DNA of 64,000 bases, from the NCBI RefSeq assembly GCF_000973105.1, contig NC_015844.1, positions 806,001 through 870,000 of the forward strand, written 5' to 3'. The notes under the pieces are model-generated. The model saw only the letters and a program-made list of their open reading frames with translations, did no database searches and was not told where the DNA came from. Source of the stretch: Zobellia galactanivorans. GTDB lineage: Bacteria > Bacteroidota > Bacteroidia > Flavobacteriales > Flavobacteriaceae. This document shows, in pieces, positions 1-64,000 of the stretch (positions are counted from its first letter, which is position 1; the number at the start of each line of letters is the position of its first letter). A program made the position numbers and the translations under genes.

Positions 1-351
1 TTGCACGATAGTTTCGAAATCTTCGTGCTCGGGATCGGTACAGTATAATTTTAATCGTGCCTTTAAGGGGACACTATAAGTAAGACCTCGCTCGATACAT
101 TCTTGTATCGAATATCTAGGCGGATCTATGAAGTAATCTAAAAATTCAAGTACGAACTGGTTTCTGGTGTCCGTAATAGGGAAGTTTTCCATGAAGGTGT
201 TGTACAAGCCTTCATTGCCTCTTTCGTCAGATTTTGTCTCAAGCTGAAAAAAGTCTTGAAAAGATTTAATCTGAATGTCCAAGAAGTCCGGATAATCCGG
301 CGTGTTCTTAGCGGATGCAAAATTTATTCTCTCAGTCTGTTGTGTGAACAT
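1..351 (-). CDS. rpoB: RNA polymerase beta subunit, N-terminal part (cut by window edge)
   Basis: The minus-strand frame from the ATG at 351 stays open to base 1 (117 codons). It starts [20 protein letters not shown] and continues with [16 protein letters not shown] and [20 protein letters not shown]-type text, which is the N-terminal protrusion region of the Bacteroidota beta subunit. The rest of the gene lies outside the window to the left. It is the last visible gene of the rplK-rplA-rplJ-rplL-rpoB cluster, 144 bp downstream of rplL, with a hairpin in between. The product is the catalytic beta subunit of RNA polymerase. Confidence 0.96.
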
Positions 352-434
352 CTATGGACAGTATTTTGAACGTGAATACTAAATTCGGGTCGTATACTTC
401 TTCATATACGTGAATCTTACTTGTATAAAAAGGC

Positions 435-471
435 TTAGGTCTAGCTCCGCCGGGGGCGAAAAAAGACCTAA
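435..471 (-). terminator. Hairpin between rplL and rpoB, candidate attenuator
   Basis: Bases 435-442 (ttaggtct) pair perfectly with 464-471 (agacctaa), and a nested stem 444-448/453-457 lies inside. Read on the minus strand, a short T run sits inside the loop, not after the stem, so this is not a classic terminator. Its position between rplL and rpoB matches where partial termination or RNA processing adjusts the L7/L12 to RNA polymerase ratio in other bacteria; that role here is inference. Confidence 0.45.
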
Positions 472-495
472 ACCAAAGTACTATGGTTGCTGATA

Positions 496-873
496 CTATT
501 TAAGCTCAACTTCCGCTCCTGCTTCTTCCAAAGATTTTTTGATTCCTTCAGCTTCGTCTTTAGAAACACCTTCTTTTACAGCTTTAGGTGCGCTATCAAC
601 GATGTCTTTAGCATCTTTCAATCCAAGTCCGGTCAATTCTTTAACCAATTTAACAACTGCTAATTTAGAAGCACCTGCTGCTTTCAAGACTACGTCAAAT
701 TCTGACTGCTCTTCAGCGGCTTCGGCAGCTTCACCACCACCACCGGCGGCAACAGCAACTGCAGCAGCTGCAGGCTCGATACCGTATTCTTCTTTTAATA
801 TATCAGCCAACTCGTTTACCTCTTTTACGGTCAAGTTAACCAACTGTTCTGCGAAATCTTTTAAATCTGCCAT
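496..873 (-). CDS. rplL: 50S ribosomal protein L7/L12
   Basis: 125 aa, the normal family length. The N-terminal dimerisation segment ([19 protein letters not shown]) is followed by an Ala/Gly/Glu-rich hinge at about residues 35-58 and the globular C-terminal domain with [20 protein letters not shown], which recruits translation factors to the ribosomal stalk. It is 53 bp downstream of rplJ, the stalk base protein it binds. The reverse-strand Ser/Ala-rich reading frame over the hinge is a shadow of the low-complexity sequence. Confidence 0.98.
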
Positions 874-926
874 TTTTCTATCGTTTAATAAAATTTTTAA
901 AATATACTTAGTTTACTAGTGCGTAC

Positions 927-1442
927 TTATCTTTCTGATAATGTCTTAAGAATGCCTGCCAGTTTACCACCACCAGATTTAAGTCCAGAAATAACGTTTT
1001 TGGCTGGGGATTGTAGCAATCCGATAACCTCGCCGATCATTTCTTCTTTAGACTTAATGCTTACGAGCGCATCTAAGTTTTCATCACCAATATATATAGC
1101 TTCCTCTACAAAAGCCCCTTTTAACAAAGGCTTCTCAGACTTCTTTCTGAAAGTCTTGATAAGCTTTGCGGGAGCATTCCCTACTTCTGAGAACATCAAC
1201 GAAGTATTGCCCTTAAGCACTCCGGGAAGTTCACCGAATTCTTTTTCGGAAGCTTCCATTGCCTTAGCCAGCAATGTATTCTTGACTACCGCCAGTTTAA
1301 CGTTTGCCTTGAAACAAGCTCTTCTCAAATCTGAGGTTTGCGTTGCATTCAATCCCGATATATCAGCTAAATAAATAGTACTGCTATCGGCCAACTGTGA
1401 AGTCAAATCCTGTATTACGTTTGCTTTTTCTTCTCTTGTCAT
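927..1442 (-). CDS. rplJ: 50S ribosomal protein L10
   Basis: 171 aa. Begins MTREEKANVIQDLTSQLADS and contains LRRACFKANVKLAVVKNTLL, the typical RNA-binding N-terminal domain of L10; the C-terminal helix carries the L7/L12 dimers. It lies 28 bp downstream of rplA and directly upstream of rplL. In enteric bacteria L10 represses its own mRNA through a leader between rplA and rplJ; the 28-bp gap here is too short for that leader, so any autoregulation would need a different site. Confidence 0.98.
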   Translation of the reverse strand: MTREEKANVIQDLTSQLADSSTIYLADISGLNATQTSDLRRACFKANVKLAVVKNTLLAKAMEASEKEFGELPGVLKGNTSLMFSEVGNAPAKLIKTFRKKSEKPLLKGAFVEEAIYIGDENLDALVSIKSKEEMIGEVIGLLQSPAKNVISGLKSGGGKLAGILKTLSER

Positions 1443-1470
1443 ACTGTAAATTTTGAACTACCCAGTTCGA

Positions 1471-2160
1471 TTAAACTGTTTTTGGATCTAACTGAACACT
1501 TGGGCTCATGGTACTTGACATGAAAATACTTTTCATATAAACACCCTTAGCTGCAGCAGGCTTCATTTTCACTAAAGTATCTAACAACTCCTTGGCATTT
1601 TCAGCAATCTTGTCCGCAGAGAAAGAAGCTTTCCCTATAGCAGCGTGAACGATACCTGTTTTATCTACTTTAAAATCTATTTTACCAGCTTTTACATCGG
1701 ATACCGCTTTTGCAACATCCATTGTAACTGTTCCCGTTTTTGGATTGGGCATAAGACCCCTTGGCCCTAATACTCGTCCTAAAGGACCTAGCTTACCCAT
1801 AACACTTGGCATAGTGATGATAACATCAACATCTGTCCAACCGCCCTTGATTTTATCCAAATACTCATCTAACCCAACAAAATCAGCACCAGCTTCTGTC
1901 GCCTCTGCCTCTTTATCCGGGGTTACCAAAGCCAAAACCTTAACATCTTTACCCGTACCGTGAGGTAGTGTTACCACACCACGTACCATTTGGTTCGCTT
2001 TTCTTGGATCTACACCCAAGCGCACCGCCAAATCAACAGACGCATCAAATTTTGTATTGGTAATTTCTTTTACCAAAGCTGCACCTTCACTAACCGAGTA
2101 AAGCTTATCTTTCTCGATTTTAGCGTGGGCCTCTTTTTGTTTCTTAGTTAATTTTGCCAT
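1471..2160 (-). CDS. rplA: 50S ribosomal protein L1
   Basis: 229 aa, standard length. [20 protein letters not shown] start and the signature stretch [15 protein letters not shown] near residue 130-145 identify L1, which binds 23S rRNA at the mobile stalk near the E site. It follows rplK after 20 bp and precedes rplJ, the usual L11-L1-L10-L7/L12 order, and is presumably co-transcribed with both. Confidence 0.98.
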
Positions 2161-2180
2161 TTCAAATTGCTTTTAAGATT

Positions 2181-2618
2181 TTAGAAAGGTCGCTTACCTG
2201 CAACTTTAAGACCCATAGACCTAGCTGTACCGGCAATCATGCTCATTGCAGATTCTACCGTAAACGCATTAAGGTCAACCATTTTGTCTTCGGCAATTGC
2301 CTTAACTTGGTCCCAAGAAACACTACCTGACTTTACTCGGTTAGGTTCGCCTGATCCTTTTTTAATCTTAGCCGCTTCCAAAAGCTGAACTGCCGCTGGT
2401 GGTGTTTTAACGACGAAGTCAAACGACTTGTCTTTATACACGGTGATAACAACAGGCAATACCTTGCCCTGTTTGTCCTGCGTACGAGCATTGAACTGCT
2501 TACAGAACTCCATGATGTTAACGCCGGCAGCACCTAAGGCGGGTCCAACCGGTGGCGACGGATTCGCAGCACCTCCCCTAACTTGTAGTTTAACTACTTT
2601 ACCTACTTCTTTTGCCAT
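2181..2618 (-). CDS. rplK: 50S ribosomal protein L11
   Basis: 145 aa. [20 protein letters not shown] followed by [20 protein letters not shown] is the L11 N-terminal domain; the C-terminal domain ending in [12 protein letters not shown] binds the GTPase-associated region of 23S rRNA. It lies 67 bp downstream of nusG in the conserved secE-nusG-rplK arrangement. Confidence 0.98.
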
Positions 2619-2685
2619 TGTTTAAAATTAAATTTAAGCTGTATTATTTTGGAAGCAACACAACTTTAAATATGTAACACTTAAC

Positions 2686-3237
2686 TTATACTTTCTCTAC
2701 TTGCATATAACTGAGCTCCAACGGTGTTTTTCTTCCGAAAATCTTAACCATCACCTCAAGCTTACGCTTCTCTTCGTTGATTTTCTCAACAGTACCGTTG
2801 AACCCGTTAAAAGGTCCATCAATAACTTTTACCGTTTCACCATGTGTAAATGGAATAGCTACCGTATCGGTATTAACCGCCAACTCATCAACCTTACCTA
2901 ACATTCTGTTCACTTCGGCCTTTCTCAACGGAACAGGGTCACCCCCTTTTGTTTCGCCCAAAAAACCAATAACGTTCGTAATCGAACGTATAATATGAAT
3001 CATTTCTCCACCAAGGTTGGCCTTAATCATTATATAACCAGGAAAATAAACCCTTTCCTTGTTAATCTTTTTTCCGTTACGAATCTGAATCACTTTTTCA
3101 GTAGGAACAAGAACATCTTCCAAATAATCGGAAAAACCATGACGCTCTACCTCACTCTCGATATAACCTTTGATCTTGTTCTCTTGACCACTGACCGCCC
3201 TCACTACATACCATTTCTTTTCCAATACTTCTGACAT
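2686..3237 (-). CDS. nusG: Transcription termination/antitermination protein NusG
   Basis: 183 aa. The NGN domain runs from about residue 8 (KKWYVVRAVSGQENKIKGYI) to 115 and the KOW domain from about 125 (HGETVKVIDGPFNGFNGTVE). NusG binds RNA polymerase, modulates pausing and Rho termination, and couples transcription to translation. It lies 9 bp downstream of secE and upstream of the ribosomal protein genes. Confidence 0.97.
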   Translation of the reverse strand: MSEVLEKKWYVVRAVSGQENKIKGYIESEVERHGFSDYLEDVLVPTEKVIQIRNGKKINKERVYFPGYIMIKANLGGEMIHIIRSITNVIGFLGETKGGDPVPLRKAEVNRMLGKVDELAVNTDTVAIPFTHGETVKVIDGPFNGFNGTVEKINEEKRKLEVMVKIFGRKTPLELSYMQVEKV

Positions 3238-3246
3238 AGCGAACGA

Positions 3247-3435
3247 CTAGTTTAATACGTTATCGAAATATAAGCGAACCAATTTACTGAATACCGTATC
3301 TACACCCCAAGTCGCCAAAGCGAACAAAATAGAGAAAACAGCCACAACAACCATTAAATTAGATGATTCGGCCCTCGGAGGCAAAGTAACATTGTTACGA
3401 AGCTCCTCTATAGATTCTTTTATATACGTTAACAT
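3247..3435 (-). CDS. secE: Preprotein translocase subunit SecE
   Basis: 62 aa, the short single-span form. An amphipathic N-terminal helix (YIKESIEELRNNVTLPP) precedes one membrane segment (LMVVVAVFSILFALATWGVD). SecE clamps SecY in the inner membrane. It sits between tRNA-Trp and nusG in the cluster, as in most bacteria. Confidence 0.94.
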   Translation of the reverse strand: MLTYIKESIEELRNNVTLPPRAESSNLMVVVAVFSILFALATWGVDTVFSKLVRLYFDNVLN

Positions 3436-3456
3436 AATGATTCTTACTTAAATTCG

Positions 3457-3529
3457 CACGGGAGGAGAGACTCGAACTCCCGACACCTGGTTTTGGAGAC
3501 CAGTGCTCTACCAACTGAGCTACACCCGT
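3457..3529 (-). tRNA. tRNA-Trp(CCA)
   Basis: Folded by hand on the minus strand: acceptor stem pairs 3523-3529 with 3458-3464 (position 6/67 is a U-U mismatch), a D-arm with AGTTGGTA, and anticodon stem CTGGT/ACCAG around loop CTCCAAA, which gives anticodon CCA. The T-arm contains GTTCGAGT. It lies between tuf and secE, the usual place in this cluster. Confidence 0.95.
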
Positions 3530-3598
3530 TTATAATTGCATTTAAAGGTGTCCCACTAAAGCAGAACACCCTTAAATACATTATTCTAATACAATAGA

Positions 3599-4786
3599 TT
3601 AATCTATAATCTTGGTAACTTGACCAGCACCTACAGTTCTACCACCTTCACGGATAGCGAAACGTAGACCTACACTCAATGCAATAGGCTGAATAAGCTC
3701 TACTGTAATAGTAAGGTTATCACCGGGCATAACCATCTCTACACCAGAAGGAAGAGCGATGTTACCAGTTACGTCAGTCGTTCTTACGTAGAACTGTGGA
3801 CGATAGTTATTGTGGAATGGTGTGTGACGACCACCTTCTTCTTTTTTAAGGATATAAACCTCAGCTTCGAATTTAGCATGCGGCTTAACAGAACCTGGCT
3901 TACAGATTACCATACCTCTGCTGATCTGGGCTTTTTCAATACCTCTCAACAAGATACCTACGTTATCACCAGCTTCACCTCTATCCAAAATCTTACGGAA
4001 CATTTCAACACCAGTAATAGTAGAAGTCAATTTCTCAGCTCCCATACCGATGATTTCAACAGGATCACCTGTATTGGCAACACCAGTTTCAATACGACCT
4101 GTAGCAACAGTACCACGACCAGTAATCGTAAATACATCTTCAACAGGCATCAAGAAATCCTTATCAACATCCCTAGCAGGCAATTCGATCCAGCTATCAA
4201 CAGCATCCATCAATTCCATTACCGTATCAACCCACTTTTGCTCACCGTTAAGGGCACCTAAAGCAGATCCAGAGATTACAGGTCCATTATCACCATCATA
4301 CTCGTAGAAAGAAAGCAATTCCCTTACTTCCATTTCAACTAGCTCTAAAAGCTCCTCATCGTCAACCATGTCAACTTTGTTCAAGAATACAACGATTCTT
4401 GGAATACCAACCTGACGACCTAAAAGGATGTGCTCACGTGTCTGTGGCATAGGACCATCGGTAGCAGCAACAACAAGAATAGCACCGTCCATTTGGGCAG
4501 CACCAGTAACCATGTTCTTTACGTAATCCGCGTGACCAGGACAGTCAACGTGCGCGTAGTGACGGTTAGCTGTTTGGTACTCAACGTGTGAAGTATTAAT
4601 AGTAATACCTCTTTCTTTTTCCTCAGGAGCATTGTCAATAGAATCAAAGCTTCTAAGTTCAGACAAACCTGCATTCGCTAATACTGTAGTAATAGCAGCA
4701 GTCAATGTTGTTTTACCGTGATCTACGTGTCCAATAGTACCTATATTCAAGTGCGGTTTGGAACGATCAAAAGTTTCCTTTGCCAT
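3599..4786 (-). CDS. tuf: Elongation factor Tu
   Basis: 395 aa, full length. The GTPase motifs are G1 GHVDHGKTT (about residues 19-27), G3 DCPGHADY and G4 NKVDMVD. Domains II and III follow, with the C-terminal [15 protein letters not shown]-Tu delivers aminoacyl-tRNA to the ribosome. It is sandwiched between a cluster of four tRNA genes upstream and tRNA-Trp downstream, so it is probably part of a mixed tRNA-mRNA primary transcript. Confidence 0.99.
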
Positions 4787-4841
4787 TTTTAATAAATTTT
4801 AATCTTAGTTATATATTAGTGTACAAATAATGCCTTAGTTG

Positions 4842-4913
4842 AGCCAACGACGGGAATTGAACCCGTGACCTCTTCCTTACCAAGGAAACGCTCTACCCCT
4901 GAGCTACGTCGGC
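4842..4913 (-). tRNA. tRNA-Thr(GGU)
   Basis: On the minus strand: acceptor GCCGACG/CGTTGGC, D-arm AGCTCAGGGGTAGAGC, anticodon loop TTGGTAA giving GGT, and T-arm GGGTTCAATTCCC. First threonine tRNA upstream of tuf. Confidence 0.96.
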
Positions 4914-4919
4914 TTATTA

Positions 4920-4940
4920 GGTTCAAGGTTCAAGGTTCAA
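4920..4940. repeat. Three tandem copies of the heptamer ggttcaa
   Basis: Three exact 7-bp units fill 4920-4940 in the spacer between tRNA-Thr(GGU) and tRNA-Gly. The unit equals the T-loop core GGTTCAA of the neighbouring tRNA genes, and a further ggttca follows at 4975-4980. It could be a slippage product of tRNA 3' sequence or a short variable-number repeat. Confidence 0.8.
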
Positions 4941-4984
4941 TGTTTTTCTGATCGGAACCATACAACATTACCTTGGTTCATTAG

Positions 4985-5057
4985 AGCGGGAGACCGGGTT
5001 CGAACCGGCGACATTCAGCTTGGAAGGCTGACGCTCTACCAACTGAGCTACTCCCGC
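4985..5057 (-). tRNA. tRNA-Gly(UCC)
   Basis: On the minus strand: acceptor GCGGGAG/CTCCCGC, anticodon stem TCAGC/GCTGA around loop CTTCCAA giving TCC, and T-arm CCGGTTCGAACCCGG. Confidence 0.96.
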
Positions 5058-5115
5058 AAATTATAATACTACAATATTTCAAAACCCGAATAAAAACCAG
5101 GCTTTTTAAAAAAAG

Positions 5116-5197
<82 letters not shown>

Positions 5198-5224
5198 AAA
5201 ACATTTTTTTTAAAGAACTTTTAG

Positions 5225-5298
5225 AGCCGATGGAGGGACTCGAACCCACGACCTGCTGATTACAAATCAGCTGCTCTAGCCAGCTGAGCTACATCGGC
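5225..5298 (-). tRNA. tRNA-Thr(UGU)
   Basis: On the minus strand: acceptor GCCGATG/CATCGGC, anticodon stem GCTGA/TCAGC around TTTGTAA giving TGT, and T-arm GTGGGTTCGAGTCCCTC. It is the first RNA of the tRNA-tuf-secE-nusG series. Confidence 0.96.
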
Positions 5299-5325
5299 CT
5301 TTCCACGCTATTTTCAGCATAAAAA

Positions 5326-5347
5326 AGTCCGCTATTTCTAACGGACT
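5326..5347 (-). terminator. Intrinsic terminator after hpf, upstream of the tRNA-tuf series
   Basis: Stem agtccg (5326-5331) pairs with cggact (5342-5347). Read on the minus strand, the hairpin runs straight into a T run (complement of 5320-5326). It is 54 bp beyond the hpf stop codon. It lies almost directly after a promoter-like box (5349-5356). Confidence 0.75.
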
Positions 5348-5348
5348 G

Positions 5349-5378
5349 CAAATGTATACGTTTTTTTGTTTATTCAAA
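5349..5378 (-). promoter_or_regulatory. Promoter for the tRNA-tuf-secE-nusG series
   Basis: Minus-strand TACATTTG (complement of 5349-5356) matches the Bacteroidota -7 consensus TAnnTTTG exactly. TTTG (complement of 5375-5378) stands 18 bp upstream as the -33 element. No other consensus box was found between hpf and tRNA-Thr. The predicted start falls in the base of the terminator hairpin 5326-5347. Confidence 0.65.
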
Positions 5379-5400
5379 ACAAAAATTAGAATTTTTTTTA

Positions 5401-5703
5401 TCAAGCTTGCACCCTTGATTTCTCCTTGTGTTTTATCAGCTTTCTTTCCAGCGAGTTACAACATGAGTCAATTGCCTCCTCAAAAGTCTTACATTGCTTT
5501 TTTATTACAAATTTATCCCCAGGGATATTCAACTTTATCTCCACTATTTTATTTTCCTTCGAACTTGTATTCTCCACCTTCAAATACACATCGGAACTAA
5601 TGACCTTATCATAAAAGGTCTCAAGCTTATCCATTCTGTTCTGCAAAAAATCGATGAGTTTTCGATCCGCATTAAAATTTACTGATTGCGCATTTACTTT
5701 CAT
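5401..5703 (-). CDS. hpf: Ribosome hibernation promoting factor, short form
   Basis: 100 aa with a single HPF/RaiA (S30AE) domain: MKVNAQSVNFNADRKLIDFL, then LKVENTSSKENKIVEIKLNI and a final basic helix SLERKLIKHKEK. The absence of the C-terminal dimerisation domain makes it the short form that works together with a modulation factor or alone. It binds the 30S decoding region in stationary phase. It lies 39 bp downstream of xerC, followed by a terminator. Confidence 0.92.
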   Translation of the reverse strand: MKVNAQSVNFNADRKLIDFLQNRMDKLETFYDKVISSDVYLKVENTSSKENKIVEIKLNIPGDKFVIKKQCKTFEEAIDSCCNSLERKLIKHKEKSRVQA

Positions 5704-5742
5704 AGGTTATAGTTTTTTATATTAACAATGAAATTGATCTCA

Positions 5743-6633
5743 CTACTTCTTGGCCCGTGGGTGAGCCTTGGCATGCACCTTTTTCAATTCAGCTATACCA
5801 TTGTGCGTATACACTTGGGTAGAAGCCAAACTCGCATGCCCCAACAACTCTTTGACCGAATTTATATCGGCCCCTTTGTTGAGCATATGCGTAGCAAAGG
5901 TATGTCTCAAGATATGGGGACTCTTTTTCACCTTGGACGACACCTTACTAAAGTACTTATTTATTAATCGATAAACAAGGGTTTCATATATTTTGTCACC
6001 GGATTTCAGCAAAAAAACATAGGTTTCATCGGACACTTTCGGCAAGGCCTCCCGCTTAACAAAATATTGGGAAAACAAATCAACCGTAGACCGCAATAAA
6101 GGCACTATACGTTCTTTATTCCGTTTACCCAGCACCTTGATCGATCGAGCAGGCAAATCAACGTCATACAGCTTTAAATTTACCAATTCGGCCCTCCTGA
6201 TACCCGTGGTATAGAACAGCTCTATAACCAACCGGTCACGAACACCTTCAAAGTCATCGGAAAAGTCCACCTGAAAAAGGGCATCTTCCATTTCCTTTTC
6301 CGAAAAAGGAACCTCTATTTTCTTCGCCGTTTTCAAGGCTTTATGTTTTGCCAGGGGATTTACCGAAATACCCCCTATTCCTTGCAAAAATTTATAGTAA
6401 GCCTTTAAGGCGGCCATCTTCCTGTTTATCGTTCGGTTCGAAATACCGGACTCAACCAAATCGACCACCCAAGTTCGAATTACGGAATACGACACCCCAT
6501 CTATAGCCCCACTCCCGTGACGCCGGGCACAGAAATCGATAAAAGACCCAATATCCTTTTTATAAGCATTTACGGTATGCTCCGAATAATGCTTCTCCAA
6601 GGAAAGATATGATATAAACGACTCTAGCGCCAT
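5743..6633 (-). CDS. xerC: Tyrosine recombinase, XerC type
   Basis: 296 aa, the usual Xer length. The N-terminal SAM-like DNA-binding domain covers about 1-95, and the catalytic domain 105-290. Catalytic residues visible are R146 (TTGIRRAEL), K170 (LGKRNKER), H240 and R243 (HILRHTFATHML), H266 (LGHAS) and nucleophile Y275 (QVYTH). Xer enzymes resolve chromosome dimers at dif. The neighbours (rpsU, hpf) are housekeeping genes and no att repeats are seen, so I read it as the chromosomal Xer and not a phage integrase. Whether it is the C or D paralogue cannot be decided here. Confidence 0.88.
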   Translation of the reverse strand: MALESFISYLSLEKHYSEHTVNAYKKDIGSFIDFCARRHGSGAIDGVSYSVIRTWVVDLVESGISNRTINRKMAALKAYYKFLQGIGGISVNPLAKHKALKTAKKIEVPFSEKEMEDALFQVDFSDDFEGVRDRLVIELFYTTGIRRAELVNLKLYDVDLPARSIKVLGKRNKERIVPLLRSTVDLFSQYFVKREALPKVSDETYVFLLKSGDKIYETLVYRLINKYFSKVSSKVKKSPHILRHTFATHMLNKGADINSVKELLGHASLASTQVYTHNGIAELKKVHAKAHPRAKK

Positions 6634-6723
6634 GTTACGAAGTTACCTTTAAATCTTAAGATTCATCTAACGCTAAATTTAAGGATAGATTGTAAAACAT
6701 CCTAAGACATATCCCAAACAAAA

Positions 6724-6749
6724 AAAATCCCATCTAACGATGGGATTTT
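6724..6749 (-). terminator. Intrinsic terminator of rpsU
   Basis: Perfect stem 6724-6734 / 6739-6749 with tetraloop taac. On the minus strand it is followed by T residues (complement of the A run from 6720). It ends the rpsU transcript 27 bp after the stop codon and isolates it from xerC. Confidence 0.88.
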
Positions 6750-6775
6750 CTTATTTGTACACTTAGTAAAGGATA

Positions 6776-6970
6776 TTAAATTTCTTCTTTATCCCTTAAA
6801 CCTTGAATGTATTCTGCTTTTTGTATCTGCGCTCTGCGCTCAACGGAGGGTTTTGTGAATTGCTGACGCTTACGTAATCTACGCATCGTACCCGTTTTAT
6901 CGAATTTACGCTTGAAACGTTTCAAAGCCCTATCGATGTTTTCTCCTTCTTTTACTGGTATAATTAACAT
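6776..6970 (-). CDS. rpsU: 30S ribosomal protein S21
   Basis: 64 aa, basic. MLIIPVKEGENIDRALKRFK and KRQQFTKPSVERRAQIQKAEY match bS21 of Bacteroidota. S21 sits at the 30S platform near the 3' end of 16S rRNA. In Flavobacterium this area, with S18 and S6, sequesters the anti-Shine-Dalgarno. The start ATG at 6970 is fixed by an exceptional Shine-Dalgarno (6979-6985). The gene has its own -7 box and terminator, so it is monocistronic. Confidence 0.96.
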   Translation of the reverse strand: MLIIPVKEGENIDRALKRFKRKFDKTGTMRRLRKRQQFTKPSVERRAQIQKAEYIQGLRDKEEI

Positions 6971-6976
6971 TGGCTA

Positions 6977-6988
6977 CTACCTCCTCTC
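6977..6988 (-). promoter_or_regulatory. Strong Shine-Dalgarno of rpsU
   Basis: On the minus strand the sequence is GAGAGGAGGTAG, with core AGGAGGT at 6985-6979 and 8 nt to the ATG at 6970. This is full complementarity to the anti-SD. Starts elsewhere in the window have A/T-rich leaders without such a site, as expected for Bacteroidota. It fits autoregulation of S21, where only ribosomes lacking S21 expose the anti-SD. Confidence 0.9.
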
Positions 6989-7004
6989 TTTAGAATTAAG
7001 GCTG

Positions 7005-7012
7005 CAAATATA
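7005..7012 (-). promoter_or_regulatory. -7 box of rpsU
   Basis: Minus-strand TATATTTG, a full match to TAnnTTTG, 34 nt upstream of the start codon. No clear -33 TTG lies at the expected 17-23 bp. Confidence 0.5.
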
Positions 7013-7094
7013 TAAACTTATTTAGAATTGAGCACTACTTGTTTTTAAATTATTTGTCAATTTTTAACAGCACTCCTTTATTTACAAGTCATGG

Positions 7095-8264
7095 CTAGTC
7101 TTTAGGCAGACGATATTCTTTTTTATCTATGATGATTTTAGCGATAATTTCCTTGAGAATTTCAGAGGTACCCCCTCCTATCGGCCCTAATCGGCTATCC
7201 CTGAACATACGAGCCATAGGATAATCTTCGATATACCCGTAACCTCCTAAAAACTGCAAGCAATCATAGGCGACCTTATCGGCCATTTCCGTAGATTTCA
7301 ACTTTGAAATAGTAGCTTCACGTACCACATACTCCCCTTTGTTCATTTTGTAGACGACCCCATAATTGTACTGCTTACACAGATCCATACTGGCATGGCC
7401 GTCGACCAACCTATGCCTGAGGGCCTGATATTGATTTATAGGCTTCCCGAAAGTTTCCCTTTCGGACATATATTGCATAGCGTACTCAAGGGCATATTCG
7501 GCCCTTGCATGGGCATTGATTCCCATAACCAAACGTTCCAAGGCAAAGGCCTCCATTATAAAGGTAAACCCCTTGCCCTCGCACCCCATTAAATTCGAAG
7601 CGGGAACCCGTACATTATCAAAAGCCAATTCCGCCGTATCCGAGGCACGCCAACCCAATTTATTGAGCTTACTGGCCGAAACCCCTTTACTATCCAAATC
7701 GACAATAAAGATACTTATCCCTTTGTTTCCTGCGGACGGATCGGTTTTTGCGGCAAGTATGCAATAATCGCCGTACACCCCATTCGTAATAAAGGTCTTT
7801 GAACCGTTGATGATATATTCATCCCCATCTCTTACCGCCGTTGTTCTCATTCCGGCCACATCACTGCCACCGAAAGGCTCAGTAACCCCCAGACAGCCGA
7901 TTTTCTCCCCATTGACACTTGGGGTCAAATACGCCAGCTTCTGTTCGTGGTTGGCATTTTTGTTCAGATGCGTCATAGCCAAGTAAGCATGCGCCCACAT
8001 TGCGGCGGCAAAACCACCGGAATTTACCCTTTGAAGCTCTTCCAAGAATATTACGGTATAAAAGAGATCCAATCCTAATCCCCCATAGGCTTCATCGGTT
8101 GCAAGGCCGAAATACCCCATTTCACCGAACTTTTTCCAAATAAAAGACTCTATGGTGCCGGTAGCTTCCCATTTATCGATATGGGGAATCACTTCTTTCG
8201 ACAAAAAATCCCTGAGACTCTCTCTAAATAACTGATGTTCTTCAGTAAAGTACATGCTCTGCAT
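7095..8264 (-). CDS. Acyl-CoA dehydrogenase
   Basis: 389 aa, a standard ACAD. The N-terminal helical domain starts at MYFTEEHQLFRESLRDFLSK. The middle beta domain holds the FAD/substrate motif LGVTEPFGGSDVAGMRTTAV. The C-terminal domain carries FLGGYGYIEDYPMARMFRDS and GGGTSEILKEIIAK. It oxidises acyl-CoA to trans-2-enoyl-CoA with FAD; chain length and substrate are not decidable. A second ATG nine bases in (8255) is an equally good start. It is 11 bp downstream of the helix-hairpin-helix gene, so it is probably in one operon with it. Confidence 0.9.
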   Translation of the reverse strand: MQSMYFTEEHQLFRESLRDFLSKEVIPHIDKWEATGTIESFIWKKFGEMGYFGLATDEAYGGLGLDLFYTVIFLEELQRVNSGGFAAAMWAHAYLAMTHLNKNANHEQKLAYLTPSVNGEKIGCLGVTEPFGGSDVAGMRTTAVRDGDEYIINGSKTFITNGVYGDYCILAAKTDPSAGNKGISIFIVDLDSKGVSASKLNKLGWRASDTAELAFDNVRVPASNLMGCEGKGFTFIMEAFALERLVMGINAHARAEYALEYAMQYMSERETFGKPINQYQALRHRLVDGHASMDLCKQYNYGVVYKMNKGEYVVREATISKLKSTEMADKVAYDCLQFLGGYGYIEDYPMARMFRDSRLGPIGGGTSEILKEIIAKIIIDKKEYRLPKD

Positions 8265-8275
8265 AGCAATTCAAT

Positions 8276-9160
8276 TTATAAGGCCAAATATAACTTAATT
8301 CTATCAATCTTCTCTATTGGAAAATTCTCGATTTTTGACAATTCATCAAAAGAAACAAGGTTTCCATTAACGTTTCTGTAATTTACTATGCTCTCAGCGA
8401 CTTCTTTTTGAATATATACTAATTTTGACAAGCTTTTGGCCGATGCCGTATTAATGTTAATTTTTTCAACAACGGGCTTTTTCAACACTTGAAAGCGCTC
8501 TAATGTGCGCTCGACCACCTCAGGTTTTAGCCCGTAAACATCATAAAGCTGCTCATTGACTAGAAATCCCCCGAGCCGATTCCTGAACTTTACGATTCTG
8601 GCGGACAAGGTTTCCCCAATCCCATTGACCTCTTGAAGTTCTTGGGCCGTTACTTCGTTCAAATCGCGAATCCCAAGATTTGCCCCATACTCCCTTTCTG
8701 GAATACCCGATACGGTAACTCCCTTTTGAACCCTTTCTTTCTTTCGGACCCAGTCGGGAAATTTAAAATATGGGGATATGGCCCGAAGCAAGGAATCGGA
8801 AACTCCGGTTACCTTTTGAAACCCTTCTACGGAATTGACAAATTTACCTGCTTTCCGGAACCGGTGCAACCTATCTATTTCATCTATGGACATTCCTAAG
8901 GTATACCCTTTGTAATCGGTAATGTAATTGGGATTGAACGGATATATCTTCACCGAGTCCTTTTGCTGCGACCTAACCTTTAAGCTATCGATTTCAGACT
9001 GAAGCCGGGAATCTAGCCAAAAAGAGCTATCGCCGCTTTCAGCGGTTACACTACGAAGGATAAAAAAACCGATTTGAAGGGCTATTATTATGAACAACAA
9101 ATAAAAAATCCCACTTCGTTCCTGTTTATTGAACCTGAAGTGGGATTTAAAATTTTCCAT
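8276..9160 (-). CDS. Membrane-anchored helix-hairpin-helix protein (ComEA-like)
   Basis: 294 aa from the ATG at 9160 (MENFKSHFRFNKQERSGIFY). An in-frame ATG at 9178 exists but would add an atypical MAHCMR prefix. One N-terminal membrane segment (YLLFIIIALQIGFFIL, about residues 20-36) is followed by a linker and several helix-hairpin-helix units: IDRLHRFRKAGKFVNSVEGF, LNEVTAQELQEVNGIGETLS and ININTASAKSLSKLVYIQ. ComEA proteins bind double-stranded DNA during uptake. This one is longer, with repeated HhH units typical of Bacteroidota, and its role in DNA uptake is inference. It lies 20 bp after the symporter gene. Confidence 0.85.
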   Translation of the reverse strand: MENFKSHFRFNKQERSGIFYLLFIIIALQIGFFILRSVTAESGDSSFWLDSRLQSEIDSLKVRSQQKDSVKIYPFNPNYITDYKGYTLGMSIDEIDRLHRFRKAGKFVNSVEGFQKVTGVSDSLLRAISPYFKFPDWVRKKERVQKGVTVSGIPEREYGANLGIRDLNEVTAQELQEVNGIGETLSARIVKFRNRLGGFLVNEQLYDVYGLKPEVVERTLERFQVLKKPVVEKININTASAKSLSKLVYIQKEVAESIVNYRNVNGNLVSFDELSKIENFPIEKIDRIKLYLAL

Positions 9161-9180
9161 ACGCATGCAATGCGCCAATA

Positions 9181-11250
9181 TTACTTAGCGGCTACCTGCT
9201 TTTTAAAAAGCTCGTTCGCCTTTAATTTTTTCCAGTAAGAATTCAAATCCCCCTTAACCTCACCGGACATAATATAGAGACCGATAATATTAGGAAAGGA
9301 CATGGCCAAGATCATCATATCCGAAAAATCGAGTACGGCCCCTAAACTTACCGAAGCACCTACTACTACGAATACCAAGAAAAGCATCTTGTATACCATT
9401 TCAGATTTTTTGCTCTTCCCAAAAAGATAGGTCCAAGCACGCATACCGTAATACGACCAAGAAATCATGGTCGAAAAGGCGAAAAGGAATACCGCCAAGG
9501 CCAAGACATAAGGAAACCAAGAAATCTGGCTTCCAAAAGCATCGGAGGTCAACTGCGCACCGGCCAAGCCCTCAACCTCGTGCATACCGGTAAAAATCAA
9601 TACCAATGCCGTAAGGGTACACACCACTACCGTATCTATAAAGGGCTCTAGAAGGGCCACGAAGCCTTCAGATGGTGGATGATTGGTTTTTGCCGTACTA
9701 TGTGCAATAGCGGCGGAGCCTACTCCCGCCTCATTGGAGAAGGCCGCCCTTTGAAAGCCTATCACCAGCACACCTACAATCCCCCCTTTTAGGGCCGATG
9801 GGTTAAACGCCCCTTCGAATATGGCCGAAAACGCCGGTCCGATATTCTGTATATTCATAATGATAACGGCCAAGGCCGCTACAATATATATTGAAGCCAT
9901 GATCGGCACTACCCGACCGGTAACCTTTGCAATACTGTTGATTCCCCCGATAATAACGACACCCACAAGAATGGCGGTTATAACACCGAACCAGAAACCT
10001 TGACCTTCCAAGGCGGGAAACTGGCCCGCCAATTGTTCGAAAGATTGGTTGGCCTGAAACATATTGCCCCCGCCAAAAGATGCACCAATGGCCAAGACGG
10101 CAAAGAAGCCTGCCAATATCTTACCAAAGCCCTTCATATTTCGCTTTTCAAGACCGTATCTCAAATAGTTCATCGGACCTCCAAAGACCCTACCGTCAGG
10201 AAGGATATCGCGATACTTGACCCCTAGGGTACATTCCACGAACTTAGAGGACATCCCTAGCAAACCACAGACGATCATCCAAAATGTAGCTCCCGCCCCT
10301 CCTAAGGACACGGCTACGGCCACACCGGCAATGTTACCCAAACCTACGGTACCCGATACCGCCGTTGCCAAAGCCTGAAAATGGGTTACTTGACCGGGCG
10401 CATCCGGATCGTCGTATTTTCCTTTGGCCAAGTCAATGGAATGCTTAAACCCTTTAATGTTTATAAAGCCCATTCGCAGCGTAAAGAACGTAGCTCCGAA
10501 AACCAACCAGATAACAATAAAAGGTATACCATTGGAAATCGGATCACCGTTCGGGTGTTGCATTGCCACAGGCTTATCGTATTTTATTTCCGCAAGGTAA
10601 TGGGCCCCTTGCTCGATAACGTGCTTTGCGTTTTCTGAATTATAGATAACCTTTCCTTCGTCGACCAAATATTTCAACTGGCCATTGGCAGGGGCTACAA
10701 CCGTAGTATCGGCCTGGCCATTACTGGAAATCACCGCTATCTTATCTCCTTTTTGAACCTTTTCCCCTTCAGCCTTAAGCCACTTTTTGAGAACAAACCT
10801 ATCTTGAATATTACTGGTCCAACCCGGTGTTCCTACCAATTTGACATCGGCATAAACTATGGGGTCGTAAATACCCACTGCCGCAAAAGGATCCCAAAAC
10901 AGTACCGATCCAAGGGCGCTCACCGCAGGGGTCATGGTACCGTTAAAAATCTCTACTATTGCCTCGGGCTTCACTTTAAAGGTCTTGGTCTGGGAGTTAC
11001 CGGCAGCATCGGTTACCGTTAATGTATAAGGTATACCTTCTACCAGTCCACTTGACCTTTTTGAAGTTAAAGAAGTTGCTTGATTGCTCCACTTATAGGT
11101 ATAAGGAGGGGTACCTCCTGTTACATCTGCTTCAATTACACCGTCATTTATTCGAGGGGAAGGATTATAGACTTTGCCTTTTACGACAAGTTCTTGGGAA
11201 AAGGCTACTACACCTAGTAGCAAAAAAAACAATAAGGTAAATTTCTTCAT
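9181..11250 (-). CDS. Alanine/glycine:cation symporter with SprB-like and lipoyl-like N-terminal domains
   Basis: 689 aa, far longer than the usual ~450-aa AGCS carrier. Residues 1-18 are a signal peptide. Residues 30-92 resemble a SprB repeat ([33 protein letters not shown]). Residues about 150-222 look like a barrel-sandwich hybrid fold ([37 protein letters not shown]) without the DKA or MKM lysine used for lipoyl or biotin attachment. From about 241 the AGCS transporter begins ([20 protein letters not shown]) with [34 protein letters not shown] and [20 protein letters not shown]. It probably imports alanine or glycine with Na+. The first gene of an operon with the HhH protein and acyl-CoA dehydrogenase. 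Confidence 0.9.
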
Positions 11251-11361
11251 ATTAATCTTTGTAGGTTCGATGCTGTATCAGTGGTTTTAACACAATTGCA
11301 GCAATATCATAAAAAATAGTAACACAATCAAATAATAATGTTGAATTAACGCAGCTCGGCG

Positions 11362-12375
11362 CTAGCCAATTCTGAACATTTCATTTAGTTTTCGTATTTG
11401 TTCGGGCCTTCCCAAGACGATTACCTTACTCTTGGGTTGTAATTGCAGGTCCGCTTCGGGATTGATGATATAATTACCATCAGGCTCTATATAACCGATT
11501 ATCGTACAGCCCGTTCGCTTTCGAAGGTCCAAATCCCTAAGGGAGTTGCACTCTACCTGGTCTTTAAAATCTTCGATAGCCACCTCCTCAAGATTGGTGG
11601 TGTGCTCCCCCTCCACTCCCAACTTATCCATAAAGGTGATAAGGTCGGGCATTACGATCAAGGAAGCCATATGGTCGCCCCCGATCTTATCCGGCATAAT
11701 CACCTTATCGGCTCCCGCCAAAAGCAATTTTTTCTGGGAGGTGACCAAAGACGCCCGCGTAACAATAAATAGGTCTTTGTTCAATTGTCTCGCCGACAAC
11801 ACCACAAAAAGGTTGGCCGCATCATCGGGAAGCGCTGTAATCAAGTGTTGGGCACGATCAAGGCCCGCAGCCAAAAGTATTTCATCTTCATTGGCATCGC
11901 CTTCGACAAATAAAAGCTCCTCCTCGTATTTTTCAATAACCTCCCTATCCTTTTCTATAACGACGAATGGCTTTTCATACGCCCTTAAACGCTCAACGGC
12001 CTGCATTCCGTTCCTACCGAAACCACACACTATGACATGTCCGGAAAGGCTATCTATCTTATTTTTCACTTTTTTCCTTTTTAATTCCTGTAGCGAACTT
12101 CTGCTCAAAATATATTCGGTAATGACCGAGATGGCAAATGCAAAAATAAAAACGCTCAGTACGATTAAAACTACGGTAAATATTTTTTCCTGGGTATCCA
12201 TTGGACCTACCTCGGAGAAGCCCACGGTAGTCACCGTAATAATGGTCATATAGAGCGCATCTACCCAAGTAAGGTCGGACAAGTAGCGATACCCGAAAAC
12301 ACCGAGCGACAACACGCCCAACATCAACGCCAACGCGATATACACCTTAGACCTGAATAGTTGTATCATTATCAT
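11362..12375 (-). CDS. Two-TM potassium channel with RCK (TrkA-N/TrkA-C) domains
   Basis: 337 aa. Two membrane helices (about 10-30 and 66-90) flank a pore loop with selectivity filter TTVGF at 49-53. A Rossmann-type TrkA-N domain follows (HVIVCGFGRNGMQAVERL from about 113; acidic end of strand 2 at VIEKDRE), then a TrkA-C domain (about 250-335). This is the MthK/Kch architecture: a K+ channel gated by a cytosolic nucleotide or ion-binding ring. Its start codon overlaps the stop of the upstream PspC-like gene by 4 bp, indicating translational coupling. Confidence 0.9.
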   Translation of the reverse strand: MIMIQLFRSKVYIALALMLGVLSLGVFGYRYLSDLTWVDALYMTIITVTTVGFSEVGPMDTQEKIFTVVLIVLSVFIFAFAISVITEYILSRSSLQELKRKKVKNKIDSLSGHVIVCGFGRNGMQAVERLRAYEKPFVVIEKDREVIEKYEEELLFVEGDANEDEILLAAGLDRAQHLITALPDDAANLFVVLSARQLNKDLFIVTRASLVTSQKKLLLAGADKVIMPDKIGGDHMASLIVMPDLITFMDKLGVEGEHTTNLEEVAIEDFKDQVECNSLRDLDLRKRTGCTIIGYIEPDGNYIINPEADLQLQPKSKVIVLGRPEQIRKLNEMFRIG

Positions 12376-12599
12376 AGATCAAAAACGGAAGTACGCTTGG
12401 TATAGACCAAGTCTTTGATGCGCAACCAAAAGGCCAAAAACAAGTACAGTGCAAAACCGAAACCCAAGGTTACGAACGTCAGGTAAATAAAGGATGTTCG
12501 TACGACCCTGGCCCGTATACCCAACCTCTCGGCTATTCTACGGCACACCTCAAAACCGCGTTTCTGAAAATAATAAAGCAATTTATAGAAGAGGTTCAT
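12372..12599 (-). CDS. PspC-domain small membrane protein
   Basis: 75 aa. Basic N-terminus with RRIAERLGIRARVVRTSFIY, then a hydrophobic segment (LTFVTLGFGFALYLFLAFWL), the PspC layout. In enterics PspC senses envelope stress; in Bacteroidota short stand-alone PspC proteins are common and their function is unclear. The 4-bp overlap with the K+ channel gene suggests a shared role at the inner membrane. Confidence 0.8.
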   Translation of the reverse strand: MNLFYKLLYYFQKRGFEVCRRIAERLGIRARVVRTSFIYLTFVTLGFGFALYLFLAFWLRIKDLVYTKRTSVFDL

Positions 12600-12672
12600 A
12601 ATGATGTTTGAAACTATATGGAAGGCCGACTAGAGCGTTTTTTCAAAATCTTCAAAGCCAAATTTAACCATT

Positions 12673-13947
12673 TCAACGCAATAAATTGGTTCCCACTACA
12701 CATTGTAGGCATTTGTTTTGGGTACAGTACCCATTGTACAACTGCAATAAAGCCTGGCTTTCTTTAGCATTTAATGGCGCTATGCCCATTTTTCCGAAGT
12801 TCGAAACAACGGTATTCCCTTCCTTCTTTATTTCGGATATCACCTCAATTATTTGCTCGTTAATATCCACCCCCCTGTGTTTGGCATAACAGAATTGCAA
12901 CGGAAGAATGACGTTTATCACCAATAGGTCAACAAACTTTGATGTGAGCTTTTTCGCCTTTTTTCGCGATTCCTTGCCAAAAGTATAATGGCTGTCCCAA
13001 TAAGCACTGGCCTTGACATTAAATATAGCATAAAGCTCTTCTAGGCTTATCGCCGAGATTACCTTATGAAACAAACTTTGGTGCATGGCGTATAAATTGG
13101 CCAGTTGCGACAATCGCACCGTGGGAAAATTAGGCGGCCTAAGCTTAAAAAAATCCGGTTTTTGAACACCGGCATCGCTTAATCCGTATTTGCGCTTTTG
13201 ATAGGCATACTCTTTTTTGAGTTCTATATAATAGTCATCCAAAACCGTATCGTCTTCCAAGAGATGGGCCATACCGAACAACAAGCTCTCCATTTGAAAA
13301 ATGCTGTCTTGCTGTTTTCTAAAAATGGAAAATTCAAGGGCAGCCCCCAAGCTTAAAAAAGCCGCACCGTTAATTTTGAGTCCAAATCCCTTCAAAAGGA
13401 AAGTAAACAGTACTTGCTCCCAATCGTTGTTCGATTTTTTCAATAGGTCGAATACAAACCCGGCCTTGGATTCGAGCCGTTCAAAATAAAGACGCTCCAA
13501 CCAATTCTTCATCAAGAAGTCATCGAAGTCCCCTATATCCTTTTCGCAATTAATAAAGTGTACATTTTTCCTATCGAACAAACTTTGATAGGTCTGCAAG
13601 AGCTGCAAAGGAATGTACTTCCGCAACTCTAATGTAGGTATGAGGCTATTGTCTTTTCTAAAAACGTCACCGTCGTCTTCCCAAACTACATGTAATATGA
13701 CATTATTATAGTTGGTATCTTGCTCGTGGTGGTGGGCATACCAATCGGAAGATTTTAGGTGCATCTCGACATTACCGGCCCACACTTGGCCACCTATGTC
13801 TATTTGGGCATTAAAAAAATCAGGACCGGCTAGGTGATTGTGCCTACCGAAATCGATAATGGACAAACTTTCCCCTTGGCTCGTCCGCAAATCGGAAAGC
13901 CTTAGTTTTTTATATTTCCATATAAAATGAAGAAGGTCTTCGCGCAT
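12673..13947 (-). CDS. DUF2851 family protein
   Basis: 424 aa from MREDLLHFIWKYKKLRLSDL at 13947; an upstream ATG at 13986 would add 13 Cys-rich residues unlike the family. The text GRHNHLAGPDFFNAQIDIGG and VWAGNVEMHLKSSDWYAHHH near the N-terminus marks DUF2851, a conserved Bacteroidota family of unknown biochemistry with a nuclease-like acidic/histidine pattern. The C-terminus has several cysteines (YCTQNKCLQCVVG). No signal peptide or membrane segment. I assign no function. Confidence 0.85.
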   Translation of the reverse strand: MREDLLHFIWKYKKLRLSDLRTSQGESLSIIDFGRHNHLAGPDFFNAQIDIGGQVWAGNVEMHLKSSDWYAHHHEQDTNYNNVILHVVWEDDGDVFRKDNSLIPTLELRKYIPLQLLQTYQSLFDRKNVHFINCEKDIGDFDDFLMKNWLERLYFERLESKAGFVFDLLKKSNNDWEQVLFTFLLKGFGLKINGAAFLSLGAALEFSIFRKQQDSIFQMESLLFGMAHLLEDDTVLDDYYIELKKEYAYQKRKYGLSDAGVQKPDFFKLRPPNFPTVRLSQLANLYAMHQSLFHKVISAISLEELYAIFNVKASAYWDSHYTFGKESRKKAKKLTSKFVDLLVINVILPLQFCYAKHRGVDINEQIIEVISEIKKEGNTVVSNFGKMGIAPLNAKESQALLQLYNGYCTQNKCLQCVVGTNLLR

Positions 13948-14019
13948 AGAAACGATCTGTTTTTGCAACGCACAATTTATACACAAAAAATATAAATTCT
14001 AAATCATTAAAAAAAATAA

Positions 14020-14056
14020 GGCCCCGGCGGTACATTATAAAGTACTGACCGGGGCC
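14020..14056 (-). terminator. Intrinsic terminator of the rhodanese gene
   Basis: Perfect 8-bp GC stem ggccccgg (14020-14027) / ccggggcc (14049-14056), with a weaker inner gtac pairing. On the minus strand it is followed by a T run (complement of 14009-14017). Confidence 0.88.
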
Positions 14057-14114
14057 CATTATTTTTCCAACAACACCAAACCCAAGCTATGGAGGTAGGT
14101 TTGACAAGAAGGCA

Positions 14115-14426
14115 CTAATCGCCTTCTACCGCACCATCCCAATTCATGAACCCACCTTCAAGGTTATAGGTATTCTCTATACCTACACTGTTCATAATGG
14201 CACAGGCTTGACCACTTCGGTTACCGCTTCGGCAGTATACATAGTAGTTCTTACTTTTGTCAAGCTTCTCGATTTCGTTCAAGAAGTCTTGCCCAAGGTA
14301 AAAATCTATATTGATGGAATTGGGTATATAACCCTCCTCTACTTCTTCAGGAGTCCTAACATCTAGAATAAGTGCATTGTCATCTTTTTCCAGCTGCTCT
14401 TCCCAATCTTCTTGTGATAAATTCAT
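14115..14426 (-). CDS. Single-domain rhodanese-like protein
   Basis: 103 aa. LILDVRTPEEVEEGYIPNSI and the active-site loop VYCRSGNRSGQA, with catalytic Cys65, define a rhodanese (sulfurtransferase) domain. The cysteine carries a persulfide in the family. No signal peptide, so cytoplasmic. It is divergent from the MarR regulator across 161 bp and has its own terminator. Confidence 0.9.
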   Translation of the reverse strand: MNLSQEDWEEQLEKDDNALILDVRTPEEVEEGYIPNSINIDFYLGQDFLNEIEKLDKSKNYYVYCRSGNRSGQACAIMNSVGIENTYNLEGGFMNWDGAVEGD

Positions 14427-14554
14427 AATCTAATTTTTATCGCTATTGCGGATGTCCATTTAAAAAACCAAAATTACGGATTTTGAACCAAAGGCATTTC
14501 CTAAATATTTAACAAAAAATTATCTATCGGAAATTTTAACGATCTGAACTTTAG

Positions 14555-14570
14555 ATATACATTTGTATAT
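14555..14570. promoter_or_regulatory. Inverted repeat over the MarR promoter -7 box
   Basis: atatac (14555-14560), 4-bp spacer, gtatat (14565-14570): a perfect 6-bp inverted repeat. It overlaps a consensus -7 box TACATTTG at 14558-14565, 23 bp before the MarR start codon. MarR proteins bind short AT-rich palindromes and usually repress themselves, so this is a likely operator. Confidence 0.6.
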
Positions 14571-14587
14571 ACAATTGTTGTAGAGAC

Positions 14588-15034
14588 ATGAATGTGGAAG
14601 ATATTTTAAAGACCGAAAAAGAAATTCCCCTAAAAAGCCGTACACTGATCCATTTTTTATTGGTCAACAATACGGTAACGGAAGCTTTGAGCGCTGCCCT
14701 CAAACCTTACGGTGTGTCATTACAACAATTTAATGTACTGCGCATCTTAAGGGGCCAGAAGGGCAAACCCGCGAGTTTGGCGACACTTAATGAACGTATG
14801 GTCTCTAAAATGAGTAACACCACCCGTTTGGTCGACAAACTTTTGTTAAAAGGCTATGTCGACCGAAAGGTTTGTCCTTCGAACCGACGAAAGGTCGAGA
14901 TACGTATAACAAAGGAAGGCCTGAACATATTAAAAGAAATGGACCGATCAATGACCGAGGCAGAAGACCTTATATTAAGGAACCTATCGGACCAGGACAT
15001 GGAACAACTGAACACATTGTTCAACAAATTTTAA
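14588..15034 (+). CDS. MarR-family transcriptional regulator
   Basis: 148 aa, normal MarR length. The winged helix-turn-helix is seen in QFNVLRILRGQKGKPASLAT, MVSKMSNTTRLVDKLLLKGY and the wing VCPSNRRKVEIRITKEG. MarR dimers repress target promoters and are released by small ligands or oxidation. It is 41 bp upstream of the YceI gene, its probable co-transcribed target, and divergent from the rhodanese gene. Its promoter contains a palindrome. Confidence 0.93.
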   Translation: MNVEDILKTEKEIPLKSRTLIHFLLVNNTVTEALSAALKPYGVSLQQFNVLRILRGQKGKPASLATLNERMVSKMSNTTRLVDKLLLKGYVDRKVCPSNRRKVEIRITKEGLNILKEMDRSMTEAEDLILRNLSDQDMEQLNTLFNKF

Positions 15035-15075
15035 ATAGAAACACTAATTATTCATTTTAAATCTAAACATCAATT

Positions 15076-15651
15076 ATGAAAAAAGGAGTATTAAGTTTGG
15101 CACTGGCCATGGTATTTGGCGTAGCAATGGCTACAGAGCCGACAGTTGGAGACAAAAAGGAAGTTAAGACCGAATCAAGTACGATTACTTGGAAAGCATA
15201 CAAAGTAACCGGATCACACTATGGTACGGTAAACCTTAAATCAGGTTCATTGATTTTTGATGGTGACAAGCTAACCGGTGGTGAATTTGAGGCCGACATG
15301 ACTTCTTTGGTCGCCCTAGACCTTGAAGGCGAATCAAAAGGAAAATTGGAAGGTCACTTAAAGTCCGAAGATTTCTTTTCTACCGAAAAGCACACCAGCT
15401 CCAAATTGGTCTTTACCAAAGTAAAATCCACTGGTAAAAATGCGTACGAAGTAACCGGAGACCTTACGATTAAAGGTATTACCAAACCCGTTACCTTTGA
15501 TGTATCGGTTTATGGCAGCAAAGCTACCGCTTCAGTAAAAGTAGACCGTACCGCTTATGACATTAAATACGGATCGGGTAGTTTCTTCGAAAATTTAGGA
15601 GACAAGACCATATATGACGAGTTTGACCTTGTTGTTGACCTAGAATTCTAA
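15076..15651 (+). CDS. Secreted YceI-like lipid-binding protein
   Basis: 191 aa. An N-terminal signal peptide (MKKGVLSLALAMVFGVAMAT) precedes a YceI domain (SSTITWKAYKVTGSHYGTVN, then LTIKGITKPVTFDVSVYG). YceI proteins form a lipocalin-like barrel that binds polyisoprenoids in the periplasm; physiological role unclear. A MarR-YceI pair is common in Flavobacteriaceae. A terminator follows 22 bp after the stop. Confidence 0.92.
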   Translation: MKKGVLSLALAMVFGVAMATEPTVGDKKEVKTESSTITWKAYKVTGSHYGTVNLKSGSLIFDGDKLTGGEFEADMTSLVALDLEGESKGKLEGHLKSEDFFSTEKHTSSKLVFTKVKSTGKNAYEVTGDLTIKGITKPVTFDVSVYGSKATASVKVDRTAYDIKYGSGSFFENLGDKTIYDEFDLVVDLEF

Positions 15652-15673
15652 ATTAGCTCAACAATAGCATATT

Positions 15674-15703
15674 AAGCCCTACCTTCGTCATGAAGGCAGG
15701 GCT
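15674..15703 (+). terminator. Intrinsic terminator after the YceI gene
   Basis: aagccct (15674-15680) pairs with agggctt (15697-15703), with an inner ccttc/gaagg stem, followed by a run of T to 15710. It separates the MarR-YceI unit from the trp operon. Confidence 0.9.
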
Positions 15704-15721
15704 TTTTTTTCAAACAATCGG

Positions 15722-15752
15722 TTTGTGGTTTTAAAAATGATTTCTATATTTG
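15722..15752 (+). promoter_or_regulatory. trp operon promoter
   Basis: TTTG at 15722-15725, a 19-bp spacer, then TATATTTG at 15745-15752: a complete Bacteroidota promoter (-33 TTTG, -7 TAnnTTTG). The leader-peptide ATG starts at 15758, five bases after the box, so the transcript would start at or within a few bases of that ATG. Confidence 0.85.
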
Positions 15753-15757
15753 ACCCA

Positions 15758-15814
15758 ATGAACAGAAATAACGTAAATACTTGGTGGTGGAACAACTCTC
15801 GACAGACATCGTGA
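15758..15814 (+). CDS. trpL: trp leader peptide
   Basis: An 18-codon frame encodes MNRNNVNTWWWNNSRQTS and stops with TGA at 15812-15814. Three consecutive Trp codons (tgg at 15782-15790) lie directly upstream of the trp operon and of a terminator hairpin. A run of Trp codons in so short a frame is very improbable by chance and is the hallmark of ribosome-mediated attenuation. No Shine-Dalgarno is visible; the promoter position suggests leaderless or near-leaderless translation. Confidence 0.88.
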   Translation: MNRNNVNTWWWNNSRQTS

Positions 15815-15870
15815 GCTGAGCATCATTGTAGTAAAACTATATAAAGGCTTGTCATCACGACAAGCCTTTT
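15809..15870 (+). promoter_or_regulatory. trp attenuator (terminator and competing antiterminator)
   Basis: Terminator: aaaggcttgtc (15843-15853), loop atcac, gacaagccttt (15859-15869), 11 perfect pairs then a short T run. Competing helix folded by hand: tcgtga (15809-15814, including the leader stop codon) with tcacga (15855-15860), and 15817-15821 with 15847-15851 (two G-U pairs). A ribosome stalled on the Trp codons would leave 15809-15821 free to pair and break the terminator; a ribosome reaching the stop codon would cover it. The fold is inference, the hairpin is seen. Confidence 0.78.
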
Positions 15871-15889
15871 GCATTTGAATACTATCAAA

Positions 15890-17287
15890 ATGAAGTACAA
15901 ATTAAAATCTTATCACAAAAGAATTCTGGCCGATACTATTACCCCGGTAAGTGTCTACCTTAAGATTCGCGATCGTTTCCCGAACAGCATTTTGTTGGAA
16001 AGTAGCGATTACCACGCCACCGACAATAGTTTTTCGTATATCTGTTGCAACCCTATTGCATCGATAAAGGTCGAGAACGAAACCATTGTGGAACGGTTTC
16101 CCGACCAGACTTCGTACGAAACGCAAATCAATGCGAACACCGACGTCGTAAAGGTCATTCACGACTTTAGTAAAAAGTTCGAGGCCGAAGAAAGCGATTT
16201 CAAATTTATCAACAACGGTATCTTCGGCTATATGGCCTATGATGCCGTACGCTACTACGAAGATGTTGAAATCGGTAAAAAAGATGATTCGGTGGCCATA
16301 CCCGACATTTATTATGCGGTATACCAGAATATTATTGCCATAGACCACCATAAGAACGAGGCCTATATTTTTGCCCACTGTTTCAACACCGATGAAAACA
16401 CGGCCGAAATAGCGCACATTTTAAACGTACGCACCTTTGCTTCGTACAATTTTTCCCTCGACGGCGAAGCCACCTCCAATCTACAGGATGAAGAATATCG
16501 GGAGCACGTGAGATTGGCAAAAAAACACTGTCAACGTGGCGATGTTTTTCAACTGGTACTTTCCCGTAGGTTTTCCCAAGGGTTTAAGGGAGATGAATTC
16601 AACGTATACCGTGCACTACGCTCCATCAACCCATCACCCTATCTGTTCTACTTTGATTATGGCGATTTCAAAATCTTCGGAAGCTCTCCGGAAGCACAGC
16701 TCATCGTAAAAGAGGGCAAGGCCGAAATCCACCCGATTGCCGGAACCTTTAAACGCACCGGAAACGATGAACAAGATGCCATTCTGGCCAAGGAACTCAC
16801 CGAAGACGACAAGGAAAACAGCGAGCATGTTATGTTGGTCGACCTGGCCCGTAACGACTTGAGCAGGAACGGCAGCATGGTAGAGGTTACCAACTACAGG
16901 GAGGTACAGTTCTTCTCCCATGTCATTCATTTGGTATCTAAGGTTGTGGGGCAAAAAAAGAAAGATATCCCTACCATGAAAGTGGTGGCCGACACCTTTC
17001 CCGCAGGTACCTTGAGCGGCGCCCCAAAACACATGGCCATGCAACTCATCGAAAAATACGAAAAAACCAGTCGCGGCTACTACGGTGGCGCCATTGGGTT
17101 TATGGACTTTGACGGCAATTTCAACCATGCCATTATGATCCGTACCTTTTTAAGCAAAAACCATCAATTGCATTATCAGGCCGGTGCAGGCCTTGTTGCC
17201 GCATCAGATCCCGAAGACGAACTGCAAGAAACCTATAACAAATTGGGCGCATTGACCAAGGCCTTGAAAATTGCCGAAAGCATATAA
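15890..17287 (+). CDS. trpE: Anthranilate synthase component I
   Basis: 465 aa from ATG 15890 (MKYKLKSYHKRILADTITPV); a TTG 21 bases earlier lies inside the attenuator and is rejected. The N-terminal half holds the feedback motif ILLESSDYHA, where Trp binds in the family. The C-terminal chorismate-binding domain includes FQLVLSRRFSQ, FGSSPEAQLIV, IAGTFKRTG and DLARNDLSR. It makes anthranilate from chorismate with ammonia from TrpG. First structural gene of the operon, 2 bp before trpG. Confidence 0.97.
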   Translation: MKYKLKSYHKRILADTITPVSVYLKIRDRFPNSILLESSDYHATDNSFSYICCNPIASIKVENETIVERFPDQTSYETQINANTDVVKVIHDFSKKFEAEESDFKFINNGIFGYMAYDAVRYYEDVEIGKKDDSVAIPDIYYAVYQNIIAIDHHKNEAYIFAHCFNTDENTAEIAHILNVRTFASYNFSLDGEATSNLQDEEYREHVRLAKKHCQRGDVFQLVLSRRFSQGFKGDEFNVYRALRSINPSPYLFYFDYGDFKIFGSSPEAQLIVKEGKAEIHPIAGTFKRTGNDEQDAILAKELTEDDKENSEHVMLVDLARNDLSRNGSMVEVTNYREVQFFSHVIHLVSKVVGQKKKDIPTMKVVADTFPAGTLSGAPKHMAMQLIEKYEKTSRGYYGGAIGFMDFDGNFNHAIMIRTFLSKNHQLHYQAGAGLVAASDPEDELQETYNKLGALTKALKIAESI

Positions 17288-17289
17288 CG

Positions 17290-17853
17290 ATGAAAAAGAT
17301 TTTAGTAATAGACAACTACGATAGTTTCACCTATAATTTGGTCCATTATTTAGAAGACCTGGATTGTGAGGTAATCGTAAAACGTAACGACCAATTGACC
17401 TTGGATGAAGTCGAGGCCTTTGACAAGATCGTTCTTTCCCCAGGTCCGGGAATACCCGATGAAGCCGGACTCCTAAAGGAAATTATTGCCAAATACGCCC
17501 CTACCAAAAGTATTTTTGGGGTTTGTCTGGGCCAGCAGGCCATAGGCGAGGTCTTTGGCGGTTCCTTGATCAACCTCGACGAAGTGTACCACGGTATCGC
17601 CACCGAAATCACCATCACCAAAGACGATCCCAATTTTGAGGGTTTACCTAAAAAAATAAAAGTAGGCAGGTACCATTCTTGGGTAGTCGACCCGAATTTG
17701 CCCGAAAGCCTTGAAGCCACTTCGGTCGATGAAAACGGACAAATCATGTCGCTACGCCATAAGGTTTACGATGTTTCCGCCGTTCAGTTTCACCCCGAAT
17801 CGGTCTTGACGCCCGAAGGCAAAAAAATTCTCGCCAATTGGCTAGGGAAGTAA
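17290..17853 (+). CDS. trpG: Anthranilate synthase component II (glutamine amidotransferase)
   Basis: 187 aa class I glutamine amidotransferase: ILVIDNYDSFTYNLVHYLED, the oxyanion LSPGPGIPDEAG, nucleophile Cys in FGVCLGQQAIGE, and His-Glu in VQFHPESVLTPEG. It supplies ammonia to TrpE. It starts 2 bp after the trpE stop. It could also serve para-aminobenzoate synthesis, as in other bacteria with one shared subunit. Confidence 0.96.
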   Translation: MKKILVIDNYDSFTYNLVHYLEDLDCEVIVKRNDQLTLDEVEAFDKIVLSPGPGIPDEAGLLKEIIAKYAPTKSIFGVCLGQQAIGEVFGGSLINLDEVYHGIATEITITKDDPNFEGLPKKIKVGRYHSWVVDPNLPESLEATSVDENGQIMSLRHKVYDVSAVQFHPESVLTPEGKKILANWLGK

Positions 17854-17910
17854 ACCGGAACAGCACAGGAATCGATTTAATACGTACCCCATTGTAGTAA
17901 GAACAAGACC

Positions 17911-18906
17911 ATGAAAGACACATTAAACAAGCTCATCAATCACGATATTCTCCCCAAAGAGGAAGCCAAACAGGTATTGGTAAACATAGCCAAAGGCGAA
18001 TACAATACGAGTCAGATCGCCGCATTCTTAACGGTTTATATGATGCGCAGCATTACCATCGAAGAACTCGAAGGTTTCCGCGACGCCCTTTTAGAACTGT
18101 GCTTGGCGGTAGACCTTTCGGAATACGACCCGATCGACCTTTGTGGAACGGGCGGTGACGGAAAAGACACCTTCAATATTTCCACCTTGGCGTCGTTCGT
18201 TACGGCGGGCGCAGGCGTAAACGTAACCAAACATGGCAACTACGGTGTTTCTTCCAAATGCGGGAGCAGCAACGTCATGGAATTCTTAGGGATCAAATTC
18301 AGTAACGAAGCCGACTTCCTAAAAAAATCGATCGATCAAGCAGGTATCTGTGTCCTTCATGCCCCCTTATTTCACCCTGCCATGAAAAACGTAGGCCCGA
18401 TCAGAAAAGAACTGGCCGTAAAGACCTTTTTCAATATGTTGGGCCCCATGGTAAACCCGGCCTTTCCAAAGAATCAAATGGTCGGTGTCTTCAACCTCGA
18501 ACTGGCCCGTATGTACGGCTACCTCTACCAGAATACGGATAAGAAGTTTACCGTACTCCACGCCTTGGACGGCTATGATGAGATTTCGTTGACCGGCAAT
18601 ACCAAAACCATTTCCAACAATTCGGAGAGCATGTTGAAACCCGAAGATTTTGGCGTAGAAAAAATAGAACAGTCGCAAATTGTCGGTGGCGACTCCATCG
18701 AAGATTCGGCCCAGATATTCTTAAATGTACTGCAAGGCCGAGGTACGGAAGCCCAGAACAATGTAGTCTGTGCCAATGCGGGAATTGCCATTGCCACGGT
18801 AAAGAACCTGAGTCCGAAAGAAGGTTTTGAACAAGCCAAGGAATCGTTATTGGCCGGAAAAGGACTAAACGCATTGAAAAAACTGCAAGAATTGAGTAAA
18901 AACTAA
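17911..18906 (+). CDS. trpD: Anthranilate phosphoribosyltransferase
   Basis: 331 aa. Contains the PRPP loop DLCGTGGDGKDTFNIST, HGNYGVSSKCGSSNVMEFLG and PLFHPAMKNVGPIRKELAVK, the signature anthranilate-binding stretch. It attaches phosphoribose to anthranilate. 57 bp after trpG; not fused to it, unlike enteric TrpGD. Confidence 0.97.
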   Translation: MKDTLNKLINHDILPKEEAKQVLVNIAKGEYNTSQIAAFLTVYMMRSITIEELEGFRDALLELCLAVDLSEYDPIDLCGTGGDGKDTFNISTLASFVTAGAGVNVTKHGNYGVSSKCGSSNVMEFLGIKFSNEADFLKKSIDQAGICVLHAPLFHPAMKNVGPIRKELAVKTFFNMLGPMVNPAFPKNQMVGVFNLELARMYGYLYQNTDKKFTVLHALDGYDEISLTGNTKTISNNSESMLKPEDFGVEKIEQSQIVGGDSIEDSAQIFLNVLQGRGTEAQNNVVCANAGIAIATVKNLSPKEGFEQAKESLLAGKGLNALKKLQELSKN

Positions 18907-18931
18907 ACAAGGGCACCAGGGCCCATTGAAG

Positions 18932-19714
18932 ATGAACATTCTAGACAAAATAGTAGTCGACAAACGCAAGGAAACAGACTTAAGAAAGTCGCTTATCCCC
19001 GTTTCCCAATTGGAAAATTCGGTCTTGTTCGCACGTGAAACGGTTTCTTTGGGCAAGGCCCTGCGCAACAGCTCAACCGGTATCATTGCCGAGCACAAGC
19101 GACGTTCGCCCTCAAAATCGGAAATCAACCAAGGCCTGAACGTTCAAGACGTAGCCCGCGGGTACGAAAATGCAGGCGTCTGTGGCATGTCCGTTTTAAC
19201 CGACGGGAAATACTTTGGCGGTTCGTTGGACGATCTGTTATTGGCCCGTGCTTCCGTACGCCTACCCTTATTGCGAAAAGAGTTTATTATAGACGAATAT
19301 CAAATTATAGAGGCCAGGGCCCATGGTGCCGATGTGATCCTTTTGATCGCCGCTATTTTATCGAAGGAGGAAATAAAAACCTTTTCGGAGTTGGCCAAAA
19401 GCCTAGACCTAGATGTACTGTTAGAGGTACACAACGAAGCCGAACTACAGAAAAGCATCATGCCCAGCCTCGACATGCTGGGCGTAAACAATCGAAACCT
19501 AAAGACTTTTGAGGTGAGTCTAGATACTAGCAAATCGCTTTCAAAACTCATTCCGGACGAGTTCGTAAAAGTATCGGAAAGCGGAATCAGCTCAATAGAG
19601 GCCATTAAAAATTTAAAGCCTTACGGGTATCAAGGGTTTTTGATCGGGGAAAATTTTATGAAAACGGACAATCCCGGCGAAAACGCCAAGGAATTTATCA
19701 AACAATTGTCGTAA
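18932..19714 (+). CDS. trpC: Indole-3-glycerol-phosphate synthase
   Basis: 260 aa from ATG 18932 (MNILDKIVVDKRKETDLRKS). (beta/alpha)8 barrel with IIAEHKRRSPSKSEI (catalytic Lys), MSVLTDGKYFGGSLDDL, FIIDEYQI, DVLLEVHNEAEL and LGVNNRNLKTF. It is a separate enzyme, not the TrpC-F fusion of enterics. It lies 25 bp after trpD. Confidence 0.96.
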   Translation: MNILDKIVVDKRKETDLRKSLIPVSQLENSVLFARETVSLGKALRNSSTGIIAEHKRRSPSKSEINQGLNVQDVARGYENAGVCGMSVLTDGKYFGGSLDDLLLARASVRLPLLRKEFIIDEYQIIEARAHGADVILLIAAILSKEEIKTFSELAKSLDLDVLLEVHNEAELQKSIMPSLDMLGVNNRNLKTFEVSLDTSKSLSKLIPDEFVKVSESGISSIEAIKNLKPYGYQGFLIGENFMKTDNPGENAKEFIKQLS

Positions 19715-19729
19715 TTGCGACCCAATGCC

Positions 19730-20419
19730 ATGACTCAAATGGACTATCATTACACGACCAAAAAATCAGGGCCTTCTACCATAGAAAATGCCCCGATCAA
19801 GCTGAAGGTGTGTGGTATGAACAAAAACACGACCGAAATTGCCGGACTAAGACCCGATTATCTCGGCTTTATTTTTTGGGAAAAATCCAAACGACATTTT
19901 ACAGGGCCAATGCCCCCCGTACCCCATACGGTAAGGAAAGTCGGCGTATTTGTCGATGCCAGGATTCAAACCGTTGTCGAACGCATACAAGACCACGACC
20001 TTTTGTTGGTGCAACTGCACGGTTCGGAAACGCCCGAATACTGCGCCGAGCTCAAGCTGAAAGTAAAACACATTGGTATCATCAAAGTGTTTTCCATCAA
20101 AAACGAGTTTGATTTTGGTATATTAAAGCCATATGAAACCGTATGCGATTTCTTTCTTTTCGATACCAAGGGGAAATTGCCCGGGGGAAATGGTTATGCC
20201 TTTGATTGGGAAGTTTTAAAAGACTACCCCTCTACCAAACCTTATTTTTTGAGTGGCGGTATCGGATTGAACGAAGTAGATTCCCTAAAGAAATTCATGA
20301 CCCGGCCGGAAGCAAAGTACTGCCACGCCATAGACGTGAACAGTAAGTTTGAAATAGAACCGGGTTTAAAGGATGTTGAAAAAGTAAAAGAATTTAAAAG
20401 AGTACTTAGTATCGAGTAA
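19730..20419 (+). CDS. trpF: Phosphoribosylanthranilate isomerase
   Basis: 229 aa from ATG 19730; ATG 19739 is possible. The TrpF barrel begins at KLKVCGMNKNTTEIAGLRPD and contains GFIFWEKSKRHF, KVGVFVDA, VQLHGSETPEYC, FLLFDTKGKLPGGNGYAFDW-like text and FLSGGIGLNEVDSL. About 25 extra residues precede the usual MKxKVCGM start, a mild oddity. It isomerises phosphoribosylanthranilate to the ribulose form. It begins 15 bp after trpC. Confidence 0.93.
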   Translation: MTQMDYHYTTKKSGPSTIENAPIKLKVCGMNKNTTEIAGLRPDYLGFIFWEKSKRHFTGPMPPVPHTVRKVGVFVDARIQTVVERIQDHDLLLVQLHGSETPEYCAELKLKVKHIGIIKVFSIKNEFDFGILKPYETVCDFFLFDTKGKLPGGNGYAFDWEVLKDYPSTKPYFLSGGIGLNEVDSLKKFMTRPEAKYCHAIDVNSKFEIEPGLKDVEKVKEFKRVLSIE

Positions 20420-20478
20420 AACGTATGAGACCCTACTTTTTACTTTGTACTACGACTTCATATTAACTACGAATTGTT

Positions 20479-21663
20479 ATGAAAACCTATCAAGCGGACG
20501 AAAAAGGATATTACGGGGAGTTTGGCGGTGCCTATATTCCTGAAATGCTATACCCCAATACCGAGGAACTTCGGCAGAATTATATCCGTATCATGGAAGA
20601 GCCTTCCTTTAAAAAGGAATTTGACCAATTGCTCAAAGATTATATAGGACGCCCTACCCCGCTCTATTTTGCAGATCGGCTTTCAAGAAAATACAACACT
20701 AAAATCTACCTGAAGCGCGAAGATCTTTGCCATACCGGTGCGCACAAGGTCAACAATACCATTGGGCAGATCCTAATGGCCAAAAAATTGGGCAAGAACA
20801 GGATCATTGCCGAAACGGGTGCCGGCCAACATGGGGTGGCTACCGCAACGGTCTGTGCCCTTATGGGCATTGAGTGCATCGTTTACATGGGCGAAATAGA
20901 CATTGCCCGTCAAGCTCCCAACGTGGCCCGTATGAAGATGTTGGGTGCCGAGGTCAGACCTGCGCTTTCGGGCAGTAGAACCTTAAAAGATGCCACCAAC
21001 GAAGCCATTCGCGACTGGATCAACAACCCTGTAGACACCCATTACATTATCGGTAGTGTGGTCGGGCCGCATCCCTACCCCGATATGGTAGCACGGTTTC
21101 AGTCGGTAATCTCGGAAGAGATCAAATGGCAGTTGAAAGAAAAGGAAGGACGGGAAAATCCCGATTACGTAGTGGCCTGTGTGGGCGGGGGAAGTAATGC
21201 GGCGGGAGCCTTCTATCATTACCTAGATATCCCGGAAGTAGGCATCATAGCCGTTGAAGCCGCCGGAAAAGGAATTGACAGTGGCGAAAGTGCAGCCACC
21301 TCGGCCTTGGGAAAAGTGGGAATCATTCACGGTAGTAAAACCTTGTTAATGCAGACCAATGACGGACAAATTACCGAGCCCTACTCCATTTCCGCAGGAT
21401 TGGATTATCCCGGGGTCGGACCCATGCATGCCAATTTATTCGCATCGGGCCGCGGGGAGTTTATTTCCATTACCGATGACGATGCCATGAACGCCGGCTT
21501 GCTCTTGTCTAAAATGGAAGGTATTATCCCGGCTATTGAATCTTCGCATGCACTGGCCATCTTGGAACACCGAAAGTTCAAGCCCGAAGATATCGTAGTG
21601 ATCAACCTATCGGGGCGTGGCGATAAAGACCTCAACAACTACATCGAATATTTTAATCTATAA
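20479..21663 (+). CDS. trpB: Tryptophan synthase beta chain
   Basis: 394 aa, standard TrpB1. [17 protein letters not shown], the PLP lysine in [38 protein letters not shown], the phosphate loop [12 protein letters not shown] and [15 protein letters not shown]. It condenses indole with serine and channels indole from TrpA. 59 bp after trpF. Confidence 0.98.
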
Positions 21664-21754
21664 AATACTTGGGCAAGATCTTACGGACCCTATAAAACGG
21701 CATCCCGAACGAACTTGCCCATCCTATTAAAAAGGAAAAACAGAATTTGAAACT

Positions 21755-22519
21755 ATGGGAAATAGAATCAACAAAAAACTGAAGGAGGAAGGCAAATTGC
21801 TTTCCATCTATTTTACGGCCGGCTATCCCAAACTGGGCGACACCGTAGAAATCATACAGCAATTGGAGAAAAACGGCGTCGATATGATCGAAATAGGCCT
21901 CCCGTTCAGTGATCCCCTGGCCGACGGCCCCACCATTCAACAAAGTTCCACGGCGGCCCTTAAAAACGGCATGACGACCGAAATTCTTTTCGACCAACTG
22001 AAAGATATCCGCCAATCGGTTTCCATTCCGCTTATTATCATGGGCTACTTTAACCCCATGCTTCAATACGGCGTAGAGGCCTTCTGTAAAAAATGCCAGG
22101 AAATTGGTATAGACGGACTCATCATTCCCGATCTGCCGGTAGATGTCTATCATGAAGAATACCAAGAGACCTTTGAAAAATACGGCCTGATCAATGTATT
22201 CTTGATAACCCCACAGACTTCCGAGAAACGCATCCGGTTTATAGATTCGGTTTCGAACGGATTCATTTACATGGTAAGCTCGGCTAGTGTTACCGGGGCA
22301 CAATCGGGTTTCGGCGATGCCCAGCAAGCCTATTTTCAACGCATTGCCGATATGAACCTAAAAAATCCCCAAATCGTAGGTTTCGGCATCAGCAATTCAG
22401 AAACTTTCGAACAGGCTACAAAATCGGCCAAAGGGGCCATTATCGGTTCGGCCTTTATCAAACATTTAAACGGTCATGGCGTGGATGGAATTGACAAGTT
22501 CATCGAAACCATCCGCTAG
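21755..22519 (+). CDS. trpA: Tryptophan synthase alpha chain
   Basis: 254 aa. IYFTAGYPKLGDTVEII, the catalytic Glu/Asp region DMIEIGLPFSDPLADGPTIQ, IMGYFNPMLQYG, IDGLIIPDLPV and the phosphate site GFGISNSETFEQATKSA/GAIIGSAF. It cleaves indole-3-glycerol phosphate to indole. 91 bp after trpB, the last biosynthetic gene of the operon. Confidence 0.98.
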   Translation: MGNRINKKLKEEGKLLSIYFTAGYPKLGDTVEIIQQLEKNGVDMIEIGLPFSDPLADGPTIQQSSTAALKNGMTTEILFDQLKDIRQSVSIPLIIMGYFNPMLQYGVEAFCKKCQEIGIDGLIIPDLPVDVYHEEYQETFEKYGLINVFLITPQTSEKRIRFIDSVSNGFIYMVSSASVTGAQSGFGDAQQAYFQRIADMNLKNPQIVGFGISNSETFEQATKSAKGAIIGSAFIKHLNGHGVDGIDKFIETIR

Positions 22520-22544
22520 TTTTTTTTGACAAAAACATCAAAAT

Positions 22545-22772
22545 ATGAAAGACCTTATCAACAACGGGAAGCTTCTATTGCTCCTCTGCCTTACCCTGGG
22601 TCTGGCCCCCTTTTTCCCCGAACCCCATATTTGGGGTAAAATCAAGTGGATTACGGGCGGAGCAATAGGTATGCAGCCCAAAGATTGGTTCGATGTGGTC
22701 TTACATGGTTTTCCCTTTGTCTTATTAATTCGATTTTTAATACTGAAAATCGGTAAATCCCGTTCTCAATAG
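22545..22772 (+). CDS. Small membrane protein of unknown function
   Basis: 75 aa. Two hydrophobic segments (LLLLLCLTLGLAPFF at about 10-24 and VVLHGFPFVLLIRFLIL at about 50-67) flank a conserved-looking loop EPHIWGKIKWITGGAIGMQP. I recognise it as a type frequent in Flavobacteriaceae but know no function. It starts 25 bp after trpA and may be read through from the trp operon. Confidence 0.7.
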   Translation: MKDLINNGKLLLLLCLTLGLAPFFPEPHIWGKIKWITGGAIGMQPKDWFDVVLHGFPFVLLIRFLILKIGKSRSQ

Positions 22773-22819
22773 AGTACAAGGTCTTAACGGCCGTTACTAT
22801 GTACTTAATTGTTTACGCC

Positions 22820-23791
22820 ATGAAGCGATATACCCTCGTTCTTTTCTTTCTTATTATCTATTGGGGCCATGCCCAAGAGATCAAGGTTATAGACAGCAAA
22901 GACCGCTCCCCCGTTTCCTTCGCGACCATATCGTTTGGTGACGGACTGGGTACCTTTGCCGACGAAGAAGGTCTTTTTGTATTTTCCTCCCAAAAATACC
23001 CCGACATAGATACGCTCTATATTTCGGCACTTGGCTATTCGGAAAAAGCAATCTCGATTCCAAAAGACAATACCCCCGAACCCCATATCGTGGCACTTGC
23101 CCCAGAGGTTTCACAACTTGGCGAGGTTATCGTTTCCGCTCCAAAACAAGGAAAATTCAAGTTGAGGAAGCAAAAACCACAGACCCATAAAGACATTTTT
23201 GCCTGTTGGTTGCCTACCGTGGAAAGTGAAATAGCCGTGCTCTTTCATCGCTATGAAGGCCAGGTTTCTCAAATATCAAAACTCTACTTGCCCGTCAATG
23301 CCGAATCGGAATACAAAACCAAGGGAAAGGGAAAGTTCGCCACCATATTCAGGGTGCAGTTCTACGAAAACAACAATGGAAGCCCCGGTGCGGGCATTCC
23401 CTACGAAAATGTAGTTTTTGCCATGGACGAAAAAGCCGACAAGGTTTTTGAACTCGACCTATTGTCCAACTCCATTTTCATTCCCGAGTCGGGACTTTTT
23501 GTTTCGATTCAAGTTTTAGGCTATGCCGATAAAGACGGAAAATTGGTAGAGACCAAAAAATACCGTGAGATAAAAACGGCCCGTGGCATCCAAAAAATAT
23601 CGACCTCATTTAGGCCCTTGTTGCCCTTTATAAAAGGAGAGGCTACACAACGTACTTTCGTACGGCGCATTTTCTTCAACAATAAAAAATGGCAGGTCTT
23701 TGACCGGAACTATAATCCCAACTCAAAACTGCTCCAAACCGGACATCGCAATTACGGTATGGGCGCAGAGTTCAAGGTTTACGAGGATTAG
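22820..23791 (+). CDS. Secreted protein with carboxypeptidase-regulatory-like domain
   Basis: 323 aa from ATG 22820 (MKRYTLVLFFLIIYWGHAQE, a signal peptide ending at HAQ); ATG 22799 would add seven residues. Residues about 20-100 form a CarboxypepD_reg-like beta sandwich (DRSPVSFATISFGDGLGTFA, then DTLYISALGYSE), as in TonB-receptor plug leaders. The remainder (VIVSAPKQGKFKLRK onward) has no motif I recognise. No TonB barrel is present. Probably periplasmic or outer-membrane associated. 47 bp after the small membrane gene. Confidence 0.75.
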   Translation: MKRYTLVLFFLIIYWGHAQEIKVIDSKDRSPVSFATISFGDGLGTFADEEGLFVFSSQKYPDIDTLYISALGYSEKAISIPKDNTPEPHIVALAPEVSQLGEVIVSAPKQGKFKLRKQKPQTHKDIFACWLPTVESEIAVLFHRYEGQVSQISKLYLPVNAESEYKTKGKGKFATIFRVQFYENNNGSPGAGIPYENVVFAMDEKADKVFELDLLSNSIFIPESGLFVSIQVLGYADKDGKLVETKKYREIKTARGIQKISTSFRPLLPFIKGEATQRTFVRRIFFNNKKWQVFDRNYNPNSKLLQTGHRNYGMGAEFKVYED

Positions 23792-23831
23792 GGCATCCCC
23801 AAAAAACAACATATTCGTTTATAAACAAAAA

Positions 23832-23854
23832 GCCCTTACTTTAAAAGTAAGGGC
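23832..23854. terminator. Bidirectional terminator between the secreted-protein gene and ppc
   Basis: gcccttactt (23832-23841) pairs with aagtaagggc (23845-23854), flanked by A residues on the left and T residues on the right. It can end both convergent transcripts; it lies 7 bp from the ppc stop. Confidence 0.88.
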
Positions 23855-23861
23855 CTTTGTT

Positions 23862-26408
23862 TTACGCCGAGTTTCTACTCGCGTTAATATTGCCGTAGAG
23901 CGAACGCGTTACGATTTTTTCGTACTCGTCCTTAAAGCTCGTGTCTTGCCCTATTCTCTGCAAGGCAAACTGTTGGATTACCAAGAGCGGAAGAACAATA
24001 TTCTCACGTATTTTTATCGACTCACGGGAAACTGCCTCGTTTTCCATCAAAATCTTGCTTCCGGAAATCAAAAGCAACATTTTCTTAGACAGTTGGTACT
24101 CTTCATGAAGGATGTTCCAAAAATCTCCGTACTCCTCATCTTTCTGCATATAGGATGTGAGCTCAAAATAACACTTGGACAACGACATCATACTATTGTG
24201 CATCAAGGCTTTAAAGAAAGGCACCTCTTTGTACAATTTCTTAAGTTCAGACAACCTACCTTCATTTTTAATGGTCTGTATAGCGGTACCAATACCAAAA
24301 TAACCCGGTACGTTCTGTTTCAATTGGCTCCAAGAACCAACAAAAGAGATGGCCCTAAGATCGGTAAGTTCCAATTTTTTCTTATTGCCCCTTTTCCCCG
24401 GTCTACTACCTATATTGGCTTTCTGATAGTACTTTAACGTACTACGGTTCTCCAAGTAGGGAATGAATTTATCATGGTTCTTAAGTGCATCGTACTTTTT
24501 GAAGCTCAACTCAGAAAGTTGCTCTATCAATTTTCTGTGCTCTTTTGAAATCACGTTCTCTTTACCGAAAAGGTTGTTTGAAAGACCGGCCGTCAAGAGT
24601 TGCTCACTGTTATGGATAAACTGCTCCTTGGTACCATAGGTACTGGTTATGGTCTGTCCTTGAATGGTCAACTGTATTTCATGATTGGCAATGCTCTTGG
24701 TCTGGGCCGCATAAAAGCGGTGCGTTTTACCACCACCACGTGCCGGTGGGCCACCACGTCCGTCAAAGAAAATAGCGTTGAAGCCATTTTTATCACACAC
24801 CTTGGACAAGGTTTCCTTGGTCTTGAAAATAGCCCAGTTGGCCTTTAAATATCCACCATCTTTTGTACCATCGGAAAAACCGAGCATAATGGTCTGGTTG
24901 TGATTTCTTCTTTCAAGATGCGCCTTATAATCGGGTAAATCGAAAAGCGTTTGCATGGTTTTTTCGGCCCCTTCCATACCGTTCATGGTCTCGAACAAGG
25001 GTACGATATCGAAAGTGATCTCTTCTTTCTTCCACCCGCACCATCGGAACAGTCCAAAAACGAACAGTACCGAAAAAATATCTTCCGAATTACTGATGAT
25101 ATAGCGATTGCATCCCTCTTCCCCATTGGCATCTTGAATACTCTTCAACTGCTTGATGTTGGTGATGGTATCTTTAACGATATCCTCGGAATAATCACTG
25201 GCATTGACCTTAAGGTCTTTATTGATCAAAAGATCGACCAAGGCTTCTTCTGAAAGCTCGTCAACACTTTCTTTGATCAGTTTATTGTTCTTCAATATAC
25301 TCTCGGTCGCCAATTTGTGCTTGCTATGATCTTGTCTGACATCCAAGGTGGCAAAATGGGTCTTGAATATCTTCACCTTATCGATAAAGTTCTCCAATTC
25401 CTTTAAGTAAAGGCTGTGATATTTATTGATCAACAACTCCTTAATATCAAGAAGTGGTTGCAAGATATCGTTATAGCCCACGGTTTTCTTTGAATCGAAC
25501 ATGGCGGTATACAAGTTGCCACGGAGTTTTTGGATAGGCTCCTGCAAATCTTTGAAGGTCAATTTTTTCTGAATGATCTTCAAATCATTGTAGTAACACT
25601 TCATCAAATTGATACGAAGCTCATCGGCCACGTCTTTTGTAATATCGGCCGTTACAAAAGGGTTTCCGTCACGGTCACCACCGGGCCAAAAGCCCAACTT
25701 CATAATATTGTGATTCTCGAAGTCGTCCTTTTTTATATTTTCTTTGATATAAGCATACAAGTCCCCTACGGCATTGTAATACACATGGCGTAAAAAGTAA
25801 ATGATATTTTTAGCTTCATCCAATGGGGTAGGTTTTTTTGAATTGATCAAAGAAGTCAGCCCCAACTGCTGTAAGGTAATATCAATATCGTCTATCTTAT
25901 CCTCTAAAATAAGCGATCGCAATTCTTCGATGATATCGAGTACGGCCGGGGTATAAAACTGTGTAGGATGGGCCGTTAACACAAGGCGGGCACTGAACGA
26001 AGAAAGTTTTTTAGACACCTTGTCCCAACTCTTGTTCTTATTTACCAATTGAAAGTAGTCTTTGATCGATAACGACTGTGTATGCTCTTGTAGCTTCGGA
26101 AAAGCTGCATCTTCAACACTATCGTACAAAACCACCTGTCGCTCAACGTACTGAATAATCTTGAACATAAAATCGATCTGTTCTTTTTCAGAATCGATAT
26201 GCGCGTAGTTCTCAAAGAACTTTTCAAGAATTTCCTGGGGGTTAAGTCCTGAACCCAATCCTTTCTGACATTGATCCAACAACAATGGTATAAGCATACC
26301 CACGTTCTCGATATTGCGATACGGCAAATTCAAGAACAGACTATTGTAGACATTAAACTTGTTGTTGACCGACTTCTTAAACTCAACCAATCTTTCTATA
26401 TGCGGCAT
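23862..26408 (-). CDS. ppc: Phosphoenolpyruvate carboxylase
   Basis: 848 aa. Catalytic histidine motif VLTAHPTQFYTPAV, FWPGGDRDGNPFVTADITKD, and the mobile loop FDGRGGPPARGGGKTHRFYA are all present. The extreme C-terminus NINASRNSA replaces the usual MRNTG but keeps the Arg-Asn pair near the end. It carboxylates PEP to oxaloacetate. Its neighbour two genes upstream is pyruvate carboxylase, so two anaplerotic enzymes are coded side by side. A promoter-like pair lies at 26503-26532. Confidence 0.96.
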   Translation of the reverse strand: MPHIERLVEFKKSVNNKFNVYNSLFLNLPYRNIENVGMLIPLLLDQCQKGLGSGLNPQEILEKFFENYAHIDSEKEQIDFMFKIIQYVERQVVLYDSVEDAAFPKLQEHTQSLSIKDYFQLVNKNKSWDKVSKKLSSFSARLVLTAHPTQFYTPAVLDIIEELRSLILEDKIDDIDITLQQLGLTSLINSKKPTPLDEAKNIIYFLRHVYYNAVGDLYAYIKENIKKDDFENHNIMKLGFWPGGDRDGNPFVTADITKDVADELRINLMKCYYNDLKIIQKKLTFKDLQEPIQKLRGNLYTAMFDSKKTVGYNDILQPLLDIKELLINKYHSLYLKELENFIDKVKIFKTHFATLDVRQDHSKHKLATESILKNNKLIKESVDELSEEALVDLLINKDLKVNASDYSEDIVKDTITNIKQLKSIQDANGEEGCNRYIISNSEDIFSVLFVFGLFRWCGWKKEEITFDIVPLFETMNGMEGAEKTMQTLFDLPDYKAHLERRNHNQTIMLGFSDGTKDGGYLKANWAIFKTKETLSKVCDKNGFNAIFFDGRGGPPARGGGKTHRFYAAQTKSIANHEIQLTIQGQTITSTYGTKEQFIHNSEQLLTAGLSNNLFGKENVISKEHRKLIEQLSELSFKKYDALKNHDKFIPYLENRSTLKYYQKANIGSRPGKRGNKKKLELTDLRAISFVGSWSQLKQNVPGYFGIGTAIQTIKNEGRLSELKKLYKEVPFFKALMHNSMMSLSKCYFELTSYMQKDEEYGDFWNILHEEYQLSKKMLLLISGSKILMENEAVSRESIKIRENIVLPLLVIQQFALQRIGQDTSFKDEYEKIVTRSLYGNINASRNSA

Positions 26409-26502
26409 AGGTTATTTAATATTTAAAAGGAATACTTATGGTTTTCGACCTGTAAATATCGGTAATAATACACGACTACCGACACTTGAACGTGTCTTAT
26501 AA

Positions 26503-26532
26503 CAAAAATACCACACTACACCACAAAAACAA
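26503..26532 (-). promoter_or_regulatory. Candidate ppc promoter
   Basis: Minus-strand TATTTTTG (complement of 26503-26510) fits TAnnTTTG, with TTG (complement of 26530-26532) 19 bp upstream. The 5' untranslated region would be about 85-95 nt. Confidence 0.5.
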
Positions 26533-26634
26533 CAGCCTTGACAACAATAATTACCCCACAAGGGTATAACGGGCTACATTTACAATGTAATTAATACGGA
26601 TTTAAATTTTTTCATTTTCATATAGTGTTCTCGT

Positions 26635-26668
26635 AAAAGAGTCTTGTCGAAACCGATAGGGCTCTTTT
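26635..26668 (-). terminator. Terminator of the glycosylase-like gene
   Basis: aaaagag (26635-26641) pairs with ctctttt (26662-26668), with an inner tcg/cga pairing. Read on the minus strand the stem ends in a T run. It lies about 45 bp after the gene's stop. Confidence 0.65.
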
Positions 26669-26713
26669 TAGTTTACAGCTATTCCAATGGTAATTCCAAA
26701 GTAGAGGGATATC

Positions 26714-27379
26714 TTAGGAAAGAAAAAAATCGCGGTATTGGAGCACTCGAAAATCAAGGGTATTAAAATCGGCATCGGCAGCCTTCATTCTTTTGTAGGA
26801 AGCCAAACTACCCACCGCCCTATTTGCGGCACCCGATGGCGCCGTCAGGGAGACGGTCTGTATCTTCCGACCCGTTTCCGGGAGTTGAAATTGATATATT
26901 CGCGGCACCTCTTCCGAAATGGTTTCCAACTTGACCCCTATGGGTTTCAACAGCTTCCTGAAAAAATATTCAGGACCGTTTTTGCTATTACCGCCCATAA
27001 ATAGTACGGTCTTCAGGTTCCGATAACGCTCTAAATAATGCAGTAAATTTCTTAGGCGTACATTCTGCATACCCAAGTCGGAAGCGTCTACCTTATCACG
27101 TTCGGCACTTTCAACAATATCGCAGACCCCGATCTTATTGGCCAATAAAAAATTCTTGCGTTGTTCAATGGCCAAATGGGTGTTTTCATACACTAGGCCC
27201 AAATCGAAAATGCGGTCTAGAATAGGCCAGAGCATGCCGTTTCTACTACCATAGCAGAAATCGACATCATCGGCCTTTAGTTCACCTGTCGTAAACCGCG
27301 GGGGCGGAAGCGTTCCTACAATGAGTTTTTCTGCCTGCTCAAAAACAAAAGGTTCATAAGGATGCGTGTGTAAGAACAT
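26714..27379 (-). CDS. Uracil-DNA glycosylase superfamily protein
   Basis: 221 aa. LIVGTLPPPRF near the N-terminus resembles motif 1 of the UDG superfamily, and LTAPSGAANRAVGS near residue 180 resembles the motif 2 Ser-Asn region. FCYGSRNGMLWPIL and KTVLFMGGNSKNGPEYFFRK are family features of the Bacteroidota branch. The enzyme may excise uracil or mismatched bases, but the exact substrate is uncertain. It lies 15 bp downstream of pyc and is probably co-transcribed with it. Confidence 0.75.
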   Translation of the reverse strand: MFLHTHPYEPFVFEQAEKLIVGTLPPPRFTTGELKADDVDFCYGSRNGMLWPILDRIFDLGLVYENTHLAIEQRKNFLLANKIGVCDIVESAERDKVDASDLGMQNVRLRNLLHYLERYRNLKTVLFMGGNSKNGPEYFFRKLLKPIGVKLETISEEVPRIYQFQLPETGRKIQTVSLTAPSGAANRAVGSLASYKRMKAADADFNTLDFRVLQYRDFFLS

Positions 27380-27394
27380 AGATATATAATATAC

Positions 27395-30300
27395 CTATTT
27401 TAAAGTCAATACCAAATCTTCGGAATTTACCAAAGACCCCCCTTGTAATTGTATTTTAGCAACAACCCCCTCTTCGGTAGCCGTTACGGTCGTCTCCATT
27501 TTCATGGCCTCGATAACGAAGAGCGGCTGGTTCCTTTTCACCTCTTGGCCCGTCTTGACAAGTACATTGGAAAGTAGTCCCTGCAATGGCGCCCCAATTT
27601 GTTTGGGATCACTCGGGTCTACTTTTATATTTTCCTGCTTTTCCACTTTTACGGAAGTATCCTTGATCAAAATATTTCTAAGTTGACCGTTGATCTTAAA
27701 GAAGATACTAACGTTACCGGCCTCATCGGGCTCACCTTTGAGCATCAATGAAATCAGAACGTTCTTTCCCCCTTCGAGCTCGACCATGATCTCTTCTCCC
27801 ACTTCCATGCCGTAGAAGAAATTTTTCGTCGGTATATTTACCAAATTTCCGTACTTCACATGGTTGTTATAGGCATCGGTAAAGACTTTCGGGTATAATT
27901 TATAGGAAAGAAAATCGGTCATTTCGAGTTCCCTACCCATTCCCTTTTTGAACTTTCGCCTAAAAGCCTTGAACTCCTTATCAAAATCTATGGGTTCGAG
28001 ATGCGCGTTGGGCCTGTTGGTATATGGCTTTTCGTCCTTTAGAACGATTTTCTGCAATTTCTTTGGAAATCCACCGACCGGTTGTCCCAAGTCTCCCCTA
28101 AAAAAGCTTTTTACCGATTCGGGAAAAGAAATATCCTCTCCCTTTTCCATAACATCCGCAACGCTTAGGTTGTTGCTGATCATATATTGCGCCATATCGC
28201 CGACTACTTTCGAGCTCGGGGTAACCTTGATGATATCCCCGAACATTTGGTTGACCTCGGCGTACATTTTGGTGACCTCGGTAAACTTATCCTCAAGCCC
28301 CAAGGCAATGGCCTGTCCTTTTAGGTTGGAATATTGTCCTCCAGGAATTTCATGATGGTACACATCGCCCGTACCCGATTTCAATCCCGATTCAAAAGTG
28401 TAATAGTAATTACGGACAGTTTCCCAATAGTTGGAGTATTCGGCGAGTTTTTCGGTATTCATCGGATTCTCGCGCTCATGAAAGCGGAGCATCTCCAAGA
28501 CCGAATTGAAGTTGGGCTGGGAAGTGAGTCCCGAAAGTCCGCCCAAAGCCACATCGACCACGTCTACACCAGCTTCGACCGCCTTTAAATAGGTAGCCGT
28601 CTGTACCGAGGAAGTATCGTGGGTATGTAAATGGATAGGAATATTGATTTCAGATTTCAAAGCCTGGATCAATTCAAAGGCGGCATTCGGCTTTAAGAGT
28701 CCGGCCATATCCTTTACACCTAAAATATGGGCTCCGGCATTCTCGATATCCTTGGCGAGTTGCACGTAGTATTTTAGGTCGTACTTTGTTTTGGAGGGAT
28801 TTAGAATATCGCCCGTATAGCAAATGGAACCTTCGGCCAAACCACCGGTTCTGGTTCGTACGTGCTCAATACATGGGGCAATGGACTTCATCCAGTTTAA
28901 CGAATCGAAAATCCTAAAGACATCTACGCCCGTATTCCACGATTCTTCTACAAATTTCTCGATCAGGTTATCGGGATAGGCCGTATACCCTACGCCATTG
29001 GAACCTCTAATAAGCATTTGCAGCAATACGTTGGGCATGGCCTTACGCAACAGGGCCAAACGCTCCCATGGATTTTCATGCAAGAACCTCAAGCAAACAT
29101 CAAAAGTGGCGCCTCCCCAGACTTCCATGGAAAATATTTCGGGATGATTCTTGGCATAGCCTTCGGCCACTTTCATCATATCTATGGTCCGCATGCGGGT
29201 CGCCAACAAACTTTGGTGGGCATCGCGCATGGTGGTATCGGTAAAATGTACTTTTTTCTCCGCCTTGAGCCATTGGGCAAATTGCTCAGGCCCCAATTCG
29301 GTCAACAAATCCTTGGTACCCCTTGGATGCCCGTCCATTTTCGGAAAGGAAGGAATTGTCGGTTTGCTAAAAATACGGCCAGGCTCAAGCTTCTTAACAT
29401 CGGGATTGCCGTTTACTATGACCTCCCCTAAAAATGTAATCAGCTTATTGGCCCGGTTTCGGGGTTCGGTGAACTCAAAAAGTTTAGGTTCGTTCTTAAT
29501 GAAATTGACCGTTACCTTGCCCTCGCGAAAAGTTTCGTGCTTCAAGATATTATCGAGAAAGGCCATATTGGTATTCACCCCACGGATACGGAATTCGGCC
29601 AAGGCACGGCGCATTTTTCTACAACAACCATCAAGCGTTCGGCTACGCGCCGAAACCTTTACCAACATGGAATCGAAAAAAGGCGAGATAACCACCCCTT
29701 GATAAATGCTTCCCGCATCTAAACGAATACCAAAACCGGAAGCACTTCTATAAGTAGTGACCACCCCGTAATCGGGTTTGAAGTCATTCGATGGGTCTTC
29801 AGTAGTTATTCTACATTGCAGTGCTATACCCGTTACTTGAACCGATTCTTGATTCGGTATTTTTATCTGGGTATCCGACAGTTTATATCCTCCCGCTATA
29901 AAAAGTTGGGCCTTTACCAAATCGATATTGGTAATCATTTCGGTAACCGTATGCTCTACCTGAATACGCGGATTCACCTCTATAAAATAGATACTACCGT
30001 CATCGTCTACCAAAAACTCCACCGTACCGATATTGTTATAATCGACCGCCTTGCAAATGGCTATGGCATAACGATATAGACTATCCTTGGTCTCTTGTGG
30101 GAGTCCTATCGACGGGGCGAATTCTATAACCTTCTGATACCTCCTTTGTACGGAACAATCGCGTTCGTACAAATGCACGATGTTTCCATGGGTATCGGCC
30201 ACGATCTGTATTTCGATATGTTTGGGGTTCTCTACAAACTTTTCGAGGAAGACCGTATCGTCTCCAAAGGCGTTCAACGACTCCCTTTTGGCTTCGGGAA

Positions 30301-30847
30301 AGCCCTTTTCAAGCTCCTCTTGGGTCCGAATGACGCGCATTCCACGTCCACCACCACCCGAAGCCGCCTTTAACATCAAGGGATAACCAATGCGATTGGC
30401 TTCGGCTATGGCCGTCTTTACATCCTTCAGGTCCTTATCGCTGCTCTGAATTATGGGAATATTGTTCGCCACCGCTACCTCCTTGGCGGTGATCTTATCG
30501 CCCAAGGCCTTTAATACCGAAACTTTAGGACCGACAAAGACAATACCGTTGTCAGCGCATTTTTGGGCGAACTTGGCGTTCTCCGACAAAAATCCGTACC
30601 CCGGGTGAATGGCATCTACATTGTTCTCTTTGGCCACCTTTATAATGGCGTCGATATCCAAGTAGGGTTTTAACGGTTCGTTATCCTCCCCTATTTGATA
30701 CGATTCATCGGCTTTGTAGCGGTGTAAGGAATACCGGTCTTCGTAAGTATAGATCCCAACCGTTCGCACACCGATCTCAACACAGGCCCTAAAAATACGT
30801 ATGGCAATTTCACCTCTGTTCGCTACTAAAACCTTTTCTATCTTCAT
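27395..30847 (-). CDS. pyc: Pyruvate carboxylase
   Basis: 1150 aa from MKIEKVLVANRGEIAIRIFR at 30847; a more upstream ATG (30889) adds 14 atypical residues. Domains in order: biotin carboxylase with ATP-grasp (MLKAASGGGGRGMRVI, FIEVNPRIQVEHTVTE), carboxyltransferase barrel (FTDTTMRDAHQSLLATRMRT, HLHTHDTSSVQTATYLKAVE), PYC/OADA linker, and C-terminal biotinyl domain with VIEAMKMETTV, where Lys1116 takes biotin. It makes oxaloacetate from pyruvate. BirA, which would load the biotin, is also in the window (41136-41867). Confidence 0.97.
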   Translation of the reverse strand: MKIEKVLVANRGEIAIRIFRACVEIGVRTVGIYTYEDRYSLHRYKADESYQIGEDNEPLKPYLDIDAIIKVAKENNVDAIHPGYGFLSENAKFAQKCADNGIVFVGPKVSVLKALGDKITAKEVAVANNIPIIQSSDKDLKDVKTAIAEANRIGYPLMLKAASGGGGRGMRVIRTQEELEKGFPEAKRESLNAFGDDTVFLEKFVENPKHIEIQIVADTHGNIVHLYERDCSVQRRYQKVIEFAPSIGLPQETKDSLYRYAIAICKAVDYNNIGTVEFLVDDDGSIYFIEVNPRIQVEHTVTEMITNIDLVKAQLFIAGGYKLSDTQIKIPNQESVQVTGIALQCRITTEDPSNDFKPDYGVVTTYRSASGFGIRLDAGSIYQGVVISPFFDSMLVKVSARSRTLDGCCRKMRRALAEFRIRGVNTNMAFLDNILKHETFREGKVTVNFIKNEPKLFEFTEPRNRANKLITFLGEVIVNGNPDVKKLEPGRIFSKPTIPSFPKMDGHPRGTKDLLTELGPEQFAQWLKAEKKVHFTDTTMRDAHQSLLATRMRTIDMMKVAEGYAKNHPEIFSMEVWGGATFDVCLRFLHENPWERLALLRKAMPNVLLQMLIRGSNGVGYTAYPDNLIEKFVEESWNTGVDVFRIFDSLNWMKSIAPCIEHVRTRTGGLAEGSICYTGDILNPSKTKYDLKYYVQLAKDIENAGAHILGVKDMAGLLKPNAAFELIQALKSEINIPIHLHTHDTSSVQTATYLKAVEAGVDVVDVALGGLSGLTSQPNFNSVLEMLRFHERENPMNTEKLAEYSNYWETVRNYYYTFESGLKSGTGDVYHHEIPGGQYSNLKGQAIALGLEDKFTEVTKMYAEVNQMFGDIIKVTPSSKVVGDMAQYMISNNLSVADVMEKGEDISFPESVKSFFRGDLGQPVGGFPKKLQKIVLKDEKPYTNRPNAHLEPIDFDKEFKAFRRKFKKGMGRELEMTDFLSYKLYPKVFTDAYNNHVKYGNLVNIPTKNFFYGMEVGEEIMVELEGGKNVLISLMLKGEPDEAGNVSIFFKINGQLRNILIKDTSVKVEKQENIKVDPSDPKQIGAPLQGLLSNVLVKTGQEVKRNQPLFVIEAMKMETTVTATEEGVVAKIQLQGGSLVNSEDLVLTLK

Positions 30848-30861
30848 GTTTGTGCGTTGTT

Positions 30862-30890
30862 TAAAATTATTACCCTTGAACCGATTCAAA
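30862..30890 (-). promoter_or_regulatory. Candidate pyc promoter
   Basis: Minus-strand TAATTTTA (complement of 30862-30869) differs from TAnnTTTG at one position; TTTG (complement of 30887-30890) lies 17 bp upstream. It would start transcription a few bases before the pyc ATG. Confidence 0.45.
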
Positions 30891-30930
30891 CAAACTTAAC
30901 TTTTTTGCTCTAGGATAGCAATATGACACC

Positions 30931-30969
30931 CCTATAAATTATAGGAATTTTGTGACGTTTCTATGTCAC
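30931..30969. promoter_or_regulatory. Two palindromes between pyc and the THX gene
   Basis: CCTATAAATTATAGG (30931-30945) is a perfect odd palindrome with 7-bp arms. Six bases later GTGAC and GTCAC (30952-30956, 30965-30969) form a second inverted repeat with an 8-bp spacer. Both lie upstream of the candidate pyc -33 element and upstream of the THX gene, a position suited to one or two regulators. Binding proteins are unknown. Confidence 0.5.
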
Positions 30970-31044
30970 CTTAAGAAAGTCAGTTTGCGCTTTACTTGAT
31001 ATTCCGAACCTAAAATAGTATCTTCAGCTAAAGAATAATATCAC

Positions 31045-31173
31045 ATGGGAAGAGGAGACAAAAAATCGAGAAGAGGGAAAATTGCCAATCGCTCTTACGG
31101 GGCAAGGCGCCCTAGAAAAATTAAGAGACGCCCTACCGTAGAAGAAAAAATCAGCCTAAAGAAAAAGAAATAG
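31045..31173 (+). CDS. 30S ribosomal protein THX
   Basis: 42 aa, too small for most gene finders. MGRGDKKSRRGKIANRSYGA followed by RRPRKIKRRPT and a Lys tail matches bTHX, the tiny basic protein in the head of the 30S subunit of Thermus and Bacteroidota. It is divergent from pyc and its stop is one base away from the stop of yaaA. Confidence 0.93.
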   Translation: MGRGDKKSRRGKIANRSYGARRPRKIKRRPTVEEKISLKKKK

Positions 31174-31174
31174 A

Positions 31175-31936
31175 TTACCTGATAAAAACAGGTTCGTTTT
31201 CTTTTAAGGTATGTGACGGGCTAAACTCATATTCGTTATAGTTGAACCCTTTCAGTTCATCAAGGCTTTGCACTTCGTTATCTATAATATAACGAACCAT
31301 GGCACCGCGCGCTTTCTTCGCAAAGAAACTAATAACCTTGAGCTTGTCGTTTTTCCAATCTTTGAATATGGGGGTAATAATAGGTACTTTCAGCGCCTTT
31401 TTGTCAATGGCACTAAAATATTCGTTGCTCGCCAGGTTGATAAAAAGCTCATCGTCTTTCAATTCCGAATTCAAGGTATCGGTCAGGGTCTTTTTCCAAA
31501 ACTCGTAAAGGTTCTTCTTTCTACCGACCTTCAGCTGCGTACCCATTTCCAAACGATAGGGCTGCATAAGGTCAAGGGGGCGAAGAATACCGTACAATCC
31601 CGAGAGGATACGTAATCTTTCCTGTAATTTCTCCATCTTATGGGAGGGTATGGTATAGGGATCCAGTCCCTGATAGACATCACCCGTGAACGCATAAATG
31701 GCCGGTCTGGAATTTTTCAGGGTAAAAGGCACTTCAAAGTTCTGGTTTCGCTCATAATTGAGCTGGGCCAAATTATCGGAAATCCCCATAAGCTCAGATA
31801 GGGCCTTTGGACTTTTTTTGGCCAAAACCTTGTTCAGGCTCTGGGCCTCATCTAAAAATTGTGGTTGTGTTTCCTTATATTTTGGATATTCTTTTTCAAA
31901 ATCCAAGGATTTTGCAGGAGAGATAACGATTTTCAT
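31175..31936 (-). CDS. yaaA: YaaA (DUF328) peroxide-stress protein
   Basis: 253 aa. [68 protein letters not shown] and [15 protein letters not shown] are YaaA hallmarks. The E. coli homologue binds DNA and limits iron-dependent damage under peroxide stress. Convergent with the THX gene, 1 bp between stops. Confidence 0.93.
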
Positions 31937-32041
31937 GCTTGTGTCTATTTCAAAACTTCAGGTAAAAATACTGATGATCCAGAGTAAAACCTATGCATTT
32001 GGAAAAGAGTTATCGATAGGGCTATCGATGTTCCTTATAAC

Positions 32042-33070
32042 CTATTTGCTACTGTGCTGTGCATAGTGCCTCCATTTATCGATACAATCGACCATATCTT
32101 GGGGAATTTCAGAATCGAAACGCATGGTCTCGCCCGTTACGGGATGTACAAAACCCAAGGTTTTGGCATGTAAGGCCTGCCGGGGCAGTACTTTGAAGGC
32201 GTTGTCCACAAACTGTTTGTACTTGGTAAATGTGGTGCCCTTTAATATTTTATCACCTCCATAGCGCTCATCGTTAAAGAGGGTATGGCCTATGTATTTC
32301 ATATGCGCCCGGATCTGATGGGTACGACCTGTTTCGAGCTTACACGACACCAAGGTTACATAACCCAACCTTTCTATAACGGAGTAATGCGTTACGGCTT
32401 CCTTGCCTTCATCGCCCTCAGGGAAGACCTGCATTTGTAAGCGGTTCTTTGGATTTCTGGCAATATTGCCCTCAATTGTCCCATGATCATCCTCCACATT
32501 GCCCCATACCAAGGCTATATATTCCCTTTCCGATGTTTTATCGAAAAATTGTTTGGCAAGATGGGTCATTGCAGCCTCGGTTTTGGCTACCACTAAAAGT
32601 CCCGACGTATCCTTATCTATACGGTGCACCAAGCCTGGCCGTTCGTTACTATTTACAGGAAGGTCTTTGATATGATGTAGTAGCGCATTGATCAGCGTAC
32701 CCGAATAGTTACCATGACCTGGGTGTACCACCATTCCGGCGGGCTTGTTCACCACCAAGAGCACATCGTCTTCGTAAACGATATCGATAGGAATATCTTC
32801 AGCAACCAAAAGAAATTCATGCGGCGGATGCTCGAACAAGACCTTTACCTCATCGCCCGGTTTTACCTTGTAATTTTGTTTTACGATAGCCCCATTGACC
32901 CAAATATGACCACTTTTCGCAGCCTGTTGGATTTTGTTTCGGGTAGCGTATTCTATGAAATTCATTAAGAATTTATCGACCCTTAACGGTTCTTGACCTT
33001 TTGAGGCTACAAAACGGTGATGCTCAAAAAGCTCGTCATCGTTCAGTTCTTGGTTTTCCGGTGTTTGCAT
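32042..33070 (-). CDS. rluD: 23S rRNA pseudouridine synthase, RluD type
   Basis: 342 aa. S4 RNA-binding domain at about 28-90 (LRVDKFLMNFIEYATRNKIQ, HIWVNGAIVKQNYKVKPGD) and the catalytic domain with GLVHRIDKDTSGLLVVAKT (catalytic Asp) and TGRTHQIRAHM. RluD modifies helix 69 of 23S rRNA. It is 3 bp downstream of the PASTA gene, and the two genes form an operon. Confidence 0.92.
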   Translation of the reverse strand: MQTPENQELNDDELFEHHRFVASKGQEPLRVDKFLMNFIEYATRNKIQQAAKSGHIWVNGAIVKQNYKVKPGDEVKVLFEHPPHEFLLVAEDIPIDIVYEDDVLLVVNKPAGMVVHPGHGNYSGTLINALLHHIKDLPVNSNERPGLVHRIDKDTSGLLVVAKTEAAMTHLAKQFFDKTSEREYIALVWGNVEDDHGTIEGNIARNPKNRLQMQVFPEGDEGKEAVTHYSVIERLGYVTLVSCKLETGRTHQIRAHMKYIGHTLFNDERYGGDKILKGTTFTKYKQFVDNAFKVLPRQALHAKTLGFVHPVTGETMRFDSEIPQDMVDCIDKWRHYAQHSSK

Positions 33071-33073
33071 GTA

Positions 33074-33661
33074 TTATTCTGAATCTGCTTGAACCCTGGC
33101 CTGATCGGTAATGGAGCCATTACCACAAACCAATTCTATCTTAGAGGTTTTAGGCAGCTTGTCGCCGGGTTTGATTTGCTTGCCCTTGTACTTAATATAA
33201 TAGACCATGTCTTTACCCAACTGGTCAATATAGGTAACCCGCTGCACATCAAGACCTACGGCGCGTAACATTGAGGTAGCGTTACGCTGGGTAACCTGTA
33301 TAATATTAGGAACGGAAACTTTTTTATAGCCGGAAGGATTTACGGTCAGATAAATTTTTCGGTTTTCCTTGACCTTACTACCCGCCGGTGGATTTTGCTC
33401 TATAATCGAAAACCTCGGATACTCGGGATTGAAGTTTGCCGAATCGAGAACTTCATATCTTAATTTTGCTGCTTCTGCCGACTTACGCATATCGGGAACC
33501 GACATCTTGGCAAAATTGGGCACTTCAACAAATTCACCGTGATTGGTGGTAGAGCTTAACCAGCGCAATACAAAAATCGATACAACTACCAAAAGCACTA
33601 TCGCCAGGCCTAGTTGAATAAAAAACACCCTACTTTTTAAAAAGTTGAAAAAATTACGCAT
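33074..33661 (-). CDS. Membrane-anchored PASTA-domain protein
   Basis: 195 aa. One N-terminal membrane helix (FFIQLGLAIVLLVVVSIFVL, about 13-33), then two PASTA domains: about 44-112 (FVEVPNFAKMSVPDMRKSAE, VNP end) and 114-185 (KVSVPNIIQVTQRNATSMLR). No kinase domain. PASTA domains bind peptidoglycan stem peptides in Ser/Thr kinases and penicillin-binding proteins. The divergent neighbour is ddl, a peptidoglycan gene, which supports a wall-related role by context. Confidence 0.87.
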   Translation of the reverse strand: MRNFFNFLKSRVFFIQLGLAIVLLVVVSIFVLRWLSSTTNHGEFVEVPNFAKMSVPDMRKSAEAAKLRYEVLDSANFNPEYPRFSIIEQNPPAGSKVKENRKIYLTVNPSGYKKVSVPNIIQVTQRNATSMLRAVGLDVQRVTYIDQLGKDMVYYIKYKGKQIKPGDKLPKTSKIELVCGNGSITDQARVQADSE

Positions 33662-33754
33662 ATGTTTATTTTAACGGTACAAATATAGTGAACTCGTATT
33701 GCTTTTTTTGTTTAATTTCGGTTTCGTTTTATTGCCAAGAATTTAAACGGTCGT

Positions 33755-34735
33755 ATGAAGAAAAATATTGCCATCATTATGGGGGGCTACTCTAGCGAGT
33801 ACAAAATTTCGTTAAACAGTGGAAATGTAGTACACCGCTACCTGAACAAAGAAAGGTTCAACACCTATCGTATCCATATTTTTAAAGAAAAATGGGTCTA
33901 TGTTGATGCAAACGAAAAAGAACACCCGGTAAACAAGGCCGATTTTACGGTAAACACCGATCAGGGTCACGTGGCTTTTGATTGTGTTTTCAATGCCATT
34001 CACGGCACTCCGGGCGAAGACGGCCTCATGCAGGCTTATTTTGAGCTGCTAGGCATTCCCCAGACCTCATGCGACTATTACCAATCGGCCCTTACCTTTA
34101 ATAAGCGTGACCTTTTAAGCGTATTGAAGCCGTATGGTATAAAATCCGCCCCATCTTATTATTTGAACCTCGGCGACCCGATCGATGAGGAAGCGATTAT
34201 TGCCAAGGTAGGCCTACCCTGTTTCGTAAAGGCCAACAAAGCCGGCAGCAGTTTTGGCATTTCCAAAGTACATGAAAAAGAAAATTTAAGAAGCGCCATA
34301 GACAAGGCCTACCAAGAAGACGATGAAATTATCATTGAAGGCTTTCTCGACGGAACGGAAGTTTCCGTTGGCGTGATTACCTACAAAGGAGAAACCAAGG
34401 TGTTGCCCATTACCGAAATCGTTTCGGAAAACGACTTCTTTGATTACGAAGCAAAGTACCAAGGCAAATCGCAAGAAATAACCCCTGCCCGCATTTCCAA
34501 AATACAGCGAGACAAGGTGGAAGAAATGGCCAAGCGCGCTTACGAAGTATTAAAAATGAAAGGTTATTCAAGAAGCGAGTTCATATTTATTGAAGACGAA
34601 CCTTATATGTTGGAGATGAACACCACCCCTGGCCTGACCACCGAAAGCATATTACCACAGCAGGCCGAAAAGGCCGGCATTTCTTTGGAAGAACTATTTA
34701 CAAGCGCCGTTGATGAAGCACTCAACCAAAAATGA
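33755..34735 (+). CDS. ddl: D-alanine--D-alanine ligase
   Basis: 326 aa ATP-grasp enzyme. IAIIMGGYSSEYKISLNSG, FNAIHGTPGEDGLMQAYFEL, FVKANKAGSSFGISKV, EGFLDGTEVSVGVI and EMNTTPGLTTESILPQQ give the full set of Ddl motifs. It makes the D-Ala-D-Ala end of the peptidoglycan stem. Divergent from the PASTA gene and 44 bp before coaD. Confidence 0.96.
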   Translation: MKKNIAIIMGGYSSEYKISLNSGNVVHRYLNKERFNTYRIHIFKEKWVYVDANEKEHPVNKADFTVNTDQGHVAFDCVFNAIHGTPGEDGLMQAYFELLGIPQTSCDYYQSALTFNKRDLLSVLKPYGIKSAPSYYLNLGDPIDEEAIIAKVGLPCFVKANKAGSSFGISKVHEKENLRSAIDKAYQEDDEIIIEGFLDGTEVSVGVITYKGETKVLPITEIVSENDFFDYEAKYQGKSQEITPARISKIQRDKVEEMAKRAYEVLKMKGYSRSEFIFIEDEPYMLEMNTTPGLTTESILPQQAEKAGISLEELFTSAVDEALNQK

Positions 34736-34779
34736 CCTACCTTTAAGAAATAAGATACGCTCCTAAAACGAACAAACCC

Positions 34780-35235
34780 ATGAGACGCGCAATTTTTCCC
34801 GGTTCTTTCGACCCTTTGACCCTAGGCCACTTCGATATCATACAAAGAGGTATCACCCTGTTCGACGAACTTATCATTGCCATTGGTGTAAATTCCGAAA
34901 AGAAATACATGTTCACCTTAGAAGAGCGCATGCACTTCATCGAACAGGCGTTCAAAGACGAGCCTAAAATAAAGGTACTCACTTACGAAGGGCTGACCGT
35001 AGACTTTTGTAAGAAAATAGAAGCGGACTTCATTCTGAGGGGGTTAAGAAATCCGGGGGACTTTGAATTTGAAAAAGCGATTGCCCATACGAACAGAAAA
35101 TTATCTGAAATAGAAACCGTTTTTTTATTGACCTCCTCAGGAAAATCTTACATCAGCTCGTCAATTGTCAGGGACGTAATTCGAAACGGAGGCGACTATA
35201 CGGGCCTCGTACCGGATACCGTACGTATTTCATAG
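34780..35235 (+). CDS. coaD: Phosphopantetheine adenylyltransferase
   Basis: 151 aa. IFPGSFDPLTLGHFDIIQRG carries the TxGH nucleotidyl-transfer motif, RGLRNPGDFEFEKAIAHTNR binds phosphopantetheine, and YISSSIVRDVIRNGGD is the ISSS-R ATP motif. It catalyses the fourth step of CoA synthesis. Downstream of ddl in the same direction. Confidence 0.97.
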   Translation: MRRAIFPGSFDPLTLGHFDIIQRGITLFDELIIAIGVNSEKKYMFTLEERMHFIEQAFKDEPKIKVLTYEGLTVDFCKKIEADFILRGLRNPGDFEFEKAIAHTNRKLSEIETVFLLTSSGKSYISSSIVRDVIRNGGDYTGLVPDTVRIS

Positions 35236-35441
35236 ACCCTAAACCGCCTTTCACCCTAATAATTCGTTAAAATACACAAATGTTAAAATAAAATCGTATT
35301 TTGTAAGTAAATACGACGCTTTGGCTATTTAAAGTCGTAAACATCCCATTTTTCTTGCAACACAACGAGTTTTATACTATTCACAACAAAGGTTTAGATA
35401 TAAAGTAAAATGCCTCTACTTTAGTCAGAAATTACAGTAAT

Positions 35442-37292
35442 ATGTTGAACGGAACCAAAACCATACAAAACAACCCCCTTGTAAAACAGCTGCCATCAGC
35501 CACTGTTTTCACGAACAAAAAGTTCGAGGTTGTGTATGCGTCCGATAAATTCGTACGTGATTTTGGTTTTGATTCCCAGCTCGTTTTTGGCAAACCCATC
35601 AACGAACTGTTCACTACTTTGTCGGACAATTGGGAGAACACTTTGTACAACTGCCTTTCCAATTCTTCTGAGCACCTCAACGTTACTTACAGCTTAAAAA
35701 GCGAAGCAGATGCCAAATGGTATAAATGGTCATGCACGGCTTGGCTGAACGATACCAATGAAACCATGGGGCTGATCATTCACTTTAACGATATTACCGA
35801 AGAGAAACTAAAAGGGGAAAAAGTAGCCAAGCTTCAATCACTTCTTGATGCCACTTGCGAAATCAGTAAAATAGGCGTTTGGGAATATGATTTTATGAGC
35901 GATACACTTATCGGCTGTGATGTTATTCGCGAAATCTATGGGGTTTCCAAAGATTACAAATTCAGCTTTGACTCGGCCATCAGCCAATACAAAGACGGAC
36001 ACAGTAGAAATACCATTGCCATGCACGTGCACGATACCTTAATGAACGGTAAGACTTGGAATGAAAAACTACAGTTCAAAACTATAAAGGGCAAGGAAAT
36101 TTGGGTACAGGTAGCTGGTATGCCCACCTATATCGACGGTAAAATCGTAGGCCTAAAAGGCACTTTACAGAACATAGAGGAACAGATACGCCGTGAGGCC
36201 AAGACCAAGGAAAACGAGCTCTTGATGCGCACGCTTATCGACAACCTGCCCCTGAACGTTTTTATAAAGGACACAGAGTCTCGAAAAATTCTGGTAAACA
36301 AATCGGAATGCGAGTATATGGGCGTCGAAAATCCCGACCAATTATTGGGGAAAAATGATTTTGATCTCTTTGATAAAGACGTAGCCCAAATATCGAGGGC
36401 AGAAGACCTCCATGTAATGGAAACCTTAATACCTATGTTGGGCCGTGAAACGACCAGCAGGACCAAAGATGGTAAAATGGTGACCTTTCTCACCTCAAAA
36501 ATACCCTTAAAATCCAACAACGGAAAGGCTCAGGGCCTCGTAGGTATCAGTATGGATATCACGGACCTGAAACAAAAAGAACAAGAACTACGCGACCTGA
36601 TCAACGTTACTTCCCAACAAAACAAAAAACTGGTCAACTTCGCACATATCGTTTCGCACAACCTACGTTCGCACACAGCTAATTTTTCTATGCTTTTAGA
36701 CTTTTTGGCCCACGAAAAGAACGAAAACGAAAAGGTTAAGATTACAGAAATGCTTACCCAAGCTTCTGACAATCTACTGGAAACCCTAGAAAACCTGAAC
36801 GAGGTAGTTGCCATAAACACCAATATCAACCTTAAAAAGAAACCCGTACGGCTCAACCAACGTATAGCTTCTGTAAAACATAATCTCAAACCTTTTTTTA
36901 CAAGCAACGAGGCCCGAATTATCAATACGATTAGCGACGATGTAAAAATAAACGTTATACCATCGTACATCGACAGCATACTGATGAACTTCTTTACCAA
37001 TGCCATCAAATACAAGCATCCGGACAGAAGCCCTATAATCAGGCTGGAAACTAAACATGAGGAGGGCTACACCATTCTCTCCATCTCAGATAACGGACTC
37101 GGTATCGATCTGAATAAGTATGGCGAAAAATTATTCGGTATGTACAAGACCTTTCACGACCATAGTGATTCTAGAGGTATTGGCCTATACATTACAAAAA
37201 ATCAAATTGAAGCTATGAACGGCAAAGTAACCGTTGCCAGTGAGGTAGGCGTAGGCACCACCTTCAAAATCTATTTTAATGAACAAAATTGA
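35442..37292 (+). CDS. Multi-PAS sensor histidine kinase
   Basis: 616 aa without signal peptide or membrane helix, so cytosolic sensing. Three PAS-like units are seen (about 15-125, 128-255 with PAC-like YIDGKIVGLKGTLQNIEEQ, and 265-385 with FIKDTESRKILVNKSECEYM). The dimerisation helix has NFAHIVSHNLRSHTANF with phosphoacceptor His406; the usual Pro after LRS is replaced by His. The ATPase domain has the N box MNFFTNAIKYKH, DNGLGIDLN and GIGLYITKN. It overlaps the response regulator gene by 14 bp, its clear partner. Confidence 0.93.
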   Translation: MLNGTKTIQNNPLVKQLPSATVFTNKKFEVVYASDKFVRDFGFDSQLVFGKPINELFTTLSDNWENTLYNCLSNSSEHLNVTYSLKSEADAKWYKWSCTAWLNDTNETMGLIIHFNDITEEKLKGEKVAKLQSLLDATCEISKIGVWEYDFMSDTLIGCDVIREIYGVSKDYKFSFDSAISQYKDGHSRNTIAMHVHDTLMNGKTWNEKLQFKTIKGKEIWVQVAGMPTYIDGKIVGLKGTLQNIEEQIRREAKTKENELLMRTLIDNLPLNVFIKDTESRKILVNKSECEYMGVENPDQLLGKNDFDLFDKDVAQISRAEDLHVMETLIPMLGRETTSRTKDGKMVTFLTSKIPLKSNNGKAQGLVGISMDITDLKQKEQELRDLINVTSQQNKKLVNFAHIVSHNLRSHTANFSMLLDFLAHEKNENEKVKITEMLTQASDNLLETLENLNEVVAINTNINLKKKPVRLNQRIASVKHNLKPFFTSNEARIINTISDDVKINVIPSYIDSILMNFFTNAIKYKHPDRSPIIRLETKHEEGYTILSISDNGLGIDLNKYGEKLFGMYKTFHDHSDSRGIGLYITKNQIEAMNGKVTVASEVGVGTTFKIYFNEQN

Positions 37293-37683
37293 GAGTATTT
37301 GTATTATCGATGATGATCCGATTACGGTGTTCGGCATTCAAAAAATGTTGAGCCTCGTTGTGCAGTGCGATGATATTACAGTATACCGTAATGGCAAGTT
37401 GGCAATTGACGGAATCAAACGACGAATAGAAGAAAACAAGCAAGCCCCACAGGTCATTTTTTTAGACATCAATATGCCCATCATGGACGGATGGCAATTT
37501 CTAGATGAATTCATAACCCTGTCCACAAAAGAAAAAGTAAGGGTAAACATTATTACCTCTTCCATAGACAAAATCGACTTACAAAAATGGGAGTGCTTCA
37601 AGCAAAAAACCGACCACACCATTACCTTCAACAACAAACCCATCCGTAAAGAACACGTTGCCGAGATTACCAAAGTAGCATAG
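37279..37683 (+). CDS. Single-domain response regulator
   Basis: 134 aa receiver only, no output domain. Acidic pocket DDD at 11-13, phosphoacceptor Asp63 in VIFLDINMPIMDGWQF, switch Ser/Thr in NIITSSID and a Lys in FNNKPIRKEH. It starts inside the end of the PAS kinase gene, so the two are translated together. Stand-alone receivers act by protein contact or phosphotransfer; the output is unknown. Confidence 0.93.
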   Translation: MNKIESICIIDDDPITVFGIQKMLSLVVQCDDITVYRNGKLAIDGIKRRIEENKQAPQVIFLDINMPIMDGWQFLDEFITLSTKEKVRVNIITSSIDKIDLQKWECFKQKTDHTITFNNKPIRKEHVAEITKVA

Positions 37684-37717
37684 TTAAAACTTGGTTGTTT
37701 TTGCTTATTTTTGGTAT

Positions 37718-39493
37718 ATGCGACAAAGATTTACGAAAATTAGCTCGGGGATATTCAACCTTCTTGTTCTGACCCTGTTGTTCTGTTCTTCTTGCGAAAG
37801 CGAACAAGATGACCAAACAGCAGATTACAAGACCCGTTTTGAACTCAGTAAGGGCACGGAAACGGCCACCTACCTAGAGACCATCGATTTCTACATCCGA
37901 TTGGCCAAAGATTTTCCCGAAATCAATATGCAGACCATCGGCAGTACCGATAGTGGCTATCCGCTTCATATTATCACCTACAACCCCGATGGCGATTTCA
38001 ACTTAAAAAAAGTAAGTAGCGACAAGACCATTTTGTTTATAAATAACGGCATTCACCCTGGGGAGAGCGACGGTATTGACGCTACCATGCTCCTGTTCCG
38101 GGATTTTGCATCGGGAAAAATACCCGCCCCCAAAAACACGGTCCTGGTTACCATCCCCATATACAATATAGGCGGAGCCCTTAACCGAAACAATACAACA
38201 AGGGCCAACCAGAACGGCCCAAAGGCCTACGGTTTTCGCGGCAACACCCTAAACTACGACCTGAACAGGGACTTTATAAAGGCAGACACCAAGAACGCCC
38301 GTACTTTTTTCCAAATTTTCCATACGGTAAACCCTGATATATTCATCGACAACCACGTAAGCAACGGTGCGGACTACCAATACACCCTAACCCATCTTTT
38401 TACCCAACACAACAAATTCGGCGGCGAACTAGGCGATTATATTCACAACAAGATGATGCCCTCACTAGAAAAATCATTATTGGAAGATGATTGGAGCATT
38501 ACCCCTTACGTCAACGTCTTCAACCAAGTACCCGAAAAAGGGTTTTCGCAGTTTATGGATTACCCCAGATACTCCACAGGATACACTACGCTTTGGAACA
38601 CATTCGGCATGATGGTAGAAACCCATATGCTAAAGCCCTACAAACAAAGGGTTGAAGGAACCTATGAACTCATGACGAAAATGATTTCATTGGCAGAAAC
38701 CGATGCCAAGGAAATAAAACGACTAAGGGCAGAAGCCAAACACAGACACAAGAATTGGACACACTACCCCACCAAATGGCAAATAGACACCACCAAAACA
38801 ACCGTTTTGGATTTTAAGGGATATGAAGCCGATACGCTTACCAGCGAGGTTACCGGACTCACCCGTTTGAAATATGACCGAAACAAGCCCTTTGTCAAGA
38901 AAGTCAATTATCAAAACCATTATATCTCGACAGACTCGGTCGAAATTCCCGAAGCCTACGTTTTAAAAAAGGGATGGCACAAAGTACTTACCCTGCTTGA
39001 CCTCAACAAGATCAACTACAACACCATACAGAAAGATACGGTGATTGCCGTAGAATCATACAAAATAGACCATTACAAGACCTTAGACTACCCTTATGAA
39101 GGGCATTACCCCCACTACGACACCAAAGTAAAGGTCAGCGTTAAAAACATAAAGTTTCAACAAGGCGATATTCTTATACCTACCGACCAAGAAGGCATCA
39201 GGTATATTATTGAAACCTTGGAACCCGAAGCCACGGATTCGTTCTTTAACTGGAATTTTTTCGATAGTATTTTACAACAAAAGGAAGGTTTCTCTCCCTA
39301 CGTTTTTGAAGATGAAGCTGCCGAATTACTAAAACAAAACCAAGTATTAAAAGATAGTTTTCTCTCTAAAAAAGCCAACGACCCTGAGTTCAATGCCAAT
39401 TGGTACGCCCAATTGGATTGGCTATTCAAGCGATCGAAGCACTATGAAGAGGCCCATTTACAGTATCCGGTATACCGTATAATAAAAAAGTAA
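37718..39493 (+). CDS. M14-family metallopeptidase lipoprotein
   Basis: 591 aa from ATG 37718 (MRQRFTKISSGIFNLLVLTL); a TTG 27 bases upstream is rejected because it spoils the signal peptide. LLFCSSC around residue 23 is a plausible lipobox. The zinc carboxypeptidase core shows FINNGIHPGESDGIDATMLL (HxxE zinc ligands), NTLNYDLNRDF and DIFIDNHVSNGADYQYTLT (third ligand). The C-terminal 250 residues match no domain I know. Probably a cell-surface or periplasmic peptidase; peptide target unknown. Confidence 0.85.
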   Translation: MRQRFTKISSGIFNLLVLTLLFCSSCESEQDDQTADYKTRFELSKGTETATYLETIDFYIRLAKDFPEINMQTIGSTDSGYPLHIITYNPDGDFNLKKVSSDKTILFINNGIHPGESDGIDATMLLFRDFASGKIPAPKNTVLVTIPIYNIGGALNRNNTTRANQNGPKAYGFRGNTLNYDLNRDFIKADTKNARTFFQIFHTVNPDIFIDNHVSNGADYQYTLTHLFTQHNKFGGELGDYIHNKMMPSLEKSLLEDDWSITPYVNVFNQVPEKGFSQFMDYPRYSTGYTTLWNTFGMMVETHMLKPYKQRVEGTYELMTKMISLAETDAKEIKRLRAEAKHRHKNWTHYPTKWQIDTTKTTVLDFKGYEADTLTSEVTGLTRLKYDRNKPFVKKVNYQNHYISTDSVEIPEAYVLKKGWHKVLTLLDLNKINYNTIQKDTVIAVESYKIDHYKTLDYPYEGHYPHYDTKVKVSVKNIKFQQGDILIPTDQEGIRYIIETLEPEATDSFFNWNFFDSILQQKEGFSPYVFEDEAAELLKQNQVLKDSFLSKKANDPEFNANWYAQLDWLFKRSKHYEEAHLQYPVYRIIKK

Positions 39494-39498
39494 AGACC

Positions 39499-40086
39499 TT
39501 AATCGCCAAAAAGTATCTTGATGTTATTATAGGAGTTCTGAAGGGCTTCCTGAATTTTTTTTGGCCCTTTCCACTTCACTTTTTCTATCCCTTCTTTCTT
39601 TTCAGGCTTAAGTTTGCCATCATAGTCTGTTCTCATAGCGTACCAATGCACCTCTTTTAGAGTATAGACGCCGTTGTTACTGAACACGTGATATGTCTTC
39701 CTAAGAAAATTCTCTATGCGCAGGTCCTTGACACCGGTCTCTTCCATAACTTCGCGTATGGCGCAAGTCTCAATCGACTCGCCTTTGTCCAATTTCCCTT
39801 TTGGCAAATCCCATTTATCGTTCCTATAAATGAACAATACCTCGCCAAGGTTGTTGGTTACCACGCCACCTGCCGCTACGACCAAAGGAATTTTTCGTGT
39901 AAACTTCTTTAGGATCTCCTCATGATTGGGGTGATAAATATAGGCCTCGGTCATTTTTTTCTTCCGTAACGCCTTGATCGCCGCCTGTATAGAATCTTCG
40001 TTTAACAAAAAATATTCACCACCTCCCGTTTCCGAAAGTTTATTTGTCAAGATCAAGGGCAATTCGTTCACAAAAACTTTATACAT
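39499..40086 (-). CDS. NUDIX hydrolase
   Basis: 195 aa from MYKVFVNELPLILTNKLSET at 40086; starts further upstream run into the pyrE coding region. An N-terminal ~65-residue module precedes the NUDIX domain. The NUDIX box GKLDKGESIETCAIREVMEE plus TG follows the GX5EX7REUXEEXG pattern. The substrate is a nucleoside diphosphate derivative not decidable from sequence. Its start codon is 7 bp from that of divergent pyrE. Confidence 0.9.
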   Translation of the reverse strand: MYKVFVNELPLILTNKLSETGGGEYFLLNEDSIQAAIKALRKKKMTEAYIYHPNHEEILKKFTRKIPLVVAAGGVVTNNLGEVLFIYRNDKWDLPKGKLDKGESIETCAIREVMEETGVKDLRIENFLRKTYHVFSNNGVYTLKEVHWYAMRTDYDGKLKPEKKEGIEKVKWKGPKKIQEALQNSYNNIKILFGD

Positions 40087-40089
40087 TTG
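40082..40089 (+). promoter_or_regulatory. -7 box of pyrE
   Basis: TACATTTG, a full match to TAnnTTTG, ends 4 bp before the pyrE ATG and overlaps the NUDIX start codon. The expected transcription start would be at the pyrE ATG, giving a leaderless mRNA. No clear -33 TTG at 17-23 bp. Confidence 0.5.
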
Positions 40090-40093
40090 CGTC

Positions 40094-40735
40094 ATGGTTT
40101 TAGACAAGAATACAGCCAAGAAAACGGCCGAACTCCTATTGCAAATTAATGCAATTAAGTTGAAACCGGAAAATCCTTTCTCATGGGCTTCCGGATGGAA
40201 ATCACCAATCTATTGTGACAACCGTATAATACTCTCTTATCCCGCCATAAGAAACTTCGTCAGGGAAGAAATGGCCAAGCAAGTAGAGTCACTTTACGGC
40301 AAGCCGGATATTATTGCCGGAGTAGCCACGGGCGCCATCGGAATAGGTGCCTTAGTAGCCGATTTTCTGGGGCTTCCGTTCATTTATGTTAGGCCCGAGC
40401 CCAAGTCCCACGGACGAAAAAACCAGATTGAAGGCCAACTAGAGCCCAATCAAACGGTGGTGGTAATCGAAGATTTGATCAGCACGGGAAAAAGTAGCCT
40501 GAACGCAGTTGACGCCTTAACCGAGGCCGGGGCCAAAGTCAAAGGCATGTTAGCCATTTTCACCTATGGTTTCGATGTGGCACAAAGCAATTTTGAAGCA
40601 AAAAATGTTTCTTTAAATACCTTGAGTGATTACGAACACCTGATCGAACAGGCTTCGGACACCCACTTTATTAAAGAAGACCAGTTAAACGCCCTATTGG
40701 AATGGAGAAAAAATCCATCGAAGTGGCAGCAATAA
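40094..40735 (+). CDS. pyrE: Orotate phosphoribosyltransferase
   Basis: 213 aa from ATG 40094 (MVLDKNTAKKTAELLLQINA); longer in-frame versions overlap the NUDIX gene. Contains SWASGWKSPIYCDNRIILSY, YVRPEPKSHGRKNQIEG (catalytic loop) and the PRPP motif VVVIEDLISTGKSSLNAV. It joins orotate to PRPP in pyrimidine synthesis. It precedes the SRPBCC gene by 7 bp. Confidence 0.96.
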   Translation: MVLDKNTAKKTAELLLQINAIKLKPENPFSWASGWKSPIYCDNRIILSYPAIRNFVREEMAKQVESLYGKPDIIAGVATGAIGIGALVADFLGLPFIYVRPEPKSHGRKNQIEGQLEPNQTVVVIEDLISTGKSSLNAVDALTEAGAKVKGMLAIFTYGFDVAQSNFEAKNVSLNTLSDYEHLIEQASDTHFIKEDQLNALLEWRKNPSKWQQ

Positions 40736-40742
40736 TATTGAT

Positions 40743-41135
40743 ATGCATATAGAAACACCTCAAAAAAATATAGCCAAAGGAAACAAAGAAGTCTTTGAGT
40801 TCTTGACCGACCTGAAGAATTTTGAAAAATTGATGCCCGATAACATCGAAAAATTCGAGGTCATTAATGAAGATCGGTTTCTTTTTGCCCTAAGTGGCAT
40901 GCCACAGATTGTTTTACAACGTCAGGGTCAAACCCCTTATAGCCAAATTGTATTGGGTGCCGCCAGTGATAAATTGCCTTTTACCCTAACAGCCGACATC
41001 ACATCGATAAATGACACCGAAAGTGGGGTTACCCTAAGTTTTGAAGGCAAGTTCAACGCTATGATGGCCATGATGATCAAACATCCGATCACCAATTTCA
41101 TGGGAACACTTTCAGAAAACCTATCGAAAATCTGA
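40743..41135 (+). CDS. SRPBCC (START-like) domain protein
   Basis: 130 aa. MHIETPQKNIAKGNKEVFEF and LTDLKNFEKLMPDNIEKFEV, then a long C-terminal helix (KHPITNFMGTLSENLSKI), fit the polyketide-cyclase/START fold with a ligand pocket. Ligand unknown. 7 bp downstream of pyrE, hence likely co-transcribed. Its stop abuts the birA stop with no gap. Confidence 0.8.
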   Translation: MHIETPQKNIAKGNKEVFEFLTDLKNFEKLMPDNIEKFEVINEDRFLFALSGMPQIVLQRQGQTPYSQIVLGAASDKLPFTLTADITSINDTESGVTLSFEGKFNAMMAMMIKHPITNFMGTLSENLSKI

Positions 41136-41867
41136 TCAGTAGAGCAGTTTCACCTCTTTGATATCGAATTCTTGCATGATATTGTCTTCAAGGGCTATAA
41201 CCAGTTTTCCTTTGGGAGAAATACCACGAATGAACCCCATAAAGAGTTCTCCATTTCGATTTTCAAAGGTTGAGGGCTTGTCTTTTCGAAAAAGCACTTC
41301 CTCATAGGCCTGCCACAATTTCACCATGGGCCCTACCTTTATTTTCAAAAAATTCTGTTTTAAACTTTCAACTATAGCATGCAACAGCTCATCGAGATTA
41401 AAATTTTTACCCAAAATCAGTTTTAAGGAAGAGGCATTTTCAACATTACCGAAAAATGTTTGGTTCACATTTAGGCCAATACCTATCACGGCCGTATTTA
41501 TTTGCCCCCCAGAAAGCAAATTCTCAATAAGAATCCCACAAATTTTCGAAGTACCTGACAGAATGTCGTTGGGCCATTTTATGCTAAGGTTCGGCACTTG
41601 ATACGCCTTCAGCACGTCATAAACGGCAAGTGAAACACAGATGTTCAACGCAAAAAAATCATCGGCAACCAAATGCAATTCATTTTTCAAAACACTGATC
41701 GTGAGGTTTTTACCGGCCTCAGACTCCCAAACAGCCCCCATTTGCCCCTTACCCTTCAACTGTTCTTCGGCCATAACCACCGTAAAATCAGTTAAGGAAC
41801 TATCGGGCAACAAACGTTTTAAATATGCGTTTGTAGAGTCCGTGGCATTAAGTTTGATTAATTGCAT
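41136..41867 (-). CDS. birA: Biotin--[acetyl-CoA-carboxylase] ligase
   Basis: 243 aa, the short form without the N-terminal DNA-binding domain, so no repressor role. LIKLNATDSTNAYLKRLL, AEEQLKGKGQMGAVWESEAG (biotinyl-AMP loop), SIKWPNDILSGTSKICGILI and AVIGIGLNVNQT are the ligase motifs. It biotinylates carboxylases, such as the pyruvate carboxylase at 27395-30847. Divergent from rsfS. Confidence 0.94.
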   Translation of the reverse strand: MQLIKLNATDSTNAYLKRLLPDSSLTDFTVVMAEEQLKGKGQMGAVWESEAGKNLTISVLKNELHLVADDFFALNICVSLAVYDVLKAYQVPNLSIKWPNDILSGTSKICGILIENLLSGGQINTAVIGIGLNVNQTFFGNVENASSLKLILGKNFNLDELLHAIVESLKQNFLKIKVGPMVKLWQAYEEVLFRKDKPSTFENRNGELFMGFIRGISPKGKLVIALEDNIMQEFDIKEVKLLY

Positions 41868-41934
41868 CGCAGGCTTAAATCGTAGATATTGTATCTATTA
41901 TAAAAAACTTAGGCCTAAAAGAACAAAAAAATAA

Positions 41935-41942
41935 TAACTTTG
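41935..41942 (+). promoter_or_regulatory. -7 box upstream of rsfS-ftsH
   Basis: TAACTTTG fits TAnnTTTG and lies 17 bp before the rsfS start codon; no good -33 element is seen at the expected distance. Confidence 0.45.
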
Positions 41943-41959
41943 TAGAAATAAAATTTTGA

Positions 41960-42343
41960 ATGCAAAAAAGCAAAGCCAATGCAGATGAACTAATTGCATT
42001 GATCTTACAGGGAATAGAAGAAGTTAAGGGCCAAGATATAAATCTGCTTGACCTACGAGATATAGAGAATACTGTTTGTGACTACTTTATAATTTGTAAT
42101 GGTACTTCGAACACGCATGTAAACGCAATAGTAGGTTCAATTCGTAAAATCGTTAGCAAATCGATTCAAGACAAACCTTGGCACGTAGAGGGTGAGGATA
42201 ATGCCGAATGGGTCTTGATGGATTACGTTAATGTTGTAGTACATGTATTTCAGAAACACATTCGAGAATATTATGATATCGAAGGTCTTTGGGGTGACGC
42301 CAAATTGACCACGATAGAAAGTAGCAGCAGTTTGAACCAGTAA
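41960..42343 (+). CDS. rsfS: Ribosome silencing factor RsfS
   Basis: 127 aa. INLLDLRDIENTVCDYFIIC, GTSNTHVNAIVGSI and WVLMDYVNVVVHVFQKHIRE are RsfS (Iojap) motifs. It binds L14 on the 50S subunit and blocks subunit joining during starvation. 9 bp before ftsH. Confidence 0.95.
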   Translation: MQKSKANADELIALILQGIEEVKGQDINLLDLRDIENTVCDYFIICNGTSNTHVNAIVGSIRKIVSKSIQDKPWHVEGEDNAEWVLMDYVNVVVHVFQKHIREYYDIEGLWGDAKLTTIESSSSLNQ

Positions 42344-42352
42344 AAAATAATA

Positions 42353-44362
42353 ATGGCGAAAGATAACAATTCGAATACAAAAAAACCTAAGTTCAGTTCG
42401 TGGTGGGTCTACGGATTGATCGCAATTCTTTTAATAGGTTTTCAATTTATAGGTAGTGGCAACTTGGCCAGCACCAGAAAAACAACAACCTCAGAGTTAC
42501 AAGAATACCTAAGAAACGGTGATGTCAAGGAAATCATGATCATCACCAATACACGTCAGGCCAAAGTCTTCCTTACAGAAGAAGCTATGGCCAAAGACGT
42601 CCATAAAGATGTAGCCGAAAAGCCATTTTTACCCTCTACCGGTGCCGTACCACAGTACGTGCTCGATTATGGTGATTTGCAGAATTTCGAGAACGAGATC
42701 AAGAACATCAAAAAAGAAAACAACCTAGATACCATTGTCGATTATGATACCGACAACAACTATCTTATGGACCTTCTTTTGGGCATACTGCCCTTTGTCT
42801 TGATTATCGGCATCTGGATTTACCTAATGCGCAGAATGTCAGGCGGCGGCGGCGGTGGTGCCGGCGGCCAGATATTTAACATCGGCAAATCAAAGGCCAA
42901 ACTTTTTGACGAAAAGACCGATACGAGAACCTCGTTTAAAGATGTAGCCGGTCTTGAAGGCGCCAAAGAAGAAGTAGAAGAAATTGTAGAGTTCCTTAGA
43001 AACCCTGACAAGTATACTTCCCTAGGTGGAAAGATTCCTAAAGGAGCCCTTCTTGTAGGTCCTCCGGGAACAGGTAAGACCCTTTTGGCGAAAGCCGTGG
43101 CAGGAGAGGCCAAAGTGCCTTTCTTCTCTCTATCCGGTTCCGACTTCGTAGAAATGTTCGTCGGTGTAGGTGCTTCAAGGGTACGTGACCTTTTTAAACA
43201 AGCCAAGGATAAATCACCCGCCATTATATTTATCGATGAGATAGATGCTATTGGCCGTGCCCGTGGAAAGAACAACTTTACCGGTTCTAACGACGAACGT
43301 GAAAACACGCTCAACCAGTTGTTGACCGAAATGGACGGTTTTGGAACCAATACCAATGTTATCGTATTGGCCGCTACCAACCGTGCCGATGTTTTGGACA
43401 AGGCCCTAATGCGTGCGGGTCGTTTCGACAGACAGATATACGTAGATTTACCAGACATTAGGGAACGTAAGGAAATATTTGAGGTCCACTTAAGACCTAT
43501 CAAGACCTCCGAGGCCTTAGACTTAGAATTTTTAGCGAGACAAACACCCGGTTTCTCCGGTGCCGATATTGCCAACGTTTGTAACGAGGCTGCACTTATT
43601 GCCGCCAGAAAAGAGAAAAAGGCAGTTTCCAAACAAGATTTCTTGGACGCAGTCGACAGAATAGTCGGCGGATTGGAGAAAAAGAACAAAATCATCACCC
43701 CAGGTGAAAAAGAAACAATTGCCTATCACGAAGCAGGTCATGCCACCACAAGTTGGATGCTTGAGCATGCCGCTCCACTGGTCAAGGTAACTATAGTCCC
43801 AAGGGGACAATCCTTAGGTGCCGCATGGTACTTGCCCGAAGAACGCCTAATTGTGCGCCCTGAGCAGATGTTAGACGAAATGTGTGCCACTATGGGTGGT
43901 AGAGCCGCTGAAAAGGTTATCTTCAACAAGATATCTACCGGAGCATTGAGCGACTTGGAAAAAGTAACCAAGCAAGCAAGGGCCATGGTAACGATCTACG
44001 GTCTGAACGAAGAGATAGGTAACATTACCTATTACGATTCATCAGGGCAAGATTCATATGGCTTCTCCAAACCTTACAGTGAGGATACGGCCCGTAAGAT
44101 CGACAAGGAAATTTCTAAAATCATAGAAGCCCAATACCAGAGGGCCATTCAGGTATTGACCGAGAACAAGGACAAGCTTACGATTCTAGCCGAAAGGTTG
44201 TTAGAAAAAGAAGTTATCTTTAAAGAAGATTTAGAAAAGATTTTCGGCAAGAGACCTTTTGACAAGGAATTCGATCAAAAAGGACAGGAAAAAATATCCG
44301 ATGATACGACTGCGCCTGACAATAGCGCACTAGCTAAAGAAGAAGGCGAAGAAAATAAATAA
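42353..44362 (+). CDS. ftsH: ATP-dependent zinc metalloprotease FtsH
   Basis: 669 aa. Two membrane helices (about 20-36 and 140-162) flank a periplasmic domain; a Gly-rich linker (GGGGGGAGGQ) follows. AAA+ motifs: Walker A GPPGTGKT, Walker B IIFIDEIDAIG, and the second region of homology ATNRADVLDKALMRAGRFDR. The zinc site is AYHEAGHATTSWML. FtsH degrades misfolded membrane proteins and short-lived regulators. It follows rsfS and precedes the LUD-domain gene. Confidence 0.98.
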   Translation: MAKDNNSNTKKPKFSSWWVYGLIAILLIGFQFIGSGNLASTRKTTTSELQEYLRNGDVKEIMIITNTRQAKVFLTEEAMAKDVHKDVAEKPFLPSTGAVPQYVLDYGDLQNFENEIKNIKKENNLDTIVDYDTDNNYLMDLLLGILPFVLIIGIWIYLMRRMSGGGGGGAGGQIFNIGKSKAKLFDEKTDTRTSFKDVAGLEGAKEEVEEIVEFLRNPDKYTSLGGKIPKGALLVGPPGTGKTLLAKAVAGEAKVPFFSLSGSDFVEMFVGVGASRVRDLFKQAKDKSPAIIFIDEIDAIGRARGKNNFTGSNDERENTLNQLLTEMDGFGTNTNVIVLAATNRADVLDKALMRAGRFDRQIYVDLPDIRERKEIFEVHLRPIKTSEALDLEFLARQTPGFSGADIANVCNEAALIAARKEKKAVSKQDFLDAVDRIVGGLEKKNKIITPGEKETIAYHEAGHATTSWMLEHAAPLVKVTIVPRGQSLGAAWYLPEERLIVRPEQMLDEMCATMGGRAAEKVIFNKISTGALSDLEKVTKQARAMVTIYGLNEEIGNITYYDSSGQDSYGFSKPYSEDTARKIDKEISKIIEAQYQRAIQVLTENKDKLTILAERLLEKEVIFKEDLEKIFGKRPFDKEFDQKGQEKISDDTTAPDNSALAKEEGEENK

Positions 44363-44420
44363 GAACATTTAACGTTTTCTTTAACCAGAAGAGAATGTAT
44401 ATTGAGTTTTACAAGAGCAA

Positions 44421-45035
44421 ATGGGGCTATTTGACAAATTATTCGGTGGTGGCAAGCAGAAGAAGGTTTCCAAAGAAACAGCGGAAACCAGAGGGGCCCA
44501 CATGCCCGATCTGAACATACCTGTAGACGAGAAATTTACCATTCATTTCAAGAAAAACGGTGGTAAATTCCTCTACTGCGATTCGTTTGGCGAAATCTCT
44601 CAGGCGGTCAGAAACATTGTCAACGAAAATAGCTGGCAAGATTACCCCTTTTACATCATCGACCCCAAACTCAAGGAAAAATTTTCTAAGGAAAAAATCA
44701 GTTTTACCGACAAGACACGAGAGAGCGAAGTATTTTTCACCACTTGTGAGCATCTTATCGCCCAAAACGGCTCTATATTGGTATGTTCAAACCAGTTGAT
44801 GGACAAAAAACTGAACGAACTACCGTACAACGTCATCGTTTTTGCCACGACCAGCCAATTGGTGGAGTCTATCGGCGAAGGCCTAAAGACAATCAAAAAG
44901 AAATACGGCCATAACATTCCCGCAAACATCACTACATTAAAACACTTTCAACCTAACGAGGGTAATTCAGACGATTTTTTAACTTACGGAAGTAGTTCAA
45001 AAAATCTATATCTTTTACTTTTGGAAGACCTATAA
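44421..45035 (+). CDS. LUD-domain (LutC/YkgG-like) protein
   Basis: 204 aa. N-terminal MGLFDKLFGGGKQKKVSKET is a low-complexity tail; the LUD domain covers about 60-200 (FTTCEHLIAQNGSILVCSNQ, VIVFATTSQLVESIGEGLKT, NLYLLLLEDL). LutC helps oxidise lactate with LutA and LutB, but neither partner is here. The setting between ftsH and cdsA is shared in Flavobacteriaceae and suggests another role. 58 bp after ftsH, 1 bp before cdsA. Confidence 0.8.
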   Translation: MGLFDKLFGGGKQKKVSKETAETRGAHMPDLNIPVDEKFTIHFKKNGGKFLYCDSFGEISQAVRNIVNENSWQDYPFYIIDPKLKEKFSKEKISFTDKTRESEVFFTTCEHLIAQNGSILVCSNQLMDKKLNELPYNVIVFATTSQLVESIGEGLKTIKKKYGHNIPANITTLKHFQPNEGNSDDFLTYGSSSKNLYLLLLEDL

Positions 45036-45036
45036 C

Positions 45037-45840
45037 ATGAAAGAAGTTTTAAGGCGTTCGCTTACCGGGGCTGTTTACATCTTTTTATTACTATCTGCCG
45101 TCTTTTTAAGCTCGGATGCCTTCGATTTTCTTTTCATGATTTTCGGGCTGGCCTGTCTCAACGAATATAAAAAGCTCGTCGACCTCAAAGGACTGCACAT
45201 CTACGCCGCCTATTTGGCGCTTTGGTGGGCCTTTATCTATTTCGTTAACGACATGAGCGTGGTCTACATACTATTGTTCTGCACCATTACCGTTAACTTT
45301 GCCCTTCTTTTTTATCTTTTTTCAAAAAAGGAAAAGCTTTTCAACACGGTCCAAAAATTTATAATCGGTCTTTTTTATGTGGGCGGGGGATGTATTTTTC
45401 TTACCATGATCCCTTATACCGACAATGACTTTGCCAAGTTTCTAATTATAGGTATTTTTATCTTAATTTGGGTAAACGATTCGTTCGCTTACATCGTTGG
45501 TCGTACCTTTGGGCGAACCAAACTGTTTCCGGCGGTATCCCCAAAGAAAACGGTTGAAGGCGCTTTGGGAGGATTGGTTTTTGCCGTGGCAACAGCCTAT
45601 TTCCTAGCTAAATATGAGCCTATCGTTAGCCCCGCACAATGGGTTACCCTAGCGGTAATCATTGTAGTTACGGGCAACTTGGGCGATTTAATAGAGTCAA
45701 AATTTAAAAGAGCTGCCGGTGTAAAAGATAGTGGTGCTATTTTACCTGGCCATGGCGGGATGTTAGACCGCCTCGATAGTTTAATATTTGCAGCACCGTT
45801 TGCGTATTTAACCTTAAATATTTTCGCCCATGTTTCATAA
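45037..45840 (+). CDS. cdsA: Phosphatidate cytidylyltransferase
   Basis: 267 aa, about seven membrane helices. The C-terminal signature GDLIESKFKRAAGVKDSGAI / LPGHGGMLDRLDSL is complete. It makes CDP-diacylglycerol from phosphatidate and CTP in the inner membrane. Its last 11 bp overlap psd. Confidence 0.95.
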   Translation: MKEVLRRSLTGAVYIFLLLSAVFLSSDAFDFLFMIFGLACLNEYKKLVDLKGLHIYAAYLALWWAFIYFVNDMSVVYILLFCTITVNFALLFYLFSKKEKLFNTVQKFIIGLFYVGGGCIFLTMIPYTDNDFAKFLIIGIFILIWVNDSFAYIVGRTFGRTKLFPAVSPKKTVEGALGGLVFAVATAYFLAKYEPIVSPAQWVTLAVIIVVTGNLGDLIESKFKRAAGVKDSGAILPGHGGMLDRLDSLIFAAPFAYLTLNIFAHVS

Positions 45841-46513
45841 AGAGGGTCAAAAAATTATTCTTATTACCTTTTTTATCGTTTCCGCCCTTATCCTTGGTTC
45901 GCAGTATGCCATTGAGATTCCTTGGTTACGTCTTGGCATTCAATTGATCGCGGTAGTAATCTTGATATTGATTCTTCAATTTTTCAGAAACCCGACCCGA
46001 AGAGCCAACAAAAACTTTGACGAAATATTGGCGCCCGTAGATGGCAAGGTTGTAGTAATAGAAGAAGTAGAGGAAACTGAATTCTTTAAGGACAAACGCA
46101 AACAGGTATCCATTTTCATGTCTCCTACCAATGTGCACGTTACCCGATATCCTGCCAGTGGAAGTGTAAAATATTCAAAGTACCACCCAGGAAAATACCT
46201 TGTGGCCTGGCATCCTAAATCAAGTACCGAAAACGAACGTACGACCGTAGTCATACGCACCCCAAAGTTCGGGGACATCCTATACAGACAAATTGCAGGT
46301 GCATTGGCACGACGTATAGTGAACTATGCCGAAGAAGGCGATAACGTTCAACAGGGCGAAGATGCCGGTTTTATCAAATTCGGTTCCAGGGTCGATTTAT
46401 TCTTGCCTTTGGATTGCGCCATTACCGTTAAGTTAAACCAAAAAGTAATCGGTGCAGAAACCTGTATCGCCGCAGTAGTCAAAAGGAATGAAGAAGGAGA
46501 AATTACATATTGA
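45830..46513 (+). CDS. psd: Phosphatidylserine decarboxylase-related protein
   Basis: 227 aa, the short PSD-A type. Two N-terminal membrane helices, then ILAPVDGKVVVIEEV, FMSPTNVHVTRYPASG and the self-cleavage site FGSRVDLFLP, where the Ser becomes the pyruvoyl group. It converts phosphatidylserine to phosphatidylethanolamine. It overlaps cdsA by 11 bp and the acyl-CoA-binding protein gene by 26 bp, which indicates tight coupling. Confidence 0.94.
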   Translation: MFHKEGQKIILITFFIVSALILGSQYAIEIPWLRLGIQLIAVVILILILQFFRNPTRRANKNFDEILAPVDGKVVVIEEVEETEFFKDKRKQVSIFMSPTNVHVTRYPASGSVKYSKYHPGKYLVAWHPKSSTENERTTVVIRTPKFGDILYRQIAGALARRIVNYAEEGDNVQQGEDAGFIKFGSRVDLFLPLDCAITVKLNQKVIGAETCIAAVVKRNEEGEITY

Positions 46514-46754
46514 TTTCGACAAGGCGGTAGAGTTCATGAACAACTATACCGACCCTCTGCCAGCCGACTTATTGCTCAAGTTGTATGCCTATTACAAAAT
46601 AGCCAATAAAAACTATAGCAACCCAGGAAGCAGTACCCCCCTTATCAACGCCTTTAAGGCCAATGCCCTTATACAAGCGAAGAACATCAAAAAAGACGAG
46701 GCAATGAAGGCTTACATCAAACTCGTAAAGAGCGAAGTGCAAAACAAGCACTGA
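46488..46754 (+). CDS. Acyl-CoA-binding protein
   Basis: 88 aa, normal ACBP length. LKLYAYYKIANKNYSNPGSS and KKDEAMKAYIKLVKSE match the ACBP four-helix bundle that holds acyl-CoA. The usual KWDAW segment is degenerate (FKANALIQAKN). It starts inside the end of psd and ends convergent to the creatininase-like gene. The location suggests it feeds acyl-CoA into phospholipid synthesis, an inference. Confidence 0.88.
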   Translation: MKKEKLHIDFDKAVEFMNNYTDPLPADLLLKLYAYYKIANKNYSNPGSSTPLINAFKANALIQAKNIKKDEAMKAYIKLVKSEVQNKH

Positions 46755-46786
46755 GCCTTACGGAGCCCCACTCCCCTTTCACAAGT

Positions 46787-47551
46787 CTACTCATAAAGAT
46801 CCTTTGTATCGGCCTTGCACAGCTCGTAAAAGAAATGTCCCATCTTTTGGGTAACATCATTAAAGAAGCGTTCCCCTTTTTCCTTGCTGGCCTTATGCGG
46901 ATTACCCACACCGGTATCTTCACTGATCTCAGACCATTTTCGTTCGGCCCAGGCCCAACCTTCCGAAAAGGATTTGATCTTAAACTTTTTGGAAGCACCC
47001 ATACCCCATTTTTCCCTAGAAAGAACCAAATCCGGTCTCAAATGAAGCATAAGACTGGTCTCCATTTCATCGGCATGATCGCCTTCCTCCTCAAAATACA
47101 AACCTTTATCCAAGGCTTGCGGAAAGCTGCAAAAGCTAATGAACATCTTGGGAAACTTATACCCCAGTTCACGCACCAAAGGCTTAAAATTATTGCCCCC
47201 ATGCCCGTTAAACAGCACTAACTTATAAAGTCCCTGCCTATTGAGCACTTCTACGATATCGGTCAAAATGGCCAACTGTGTACTTGGGTTCAGGTTGATA
47301 TCGAGATAAATATCGGATTGCCCCGTATTGACCCCGAAAGGCAAGGTCGGCAACACGATCGGCTTCCCTCCCTTTTCCCAAGCTATACGCGCCGCTTCCG
47401 CCGTCAAATGATCGGCTTGGATATTATCGGTAGCATAAGGCAAATGATAGTTATGCGCCTCGGTAGCTCCCCATGGCAATATCACCAACTCAAAACTTTC
47501 CTCCTTTAAAGCCTCCCAATTCGTTTCGGCTAAAATGTAAGGTCTTATCAT
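46787..47551 (-). CDS. Creatininase-family amidohydrolase
   Basis: 254 aa. ILPWGATEAHNYHLPYATDN, FNGHGGNN and DHADEMETSLMLHLRPDLV supply the metal-binding Glu, His and Asp of the creatininase fold. Family members hydrolyse creatinine or formamide intermediates of cofactor pathways (e.g. FAPy deformylation, mycofactocin maturation), so the substrate is open. It lies 37 bp downstream of the membrane hydroxylase gene. Confidence 0.88.
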   Translation of the reverse strand: MIRPYILAETNWEALKEESFELVILPWGATEAHNYHLPYATDNIQADHLTAEAARIAWEKGGKPIVLPTLPFGVNTGQSDIYLDINLNPSTQLAILTDIVEVLNRQGLYKLVLFNGHGGNNFKPLVRELGYKFPKMFISFCSFPQALDKGLYFEEEGDHADEMETSLMLHLRPDLVLSREKWGMGASKKFKIKSFSEGWAWAERKWSEISEDTGVGNPHKASKEKGERFFNDVTQKMGHFFYELCKADTKDLYE

Positions 47552-47588
47552 ATATAATTCTTGTTTAAAATACCTAAATTAAAAACAT

Positions 47589-48857
47589 TTAAGCCCATGT
47601 ATTCCTTTTTGGGGCCGAGGCTTCAAAATAGGTAAAATATATTCCTGAAAACAGACTTATCAAAAAGTAAAGAGCCACGAGCCAACTTCCGAAGGGCACA
47701 TAACTGTCAAGACCGAACCAATCGCCTGTAAACGAGATCAAGGCCAAGCCTAAAACACCCCTAAACAGTTCTATATACACGGCATACTCCTTGCGGTCCA
47801 TCAAAGTGGTATAACCATAAACACCGGTGAAAACCACAAAGCCGAACAGAAGCAGCCCCTTCGGCCCGATTGCCGAAAAATTATAGAACATAAACCATAT
47901 AAAGCCCGTAGTGACCAACATTTGAAAAACCGCATATACTTTTAAAGCGGTCGATGCAGGGGTTTCGTAACGGGTAAAACCGTAGACATCCTCAATAATG
48001 GCTATGGGGTATTTTTCTTTGACATCATCGGGCCGCCAGCCAGTAGGCATAAACCAAATTCGAAACTTGTCCCAATAGTTTTTAGTATACCATGCATCAC
48101 GGATCAAACGCCATAAGTGTTGAAAATTAATCGGGATCGGATTCCATGTCGAAGCGGGTTTCAACACCCCAAACTGAGGGGGTACATCATCAAGTTCTTC
48201 TTGAAAGGTACCGAAGCAACGATCCCAAACACAAAAAATCTGTCCGAGGTTCTTATCGATATACTCGGGATTAATAGCGTGGTGCACGCGATGTTGCGAA
48301 GGGGTTACAATAATATATTCGGCCCAGCCCATTTTACCTATGTGCTGTGTATGGTACCAAAATTGCGCGAAGAGATGAACGGGCAAAAGAATAGCCATTA
48401 CCTCATTAGGCACGCCAAGAACCGCTGCAGGAATCAACAATAACGGAAAATAGCCGATCAAATTAGAGATAGGCTGACGCAATGCACAGGCCAAATTAAA
48501 CTCTTCACTACTGTGATGGACCACATGCTGGTTCCAGAAAAAATTTATTTTATGACTCAAACGATGGTTCCAATATCCCGCAAAGTCGACTACGACAAAG
48601 GCAATCAACCATACCGACCACGTAGCCTCCATTTGAAACACGGCCAAATGCTCCAATAAAAAAGGATAGGTTACCAAGGCCACCCCTAGGCCCAAGGTGT
48701 CTTTAATAATATTGGTAAAGCCCGAACTTATACTCGATACGGAATCCATCACCTTATGCTTTTGGTCCTTTACAAAATACCCATACCCTATTTCAATGGC
48801 CAAGAGCACCATAAAAACGGGGATAGCATACAAAAGTGCCTGAGCATAGGTTTCCAC
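47589..48857 (-). CDS. Membrane fatty-acid hydroxylase superfamily protein
   Basis: 422 aa, several membrane helices. Three histidine boxes HRLSHK, HVVHHSS and HRVHHA bind the di-iron centre of the sterol desaturase/fatty acid hydroxylase superfamily; the box spacing and extra C-terminal helices resemble the alkylglycerol monooxygenase (TMEM195) branch. It oxidises a lipid, but the substrate cannot be named. 37 bp before the creatininase-like gene in the direction of transcription. Confidence 0.85.
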   Translation of the reverse strand: METYAQALLYAIPVFMVLLAIEIGYGYFVKDQKHKVMDSVSSISSGFTNIIKDTLGLGVALVTYPFLLEHLAVFQMEATWSVWLIAFVVVDFAGYWNHRLSHKINFFWNQHVVHHSSEEFNLACALRQPISNLIGYFPLLLIPAAVLGVPNEVMAILLPVHLFAQFWYHTQHIGKMGWAEYIIVTPSQHRVHHAINPEYIDKNLGQIFCVWDRCFGTFQEELDDVPPQFGVLKPASTWNPIPINFQHLWRLIRDAWYTKNYWDKFRIWFMPTGWRPDDVKEKYPIAIIEDVYGFTRYETPASTALKVYAVFQMLVTTGFIWFMFYNFSAIGPKGLLLFGFVVFTGVYGYTTLMDRKEYAVYIELFRGVLGLALISFTGDWFGLDSYVPFGSWLVALYFLISLFSGIYFTYFEASAPKRNTWA

Positions 48858-48906
48858 TTGCCGTAGTATTACATTTAAAACAATTTACAAATCAACAGAA
48901 CGCGGT

Positions 48907-49500
48907 TCAATTAAAAGGGCCTACCATTATATGCGCCCGAAAAGTACCGGGATCCATAAGCCAAGGCATACCCTTCGCATGGGGTTTTGAAGGCAAACCT
49001 GTAGATTCTACTGTAGCAAAAGGGGTATAAATTACATAACGAAACTGTCCGTCTGCCAATTCTCCGGTTTTCTTATCGTAGGCTTCGTCGCTCCCGTAAT
49101 AAATATAGAGCATACTGGGCACAAGGGGCATCTGCCATTTCCCCGCCGCAACCTCGGCACCTTGAATCTCTCTTTTCTCCTTAGTGTTCTTCCCTTCGGC
49201 GGTAAGCTCCCTACCGCGTTTCATAAAAGGTTCCAAGGCCTTTGAATAACAAGCTACGCTTATCCCCTCTTTCGCAGGGTCGTCTCCTATGCAAACCAAA
49301 TTATTGGTACCTTCCCTCAATACCGTCAGATTTCCCGAACTATCATACCCATACACCATGGCCCCATCCTTATCCGCTTCGGGAGCGGGCAAAGTCGCCG
49401 TTTTGATCTGTATTTCAGAAGGAAGAACTTCACTACTTTTATCTTGCGACTTGGCAAAGCACACTGAGAACAAAGCTACTAGCAATAAGGTATTTTTCAT
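48907..49500 (-). CDS. Secreted hypothetical protein
   Basis: 197 aa. Clear signal peptide (MKNTLLLVALFSVCFAKSQD). The mature part includes TLPAPEADKDGAMVYGYDSS, MLYIYYGSDEAYD and RYVIYTPFATVESTGLP, and ends MDPGTFRAHIMVGPFN. I recognise no domain. Two Cys residues may form a disulfide. Exported to the periplasm or beyond. Confidence 0.8.
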   Translation of the reverse strand: MKNTLLLVALFSVCFAKSQDKSSEVLPSEIQIKTATLPAPEADKDGAMVYGYDSSGNLTVLREGTNNLVCIGDDPAKEGISVACYSKALEPFMKRGRELTAEGKNTKEKREIQGAEVAAGKWQMPLVPSMLYIYYGSDEAYDKKTGELADGQFRYVIYTPFATVESTGLPSKPHAKGMPWLMDPGTFRAHIMVGPFN

Positions 49501-49795
49501 AATATCAAGGTTTTACCTAAATATAGACACGAAAAATGAATTTTTAATGGATAAGGGACAAAAATTGGGAAGGAAGTCGTAAAAGAAGGACCCCTAAAGC
49601 CATAAAGTGGGGGAACACAGAACTTATGACAAATGGGGCCTCCAATGACTTAAGCAGATCAGACGAATCTCAAATAAATGTATTCCAGTAAGAATATGGA
49701 GCTATTACAAACTAATTTTCGATGCCAATCAACTGTTAAGACGATACAATATACGGTTATAAATGAATACAAATTCATTTATGAATGTTAAAATA
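49501..49795. other. 295-bp non-coding region beyond tetR
   Basis: No credible coding frame. It contains a palindrome (49759-49782) that resembles the one in the tetR promoter, and the A/T-rich leader of the secreted hypothetical protein. Confidence 0.55.
49759..49782. promoter_or_regulatory. Palindrome adjacent to the tetR stop codon
   Basis: ataaatgaat (49759-49768), spacer acaa, attcatttat (49773-49782): a perfect 10-bp inverted repeat. It shares its core TGAAT-N4-ATTCA with the site at 50385-50404. Candidate second TetR operator. Confidence 0.6.
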
Positions 49796-50365
49796 TCATG
49801 ATTTTATGGCATCCCAACACAAGTGGAAGGTTTGGTCGATAATCGCATCCGTAATTTCTACCTCATCCATAGCCATTTGCCTGGCCAGATTATTGGCATA
49901 ACCGTAAAACAAGGGAATGATCAAGTCACTGTCAATGTTCTTAATGATCAACTCCTCCTTTCCCTGCCCCAATAAGTTTTTGATAAAGCCCACAAATTGG
50001 TCGTCAAGCTTATGGGTTTCTTCGGAAGCATAGACAGAATACCGAAACTGGTGCATGAATATCACCTCTGAACTATTGGTTACACGAAACCACAGCACCT
50101 TTGCCCAGATGATGGAAAGTTGCTTTTTTAAAGGCAAATGCCCAATAGAAGGAAGTATGGAAAGGGTGCTACCGACAAATAGGTGCATATACAGCTCGTT
50201 CAGCAACCGCTCTTTACTATCGAAGTAAATATAAAGGGTTCCGCAGGCCATTTTGGCCCTTTGGGCAATAGATGACATCGTGAGCCGGTTCAGCCCCACT
50301 TCTGAGGTCAATGCGGTCGTTGCCTCAAAAATGGTATTGATCTTGGTATCGTCCCTTACTCTCAC
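49796..50365 (-). CDS. TetR/AcrR-family transcriptional regulator
   Basis: 189 aa. The N-terminal helix-turn-helix is KINTIFEATTALTSEVGLNR / LTMSSIAQRAKMACGTLYIY / FDSKERLLNELY, typical TetR. The C-terminal ligand domain has no diagnostic motif. No co-oriented target gene lies within 290 bp downstream. Two matching palindromes flank the gene, so it is probably autoregulated. Confidence 0.93.
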   Translation of the reverse strand: MRVRDDTKINTIFEATTALTSEVGLNRLTMSSIAQRAKMACGTLYIYFDSKERLLNELYMHLFVGSTLSILPSIGHLPLKKQLSIIWAKVLWFRVTNSSEVIFMHQFRYSVYASEETHKLDDQFVGFIKNLLGQGKEELIIKNIDSDLIIPLFYGYANNLARQMAMDEVEITDAIIDQTFHLCWDAIKS

Positions 50366-50384
50366 ATTACTAATATAGCAATTA

Positions 50385-50404
50385 AAGTGAATCTAAATTC
50401 ATTT
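50385..50404. promoter_or_regulatory. Operator-like palindrome in the tetR promoter region
   Basis: aagtgaat (50385-50392), spacer ctaa, attcattt (50397-50404): 7 of 8 positions are self-complementary and the core equals the palindrome at 49759-49782. It lies 20-39 bp upstream of the tetR start, where a repressor would block transcription. Confidence 0.6.
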
Positions 50405-50540
50405 CCCATTTATTAACCATAATAAAATAACATTCATAATTCACTGAGTACAGGTACAATGCCCCAAAAGAAACCAAAATCACCCTGCGCCCTGAATAAC
50501 CAACGGTTATTGCAACACCCAAGACAACCGAAAAACAAAA

Positions 50541-50575
50541 CGGCCGGACATCCTTCAAATAAGGATATCCGACCG
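50541..50575 (-). terminator. Intrinsic terminator of valS
   Basis: A 15-bp stem (50541-50555 with 50561-50575, a few G-U pairs) and 5-nt loop. On the minus strand it is followed by TTTTGTTTTT. It lies 21 bp after the valS stop. Confidence 0.88.
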
Positions 50576-50595
50576 CACTTATATTATAAAAAGGA

Positions 50596-53226
50596 CTAGC
50601 CTAAACTGGCCAGACTTTTTTCCAAGGTTTCTATCTTAGCCTCGGCATCGGCCTGCTTTTGGCGTTCTATAGCAATGACTTTCTCGGGTGCATTGTTTAC
50701 AAAACGCTCATTTGAAAGTTTCTTTTGAACCGACAACAAGAAGCCCTTGGTGTATTTCAACTCTTCTTCAATCTTTTTGATTTCGGCCTCAACATCGATA
50801 GCGCCGCTCATCGGCACAAAGTACTCATTGTTCTTTACACGGAACGACAACGCGCCGTCTACGGTAGCATCGACATAAGAGACTTCCGAAACATTGGTCA
50901 ATTTCTCTACGACCACATCCCATGTTTTGGCCAAACCGCCCTCGTTGAGCACCAAAAGCTCCAAGTGCTCTTTCATTGGAATATTCTTTTCCTTACGGAT
51001 ATTTCGAACCCCAGAGACCACTTCCGCAGCAGTTTCAAAGCTTTCAATAAGAGCTTCATCCACTTTCTCCATCTTCGGCCATTGTGCCACCACTAAGGCC
51101 TCTTCAGGCTTACGTTCCGTAATGTGTTGCCAAACCTCTTCGGTCAAGAAAGGCATAAATGGATGTAACAATTTAAGGTTCTGTTCAAACAAATCGATGA
51201 CCGCCTCATAGGTGACTCTATCAATAGGCTTCTGGTAATCGGGTTTTATAATTTCCAACAACCACGAACTATAGTCATCCCAAACCAATTTATAAATTGC
51301 CATTAGGGCATCTGAGATACGATACTTGCTAAAATGATCTTCAATCTCAAGCAAGGTTTTATTGAATTTGGCCTTGTACCATTCAATACCCAATCTTGAC
51401 GCTTCCGGTTGTGGCAGATCGGCTATTTCCCAACCTTTCAACAATCGGAAACCGTTCCATATCTTATTGGCAAAGTTCTTTCCTTGTTGGCATAGATCTT
51501 CATCGAACATCAAATCGTTCCCCGCGGCAGAACTCAATAAAAGTCCGACACGAACACCATCTGCCCCGTAATCTTCTATCAACTTAAGCGCATCGGGCGA
51601 ATTCCCTAGCGACTTAGACATTTTTCTACGTTGCTTATCGCGTACCAAACCTGTGAAATACACATTTTGGAAAGGACGTTCATCACGGTACTCATACCCG
51701 GAAATAATCATTCGGGCCACCCAAAAGAAAATAATATCCGGCCCCGTGACCAGGTCGTTGGTAGGATAGTAGTAGTTCACCTCCTCGTTTTCGGGCTCCA
51801 AAATACCGTTAAAGACACTAATAGGCCACAACCAAGATGAAAACCAAGTATCTAGGGCATCTTCGTCTTGTTTAAGGTCGCCTACTGTCAAATTGGCGTT
51901 ACCTGACTTTTCCTTGGCCAATTTCAAGGCATCTTCAACCGTTTCGGCCACGACAAAATCTTCTTGACCATCACCGAAATAATAGGCGGGTATCTGTTGC
52001 CCCCACCATAACTGGCGTGAAATATTCCAGTCGCGGATGTTTTCCATCCAATGGCGATAGGTATTCTCGAATTTTTTAGGGAAGAATTTCACCTCCTCGG
52101 TTTCAAGTACCGCCTTAATTGCAGGTTTGACCAAATCTTCCATTTTCAAGAACCACTGATCGCTCAACCTTGGCTCTATAACCGCCTTGGTCCGTTCCGA
52201 CGTCCCTACTTTATTGACGTAGTTCTCCTTTTTGACCAAAAAGCCCTTTTCTTCAAGCTCTTTGGTTATTTCCTTACGGACCACAAAGCGATCCTTTCCT
52301 TCATAATGAAGTCCAAAAGAATTCAATGTAGCATCGGCGTTGAAGATATCGATGGTTTCAAGGTGGTGTTTTTCACCCAAGGCCTTATCGTTCACATCGT
52401 GTGCCGGGGTAATCTTTAAACAGCCGGTACCGAACTCGATATCTACGTATTCGTCTTCTATAATGGGGATTACCCTACCCGAAATGGGCACTATGGCTTT
52501 CTTCCCTTTCAAATGTCGGTAGCGCTCATCATTGGGATTGATACAAATGGCCGTATCACCCAAAATAGTCTCAGGTCGCGTAGTAGCAATGGTTACCCGC
52601 TCGTCAGATCCTTCTATGGGATATGAAAGATAGTAAAGAAGGCCTTGCTTTTCTTCATAGATCACCTCTTCATCGGAGAGTGTGGTCTGGGCCTCGGGAT
52701 CCCAGTTGACCATACGGTAGCCCCTATATATCAATCCTTTGTTGAACAAATCGACAAAAACCTTGATGACCGATTTATACATATCGTCATCCATGGTAAA
52801 CTTGGTACGTTTCCAATCGCAGGATGCCCCTAATTTTTTCAGCTGGTCTAAAATAACCCCACCGTATTCGTCCGTCCAATCCCAAGCGTGCTTTAGGAAT
52901 TCTTCGCGGCTTAAATCGGCCTTATCGATGCCTTCGGACTTCAATTTTGCAACAACTTTAGCCTCCGTAGCAATGGAGGCGTGGTCCATTCCCGGCACCC
53001 AACATGCATTTTTCCCCATTAAACGGGCCCGTCTGATCAATACATCTTGAATGGTATTGTTCAACATATGCCCCATATGAAGTACTCCGGTTACGTTTGG
53101 CGGAGGAATTACAATGGTGTAAGGCTCCCTTTTATCTGGAGTGGAAGAAAAGAAATCATGCTGCATCCAGTAATCATACCAATGGTTTTCAGCTTTTTGG
53201 GGGTCATATTTAGAAGGGATATCCAT
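50596..53226 (-). CDS. valS: Valyl-tRNA synthetase
   Basis: 876 aa class Ia synthetase. [17 protein letters not shown] is the HIGH motif (HMGH) and [12 protein letters not shown] the KMSKS loop. Editing domain lies between ([20 protein letters not shown]). The anticodon domain and a C-terminal coiled coil ([20 protein letters not shown]) complete it. A long leader of about 105 nt with hairpins precedes the gene. Confidence 0.98.
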
Positions 53227-53256
53227 ATTTTTGGAACGGTTTTTGACTAGAGTATG

Positions 53257-53279
53257 TCGGTCATCACAATAAAGACCGA
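53257..53279 (-). promoter_or_regulatory. Hairpin in the valS 5' leader
   Basis: tcggtc (53257-53262) pairs with gaccga (53274-53279). A second small palindrome, ggcaaaattgcc on the minus strand, lies upstream at about 53309-53320. Neither is followed by a T run, and no valine-rich leader frame is present. Function unknown. Confidence 0.35.
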
Positions 53280-53337
53280 AACATGAAGTTACATTGTTAA
53301 TAAATTATGGCAATTTTGCCGCGTTTTAAATACGAAA

Positions 53338-53367
53338 CAAAAATAAGTAACGTTAAGAGATAACAAA
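53338..53367 (-). promoter_or_regulatory. valS promoter
   Basis: Minus-strand TATTTTTG (complement of 53338-53345) with TTTG (complement of 53364-53367) 18 bp upstream: both elements and spacing fit the Bacteroidota consensus. It predicts a leader of about 105 nt. Confidence 0.65.
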
Positions 53368-53425
53368 AGAATTTTGGAGGTTCATCTGAAAAGATTTATT
53401 TTTGAGATTCCCTAAATTTAACAAA

Positions 53426-53800
53426 ATGAAAAAACTAGTACTTGTATTATTTGTTGGGCTAATGGGTTTTACCCTTACGGCACAAGACAAATCAGCAAAA
53501 ATCGAATTCAAATCAGAGACCGTAGATTACGGTGAAATACAAAAAGGCGCCGACGGCGTTCGCGTATTTGAATTTACGAACACGGGCGAGGCACCGCTTA
53601 TCATAAGCAAAGTTAGCTCTAGTTGCGGATGTACTATCCCAAAGAAACCTGAAGACCCGATTTTACCAGGTAAGACCGGTGAGATCCAGGTAAAATATGA
53701 CACCAATCGTGTCGGCCCGATCAGAAAGGCCATTACCGTAATATCGAATGCCGATACACCTACAAAGGTTCTTAAGATAAAAGGTGAAGTTAAAGCCTAG
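53426..53800 (+). CDS. DUF1573 secreted protein
   Basis: 124 aa from ATG 53426 (MKKLVLVLFVGLMGFTLTAQ, a signal peptide); a start 24 bases upstream spoils it. The DUF1573 Ig-like core is seen in VDYGEIQKGADGVRVFEFTN, APLIISKVSSSCGCTIPKKP and NADTPTKVLKIKGEV. The SSCGCT motif with paired cysteines is the family mark. Periplasmic; function unknown. Confidence 0.92.
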   Translation: MKKLVLVLFVGLMGFTLTAQDKSAKIEFKSETVDYGEIQKGADGVRVFEFTNTGEAPLIISKVSSSCGCTIPKKPEDPILPGKTGEIQVKYDTNRVGPIRKAITVISNADTPTKVLKIKGEVKA

Positions 53801-53837
53801 GAAGGCAAACAAACCTCGAAAATAATATTGCTAAAAA

Positions 53838-53863
53838 CCCTGCTCTAAAAGGCAGGTTTTTTT
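53838..53863. terminator. Terminator between the DUF1573 gene and the PDZ protease gene
   Basis: cctgc (53839-53843) pairs with gcagg (53852-53856), extended by A-T pairs around a bulge and followed by seven T. It can serve both convergent genes. Confidence 0.75.
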
Positions 53864-55193
53864 ATTTGAGCATATTTTTCAGCACAAAGGAGAAGATCAA
53901 ATCGGAATTGTAACGTTCTATAAGCAGTTTTACACGCTTCCCTTCGCGTTCATTGACCATTTCCAAAATATCCTGTAGTTTATAACGGTGGACCTTTTTT
54001 CCGTTTACCGCCAAAATTACATCCCCCTCTTTCAATCCCGCTTCATGGGCAGGACTACCCGCCCTGATAGCCGATACCACAATTTCAGGAACTACGCTCA
54101 ATCGGGTCTGCTCCTCAAACAGTATCTGCACGTTACCAAATTCCTTTTTAGCATCATGCACCACCCCTCGGGAATCGGAAATGCTCTCGGCTATGTACCG
54201 AATACCATCGTGCTGCAGGTCTAGACCACTTAGGTTATACTGAAAGGGCTTGCCGAAATTGGAATTTTTTCTAAGTGTAATCCGGTTTTTACTATAGTCG
54301 AAGATTACGTTAAAGCGTTTGAGTACGGCCCCACCGATGCTTCCGTTGCGGTCGGTCAGGTTTTTTAATTCGCGGAAGGATTCCTTATCGGGAAAAGCAG
54401 CCTTGGCATCACTTAGGGTAAAACGACCGATGGTCAAAGCATCGACCTTAGTTCGTTTCCCGTAAATATTCCCGTTAAGGCCCCTTCCCAAGAAATCGTC
54501 ATAATGCTTATCGGGCACATTAATGGTGTCGCTCTCGAACAACCATAGCGCGTCGCTACTACCGGTATCGAGCAACAAGCGGACAGGAAACTCCTCTCCG
54601 TTCTTCAACGATAGACCACTATTGACATAAGCTTTTTTTGCGTTGATATACAAAGGCAAGGCCTCATACTTTCTGCCTTTGCGGTATACGTATTTCCCAG
54701 GATCATATAAACGGATGGTCTGGCTCGTATAATTGATATCCACAACAAAATCACGAAACAGGTCATAACCGATTATACCGTGTACGGGAATACCCAAGGA
54801 GGTAGAAAAATTGACGCTCTTGTCCATGACCACGAACAATCTTTGCCGGGGGTTTACAATAGACTTTATACGAAAGGCGTTTTCCCGGGAGACCAAGGCC
54901 TTTATGGGCACGTCATCGCCAAACCCCTTTATGGTAATTTCGGAAACATTGTTGATCTGCACCGAATCACGCTCCGAGATATTGAACAATATAGGCGTTC
55001 CCACCCCGGAATCCAGCAAAAACGAGAGTTCGGTACCGTTCACCTCGATAGGCACTATGATCAGATTGTTGATCAGTTGAAATTTTAGCTTTTCAAACTT
55101 TTTTCCCTCGGGCAAACTAAAGCCCTGGGCCGTCGACACCAATGCGGACAACAGCAACAAAAAGAGGACGATATGAGTTCGGACGCCATTCAA
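53862..55193 (-). CDS. Retropepsin-like aspartyl protease with PDZ domain
   Basis: 443 aa. Signal peptide (MNGVRTHIVLFLLLLSALVSTAQG). Two aspartyl-protease-like lobes: LSFLLDSGVGTPILFNI at about 55-70 and VRLLLDTGSSDALWLFE at about 205-220. A PDZ domain follows at about 355-440 (VSAIRAGSPAHEAGLKEGDV). Only the second lobe has the canonical DTGSS, so activity probably needs dimerisation or resides in one lobe. Periplasmic or cell surface; substrate unknown. Confidence 0.87.
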   Translation of the reverse strand: MNGVRTHIVLFLLLLSALVSTAQGFSLPEGKKFEKLKFQLINNLIIVPIEVNGTELSFLLDSGVGTPILFNISERDSVQINNVSEITIKGFGDDVPIKALVSRENAFRIKSIVNPRQRLFVVMDKSVNFSTSLGIPVHGIIGYDLFRDFVVDINYTSQTIRLYDPGKYVYRKGRKYEALPLYINAKKAYVNSGLSLKNGEEFPVRLLLDTGSSDALWLFESDTINVPDKHYDDFLGRGLNGNIYGKRTKVDALTIGRFTLSDAKAAFPDKESFRELKNLTDRNGSIGGAVLKRFNVIFDYSKNRITLRKNSNFGKPFQYNLSGLDLQHDGIRYIAESISDSRGVVHDAKKEFGNVQILFEEQTRLSVVPEIVVSAIRAGSPAHEAGLKEGDVILAVNGKKVHRYKLQDILEMVNEREGKRVKLLIERYNSDLIFSFVLKNMLK

Positions 55194-55335
55194 CTTTTTT
55201 CATATTTACCTCTTTAATTTACGATTTTTATAGATGCACCCCCTCTTTTTTAACAAAAGACAAACAAACGAATTCGCTATGAATCATGGTTTTGTCGTTT
55301 GGTTTCCTCATTTTTGTGCCAAAATTGTAATTAAC

Positions 55336-56526
55336 ATGCCTTCAATATCACAAAAAGGGCAATTGATGCCCGAGTCCCCTATAAGAAAATTGGTCCCCTA
55401 TGCCGAAGAAGCAAAGAAAAAAGGGGTCAAGGTCATTCACTTGAACATCGGCCAACCTGATATCAAAACACCACAGGTAGCCCTTGATGCAGTAAAGAAC
55501 AACACTTTGGAAGTACTGGCCTACAGCCGTACCGAAGGCTCGGAGACCTATCGCGAAAAACTTGCGGCCTACTACGCCAAAAACGACATCCACGTGAGCG
55601 CAAAAGACATCATAGTCACCACCGGCGGTTCAGAGGCCTTGGCCTTTACCATGAGTACCGTTGCCGACAACGATGATGAAATTATCATTCCCGAACCATT
55701 TTACGCCAATTACAATGGCTTTGCAACGGCCGTTGGGGTCAAGGTAGTTCCTGTTATATCACATATCGACTCCAATTTCGCCCTTCCCCCTATCGAAGAG
55801 TTCGAAAAACTGATTACCCCACGCACAAAGGCCATCCTGATATGCAATCCGGGCAACCCTACGGGCTACCTGTACACTAGGGAAGAAATTAAGAAATTGG
55901 CAGAAATCGTCAAAAAACACGACCTTTTCCTCATTGCCGATGAAGTCTATAGGGAGTTTACCTATGACGGCAAGGAACACTATTCCATTTTACAGGAAGA
56001 AGGCCTCGAAAACCACGCCATTGTCGTTGACTCGGTCAGTAAAAGATATAGCATGTGCGGCGCCCGCATCGGTTGTTTGGTATCAAAAAACGAGACCCTA
56101 ACAAAAACCGCCCTGAAATTCGCCCAGGCCCGGCTATCGCCTCCGACCTATGCCCAAATTGCCAGTGAAGCGGCCTTGGAAACGCCACAGAGCTACTTCG
56201 ACCAAGTCAAGGAAGAATATGTCGGCCGGCGTGACCTTCTGATCCAAGAATTGAAAAAAATAGAAGGTGTAAAAATAGGGGTGCCCCAGGGGGCGTTTTA
56301 TTGTATCGTTGAATTGCCCATAGACGACTCCGATGCTTTTGCCCAATGGCTGTTAGAGGAATTCCGACTAGACAACGAAACCGTAATGGTAGCCCCTGCT
56401 GCAGGCTTCTATGCGTCTGAAGGCCACGGAAAGAACCAGATAAGAATTGCCTACGTTCTCGACAAAGAAAACTTAAAGAAAGCTGTTCATATACTAAAGG
56501 AAGGACTAGCCAGTTATATAGGTTAA
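55336..56526 (+). CDS. PLP-dependent aminotransferase, class I/II
   Basis: 396 aa from ATG 55336 (MPSISQKGQLMPESPIRKLV); a start at 55234 would add 34 unrelated residues. HLNIGQPDIKTP, VTTGGSEALAFTMSTVADND, CNPGNPTGYLYTREEI, IADEVYREFTYDG and the PLP lysine in VDSVSKRYSMCGARIGCLVS define the aspartate aminotransferase fold type I. The amino acid substrate is open. The stop codon shares one base with the murB start. Confidence 0.92.
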   Translation: MPSISQKGQLMPESPIRKLVPYAEEAKKKGVKVIHLNIGQPDIKTPQVALDAVKNNTLEVLAYSRTEGSETYREKLAAYYAKNDIHVSAKDIIVTTGGSEALAFTMSTVADNDDEIIIPEPFYANYNGFATAVGVKVVPVISHIDSNFALPPIEEFEKLITPRTKAILICNPGNPTGYLYTREEIKKLAEIVKKHDLFLIADEVYREFTYDGKEHYSILQEEGLENHAIVVDSVSKRYSMCGARIGCLVSKNETLTKTALKFAQARLSPPTYAQIASEAALETPQSYFDQVKEEYVGRRDLLIQELKKIEGVKIGVPQGAFYCIVELPIDDSDAFAQWLLEEFRLDNETVMVAPAAGFYASEGHGKNQIRIAYVLDKENLKKAVHILKEGLASYIG

Positions 56527-57542
56527 TGGAAGTCAATAAAGATATATCCCTTAAAACCTATAACACCTTTGGCATTGATGCCAAGGCAAAGTTTTTTGTT
56601 GAAGTCAATAGTTTAAACGATTTAAAATCGGCACTTCAGCTAAAAGGCTACCCTGAAAAATTCATCCTCAGCGGCGGAAGCAATATGCTTATCACCAACG
56701 ACCTGAACGCCCTGGTATTGCACATCAACCTCAAAGGAAAGGAGGTTGTTTCGGAAAACGACGATACCGTTAGGTTAAAGGTCTTGGCCGGTGAAAACTG
56801 GCACCAAATGGTGCTGTACACCCTTGAGCGGAATTACGGGGGGCTCGAAAACATGTCGCTCATTCCGGGCAATACAGGCACCGCCCCCATTCAAAATATA
56901 GGGGCCTACGGTGTAGAACTGAAAGATACTTTTGTTTCGTGCGAGGCCATGCATATTGAGACACAGACCTTGAAAACCTTTTCCAAAGAAGAGTGTCGCT
57001 TCGGTTATCGCGATTCTTTTTTTAAAAATGAAGGCAAAGGTCGGTACGTTATTGTTTCGGTTACCTTTGAGCTCACAAAGCGCAACCATAAAAAAAATAC
57101 ATCTTATGGCGCAATCGAGGCCGAACTTGAAAAAAAGGGGATTACGGACCCCACGATAAAGGATATTTCAAATGCGGTTATTGCCATACGGCAAAGCAAA
57201 CTGCCAGACCCAAAGGTTTTGGGCAATAGTGGCAGCTTTTTTAAAAACCCGGTAATCAGTGCCGAAGCATATCGGAAATTTTCACAGCAGCACCCCGATG
57301 CCCCATCGTACAAGGTTTCGGAAGAAGCCTATAAAATACCTGCCGGATGGCTTATTGAGCAATGTGGGTTTAAGGGGAAAAAATTCGGTGATGCCGGTGT
57401 CCATAAAAACCAGGCATTGGTTCTTGTCAACTACGGAAATGCAAGCGGAGACGAAATTTTAAACTTGGCATATAAAATTATAGAAGAAGTAGACCATAGA
57501 TTCGGAATACGGATTTCACCCGAAGTCAATATCATAAAATAA
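56526..57542 (+). CDS. murB: UDP-N-acetylenolpyruvoylglucosamine reductase
   Basis: 338 aa type I MurB. FAD domain: KTYNTFGIDAKAKFFVE, FILSGGSNMLITNDL, GLENMSLIPGNTGTAPIQNI/GAYGVEL. Substrate domain: FGYRDSFFKNEG, VLGNSGSFFKNPVIS (catalytic Ser) and AGWLIEQCGFKGKKFGDAGV. It completes UDP-MurNAc synthesis with NADPH. The TAATG overlap with the aminotransferase gene indicates one operon. Confidence 0.96.
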   Translation: MEVNKDISLKTYNTFGIDAKAKFFVEVNSLNDLKSALQLKGYPEKFILSGGSNMLITNDLNALVLHINLKGKEVVSENDDTVRLKVLAGENWHQMVLYTLERNYGGLENMSLIPGNTGTAPIQNIGAYGVELKDTFVSCEAMHIETQTLKTFSKEECRFGYRDSFFKNEGKGRYVIVSVTFELTKRNHKKNTSYGAIEAELEKKGITDPTIKDISNAVIAIRQSKLPDPKVLGNSGSFFKNPVISAEAYRKFSQQHPDAPSYKVSEEAYKIPAGWLIEQCGFKGKKFGDAGVHKNQALVLVNYGNASGDEILNLAYKIIEEVDHRFGIRISPEVNIIK

Positions 57543-57565
57543 CCCCCGAAAAAGAATTCCGGGGG
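57543..57565 (+). terminator. Hairpin directly after murB
   Basis: cccccg (57543-57548) pairs with cggggg (57560-57565), extended by two A-T pairs past a bulged C. It begins one base after the stop codon. No T run follows, so termination efficiency is uncertain. Confidence 0.6.
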
Positions 57566-57745
57566 CTATACCAAACCAAACTAACCAAAAATTAAATGTG
57601 CAGTTACCAAGTGCACATTTACATTATTAATATTAACGCGGCGATATAAAAAATCTATTTTATAAATTAGCGTCAAACCATATACGGTACAATCTATCGG
57701 ATTGGATGCCATAAGGTCGATTTTTTTTTCGCCCCATACAGAAAA

Positions 57746-58312
57746 ATGAGTACTTTACTTGAAAAGCACATTGTAGAACTACTGCGAGAACGAAACGATA
57801 AAGCGATTTCCCTCTTGTACGAACATTATGGCGACACCCTATTGGGAGTTGCCAATAAAGTGGTACGTGACGAGGAACTGGCCCAAGATGTCTTACAGGA
57901 AAGTTTTGTGAAAATCTGGAAAAAATCGGACTCATACGACGCTTCAAAAGCGAAACTTTTTACATGGTTATTCCGGATTACACGAAATACTGCAATAGAT
58001 AAATTAAGGAGTGTCAATACAAAAAGCGACAAAGAAATCCAAATCGATGTTTCTGACGTATATAATTTAGGCGTCAACAGTACACGACCCGAGTTTATGG
58101 ACGTCCGTGAGAATCTCGAAAAGATAGAGACCAAATACCAAATTGTGTTAGACGCCTTGTTTTTTCAAGGAATGACACAACAGGAAGCAAGTGATGAGCT
58201 TGACATTCCGCTGGGAACTATAAAATCGAGATTAAAGATCGGTCTGAGGGAACTCAAGAAAATTTACGGCCCTACCCTACTGTTGGTGTTATCGATTAAC
58301 TTGATACCTTAA
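57746..58312 (+). CDS. ECF sigma factor (SigK-like)
   Basis: 188 aa. Region 2: ISLLYEHYGDTLLGVANKVV, DEELAQDVLQESFVKIWKKS, and FTWLFRITRNTAIDKLRS. Region 4: YQIVLDALFFQGMTQQEASD / ELDIPLGTIKSRLKIGLREL. It is followed after 4 bp by an RskA-type anti-sigma gene, the usual SigK-RskA pair. It would redirect RNA polymerase upon an envelope signal. A hydrophobic tail (LLLVLSINLIP) is unusual. Confidence 0.94.
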   Translation: MSTLLEKHIVELLRERNDKAISLLYEHYGDTLLGVANKVVRDEELAQDVLQESFVKIWKKSDSYDASKAKLFTWLFRITRNTAIDKLRSVNTKSDKEIQIDVSDVYNLGVNSTRPEFMDVRENLEKIETKYQIVLDALFFQGMTQQEASDELDIPLGTIKSRLKIGLRELKKIYGPTLLLVLSINLIP

Positions 58313-58316
58313 AACC

Positions 58317-59075
58317 ATGAAAGAAAAGATAAAATTATTTTTAGACTCCGATTTACTCGAGAGCTATCTTTTAGGCACAACCACTACAGAGGAAACATTG
58401 CGTGTAGAACGCTATATCTCAATGTATCCCGAAGTAAGGGAGACCTATGAAGAACTACAGGACAATTTAGAGACCTATGCCAAGATGCATGCCGTCAAGG
58501 CCCCTGAGCAATTGAAAGACCGTATCCTTAAAAGTATTCGCAAGGAAACGGGAATGAAAAGGAATTTTTACCGAATGGCCATTGCGGCCAGTTTCACCGT
58601 GTTGCTATCGGTGGGCGCCTCATATTTCTTCTGGGACCAAAACCAGAGCCTTCAAGAAGAAAACACCATCGTCAACAATAAGATCGACGATTTAGAGGAG
58701 ACCATGCGTGCCCAACTTGAAGACGTAAGAAACCAGTTTATCGTACTTCAGAACCCCGAGACCAAAAAATACACGGTCAAAGGGAACAAAAAGGCAAAAG
58801 AACTCAAAGCGGTGGCCTATATCAACCCCGTAAAACGTCTTTCTTATATAAACGTAAGCAAATTGCCACACCTACCTGAAAACCAATGTTACCAGATGTG
58901 GGCAGAGGTAAACGGGGAAATGGTAAACTTGGGCATTATCAAGGAAGCCAATAGCCAAGAGAAATTATTGGCCCTACCCTATGCGGATGATGCCATTAGC
59001 TATATCACCATAGAACCAAAGGGAGGTAACCAAAGTCCAACGGTTGAAAACATTGTTGCGAACATCGCATATTAA
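58317..59075 (+). CDS. Anti-sigma factor, RskA family
   Basis: 252 aa. Cytosolic N-terminus with LESYLLGTTTTEETLRVERY, the anti-sigma zinc-finger-like region without the Cys/His ligands. One membrane helix (MAIAASFTVLLSVGASYFFW, about 85-104), a coiled-coil stretch, and the periplasmic RskA domain (LPENQCYQMWAEVNGEMVNL, YITIEPKGG). It holds the preceding sigma factor at the membrane until cleaved. Confidence 0.92.
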   Translation: MKEKIKLFLDSDLLESYLLGTTTTEETLRVERYISMYPEVRETYEELQDNLETYAKMHAVKAPEQLKDRILKSIRKETGMKRNFYRMAIAASFTVLLSVGASYFFWDQNQSLQEENTIVNNKIDDLEETMRAQLEDVRNQFIVLQNPETKKYTVKGNKKAKELKAVAYINPVKRLSYINVSKLPHLPENQCYQMWAEVNGEMVNLGIIKEANSQEKLLALPYADDAISYITIEPKGGNQSPTVENIVANIAY

Positions 59076-59100
59076 ACCGTATCACATTTAAGATATCATT

Positions 59101-59128
59101 AAGCCCCGAAACTTCCGTTTCGGGGCTT
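59101..59128. terminator. Terminator after the anti-sigma gene
   Basis: aagccccgaaac (59101-59112) pairs perfectly with gtttcggggctt (59117-59128), 12 bp with a 4-nt loop, then aatttta. It ends the sigma/anti-sigma unit. Confidence 0.88.
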
Positions 59129-59135
59129 AATTTTA

Positions 59136-59143
59136 TATCTTTG
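59136..59143 (+). promoter_or_regulatory. -7 box of the small Cys-protein gene
   Basis: TATCTTTG fits TAnnTTTG, 17 bp before the start codon and 8 bp after the preceding terminator stem. No clear -33 TTG upstream because the terminator occupies that space. Confidence 0.5.
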
Positions 59144-59160
59144 CCCCAAAATAACTTAAT

Positions 59161-59379
59161 ATGAAACTTGTATTATTGACCATTGGGTTATTGGCTTTGG
59201 CATTTGCAGGAATAGCCATCAAAATATGGTCTAAAAAAGATGGCAAGTTTGCCGGAACTTGTGCCAGTCAGAGTCCTTTCCTGAATAAAGACGGGGAGGC
59301 CTGCGGTATGTGCGGAAAACTTCCTAGCGAACAAGATTGTAGAAAAGACGACAATGTAAACCTTCAGTCTTCCATATAA
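59161..59379 (+). CDS. Small membrane-anchored four-cysteine protein
   Basis: 72 aa. A hydrophobic N-terminal anchor (LLTIGLLALAFAGIAIKIW, about 5-23) is followed by a short domain with Cys34, Cys48, Cys51 and Cys60 (FAGTCASQSPF, ACGMCGKLPSEQDC). The four Cys with a central CxxC suggest a metal or disulfide centre. Similar small proteins occur in Flavobacteriaceae but I know no function. It lies between two sigma factor genes, 25 bp before the second. Confidence 0.75.
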   Translation: MKLVLLTIGLLALAFAGIAIKIWSKKDGKFAGTCASQSPFLNKDGEACGMCGKLPSEQDCRKDDNVNLQSSI

Positions 59380-59404
59380 ACTTTTATCTCAAACTTATAT
59401 TCTT

Positions 59405-59959
59405 TTGGCAAGAGCCGGCGACCATATCCAAACTACCATTAAAAAAGCTCTTGCGGGTAGCCAAATAGCCTATAGCACGCTTTTAGATACCTTTTGGAAC
59501 GAAGTCTACGGTTTTCAACTGAAGCGTACCGAGAACGAGAACGATGCCGAAGATATCACCGTTCAAACCTTCTCAAAAGCCTTCGATAAACTGAACACCT
59601 ACAATGCCGATTATGAATTCAAGACATGGCTCATTGCCATTTCCAAGAACATTCATGTAGACCTCATCCGTAAGCGCAAAAAAAACCTTGAGACCGGTGG
59701 CCACCAAGACGTGGTAAAGAAAGTACTTGACGACGCCCCATCGGCGGAAGACCAATTGATCCGCGAACAGAACCTGGCCAGTCTTTTACTGCACATCAAA
59801 AAACTAAAGCCCCACTATCAAGAGGTCATCAACCTAAGGTATTTTAAAGAGTTAAGCTATGCCGACATTGCGAAAGAGCTCAATGAGCCCATAAACAACG
59901 TAAAAGTGAAGCTATTGCGCGCAAAAAAACTATTGGCAGAGGTCATTCAAAAAAAATAG
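59405..59959 (+). CDS. RNA polymerase sigma factor, sigma-70 family (ECF-like)
   Basis: 184 aa. No ATG lies in the open frame after the last upstream in-frame stop (59357-59359), so TTG 59405 is taken as start (residues ARAGDHIQTTIKKALAGSQI follow). Region 2: STLLDTFWNEVYGFQLKRTE, NDAEDITVQTFSKAFDKL and FKTWLIAISKNIHVDLIRKR. Region 4: KPHYQEVINLRYFKELSYAD / IAKELNEPINNVKVKLLRAK. No anti-sigma gene follows; lipA is next. Confidence 0.9.
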   Translation: MARAGDHIQTTIKKALAGSQIAYSTLLDTFWNEVYGFQLKRTENENDAEDITVQTFSKAFDKLNTYNADYEFKTWLIAISKNIHVDLIRKRKKNLETGGHQDVVKKVLDDAPSAEDQLIREQNLASLLLHIKKLKPHYQEVINLRYFKELSYADIAKELNEPINNVKVKLLRAKKLLAEVIQKK

Positions 59960-60054
59960 CGTTCCCCCTAAAGATCTATCGCACCTTAGGTGCCCCCATA
60001 ATGGCATGCCATCAAAAACCATTGGCGACCGCATGTTACTGCACGCCTAAATCG

Positions 60055-60062
60055 TATATTTG
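60055..60062 (+). promoter_or_regulatory. -7 box of lipA
   Basis: TATATTTG, a full match to TAnnTTTG, 18 bp before the lipA ATG. No -33 TTG at the standard spacing. Confidence 0.5.
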
Positions 60063-60080
60063 TATAAAATTGCACAAGCT

Positions 60081-60956
60081 ATGAGTACGGAAACCATAAC
60101 CAATGTACATCCGCCCAAGGGAAAACCCAAATGGTTAAGAGTGAAATTGCCGACCGGCAAAAAATACACCCAGCTAAGGGGACTGGTCGACAAGTACGAC
60201 CTACATACCATCTGTACTTCGGGCAGTTGTCCGAATATGGGCGAATGTTGGGGAGAAGGCACCGCTACCTTTATGATATTAGGGAATGTCTGTACCCGAT
60301 CGTGCGGTTTTTGTGGTGTAAAGACGGGACGACCCGACACCGTTGATTGGGCCGAACCCGAAAAAGTGGCCCGTTCAATCAAGATTATGGGCATTAAACA
60401 CGCCGTAATCACCTCCGTAGACAGGGATGACCTCAAAGATATGGGCTCCATTATCTGGGCGGAAACGGTAAAGGCCATTCGCAGAATGAACCCTGAAACC
60501 ACTTTAGAGACCCTAATTCCCGATTTTCAGGGAATAGAAAGACACCTAGATCGGATCGTAGCCGTAGGTCCGGAAGTGGTATCGCATAATATGGAAACCG
60601 TAAAACGACTTACACGTGAGGTACGTATCCAAGCCAAGTACGAGCGTAGTTTAGAAGTATTACGGTATTTACACGACAAGGGCGTAAACCGTACAAAGTC
60701 TGGAATAATGCTCGGTTTGGGCGAACTTGAAGAAGAGGTCATAGAGACCATGAAAGACCTAAGAAATGCAAATGTTGATGTAGTAACCATTGGACAATAC
60801 CTACAACCCTCGAAAAAACATTTGCCCGTTAAAGAATTTATTCTTCCGGAACAGTTCAAGAAGTATGAAGAAATCGGTTTGGAAATGGGATTCAGACATG
60901 TTGAAAGCGGGGCGCTGGTACGATCTTCGTACAAGGCACACAAACACATTAACTAG
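60081..60956 (+). CDS. lipA: Lipoyl synthase
   Basis: 291 aa from ATG 60081 ([20 protein letters not shown]); a TTG 21 bases upstream lies in the promoter box region. Auxiliary iron-sulfur cluster ligands in [13 protein letters not shown], and the radical-SAM cluster ligands in [10 protein letters not shown]. The C-terminus [16 protein letters not shown] is typical. It inserts two sulfurs into octanoyl-protein for pyruvate and oxoglutarate dehydrogenases. Confidence 0.97.
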
Positions 60957-61050
60957 GTTTTTGTGGGATAATCGGCTACCGTTCTAAGCATACCAAAGAA
61001 AAAACACAGAGTTAAGTAGATCATATTATTGATAAGCCCGTCCCTTTAAG

Positions 61051-62061
61051 ATGAAAAAAACCAAGATTGGCATAAACGGATTTGGCCGTATTGGCCGTAC
61101 GCTATTTAGACTGCTAGATGGCCACCCCAACTTAAACGTAGTTGCCATTAACGATTTGGCCGATGCGCGAACACTGTCCCATTTATTGAAATACGATAGT
61201 ATCCACGGGGTTTTTGGAGCCGAAGTCGGCTACGAAAAAAATCAAATCCTTGTCAACGGAAACGGTATAAACCTGACCAACCATACAAGTCCGGCCGAAA
61301 TCCAGTGGTCAGATTATGAGGTTGATCTTGTTGTAGAGTGTACGGGCAAGTTTAAGACCAAGGAAAGTCTAGCACCCCATCTGGCCAATGGCGCAAAAAA
61401 AGTAATTTTATCGGCTCCCCCGGCGGACGAGGATATCAAGATGGTGGTATTGGGAATCAACGAAGACATCTTGAACAAAGAGGATACCATTATTTCGAAC
61501 GCCTCTTGCACGACCAACAATGCCGCTCCGATGATCAAGATTATCGATGAGCTATGCGGTATAGAGCAAGCCTACATTACCACCATACATTCGTATACCT
61601 CCGACCAGAGCCTGCACGACCAGCCCCATCACGACCTGAGAAGGGCCAGGGCGGCCGCTCAATCGATCGTTCCCACAACAACAGGTGCCGCAAAGGCCCT
61701 GACCAAGATTTTTCCACATTTGGCAGAGGTTATCGGCGGATGCGGAATTCGGGTACCCGTACCCAACGGTTCTTTAACCGATATCACCTTTAATGTTAAG
61801 AATGAAACATCTATAGATGAAATAAACTCTATTTTCAAGGAAAAAGCCCATAAAGAACTCAAAAACATACTATTATACACCGAAGACCCCATTGTATCCA
61901 TCGATATAAACAATAGTTACCACTCTTGTACGTTTGACTCTATGATGACCTCGGTGATTGGAAAAATGGTTAAAATCATCGGTTGGTACGATAACGAAAC
62001 CGGCTATAGTAGCAGGCTCGTCGACCTAATGCAATTACTGGTTCAAAAAAAATACATTTGA
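61051..62061 (+). CDS. gap: Glyceraldehyde-3-phosphate dehydrogenase
   Basis: 336 aa. KIGINGFGRIGRTLFRLL binds NAD; AINDLAD with Asp after strand 2 favours NAD over NADP. The catalytic SNASCTTNNAAPM holds the active Cys, and WYDNETGYSSRLVDL ends the fold. The Asn replacing the usual Cys-Leu in SCTTNCLAP may mark the second GAPDH paralogue of Bacteroidota. 94 bp after lipA; its TGA overlaps the TTG start of the next gene. Confidence 0.93.
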   Translation: MKKTKIGINGFGRIGRTLFRLLDGHPNLNVVAINDLADARTLSHLLKYDSIHGVFGAEVGYEKNQILVNGNGINLTNHTSPAEIQWSDYEVDLVVECTGKFKTKESLAPHLANGAKKVILSAPPADEDIKMVVLGINEDILNKEDTIISNASCTTNNAAPMIKIIDELCGIEQAYITTIHSYTSDQSLHDQPHHDLRRARAAAQSIVPTTTGAAKALTKIFPHLAEVIGGCGIRVPVPNGSLTDITFNVKNETSIDEINSIFKEKAHKELKNILLYTEDPIVSIDINNSYHSCTFDSMMTSVIGKMVKIIGWYDNETGYSSRLVDLMQLLVQKKYI

Positions 62062-64000
62062 GGTTCAACCTACAACATATAAAACTCACGCGAATACTAC
62101 TGGTATTCATCCTTATCCTGACTGCCCAAACCGGACATTCACAGGACACCCTTCACTTAAAAAACAAGGATGTCCGCATTTATTTTGAAGCCGCCCGGGC
62201 CCATCGCAACAGGGACGAGACCGACCTGGCATTGGAAGCCCTTGAAAAGGCCGCAGAGGTCGCAGAAGCCAATGCCGACGTAAAGGCCTTGGTAGACTGC
62301 TACCATAAATTCGCCTTGGTATACCTCAAACTAAAGAAGGAAGAGACCACGTATTTTTACTGGGACAGGGCCAAAGCCCTGCTAAAAGACATAGAATACC
62401 CCTATGGCCATGCCATGCAAAAGTACATCGAAGCCATATTACTCTTTCACGACGACAAGAATTTTCAGGCCATTTTTATGCTCAATGAGGCCAAGCAACT
62501 GAACAACGACCGAAACTTCTTCAATAACATATTGCTCGCTGAAGGTAATATCTACCTAAAACTGGAAAAATTCGATAGCGCGGCAAAGAATTTCAATTCA
62601 CTTATTGTCAATACGGACATATACGAAAGTGACTATCTGGCGACCAGGGCACATTTGGGCCTCGCACAATTACATTTTCAAACGGAAAAGTTTAACGAAG
62701 CTGCCATAAATGCCGAGAACGCCCTCAAGCTTGCCAAGAAAAATAATTTTTTCAAGGAAATTTGGGAAGCCAATGAAATGCTCACCAACACTTACGAGCA
62801 ACTGGCCCAATACCCTAAATCTTTAGAGCACAACAAAAATTTACTACATATACGCGACTCGCTTTTCAATATTGCCAAAATGAAAACCGAGGCTAAGACT
62901 GCCGAAAAGATCCAGTTCGATTTTATGAGCGACGAGATAAAACGTCAAGAAGCCAAAATAGAAGAACTGAACGAATCAAAGAACAAATCGGACATTACGG
63001 CCATACTCACCTCCGCCCTATTGACGATCATTACCCTTTTGGCCGTTTCCCTTTTTAGGAACAACCAGATCAAACTGAAGACCAACGAGCTCTTACAGAC
63101 CAAGAACAATGAACTTAAGGCCGCAAGGGATGCCGCCGTAACGGCCATGGAAGCCAAGACCAATTTCTTGTCTACCGTAAGCCATGAACTAAGAACACCG
63201 CTCTATGCCGTAACGGGCCTTACCCATTTACTCTTGGAGGAAAACCCGAGCAAGAACCAAAAAGAACACCTAAAAGCCTTAAAGTTTTCAGGTGATTATT
63301 TGTTGAATTTCATTAACGACATTCTTCAGATCAACAAGATCGATGCCGATAAGCTGGAACCCCTGAACGTACAGTTCAATCTAAAAAAGGTACTTCAAGA
63401 AGTTATCGATTCGCTCAAACAGAGCGCACAGAACAACAAAACCGAATTAATTCTCGACTACGATCCCGAGATACCTTACCACATACTAAGCGACCCCTTG
63501 AAGCTTTCGCAGGTTTTCTTGAACCTCGTAGGCAACGCCCTTAAGTTTACAAAAAACGGAGAGGTACGGGTCATTGCCAAGTTATTGAAGAAAAACGACG
63601 AAGACATTACCCTCTACTTTGAGGTTAAGGATACGGGAATAGGTATAGCCAAAGAGCAGCAGGAAAATATTTTTGACGGCTTTGAACAGGGATCCATACA
63701 GATCAACAGGGAATACGGCGGTACCGGTTTGGGCCTTACCATCGTAAAAAGCCTATTGGGCCTATTCGGAAGTAAAATCCAACTACAAAGTGAACTCGGT
63801 GTGGGAAGCTCCTTCTTCTTTGAACTGGAAGCGAAAAGCAAGGAAAGCTTGGTTGACGATATTCCATTTGCCATCACCGAGCAGGAATACGACTTTAAGG
63901 GCTTGAACATTTTAATTGTTGAAGACAATAAGATCAACCAGGTCATCACCAAAAAAATGTTGAGCAAAAAAGAGATTACGAGCGACATTGCCAACAATGG
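62058..64000 (+). CDS. TPR hybrid histidine kinase (cut by window edge)
   Basis: The frame is open from 62058 to the window end (647 codons). No ATG lies near the start; TTG at 62058 overlaps the gap stop (TTGA) and gives a signal peptide (LTRILLVFILILTAQTGHSQ). TPR-like helices span about 35-270, a membrane helix about 312-330 (ITAILTSALLTIITLLAVSL), then HisKA with FLSTVSHELRTPLYAV (phospho-His), HATPase (FLNLVGNALKFTKNG, DTGIGIAKEQ, GGTGLGLTIVKSL) and the start of a receiver (NILIVEDNKINQVIT), truncated before its phospho-Asp. This is the periplasmic-TPR hybrid kinase type common in Bacteroidota. Confidence 0.9.
   Translation, partial: MRFNLQHIKLTRILLVFILILTAQTGHSQDTLHLKNKDVRIYFEAARAHRNRDETDLALEALEKAAEVAEANADVKALVDCYHKFALVYLKLKKEETTYFYWDRAKALLKDIEYPYGHAMQKYIEAILLFHDDKNFQAIFMLNEAKQLNNDRNFFNNILLAEGNIYLKLEKFDSAAKNFNSLIVNTDIYESDYLATRAHLGLAQLHFQTEKFNEAAINAENALKLAKKNNFFKEIWEANEMLTNTYEQLAQYPKSLEHNKNLLHIRDSLFNIAKMKTEAKTAEKIQFDFMSDEIKRQEAKIEELNESKNKSDITAILTSALLTIITLLAVSLFRNNQIKLKTNELLQTKNNELKAARDAAVTAMEAKTNFLSTVSHELRTPLYAVTGLTHLLLEENPSKNQKEHLKALKFSGDYLLNFINDILQINKIDADKLEPLNVQFNLKKVLQEVIDSLKQSAQNNKTELILDYDPEIPYHILSDPLKLSQVFLNLVGNALKFTKNGEVRVIAKLLKKNDEDITLYFEVKDTGIGIAKEQQENIFDGFEQGSIQINREYGGTGLGLTIVKSLLGLFGSKIQLQSELGVGSSFFFELEAKSKESLVDDIPFAITEQEYDFKGLNILIVEDNKINQVITKKMLSKKEITSDIANN

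Follow-up and report, generated by a model that had tools for sequence, protein, structure and literature searches.

In the trp attenuator of E. coli, the antiterminator uses the 5' arm of the terminator. In the phylum Bacteroidota, translation is initiated largely without Shine-Dalgarno sequences. For these bacteria an RNA element, RF01692 (Bacteroid-trp), was tabulated as a cis-regulatory RNA of Bacteroidetes in 2010 (Weinberg et al., PMC2864571), a 2019 paper named it at the trp operon of Flavobacterium psychrophilum, and leader-peptide attenuation was proposed in 2021, with strong clues, for amino-acid operons of the latter species (PMC9723704). RF01692 is listed as a structured trp-operon RNA, and its model stops short of the switch.

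The locus described here lies in a 64,000-nucleotide stretch of Zobellia galactanivorans DNA, hereafter the window, and its features are on the forward strand. A match to RF01692 at 15738-15853 (57.5 bits against a gathering score of 49, E = 0.00023, model positions 1-131) is the sole one in the genome, and the suggestion of the initial annotation that the architecture was novel in this lineage is therefore not supported: the element belongs to a family on record since 2010, and the attenuator architecture as such is not new here. The element adjoins trp genes downstream and has a Trp-codon leader in a member of the Bacteroidota, the context expected of RF01692. Other Rfam matches at 15500-16100 (cyano_het_sRNA, PyrR, OrzO-P and others) were ruled out, all being below their gathering scores, and the Proteobacterial Trp leader family was absent from the 17 matches up to E = 10 in the same interval. 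Downstream, trpE (15890-17287), encoding anthranilate synthase component I, has TIGR00564 as its best family at 440.2 bits, below the cut-off of 517.7, and trpG, trpD, trpC, trpF, trpB and trpA follow in this order at 17290-22519 according to NCBIfam matches, with putative start codons; the curated NCBIfam cut-off was exceeded for trpG, trpD, trpC, trpB and trpA, and trpF fell below it. The closest named relatives of this TrpE come from Pseudozobellia and Zobellia (93-95% identity). We regard the element as very probably a ribosome-mediated transcription attenuator of the trpEGDCFBA operon and a member of RF01692, a reading that draws on sequence comparison and modelled folding; the stalling, the stretches covered by the ribosome, the termination event and the precise 5' end are inferred from these.

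At E <= 0.001, RF01692 was found in 230 of 299 genomes of the window's family (202 of these above the cut-off), in 9/9 genomes of the genus, in 62 of 118 and 29 of 101 genomes in two other families, and in 20 of 296 genomes drawn from the class, 11 of the 20 coming from the window's own family. The search of the 299 family genomes overlooked real members, and its stricter filters may explain part of this: among the 20 genomes listed of the 69 without a match, which were examined for TrpE and a leader, 15 carry TrpE (49-84% identity), and a leader containing two or three Trp codons, together with a terminator, is present in 14 of the 15. A model of RF01692 extended to the terminator should recover more members. 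As the match in the window ends halfway through the terminator (15853), the model lacks both the antiterminator and the part that closes the terminator, and for this reason the switch was tested afresh.

The comparison used 149 candidate leaders, comprising the window, 80 relatives from its family and 68 further loci; the 80 were chosen from the 230 family matches to RF01692 as the better-scoring among the matches listed, with the aim of one per genus. Alignment A1, made by sequence alone, holds 142 leaders. L155 was left out for having no Trp pair at the expected place in the stretch examined, L123, L160 and L169 because the hairpin rule of the script found none (in L123 and L169, inspection by eye does show repeats resembling a hairpin), and L129, L131 and L132 for their other geometry. 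The gapless test, the truncated folds and the spacing measurements used 159 leaders, namely 145 plus 14 found via TrpE. A further set came from the closest relatives of TrpE, where the best 80 of at least 581 loci yielded 73 unique leaders once 5 without a Trp pair in the region covered and 2 duplicates had been set aside.

The leader peptide ORF occupies 15758-15814, with an ATG at 15758-15760 followed by MNRNNVNTWWWNNSRQTS and a TGA at 15812-15814; the 18-codon frame with Trp-Trp-Trp that had been reported from the bare sequence is thus borne out, the three Trp codons standing in a row at 15782-15790. Start, stop and Trp codons are conserved over relatives. On checking, the Trp codons proved to be kept, with three consecutive ones in 81/81 leaders (the window and 80 RF01692 matches of its family) and at least two in a row in 67 of 68 more distant loci. 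The RF01692 model itself contains the Trp codons, so that leader sets found with it are selected for them; sets found via TrpE are less biased in this respect, and at least two consecutive Trp codons occur in 14 of the 15 family genomes that carry TrpE without an RF01692 match and in 75 of 80 close relatives (the best 80 of at least 581 loci). A putatively translated leader ORF bearing codons for the regulated amino acid is what would be expected of a ribosome-mediated attenuator.

Upstream of this ORF we predict a promoter composed of a -33 TTTG element at 15722-15725 and, 19 nt further on, a -7 box TATATTTG at 15745-15752, which together match TTTG-N19-TAnnTTTG exactly. The box has 6/6 letters of the consensus TAnnTTTG, and all six are present in 86 of 87 Flavobacteriia leaders compared with 7.4% of shuffled upstreams; the whole pattern on its own is not rare in the window (4 found versus 2.2 expected). 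Since the corresponding box lies at -12 to -5 in F. psychrophilum (PMC9723704), the transcription start is predicted from the box spacing at 15757, 1 nt ahead of the leader AUG. An in-frame ATG at 15737 was considered as the start of a 25-residue leader and dropped, being upstream of the conserved -7 box; as the box stands between it and the leader ATG, it is unlikely to be transcribed. A strong hairpin followed by eight T (AAGCCCTACCTTCGTCATGAAGGCAGGGCTTTTTTTT, seen by eye) is found at 15674-15710, after the upstream YceI-family gene, and trp transcription therefore probably begins afresh at the promoter at 15722-15752.

These positions suggest that the leader ORF starts at or within one base of the predicted RNA end. 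It is conceivable, though in our judgement unlikely, that the ORF is instead translated from a normal 5' UTR that starts further upstream, given that the 5' end is predicted from the promoter box only, that just 5.5% of F. psychrophilum mRNAs are leaderless (PMC9723704), and that the predicted UTR is at least 4 nt long in 65 of the 87 Flavobacteriia leaders sampled. However, among the 73 unique leaders of the closest relatives (from the best 80 of at least 581 TrpE loci), the box spacing places the predicted 5' end 0-3 nt from the leader AUG in 68, and all six box letters are present in 72. In the 87 Flavobacteriia leaders, the predicted UTR measures 0-3 nt in 22 and 10-18 nt in 53; in Bacteroides thetaiotaomicron, UTRs shorter than 10 nt amount to about 3.7%. 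The near-leaderless leader that we predict for one clade may be new, and a leader without room for a ribosome-binding site would show how transcription-translation coupling holds.

Ahead of trpE, an intrinsic terminator hairpin at 15843-15869 is formed by AAAGGCUUGUC-AUCAC-GACAAGCCUUU, with the 11 bp that the initial annotation had given it and a 5-nt loop. Across the 142 aligned leaders its pairs form in 99.6% of cells, compensatory changes have altered both sides of 10 among its 13 pairs, and none of the shuffles reached the observed value on any of the five measures. The U-run is weak, consisting of UUUU and then GCAUUU, or 5 T in 8 nt, where the median for the 95 Flavobacteriia leaders measured, out of 101, is 7, and a weak or short U-run is seen across the window's genus; a simple terminator scanner called none on the + strand. 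This short U-run, and the start of trpE 21 nt past the hairpin, would suit a leader that acts on trpE translation or RNA stability and not on transcription termination. We consider such a role very improbable in view of the median U-run just given, the conservation of the hairpin with both-side changes, and the folds, computed as far as 15876, in which the leader was not seen to pair with the region where trpE starts. An intrinsic terminator before the structural gene, as in an attenuator, is thus the reading that the comparison favours.

RNAalifold returned the terminator only from alignment A1; the antiterminator, being incompatible with the terminator, had to be named by hand. The competing helix envisaged in the initial annotation, 15809-15814 with 15855-15860, is a perfect 6-bp pairing of UCGUGA with UCACGA. 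The first of these strands contains the stop codon in this species, and the second takes four of its bases from the terminator loop and two from the 3' arm. A further helix, proposed at 15817-15821 with 15847-15851, does pair but includes two G-U pairs, and the folding program instead joins 15818-15821 to 15847-15850, which belong to the 5' arm of the terminator. The predicted fold caps the antiterminator with a small A+U-rich hairpin (15827-15841), and GUAUAU/AUAUAC arms resembling it can be seen by eye in many relatives. The 4 nt ahead of GA[C/U] read UCAC in 92 of 101 Flavobacteriia leaders. Of 73 unique close relatives from the best 80 of at least 581 TrpE loci, 63 have exact UCGUGA (10 are without it, e.g. 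ACGUGA) and 69 the expected loop pattern (4 without).

The core was tested as columns 13-20 against 126-133, corresponding to window positions 15808-15815 and 15854-15861 (the window itself forms the six inner pairs); each of five measures was set against 500 shuffles over the 142 leaders. Core pairs form in 90.0% of cells compared with 85.7 +/- 0.4 in shuffles, there are 93 double-change cells compared with 22.9, and the covariation score is 0.279 compared with 0.194, 0/500 shuffles being as high in any of the three cases; slid registers pair in 23.5-55.7% of cells. Compensatory change, looked for here as in the terminator, has support in that 3 of 8 core pairs have changed on both sides, but this count (2.2 in shuffles, 171/500 as high) and that of further pair types (11 against 11.1, 358/500 as high) are not above shuffles, and the tool's notes describe these two measures as the least inflated by relatedness. 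Moreover, many of the double changes separate two large lineages, so that the shuffles overstate independence. The pair at columns 18/128, which in many leaders involves the middle base of the stop codon (UGA/UAA) changing together with the terminator loop, is G-C in 89, A-U in 45, G-U in 6 and unpaired in 2 of the 142 leaders. As it is G-C in 86 of 87 Flavobacteriia, and A-U in 45, G-U in 6 and G-C in 3 of the 55 leaders of the other group, it largely divides the two, and one old change may explain most of it. The end pairs of the core are weak (83/142 and 101/142 paired), and neither forms in the window.

Within Flavobacteriia, duplex energies for own and swapped partners are almost equal (-13.66 versus -13.58), because the element is nearly constant there; within the other group they are -18.62 and -17.27, and between the groups -13.66 versus -10.46 and -18.62 versus -14.59. 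In the gapless test of 159 leaders, the mean score is 15.9 with the own terminator, 13.1 with other terminators and 10.1 for shuffled elements, and 119 leaders beat at least 95% of their own shuffles. With the window's element, an equally high score is reached by 44% of other terminators, UCACGA being common to them.

Because the pair and pair-type counts of the core do not exceed those of shuffles, much weight falls on divergent leaders in which the core helix has been rebuilt: as UCGCGA:UCGCGA in L207, GGAUUCAG:CUGAAUCC in L209, UGCGAUGAU:GUCAUCGCG in L206 and UUGUGAAG:CUUCACGA in L200, elements that just 0-7% of other terminators fit equally well. Found in leaders that RF01692 overlooked, these helices are, as far as sequences can argue for a predicted antiterminator, stronger evidence for it than the alignment counts. 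The same gapless test gave no convincing core pairing in L202 and weak pairing only in L130, L174, L208 and L210. In L129, L131, L132 and L161 the pairing is mainly to the 5' arm of the terminator. For the first three, which have two or three Trp codons, the best pairing is with that arm and reads GAACAGCG:UGCUGUUC (L129, family f17) or GGCAGCCU:GGGUUGCC (L131 and L132, family f39), so that two designs may coexist in the class; the gapless test of 159 leaders, with its narrower terminator window, supported the 5'-arm pairing of L129, and not that of L131 and L132.

In 136 of 145 leaders the core finds its best gapless partner in the terminator loop together with bases of the 3' arm, which would in principle leave about 8 bp of the terminator stem intact. 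The pairing might accordingly be a pseudoknot between loop and upstream sequence, present alongside the outer terminator stem and modulating termination, a type of structure that the energy program used cannot score. To us this seems decidedly unlikely, as at least three further pairs to the terminator 5' arm, incompatible with the terminator, form in 158 of 159 leaders in the truncated folds, a count that has no shuffled control. We therefore favour an antiterminator that would exclude the terminator and, on the predicted folds, be freed by a stalled ribosome, as the definition of an attenuator asks. The comparative support for this antiterminator may be new, and so may the way it engages the loop and 3' arm of the terminator: for Bacteroidota, a comparable antiterminator was not found in the open-licence literature searched, supplements aside (including PMC2864571, PMC6414381, PMC4833913, PMC9723704, PMC7366714, PMC7298713 and PMC1262725).

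The position of the core follows the Trp codons closely. A core was recognised in 152 of the 159 leaders examined, and in 149 of these it starts 17-22 nt downstream of the final Trp codon, at 18 nt in the case of UCGUGA in the window; this nearly fixed distance may be new. In 101 Flavobacteriia leaders the distance from that codon to the stop ranges between 6 and 27 nt. It had been remarked of the window that the upstream arm includes the stop codon, which is true here but not the rule, the core overlapping the stop in 100 of the 152 leaders, following it in 23 and lying inside the ORF in 29. A leader of the window's own genus (L082) has its stop moved to 9 nt past the Trp codons, with the core unchanged. 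In the genome concerned (L082/L189), a single base change, CGA->TGA, trims the leader to MNRNNVNTWWWNNS and leaves the antiterminator core intact, a natural hint that the core may matter as an RNA element beyond the mere stop codon. In six leaders of other families (L119, L144, L156, L163, L167 and L180) the ORF runs through the core, and the stop comes 48-57 nt past the Trp codons; a ribosome at such a stop would miss the core, and for these the simple model falls short.

Folding of the RNA in steps gives an order of events. The minimum-energy fold of 15757-15842 (-15.2 kcal/mol) contains a hairpin at 15778-15833 (15778-15789 with 15821-15833) that is predicted to protect the Trp codons when no ribosome is present; it resembles the RF01692 structure, which likewise pairs the Trp-codon region with bases just past the leader stop. 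A ribosome at the Trp codons was simulated on the assumption that the RNA is free from 15801. As the transcript of the window grows in silico, the antiterminator core is favoured from 15858, is complete from 15860 and persists to 15865, and from 15866 the terminator is favoured. The complete terminator is more stable than the antiterminator (-20.5 versus -15.6 kcal/mol), so that the outcome rests on timing, as is normal for attenuators. When the transcript is cut so that 3 nt of the 3' arm have emerged, energy minimisation yields the antiterminator for 153 of 159 leaders, including 101/101 Flavobacteriia, compared with 83 of 477 with shuffled linkers; it is not the best fold in the remaining six (L148, L161, L162, L163, L166 and L171).

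Based on these observations, we propose the following model. Transcription would begin at about 15757, placing the leader AUG at or beside the 5' end. When charged tRNA-Trp is short, a ribosome would stall at the three Trp codons and open the protector hairpin, with the core UCGUGA staying uncovered. This would let the core and the bases following it bind UCACGA of the loop and 3' arm as well as GCUU in the 5' arm of the terminator, and with the antiterminator formed trpE would be transcribed. When Trp is plentiful, the ribosome would reach the stop and cover the core, and the terminator would form; without translation, the protector hairpin would hold the core and the terminator would likewise form. 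The central idea of the initial annotation, that a stalled ribosome frees the upstream arm and a finished one hides it, has gained comparative support, tempered by the two of five core measures that are not above shuffles. Taking all of this together, we suggest tentatively, and with slightly less than even confidence, that the Bacteroidota possess a distinct design in which a short RNA word, set at a fixed distance of some 18-21 nt downstream of the Trp codons and little affected by where the stop lies, grips the terminator loop and 3' arm, with the decision made as the loop leaves the polymerase, and in which ribosomes of the Zobellia-Maribacter clade load on a leaderless mRNA without any ribosome-binding site.

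Leaders of a similar kind may serve other operons of the same genome. Upstream of hisG (G000:C1, L187; on the reverse strand, from near 1190 in reverse-complement numbering) there is a leader ORF MKNRNTHHHFYTGSQAR with three His codons, followed by a hairpin AAAACCCG...CGGGTTTT before the gene, where visual inspection suggests a pairing of CAGGCGAGGU with ACCCGUUUG in the 5' arm of the terminator. Upstream of a PDT/pheA-type gene (G000:C1, L188; on the reverse strand, from near 1300 in reverse-complement numbering) the leader ORF MTKRFFFNGFYFYFFFERGTGLL is Phe/Tyr-rich and is followed by a hairpin AAGTCCCGT...ACGGGACTT, with ACGGGACU pairing, again by eye, with AGUCCCGU of the terminator 5' arm. 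A hisG 5' element has been named in relatives, and the pheA and hisG 5' elements of F. psychrophilum likely have these as counterparts in the window's genome (PMC9723704).

The attenuators of F. psychrophilum share with the window the bacterial family and the proposed mechanism; the main text of that report, its supplement aside, gives no antiterminator, and no mention of trp was found in it (PMC9723704). RF01692 shares with the window its sequence and structure, its place upstream of trp, its Trp-codon leader and its occurrence in Bacteroidota, but its model ends at 15853, without the closing of the terminator or an antiterminator, as judged apart from the supplement of the paper (Weinberg et al., 2010, PMC2864571). 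Further afield, the trpL leader transcript of the alphaproteobacterium Sinorhizobium meliloti begins with the AUG of its leader ORF, as predicted for the window, a likeness drawn from the transcript start, antiterminators aside (PMC7298713). The trp attenuators of Corynebacterium and Streptomyces resemble that of the window in their two or three Trp codons and in that comparison revealed their terminator and antiterminator, but differ in being GC-rich and in having their own conserved triple, gGCC-rGCy-GGCC (PMC1262725).

An antiterminator with comparative support is open to direct test by paired mutation. Enteric-type geometry has the antiterminator on the 5' arm only, which is not what these leaders have: theirs engages the loop and 3' arm in the large majority, with extra pairs to the 5' arm. 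The attenuator of the window thus has the same order of Trp codons, protector, antiterminator and terminator as that of E. coli, but its predicted antiterminator additionally uses the terminator loop and 3' arm.
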